Assembly (NCBI GenBank): GCA_030045215.1
Contig: JASIBJ010000646.1
Location: 1-8,498, forward strand
Origin: Streptosporangiaceae bacterium
GTDB lineage: Bacteria; Actinomycetota; Actinomycetes; Streptosporangiales; Streptosporangiaceae
Length of the DNA stretch: 8,498 nucleotides
Reading direction: 5' to 3'
Positions within the stretch are counted from its first letter, which is position 1. Each line of letters starts with the position of its first letter. This document shows positions 1-8,498 of the stretch, one piece after another. A program made the translations under genes and the position numbers. Under the pieces are notes generated by a model. It did no database searches. It had not been told where the DNA came from and worked only from the letters and a program-made list of their open reading frames with translations.

Positions 1-1539
1 GCGGCCGGCGGGACCGACGTCGTAACCGGCGCGAAGAAGTTTCCCACCGACCTGCGCCTGGACGGCATGCTGCACGGTTGCGTCCTGCACCCGCCCGCAG
101 CCGGCGCCGAGCTAGCCGGAGTGGACACCACGGCCGCGCAGGCGCTGCCCGGCGTGACCGTGGTCAGGGACGATGACCTGATCGGCGTGCTCGCGGCCAG
201 CCATGCGGCCGCCCGCCGGGCGCTCGCGGCGATCACGGCCGACTGGCGGGCACGGCCAGGGCCCACGGCTGCCGGCCTCGGGCGCTACCTCCGCGAGCAT
301 CCGGCCGAGGGTGACGGCAGATGGGGCCCGTTCCGGCGTGAAGACGGCGACCCGGACGCCGCGCTCACCGCCGGGCCAGTCCGGGTCGAGGCGGAATACA
401 GCGCGGCCTACATCGCCCACGTGCCGCTTGAGCCGCGGACGGCGCTCGCGCAGTGGCGCGGCGACGAGCTCACGGTCTGGGCCGCCACGTCCACGCCGTT
501 CCGCGCGCGGCGCGAACTGGCCGACGCGCTCGGACTGGACGAGTCCTCGGTGCACGTCGTGGTGCCGGACTTCGGCGGCGGGTTCGGCGGCAAGCACGGC
601 TCGGCCGTTGCCCTCGAGGCAGCGCGGCTGGCCCGGGCCGCCGGCCGGCCGGTCAAGGTGCAGTGGAGCCGCTCCGACGAGTTCGTCTCTGGCTACCTGC
701 GGCCGGCCGCGGTCATCGACGCGGCCGCCAGCGCGGGTGCCGACGGCCGGCTGACGGCCTGGTCGTTCACCAACATCAACTCCGGGGCGGCCGGGATCAC
801 GACTCCGTACCGGATCCCGAACCAGCGGATCGGCTACCAGCCGGCCGACGCGCCGCTCGCGCAGGGCTCGTACCGGGCGCTGGCGGCGACCGCGAACAAC
901 TTCGCCCGCGAGTCGCTGATGGACGAGCTGGCTGCGGCCGTCGGCGCCGATCCGGTGCAGTTCCGGCTGCGCCACCTCGACGACGACCGGCTCGCCGCCG
1001 TGCTGCGCGCCGCGGCGGCCGAGATCGGCTGGCCGGGTAGCGGGACCGGCGTCGACCGGACCGGGCAGGTCGGGGCCCGGACCGGCGTCGGGATCGCGCT
1101 TGGCCTGGAGAAGGACGGGCGGGTGGCGACCGCGGCCAGGGTCCGCGTCGGCTCCGACGGAGCCACCGACGTCGTGGCGCTGATCACGGTCGTCGATTGC
1201 GGCGCCGTCGTGCATCCGGACGGCCTGGCCAACCAGGCCGAGGGCGCGGTCATGATGGGCCTCGGGCCCGCGCTGTTCGAGCAGATCGAGTTTGACGGCG
1301 GGCGCATCCTCAACGGCTCCATGTCGGCCTACCGGGTGCCCAGGCTCGCGGACCTGCCGGAGCAGACGCGCGTCGTCCTGCTTGACCAGCCCGGCCAGGC
1401 GCCGGCCGGCGGCGGCGAGGCCCCGATCATCGCGGTTGCGCCCGCGATCGCCAACGCCGTCTTCCGCGCGTGCGGGGTCCGGCTGCGCTCGATGCCGCTG
1501 ATTCCGGGCGGCCGGGTCAGATTGCCTTCCCCGGATTGA
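1..1539 (+). CDS. Molybdenum hydroxylase large (molybdopterin-binding) subunit, xanthine dehydrogenase/isoquinoline 1-oxidoreductase family, 5'-truncated by window
   Basis: The frame is open from base 1 (AAGGTDVVTGAKKF...), so the gene begins upstream and the ATG at 67 is internal. About 512 residues are visible. They open with the hammerhead-domain signature (VTGAKKFPTDLRLDGMLHG, bases 25-81). A Moco-binding GGGFGGK motif follows at 574-594, then the substrate-pocket region QGSYRALAAT near 862-891, and a late GGGEAPI whose Glu (1417-1419) matches the catalytic Glu of the family. These enzymes hydroxylate N-heterocycles or aldehydes at a Mo centre and pass electrons to 2Fe-2S/FAD partners. 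Because the hammerhead here is followed directly by the main Moco domain, and because the visible part is short for the family (usually 700-800 aa), I infer an IorB/nicotinate-dehydrogenase-B-like layout with about 200 residues upstream. The substrate cannot be told from sequence. The stop at 1537-1539 overlaps the convergent FAD oxidase gene. Confidence 0.9.
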   Translation, partial: AAGGTDVVTGAKKFPTDLRLDGMLHGCVLHPPAAGAELAGVDTTAAQALPGVTVVRDDDLIGVLAASHAAARRALAAITADWRARPGPTAAGLGRYLREHPAEGDGRWGPFRREDGDPDAALTAGPVRVEAEYSAAYIAHVPLEPRTALAQWRGDELTVWAATSTPFRARRELADALGLDESSVHVVVPDFGGGFGGKHGSAVALEAARLARAAGRPVKVQWSRSDEFVSGYLRPAAVIDAAASAGADGRLTAWSFTNINSGAAGITTPYRIPNQRIGYQPADAPLAQGSYRALAATANNFARESLMDELAAAVGADPVQFRLRHLDDDRLAAVLRAAAAEIGWPGSGTGVDRTGQVGARTGVGIALGLEKDGRVATAARVRVGSDGATDVVALITVVDCGAVVHPDGLANQAEGAVMMGLGPALFEQIEFDGGRILNGSMSAYRVPRLADLPEQTRVVLLDQPGQAPAGGGEAPIIAVAPAIANAVFRACGVRLRSMPLIPGGRVRLPSPD

Positions 1540-2884
1540 GGATCCCGGAAGGGTCAAGCGCTTTCTTGATCGCCTGGTGCGCCGCCATCGACTCGGGGCC
1601 GAGCTCGTCGGCCAGCCACCGGCGCTTGATGACGCCGACGCCGTGCTCCCCGGTCAGCGTGCCGCCCAGCTCGAGGGCGGCCCTGAACACCTCGTCGGCG
1701 GCCGACCAGACCGGCTCGGGAACCTCGGCCAGGCCGCGCTCGAACACGAAAACCGGATGCAGGTTGCCGTCCCCGGCGTGCGCGACCGTCGCGACGAACA
1801 CGCCGTGCCGCTGCGCCGCCTGCTCGATCCGCGCCACCATGTCCGGGAGCAGCGTGCGCGGCACGCATACGTCTTCGACGAGCGCGAGGCCGAGCCGCTC
1901 GATCGCCGGGTAGGACAGCCTGCGCAGGTCAAGCAACTGGCGCGACTCGTCCTCGCTCACTGACACGTCGGCCATGGTTGCGCCGTGCGCGACGCACAAC
2001 TCACGCATCCGCTCGGCTCCGGCTTGCGCCGTGTCGCTGTCGTCCTGCGCGATCAGCAGGGCCTGCATGCCATCGCCGAAGCCGGTGTGCTTCCAGTCAT
2101 CGATCGCCCGCAGCGTCGCGCGGTCCAGCAGCTCCAGCAGGCTCGGCTTGACCCGCGCCGCGATGATCGCCGTCGCCGCCGTAGCCGCCGCCTCGAAGCT
2201 CGCGAAGCCGGCGGCCACCGTGCGCGGGTACTGAAGCGGGCGCGGGCGCAGCCTCAGGGTGGCTGAGGTGATGACGCCGAGAGTGCCCTCGGAGCCCACG
2301 AACAGGCTGGTGAGGTCGTACCCGGCGACTCCCTTGACGGTGCGGCGCCCGGTTCGCAGGATCCGTCCGCCGGCCAGCACGACCTCCAGCCCGAGCACCG
2401 AGTCGCGGGTGACGCCGTACTTGACGCACCGCAGGCCGCCGGCGTTGGTCGCCAGGTTCCCGCCGATTGTCGAGATCTCGTAGCTCGACGGGTCGGGCGC
2501 GTACATGAGGCCGTGCGCTGCGGCGGCCCGGTCCAGGTCGGCGTTGAGCACTCCGGCCTGGGCCACCGCGATCTCGTTGGCCGGGTCGACCTCGCAGATC
2601 GCCGTCATCCTGGCGGTCGACAAGACCACGCAGCCGTCGGTGGCCGTCGCGCCGCCGGCCAGGCCGGTGCCGCCTCCGCGCGGCACCACGGGCACCTCGT
2701 GCCGCTGCGCCCACGCCAGGGTGGCGGTCACGTCGGCGGTGCCGCGGGCCAGGACCACGCACAGCGGCTGGCCGGGCGCCAGCGCCGGCGTCTGGTCCCG
2801 CCGGTAGCCGTCGATCACGTCGGGATCGGTAAGGACCTGCCCGTCGGTCAAGCTGCCCTGCAACTCGTCGAGCACGTCACTCAC
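1517..2884 (-). CDS. FAD-binding oxidase, GlcD / D-lactate dehydrogenase type (FAD_binding_4 + FAD-oxidase C-terminal)
   Basis: Predicted 455-residue cytosolic or membrane-peripheral flavoenzyme that oxidises a 2-hydroxyacid such as glycolate or D-lactate. The N-terminal PCMH-type FAD domain shows PRGGGTGLAGG (residues ~68-78) and IGGNLATNAGG (~140-150). The C-terminal FAD-oxidase domain shows HAGDGNLH (~369-376) and GEHGVG (~412-417), and the protein ends in the usual DPSGILNPGK. The length is normal for the family. I chose the GTG at 2884 (MSDVLDEL) because an AGGGTG ribosome-binding match lies 6 nt upstream of it. An in-frame TTG at 2911 and a GTG at 2893 would add 9 or 3 residues but have no better site. 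Its 3' end overlaps the convergent molybdenum hydroxylase gene by 23 bp. No FeS partner (GlcF-like) is visible nearby. The exact substrate is unknown. Confidence 0.9.
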   Translation of the reverse strand: MSDVLDELQGSLTDGQVLTDPDVIDGYRRDQTPALAPGQPLCVVLARGTADVTATLAWAQRHEVPVVPRGGGTGLAGGATATDGCVVLSTARMTAICEVDPANEIAVAQAGVLNADLDRAAAAHGLMYAPDPSSYEISTIGGNLATNAGGLRCVKYGVTRDSVLGLEVVLAGGRILRTGRRTVKGVAGYDLTSLFVGSEGTLGVITSATLRLRPRPLQYPRTVAAGFASFEAAATAATAIIAARVKPSLLELLDRATLRAIDDWKHTGFGDGMQALLIAQDDSDTAQAGAERMRELCVAHGATMADVSVSEDESRQLLDLRRLSYPAIERLGLALVEDVCVPRTLLPDMVARIEQAAQRHGVFVATVAHAGDGNLHPVFVFERGLAEVPEPVWSAADEVFRAALELGGTLTGEHGVGVIKRRWLADELGPESMAAHQAIKKALDPSGILNPGKAI

Positions 2885-2890
2885 GCTGAT

Positions 2891-2896
2891 CACCCT
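2891..2896 (-). promoter_or_regulatory. Ribosome-binding site deciding the start of the FAD oxidase
   Basis: AGGGTG on the minus strand, with a 6-nt spacer before the GTG codon at 2884-2882. It favours this start over the TTG at 2911. Confidence 0.5.
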
Positions 2897-2942
2897 AATG
2901 AGAGCGGCCAATCGGCACCGGCCGGGGCCGCCATTGCGCGGG

Positions 2943-2951
2943 TAGTATTGT
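2943..2951 (+). promoter_or_regulatory. Possible -10 element for the methyltransferase gene
   Basis: The stretch TAGTATTGT is the only AT-rich patch in the divergent intergenic region 2885-3011. It contains TAGTAT/TATTGT, which resemble an actinobacterial -10 hexamer (TANNNT). No convincing -35 hexamer lies 16-18 bp upstream, so the call is weak. It would give a leader of roughly 55 nt before the TTG start. Confidence 0.3.
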
Positions 2952-3002
2952 GCTGGCTTTCGGACGATGTCCGGCGTGCAAGCGGGGGCAAGCCATCCGA
3001 AC

Positions 3003-3007
3003 GGAGG
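3003..3007 (+). promoter_or_regulatory. Ribosome-binding site deciding the methyltransferase start
   Basis: A perfect GGAGG lies 4 nt before the in-frame TTG at 3012-3014. The upstream ATG at 2967 would put this site inside the coding region. Confidence 0.65.
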
Positions 3008-3011
3008 CAGG

Positions 3012-3839
3012 TTGAGCGAGACTGAAGTCGCGCCACCTGGTGTTGATCCGACAATCCCCAGCCCGGCCCGCCTGTACGACTACTACCTGGGCGGCACTCA
3101 TAACTTCCAAGCCGACCGGGATATGGCCGACAAGCTCCAGGCCGCGACACAGGGCGACCTGAAGGACGCAGTCCTGGCCAACCGCGGCTTCCACATCCGG
3201 GCGGCGGCCTGGATGGCGCGCCAGGGCATCCGTCAGTTCCTCGACATCGGCTCGGGCCTGCCGACCCAGAACAACACGCACGAGACCGTGCAGGCGGTCG
3301 ACCCCGCGACGCGGGTGTTGTACGTCGATAACGACCCGATGGTCGGCGCCTACGCCACCATGCTGCTAGCCGGCGACGGCACGACCGCGCTGGTCATCGC
3401 CGACCTGCGGGATCCCGACGCGGTAATGGCGAGCCGGCGGCTGCGCTCGATGCTCGACCTCGGCCGGCCGATGGGTGTCATGATGACCGCGGTCATGCAC
3501 TTCGTGGCCGACGACGGCGATCCGTGGGGCCTGGTCTCCCGTTACATGGCGGCGGTCGCGCCCGGCAGCTATCTCGCGCTGTCGCACGGGACCGCCGACA
3601 AGATGGACCCGAGCGCCATCCGGACCGGCGAGGACCTGTATTCGCGGTCGACCTCGAACGTGCACTTCCGGTCCAGGGAACAGGTCGAGCGGTTCTTCGC
3701 CGGCCTCGAACTTCAGGCGCCCCTGCCCGGAGCCAAGCCCGAGGTCAGCTACGCCGGCTTGTGGGGCGCCGAGGACCCCTCCGCGGCCGATACCGACGGA
3801 TCGCGGGCCATCTACTGCGGGGTCGCCCGCCGGCCCTGA
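3012..3839 (+). CDS. SAM-dependent methyltransferase, DUF574/Methyltransf_19 family
   Basis: Predicted 275-residue cytosolic methyltransferase of unknown substrate. The N-terminus carries the family hallmark PSPARLYDYYLGG (residues 16-28) followed by HNFQADR. The SAM-binding motif I is LDIGSGLPT (77-85), with NTHE just after it. The acidic strand-2 motif is YVDNDP (104-109), where D106/D108 would contact the SAM ribose. Later segments PMGVMMTAVMHFV and GSYLALSH also match the family. The length is typical. I start at the TTG at 3012 because of its GGAGG site; an ATG at 2967 adds 15 residues with no family similarity that I recognise. The family exists as many paralogues in actinomycetes and its cellular role is poorly defined. 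The gene stands alone: it is divergent from the FAD oxidase and separated from the next gene by 169 bp containing tandem repeats. Confidence 0.9.
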   Translation: MSETEVAPPGVDPTIPSPARLYDYYLGGTHNFQADRDMADKLQAATQGDLKDAVLANRGFHIRAAAWMARQGIRQFLDIGSGLPTQNNTHETVQAVDPATRVLYVDNDPMVGAYATMLLAGDGTTALVIADLRDPDAVMASRRLRSMLDLGRPMGVMMTAVMHFVADDGDPWGLVSRYMAAVAPGSYLALSHGTADKMDPSAIRTGEDLYSRSTSNVHFRSREQVERFFAGLELQAPLPGAKPEVSYAGLWGAEDPSAADTDGSRAIYCGVARRP

Positions 3840-3848
3840 CCGTGGCCA

Positions 3849-3912
3849 TCCGGCGCCCCAGCTATCGGGCGCCCCAGCTATCGGGCATCGCAGTTATCGA
3901 GCGCCGCGGCTA
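3849..3912 (+). repeat. Tandem repeat, four copies of a 16-bp unit
   Basis: The units start at 3849, 3865, 3881 and 3897 with consensus TCGGGCGCCCCAGCTA. Copies 1 and 2 differ at one base, copy 3 at four and copy 4 at three relative to copy 2. Copy 2 contains the palindrome GGGCGCCC. The array begins 9 bp after the methyltransferase stop and has no unique spacers. Function is unknown; it could contribute to termination or be replication-slippage debris. Confidence 0.85.
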
Positions 3913-4008
3913 TGGGTCGTCGCCGCCATTCTGCGTTTCACGAGATTTCGCTGCAGGGTCACTTTTCCAGGCGGTAATCGTCGAACTGAGCGCCGAGCGT
4001 GGCCAGAC

Positions 4009-7000
4009 GTGAACCTTCACCCTCGGCCCAGTCGCCAGCTTTCTCGCCGCGCCGTGACAGCCGCGGCCGCGTCCATGCTCTGCGTATCCGCGGTCGCGCT
4101 GTCGCTTGCGCAAGCGAGCCCCGCTCTTGCCGCCGGCAAGCCACATCTCGTTCCCGGCCACGCGCACGCGGCCGGTCGTCCGTCGCCCGACGCCGCCACG
4201 GTCCACGTGTCCGGCCAGGCCGCGAGCGACTCCGCAAGCACCGCGACCCTGACCGAGACGCCGTCTGAGGTGCCGAACGGCGCCAACCTGACCTTCACGT
4301 ACACGGTCCCCTCGTCCGAGGTGAACTCGGAGAACTGGATCGGGATGTACGAGCCGGGACAGACGCCCGGCGTCGAAGACTCCACCTGCTGGAACTGGTC
4401 GCCCGGCGCGAGCGGCACGCTGACGTTCCCCAGCGACTGCCTGGACGGCGTGGGACCGTATGTCGCCTGGCTGTTCTACGACAACGGCTACACCGAACTG
4501 GCCGGCCCGGTGGACTTCACCGTCATCCCCTCCGCCCCGGCTCCGGCTCCGCAGTACGCGGCCTCGATCGGGCAGTACGGCCCCGGCCACCTGACCGATC
4601 CGTTCGGCGTCGCGGTGGCCCCTGACCAGAGCATCTGGGTGGCCGACCGGGCTACGAGCCAGGTCGAGCACTTCAGCCAGTCCGGTCAGTTCCTCGGCGC
4701 GATCGGCGCCGGCGTCCTGCGCCACCCGGACGGCGTGGCGGTCGACGCCGCGGGCAATGTCTGGGTCGCCGACACCGGCCATGACCAGATCGTGGAATTC
4801 TCGCCGGCCGGGCACGTGCTCCAGTCGTTCGGGTCCAACGGCTCGGGCAACGGCCAGCTCGATCACCCGCAGGACCTGGCCTTCGACTCCGCCGGCGACG
4901 TCTGGGTCGCCGACCAGGACAACAACCGGCTGGAGGAGTTCTCGGCCGCCGGCAGTTACCTGTCGCAGATCTCCGTCGCCACTCCGGACGGAGTCGCGAT
5001 CGATTCGGCCGGGAACCTGTGGGTGTCCAGCCCCAGTTACGCTGACGGCAACGCCGTCTACGAGTTCCAGGCGGACGGCAACAACCTCCAGTACTACGGC
5101 ATCACCCAGGCCTCCTACGGCGCGTTCTCGAACACCGCCGGGATCGCGATCGGCCCGGCCGGCAAGATCTACGTGGTGAACGCGGACTACAGCCTCGTCA
5201 CCGTGCTCAACCCGGACGGCAGCTTCTACACCGAGTTCGGCCTGCAGGCAGATCCGGCCGAGGGTGCCGAGGATCTGTCGTTCCCGCAGGGCATCGCGGT
5301 CACGTCCCACGGCACCGTGTACGTTGCCGACAGCGGCAACGGCCGCGTGGTCGAGTACACCCCGGCATCGGCGTCCGGCAGCGCGGCACTGATCCCGCCC
5401 GCTGGCGGCGGCACGCCCTGGCTGCCGATCGGCCTGGGTGTCCTCGGGCTCGCCGCGTGTGCCTGCATCGCATGGCTACTGCTGCGGCGCCGCAGCCTGC
5501 GCGCAGCGGCCGCGCCGACCCCCGCGCCCGCGATGGCTACCGCTGCCGCGTCCAGCCTCCCGGCCATGATGCCGATGACCGGCACGGCGCTCGCCGCGAA
5601 CGGCAGCCACGGCAACGGCCAGGCCAGCGACGGCACCGGCAGCAACGGGCACGCGAGCCCTTCCGGCTTCGGTGTCAGCCGCAGGTCGCTGCTGACCAGC
5701 GCGACCGCTCTCACCGGAGTGGCGGCCGGCGCCACGGTCCTGCCGCTGAGCCTGCGCAAGGCGGTCAGGGCATCGCTGGCAGCCGACCGGGGAGCAACCA
5801 GCATCAACGACATCGAGCACATCGTGATCCTGATGCAGGAGAACCGGAGCTTCGACCACTACTACGGCACGATGCCCGGAGTCCGCGGGTACCAGGACCC
5901 CACGGCGATCACGCTGCCGAACGGCAACCTGGTGTTCTACCAGCCGGATCCCTCGCACGCCCAGGGCTACCTGGCGCCGTTCTATTACGACCCGTCCAGG
6001 ACCAGCGCGCAGGCCACGCCGGGAACCGACCACACCTGGCCGACCCAGCATCAGGCCTGGGACCACGGCAAGATGGACCAGTGGATCGCGGCGAAGGGCC
6101 CCTACACGATGGGGTACTTCAAGCAGCAGGACATCCCCTTCCACTGGGCCCTGGCCGAGGCGTTCACCATCTGCGACAACTACCACTGCTCGGTGTTCGG
6201 CCCGACCAACCCGAACCGGCTGTACATGTGGACCGGCATGATCGACCCGAACGGCACCGGCGGCGGGCCGATCATCGACAACAGTCCCGCGTACAACAAC
6301 ATCATCCTGTCCTGGCGGACCTATCCCGAGTTGCTCGAGGCAGCGGGGATTAGCTGGAAGGTCTACCAGGAAGAGGACAACTACGACGACAACGCGCTGG
6401 CCTGGTTCAAGCAGTTCGGCTACGCGTCCACGTCCTCCCCGCTGTGGCAGAAGGGCATGTACAAGGGACCGGCCGGCGCGTTCGAAGAGGACGCCAGGCG
6501 GGGGCGGCTGCCGCAGGTGTCCTGGCTCGTGGCGCCGACCGCGCAGACCGAGCATCCGGACTACTTCCCCGCTGCGGGGGCGGAGTACATCGCGCAGAAG
6601 CTGGACGCGATCGCGTCGAACCCCGACCTGTGGTTCAAGACCGCGTTCATCCTCTGCTACGACGAGAACGACGGCATGTTCGACCACGTGCCGCCGCCAG
6701 TGGCGCCGGCCGGCACGCCGGACGAGTTCGTCAACGCGTCGAGCACGGGGCTCGCGAACATCGGCCTCGGCTTCCGCACTCCGACCACGATCGTGTCGCC
6801 GTGGACGGCCGGCGGGTTCGTCTGCTCGGAGGTGTTCGACCACACCTCGCTGATCCAGTTCATCGAGGCCAGGTTCGGCGTCTACGAGCCGAACATCAGC
6901 GCCTGGCGCCGCCAGACGTGCGGGAACCTGACCTCGGCGTTCCGCTTCGGCGCTGCGCCCTCCGGTTACTCGGGCACCGGCGAACTCGGGCTCGCCGTGA

Positions 7001-7092
7001 CCGAGAGCCGGCTGCTGCGGGCTCAGGCCCAGGTGAACGACAACCCGTTCCCGGTCCCGCCGGCGGTCAACGAGCCGCTGCCGAAGCAGTAG
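4009..7092 (+). CDS. Multidomain exported protein: signal peptide, beta-sandwich-like domain, NHL propeller, TM helix, internal Tat signal, phospholipase C domain
   Basis: 1027 residues in one open frame. Residues 1-42 are a signal peptide (twin Arg 13-14, cleavage near ALA-41). Residues ~76-175 form a small domain with WIGMY (109-113) and a FYDNGY motif (~155-160); C127/C144 may pair. Residues ~183-455 hold six NHL-type repeats (PxGVAVD..GNVWVADxxxxxVxEF), enough to close a propeller. Residues 471-492 are a TM helix followed by RRR (493-495). A Pro/Ala then Gly/Asn-rich linker leads to SRRSLL (557-562) and a hydrophobic stretch to 582, a Tat-like signal. Residues ~600-1000 are a phosphoesterase/phospholipase C domain with ENRSFDHYYG (611-620), GPTNPNR (731-737), YDENDGMFDH (884-893) and DHTSLIQFIEARFG (944-957). 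By superfamily analogy E611/N612, T733 and D885/E886 would be metal/nucleophile residues. Likely a surface-anchored enzyme cleaving phospholipid or another phosphodiester. The GTG at 4009 is the only plausible in-frame start giving a full signal peptide, but its RBS is weak. No internal RBS supports a separate phospholipase gene. Confidence 0.9.
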   Translation: MNLHPRPSRQLSRRAVTAAAASMLCVSAVALSLAQASPALAAGKPHLVPGHAHAAGRPSPDAATVHVSGQAASDSASTATLTETPSEVPNGANLTFTYTVPSSEVNSENWIGMYEPGQTPGVEDSTCWNWSPGASGTLTFPSDCLDGVGPYVAWLFYDNGYTELAGPVDFTVIPSAPAPAPQYAASIGQYGPGHLTDPFGVAVAPDQSIWVADRATSQVEHFSQSGQFLGAIGAGVLRHPDGVAVDAAGNVWVADTGHDQIVEFSPAGHVLQSFGSNGSGNGQLDHPQDLAFDSAGDVWVADQDNNRLEEFSAAGSYLSQISVATPDGVAIDSAGNLWVSSPSYADGNAVYEFQADGNNLQYYGITQASYGAFSNTAGIAIGPAGKIYVVNADYSLVTVLNPDGSFYTEFGLQADPAEGAEDLSFPQGIAVTSHGTVYVADSGNGRVVEYTPASASGSAALIPPAGGGTPWLPIGLGVLGLAACACIAWLLLRRRSLRAAAAPTPAPAMATAAASSLPAMMPMTGTALAANGSHGNGQASDGTGSNGHASPSGFGVSRRSLLTSATALTGVAAGATVLPLSLRKAVRASLAADRGATSINDIEHIVILMQENRSFDHYYGTMPGVRGYQDPTAITLPNGNLVFYQPDPSHAQGYLAPFYYDPSRTSAQATPGTDHTWPTQHQAWDHGKMDQWIAAKGPYTMGYFKQQDIPFHWALAEAFTICDNYHCSVFGPTNPNRLYMWTGMIDPNGTGGGPIIDNSPAYNNIILSWRTYPELLEAAGISWKVYQEEDNYDDNALAWFKQFGYASTSSPLWQKGMYKGPAGAFEEDARRGRLPQVSWLVAPTAQTEHPDYFPAAGAEYIAQKLDAIASNPDLWFKTAFILCYDENDGMFDHVPPPVAPAGTPDEFVNASSTGLANIGLGFRTPTTIVSPWTAGGFVCSEVFDHTSLIQFIEARFGVYEPNISAWRRQTCGNLTSAFRFGAAPSGYSGTGELGLAVTESRLLRAQAQVNDNPFPVPPAVNEPLPKQ
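5419..5484 (+). other. Encoded transmembrane segment joining propeller and phospholipase halves
   Basis: Residues 471-492 of the phospholipase fusion are continuously hydrophobic (WLPIGLGVLGLAACACIAW then LLL) and are followed at once by three Arg. By the positive-inside rule this is a stop-transfer helix, with the propeller outside and the following linker in the cytoplasm. Confidence 0.75.
5677..5754 (+). other. Encoded internal twin-arginine (Tat) signal-like segment
   Basis: Residues 557-582 read SRRSLLT followed by an Ala/Gly/Leu-rich hydrophobic run. This is the kind of N-terminus usually seen on stand-alone actinobacterial phospholipases C, but here it lies more than 550 residues into the protein, after a TM helix. 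It would send the catalytic domain back across the membrane. Confidence 0.65.
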
Positions 7093-7107
7093 ACCGCGGC
7101 CGCGCGG

Positions 7108-7198
7108 GGCTAGCGCTGCTCCGCGCGGCCAGCGCTGCTCCGCGCGGCTAGCCCGGCTCGGCGGCTAACCCTGCTCGGCGGCTAGCGCTGCTCCGCGC
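7108..7198 (+). repeat. Tandem repeat, five units of 19/19/17/17/19 bp
   Basis: The units start at 7108, 7127, 7146, 7163 and 7180. Units 1 and 5 are identical (GGCTAGCGCTGCTCCGCGC) and unit 2 differs by one base. Units 3 and 4 are 17-bp variants of the form GGCTARCCCKGCTCGGC. The array starts 15 bp after the phospholipase stop, and its last unit overlaps the left arm of the hairpin at 7192-7230. There are no spacers and no coding potential of note. Confidence 0.85.
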
Positions 7199-7230
7199 GC
7201 CTGACGTGCTTAGCGCGTCAGGCGCGCGGA
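7192..7230. terminator. Strong hairpin, likely bidirectional terminator between convergent genes
   Basis: A perfect 15-bp inverted repeat has its left arm at 7192-7206 (TCCGCGCGCCTGACG) and its exact reverse complement at 7216-7230. The 9-nt loop may shorten by further pairing. There is no T-tract on either side, which is common for actinobacterial terminators. The thioesterase stop codon (7210-7212) falls in the loop, so one arm is the end of that coding region. The hairpin sits where both the phospholipase and thioesterase transcripts must stop. Confidence 0.7.
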
Positions 7231-7938
7231 GGCCAGCAGGTGCCGTCCGTCCAGCAGCCACAGCAGCTGGTCGTGACCGTCGCTTCCGGTTGCCACCCGC
7301 GGCGTGCAGCCCGGATTCATCGGCCGGTGATACTCCATCTCCGCTCGCGCCGGCAGCGCGCCGCCGTCGGCCAGGAGGTCCTCGACGACGGCCCAGTGAA
7401 TGGCGTTGTTGACATGGCGGGCCGTGTCGAAGTCGGCCTCCCGCAGCGGCCAGGCGCGGCCCGGCTCGGTACCCGCCGGGCGTGAGTGCGACAGCCGGGC
7501 CGATACCGCCTTGTCCTCCGCGGAATCGCCGTAGACACGCAGGAACGCCTCACCCAGTGCTACCGGCCTGCCGGTTGCGCGGTCGACGGCCGCCCAGACC
7601 GCGGTGGCCTGCAGCATGTCCCCGGCCGCGCCGGCCACGGTCGTGGTGCGCTCGGCCCAGCGCGGACCGGTGCCCGAGCAGAAGGTCCGCAGCGTGATGC
7701 GGTCCCCCATCTGCGGGAAGCCGTGCACGATCACCCCGCACCGCCGGACCAGCCAGACCACCGGAGCCAGCAGCCCGGAGTCGGCCAGGTCATCCTCGGC
7801 CACCGCCTGCAAGTACCTGGCCAGCGAATCAAGCCGGAGCCGGCCGGCCTGGGTCACATCCGTGCTGCGGACCAGCCTCTTCGCCGTGTAAACGCGGCCG
7901 CGGGCCGGGTCGGGCCGGAAGGCTTTGGTCGACGTCAT
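7210..7938 (-). CDS. Acyl-ACP thioesterase-like double-hotdog protein
   Basis: 242 residues, predicted cytosolic, hydrolysing an acyl-ACP or related acyl thioester. The first hotdog half shows RSTDVTQAGRLRLDSLARYLQ (roughly residues 24-44) and later SGTGPRWAERTT, both typical of the acyl-ACP thioesterase family. The second half has DFDTARHVNNAIHW (169-182), the catalytic-loop signature, and MEYHRP (~201-206), where E202 aligns with the catalytic Glu region of plant FatB. In FatB the loop reads DxNxHVNN; here the Asn position is Ala (D171-A173-H175), a substitution also plausible in bacterial members. I start at the ATG at 7938 (MTSTKAFRPD). The upstream ATG at 8013 would add 25 residues unlike the family and would run into a CRP-like site. 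No strong RBS precedes 7938, so a very short leader is possible. The gene is convergent with the phospholipase gene and shares its terminator. Confidence 0.85.
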   Translation of the reverse strand: MTSTKAFRPDPARGRVYTAKRLVRSTDVTQAGRLRLDSLARYLQAVAEDDLADSGLLAPVVWLVRRCGVIVHGFPQMGDRITLRTFCSGTGPRWAERTTTVAGAAGDMLQATAVWAAVDRATGRPVALGEAFLRVYGDSAEDKAVSARLSHSRPAGTEPGRAWPLREADFDTARHVNNAIHWAVVEDLLADGGALPARAEMEYHRPMNPGCTPRVATGSDGHDQLLWLLDGRHLLASARLTR

Positions 7939-7998
7939 CCCGGCATTCTTACAGTCGCTGACGGCTCCGAGCCCGTTGTGAGCTCGCTCTGAGTCTGC

Positions 7999-8014
7999 TG
8001 TGATCCAGATCATA
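7999..8014. promoter_or_regulatory. CRP/FNR-family operator candidate
   Basis: TGTGATCCAGATCATA matches the CRP palindrome TGTGA-N6-TCACA at 9 of 10 defined bases, and its core TGATC-CA-GATCA is a perfect inverted repeat. It lies 61-76 bp upstream of the thioesterase ATG and about 220 bp upstream of the secreted-protein start, so it could serve either gene. Confidence 0.4.
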
Positions 8015-8119
8015 ACGGCGATCTGGACATTTTAGGCATAGCGGTATCTGGTGCTCGCGTTTCACTCTGAGTAACTGACAGCACCCAGGTGCGTGATGGT
8101 TGCCCCCGAGCGACATCGC

Positions 8120-8135
8120 CCTGACCCGCGTCACA
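8120..8135. promoter_or_regulatory. Second, weaker CRP-like palindrome
   Basis: CCTGACCCGCGTCACA matches TGTGA-N6-TCACA at 8 of 10 defined bases. Its core TGAC-CCGC-GTCA is an inverted repeat. It lies about 100 bp before the secreted-protein start, with its centre 121 bp from the first site. Confidence 0.25.
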
Positions 8136-8219
8136 TCCGCGCACCCCTGCCCGGCCTAGGCAAGTCGCCCTGCCCGGCAGCGTCAATGGGTGACCGCGAG
8201 CGCACCCCCCGCGCCCGAC

Positions 8220-8225
8220 GGAAGG
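8220..8225 (+). promoter_or_regulatory. Ribosome-binding site of the secreted protein gene
   Basis: GGAAGG lies 6 nt before the TTG at 8232-8234. It selects this TTG over the in-frame GTG at 8190, which would add 14 residues ahead of the signal peptide. Confidence 0.6.
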
Positions 8226-8231
8226 TACATC

Positions 8232-8498
8232 TTGCACCCCCGCACGCTCTCATCCAAGGAAATCATCCAGAACATCAACCGTCGACTCCGCAGCACGTCG
8301 CGCAAGACCCTCGGGGTCGCGGCTGCCTCGGCTGCGGTCGCAGGCGTGGTCGCTGGCGCAGCGCTGAGCGCGGGCCCGGCGCACAGCGCGGCCAGCCCCC
8401 TGGCCGAGGCCAGCCACCCGGCGGCCATCACCACGACCGCAGGGGCGGCCGGCGCGAACACGCTGGGCGTGTCCGCCAAGCCGCTGCTGAACTCTGGC
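8232..8498 (+). CDS. Secreted protein of unknown function, N-terminal 89 residues, truncated by window end
   Basis: The frame from TTG 8232 stays open to the last base, so only the N-terminus is visible. It begins MHPRTLSSKEIIQNI, has a basic n-region of about 25 residues (including R17, R18, R20, R24, K25), then a hydrophobic Ala/Val/Gly core (residues ~27-47). A cleavage site follows near AHSA-A (after residue 53). What follows is Ala/Ser/Thr-rich low complexity, with no recognisable domain before the edge. This layout is common in actinobacterial secreted cell-wall enzymes, but nothing visible proves a function. The start rests on GGAAGG at 8220-8225. The gene is divergent from the thioesterase and has a leader region of up to about 200 nt. 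Confidence 0.75.
   Translation, partial: MHPRTLSSKEIIQNINRRLRSTSRKTLGVAAASAAVAGVVAGAALSAGPAHSAASPLAEASHPAAITTTAGAAGANTLGVSAKPLLNSG

What the first reader, a model, noticed from the sequence alone, without database searches (positions are those of the whole stretch)
4009..7092. One-frame fusion of a six-blade NHL propeller to a phospholipase C through a membrane helix
Seen: a single 1027-codon frame carries a signal peptide, an extracellular beta domain, six NHL-type repeats, a TM helix with RRR after it, a linker and a full phospholipase C domain with all its hallmark motifs. Known: actinobacterial phospholipases C of this family are usually stand-alone Tat-exported proteins of about 450-550 aa. 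Inference: a surface-tethered enzyme whose propeller binds a ligand, cell wall or partner. I do not recall this architecture as a characterised system.
Basis: partly seen in the sequence, partly recalled or inferred. Interest (0 to 1): 0.7.

Follow-up and report, generated by a model that had tools for sequence, protein, structure and literature searches.

The report
Propeller-lipase fusion with two export signals
One bacterial gene encodes a protein whose first half looks built to leave the cell by one export machine and whose second half, a lipid-cutting enzyme, carries a fully conserved signal for a second machine, making it a likely new kind of two-machine exported protein.

Summary
The fusion is real. 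Frame 4009-7092 (1027 aa) encodes a signal peptide, a SKICH-like Ig domain, a six-bladed NHL propeller, one strong TM helix followed by RRR, a variable linker, and a PlcH/PlcN-type phospholipase C (PLC). It is not an assembly artefact: the 119 best-scoring relatives align to it, two MAGs carry it in one open frame, and the fused PLC domains fall on one side of a supported branch.

A TM helix followed by RRR would leave the PLC in the cytoplasm, but the fused PLC begins with its own Tat signal (S-R558-R559-S-L-L). RR is invariant in 120 of 120 rows, after a poorly conserved linker. Helix energies (TM median -2.4, Tat helix +1.0 kcal/mol) resemble proteins exported by Sec then Tat, such as actinobacterial Rieske.

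Best explanation: Sec exports the SKICH-like domain and propeller and inserts the TM; the PLC folds inside, then Tat carries it out, leaving a hairpin-anchored (or signal-peptidase-released) surface phospholipase. Separate-gene NHL-then-PLC and SKICH-like-then-PLC neighbours suggest origin from adjacent genes. Two-translocase export is inferred, not shown. New variant of a known kind.

The parts
4009..7092 (+). whole fusion gene, 1027 codons, GTG start
   Evidence: relatives in one frame
4009..4143 (+). N-terminal signal peptide (residues 1-45), read as Sec: an RR motif before the N-terminal h-region occurs in only 20 of 82 rows where that region could be read (of 120), the window among the 20
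4222..4557 (+). stretch modelled as SKICH-like / purple-acid-phosphatase-N-like Ig domain (core residues about 75-176); optional in the family (56 of 120 rows)
4555..5364 (+). six-bladed NHL beta-propeller (residues 183-452)
   Evidence: PF01436; model strands; TRIM71 NHL TMt 0.89 and M. tuberculosis PknD ectodomain TMt 0.84
5419..5493 (+). Sec-type TM helix (residues 471-492) with RRR 493-495
   Evidence: dG -2.66 for the window; negative in 119 of 119 rows; AlphaFold helix 472-493
5503..5676 (+). low-complexity, gappy, predicted cytoplasmic linker (residues 499-556)
   Evidence: mean commonest-residue fraction 0.21; loop 16-83 residues in 119 rows
5677..5760 (+). internal Tat signal: S557-R558-R559, weak h-region 561-579, basic residues R583 K584
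   Evidence: RR invariant 120 of 120; dG median +1.03, positive in 118 of 119; dN/dS 0.089 against L001, 0.46 against L002
5812..6882 (+). phospholipase C catalytic domain, PF04185 residues 602-958
   Evidence: 375 bits; 9gy2 PLC-N aligned from its own SRRSF motif, 444 bits

Best explanation
A membrane protein made by two translocases in turn. Sec exports the N-terminal SKICH-like domain and NHL propeller and stops at the TM helix, whose RRR stays inside. Propeller and lipase end on the same outer face, joined by a two-helix hairpin with a short cytoplasmic loop, so the lipase acts at the cell surface next to a binding or sensing propeller. Shown here: architecture, conservation, energies, single branch, separate-gene neighbours. 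Inferred: use of both translocases, surface location, propeller function. Undecided: whether signal peptidase cuts after the Tat helix and frees the PLC.
For: RR 558-559 invariant in 120 of 120 rows, while the linker before it is poorly conserved (mean fraction of rows with the commonest residue: linker 0.21, TM 0.48, RRR after the TM 0.80, Tat 557-582 0.77). dN/dS against L001: Tat 0.089, PLC 0.117, TM 0.67, N-terminal signal 0.73 (few changes in the short segments). dG: TM median -2.41 (119 of 119 negative), Tat helix median +1.03 (118 of 119 positive), loop 16-83 residues, net charge of at least +1 after the Tat helix in 103 of 119. The published Rieske set has TM1 -1.3 to -4.3, TM3 +0.25 to +1.29 and a minimum loop of about 8 (PMC5449189, sections 7 and 8 read). 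TIGR03396 starts its match at the Tat signal; stand-alone PLC frames carry RR at the corresponding place in 82 of 82 that hold the anchor motif used, 7 more of 89 lacking the anchor. PaPlcH is secreted through Tat (PMC8634861, passage). N-terminal RR in only 20 of 82. TatC in 3 of 3 related genomes, and each also has a Rieske protein with two strong helices and a third with an internal RR. Fused PLCs are one side of a 100* branch (52 taken as fused against 82 stand-alone).
Against: No experiment. RR could be kept for another reason. Against the more distant L002 the Tat segment is not specially constrained: dN/dS 0.46, against 0.50 for NHL, 0.52 for TM and 0.155 for PLC. The 120 rows are the best-scoring of 3930 hits; the others were not examined. 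In 22 of 119 rows the net charge after the TM is not higher than before it (the best window often swallows the arginines). The AxA site at 585/587 persists in 94 of 120, so the PLC may be cut free.
Confidence: 0.75

Rival explanations
1. Export polyprotein: the same Sec-then-Tat route, but signal peptidase I cuts after the Tat helix, so one gene yields a membrane-anchored propeller and a separate, released PLC.
For: AxA-like residues at the place where stand-alone PLCs have theirs in 94 of 120 fused rows, against 16 of 19 close stand-alone PLCs that fit the search pattern, that is, no clear loss.
Against: 26 of 120 rows, the window among them, lack it at that place, although a shifted S-L-A site exists in the window. 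Most Rieske proteins are described as keeping the Tat helix as an uncleaved membrane anchor (PMC7317946, passages).
Confidence: 0.3
2. PLC stays in the cytoplasm: N-out, single TM, C-in; the Tat segment is a fossil of the donor gene.
For: The TM with RRR after it, by the positive-inside rule; weak Tat constraint against L002.
Against: RR invariant 120 of 120 and dN/dS 0.089 against L001 are not fossil behaviour; stand-alone PLCs carry a Tat motif.
Confidence: 0.08
3. The whole chain goes by Tat from its N-terminal signal, and the internal signal is idle.
For: The window's own N-terminus has SRRAV.
Against: N-terminal RR in only 20 of 82 readable rows; the TM helix before the PLC is of the Sec type in 119 of 119.
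Confidence: 0.06
4. Artefact: two genes joined by an assembly error or a missed stop.
For: Separate-gene arrangements exist.
Against: The same fusion in 119 aligned relatives and in L001 and L002; one branch; steady GC3.
Confidence: 0.01

Closest known systems
Actinobacterial Rieske protein QcrA / Sco2149 (dual Sec-Tat)
   Same: Sec helices, a cytoplasmic loop, an internal twin-arginine, a weak last helix, a folded exported C-terminal domain
   Different: N-in with two Sec helices and no large ectodomain before the loop; an Fe-S electron carrier, not a lipase
Long YkuE-type metallophosphoesterases (N-out, 4 TMD; PMC5449189)
   Same: N-out start, internal RR before the last helix, a phosphoesterase as Tat cargo
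   Different: Three Sec helices; no propeller described; different enzyme fold (recalled); in the sections read the Sec-Tat route is predicted, not tested, for them
PC-PLC family TIGR03396 (9gye PLC-H, 9gy2 PLC-N; Pseudomonas PlcH and PlcN recalled)
   Same: Catalytic domain and Tat motif align together
   Different: Theirs stands at the protein's N-terminus; the fusion lacks the PF05506 C-terminal domains
M. tuberculosis PknD extracellular propeller (1rwl)
   Same: Six-bladed NHL-type propeller (TMt 0.84), tied to a membrane helix (recalled for PknD)
   Different: PknD couples it to an inside kinase (recalled); here the partner enzyme is predicted outside
SKICH domains (NDP52, TAX1BP1) and the N-terminal part of plant purple acid phosphatase 3zk4
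   Same: Fold of residues 72-183
   Different: No sequence match to any Pfam family at E of 1 or less

Membership tests
Dual Sec-Tat membrane proteins | Sec-type helix before the internal twin-arginine | tested here: met
   dG negative in 119 of 119 rows
Dual Sec-Tat membrane proteins | conserved RR directly before the last helix | tested here: met
   120 of 120 rows
Dual Sec-Tat membrane proteins | last helix weak (dG above 0) | tested here: met
   118 of 119 rows, median +1.03; own code with recalled coefficients, checked; the related genomes' own Rieske helices do not come out positive by it
Dual Sec-Tat membrane proteins | basic residues after the last helix | tested here: met
   net charge at least +1 in 103 of 119; R583 in 93% of 120 rows
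Dual Sec-Tat membrane proteins | loop of at least about 8 residues | tested here: met
   16-83 residues, 119 of 119
Dual Sec-Tat membrane proteins | export depends on both Sec and Tat | not testable with these tools
   needs tat mutants and RR to KK
PC-PLC (TIGR03396) | score over the curated cut-off | tested here: met
   582.4 against 580.25
PC-PLC (TIGR03396) | C-terminal PLipase_C_C domains (PF05506) | tested here: not met
   no match in the window protein; best stretch reaches profile position 450 of 688. Whether the family requires them was not tested
PC-PLC (TIGR03396) | phosphatidylcholine hydrolysis | not testable with these tools
   assay needed
NHL propeller | NHL repeats in a six-bladed ring | tested here: met
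   repeats, strands, folds
SKICH | SKICH fold | tested here: met
SKICH | sequence family match | tested here: not met
   0 Pfam families at E of 1 or less; hence 'SKICH-like' only

The most novel reading that the evidence does not exclude
A new family of dual-translocase proteins in which a large Sec-exported sensor ectodomain (SKICH-like domain plus propeller) and a Tat-exported hydrolase sit on one membrane hairpin, so that the propeller controls a lipase beside it on the cell surface; born by joining of an operon pair.
Probability: 0.45. Interest if true: 0.72.

Novelty: new variant of a known kind. Interest (0 to 1): 0.6.

Why it matters
PMC5449189 (2017) describes four families that use, or are predicted to use, Sec and Tat on one chain: Rieske, a haem-Moco protein, a polyferredoxin and a YkuE-type phosphoesterase. 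This would add a phospholipase, with only one Sec helix before the hand-over and a large folded ectodomain before that. It gives a test of how Tat takes a cargo whose N-terminal half is already outside, and a genomic record (separate pair, then fusion) that bears on how such proteins arise, a question that paper leaves open.

Tried and rejected
Group searches of genomes gave no answer. One search used a window range in the wrong reading frame; its matches are void and were not used; one search is the correct one. An internal start giving a stand-alone PLC was considered: the codon before S557 is GTC, not a start, and many relatives have F at that place ('AEFSRR'); starts further up the linker were not tested. 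N-terminal Tat export of the whole chain was rejected (20 of 82). The full-length model is poor in the PLC part (pLDDT often under 50), so no statement is made on how the PLC faces the propeller. Function could not be read from the fold hits; a shared fold shows no function. Paper searches for this architecture (20 of 51 papers listed; 12 of 14 listed) and for other or newer dual Sec-Tat proteins (14 listed; 1; 5; 1) showed none of this build in titles and abstract starts; the full texts were not read except as said. The supplementary hit lists of PMC5449189 could not be read, so the family may be in them unnamed. Searches on SKICH in bacteria (12 of 29 listed) and PknD (8 of 13 listed) were not read further.

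Full report
OBSERVATION. The 1027-codon frame at 4009-7092 is there as described. Pfam finds NHL repeats and PF04185 at 602-958 with 375 bits; NCBIfam finds PC_PLC TIGR03396 just over its cut-off, 582.4 against 580.25 bits. An AlphaFold model made with 50 rows gives a confident propeller; counting its strands gives six blades (24 strands between 182 and 451, the first closing the last blade) and a helix at 472-493. Foldseek finds TRIM-NHL domains and the PknD ectodomain. GC3 is 0.90-0.97 from codon 80 on.

REALITY OF THE FUSION. The protein search found 3930 proteins at E of 1e-3 or less among 7998 scored candidates and listed the best 120. I aligned the window protein (P0001) with 119 of them; P0002 is the window's own record and was dropped. 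That gives 120 rows. All 120 hold the NHL and PLC regions by the coverage rule used. L001 and L002, Streptosporangiaceae MAGs, have the fusion in one open frame; L003 is cut by its contig end. Among 297 genomes of G001's family, 32 had a match at E of 1e-60 or less to residues 465-764 (47 matches, of which 30 were given as loci). Of the 30 loci, 2 are fused (L125, L126, the same genes as L001 and L002), 2 are cut by a contig end (L127, the gene of L003; L128, which shows basic residues before its Tat motif), and 26 are stand-alone PLCs. The 17 matches without a locus, one of them in an open frame of 824 aa, were not examined for fusion. PLC domains of 52 sequences taken as fused (the window, 49 relatives, and the two cut ones, L127 and L128) and 82 stand-alone ones give a tree in which the fused are one side of a branch with 100* support, one change (FastTree, with long-branch warnings among stand-alone rows; the two sets were gathered by different searches).

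THE MISSED ELEMENT. Directly before the PLC lies S557-R558-R559-S-L-L, a weak hydrophobic stretch and basic residues: a Tat signal. TIGR03396 begins its match there (profile position 2 at residue 557). Of 89 stand-alone PLC frames in the loci, 82 hold the anchor motif used and all 82 have an RR motif 25-85 residues before it; 7 lack the anchor and were not counted. So the PLC came into the fusion with its export signal. RR is invariant in 120 of 120 rows. Mean fraction of rows with the commonest residue: linker 499-556 0.21, TM 0.48, RRR after the TM 0.80, Tat 557-582 0.77, start of the PLC 0.96. dN/dS against L001: Tat 0.089 (3 nonsynonymous, 12 synonymous changes), PLC 0.117, SKICH-like 0.097, NHL 0.148, TM 0.669, N-terminal signal 0.734; only 24 of 58 linker codons could be aligned. 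Against L002 the contrast is much weaker: Tat 0.46, NHL 0.50, TM 0.52, PLC 0.155. The invariant RR, rather than dN/dS, is the main argument that the signal is in use.

WHY THIS CHANGES THE READING. With a cleaved signal peptide and one TM followed by RRR, the PLC would be cytoplasmic. An internal Tat signal puts it outside. Sec-Tat assembly was shown for actinobacterial Rieske, Sco3746 and a polyferredoxin, and an N-out YkuE family was predicted (PMC5449189: abstract, sections 7, 8, 9 and 14 and passages read; review PMC7317946: passages). Their features are a strong earlier helix, a weak last helix, basic residues after it, and a loop of at least about 8 residues. Here, over 119 rows (the window included; P0056 fell out of the search pattern): TM dG median -2.41, all negative; Tat helix median +1.03, range -0.12 to +1.97, 118 positive; loop 16-83; net charge of at least +1 after the Tat helix in 103; higher net charge after than before the TM in 97. 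The scale was recalled; on C. glutamicum QcrA it gives -2.90 for TM1 as a 22-mer (published -2.873) and -0.55 to -1.32 for TM2 (published -0.761). Against this, the Rieske third helices of G001-G003 come out at -0.5 to -0.9 by my code, so the sign alone is not a sharp test. TatC is present in 3 of 3 related genomes, and each also has a Rieske protein with two strong helices followed by an RR helix. The N-terminal signal is read as Sec, because an RR motif precedes it in only 20 of the 82 rows where it could be read; the window is one of the 20.

ORIGIN. Separate-gene versions occur. In G008 (L155) an NHL protein of 616 aa ends at 4318 and a Tat-signalled PLC starts (ATG) about 30 bases on; that propeller is a distant one (108 bits in three pieces to my NHL profile), so it is a parallel pair, not a shown parent. 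In G219, G172, G134 and G231 (L156-L159) SKICH-like proteins lie upstream of a Tat PLC on the same strand; in L159 the SKICH-like frame ends some 550 bases before the PLC; in L157 the SKICH-like protein also has an Exo_endo_phos domain over cut-off. In 2 of 5 Curtobacterium loci (L017, L021; not L020, L024, L025) the upstream SKICH-like protein ends in a TM helix with a basic tail, and the PLC start codon overlaps its stop codon (GTGA at 7791, ATGA at 8061). Of the 30 loci, 1 has NHL and 4 have SKICH-like upstream, 4 are fused or cut, and 21 show neither within the flank held. This fits birth of the fusion from an adjacent pair, one of the two origins that PMC5449189 discusses for its families; the exact parents were not found.

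TETHER OR RELEASE. The place of the signal-peptidase site in stand-alone PLCs keeps AxA-like residues in 94 of 120 fused rows and in 16 of 19 stand-alone ones that fit the search pattern. The window itself has A-V-R there, with S-L-A further on. This leaves both a hairpin-anchored enzyme and a released one open; I favour anchored.

NOVELTY. The enzyme, propeller and dual-export principle are all known. The combination (one Sec helix, a large folded ectodomain and a phospholipase as Tat cargo) was not in the listings of my paper searches. The supplementary lists of PMC5449189 were not readable here. New variant of a known kind.

Noticed in passing
L017:5851-7791, L021:5674-8061, L157:3391-5154, L156, L158, L159: A SKICH-like domain, sometimes doubled, sits upstream of PLC genes; in L157 its protein also has an Exo_endo_phos domain over the Pfam cut-off, and the others look similar by eye. 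As recalled, human SKICH is likewise found on 5-phosphatases, and the fold also occurs on purple acid phosphatase: the domain recurs beside unrelated phosphoesterases.
   Followed up: partly
linkers of P0041, P0043, P0045, P0047, P0048, P0055, P0058, P0059, P0063, P0064: A subgroup (10 of 120 rows by the pattern used) has a conserved stretch around C-E-M-P-D-P-A in the predicted cytoplasmic loop between TM and Tat signal, where the other rows are poorly conserved.
   Followed up: partly
L017 about 7650-7794; L021 about 7890-8064: The Curtobacterium SKICH-like proteins end in L-A-F-T-G plus a TM helix and basic tail, which resembles a class E sortase signal (recalled motif).
   Followed up: no
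window 2967-3839 +: S-adenosyl methyltransferase PF04672 (264 bits) just upstream on the same strand; no link with the fusion was sought.
   Followed up: no
window 1-1539 +, 1517-2911 -, 7210-8013 -: Molybdopterin hydroxylase large subunit (cut by the window end), a GlcD-like FAD oxidase and an acyl-ACP thioesterase.
   Followed up: no
G001, G002, G003: These MAGs show 13, 9 and 9 PF04185 matches, some of them fragments; no comparison with other genomes was made.
   Followed up: no
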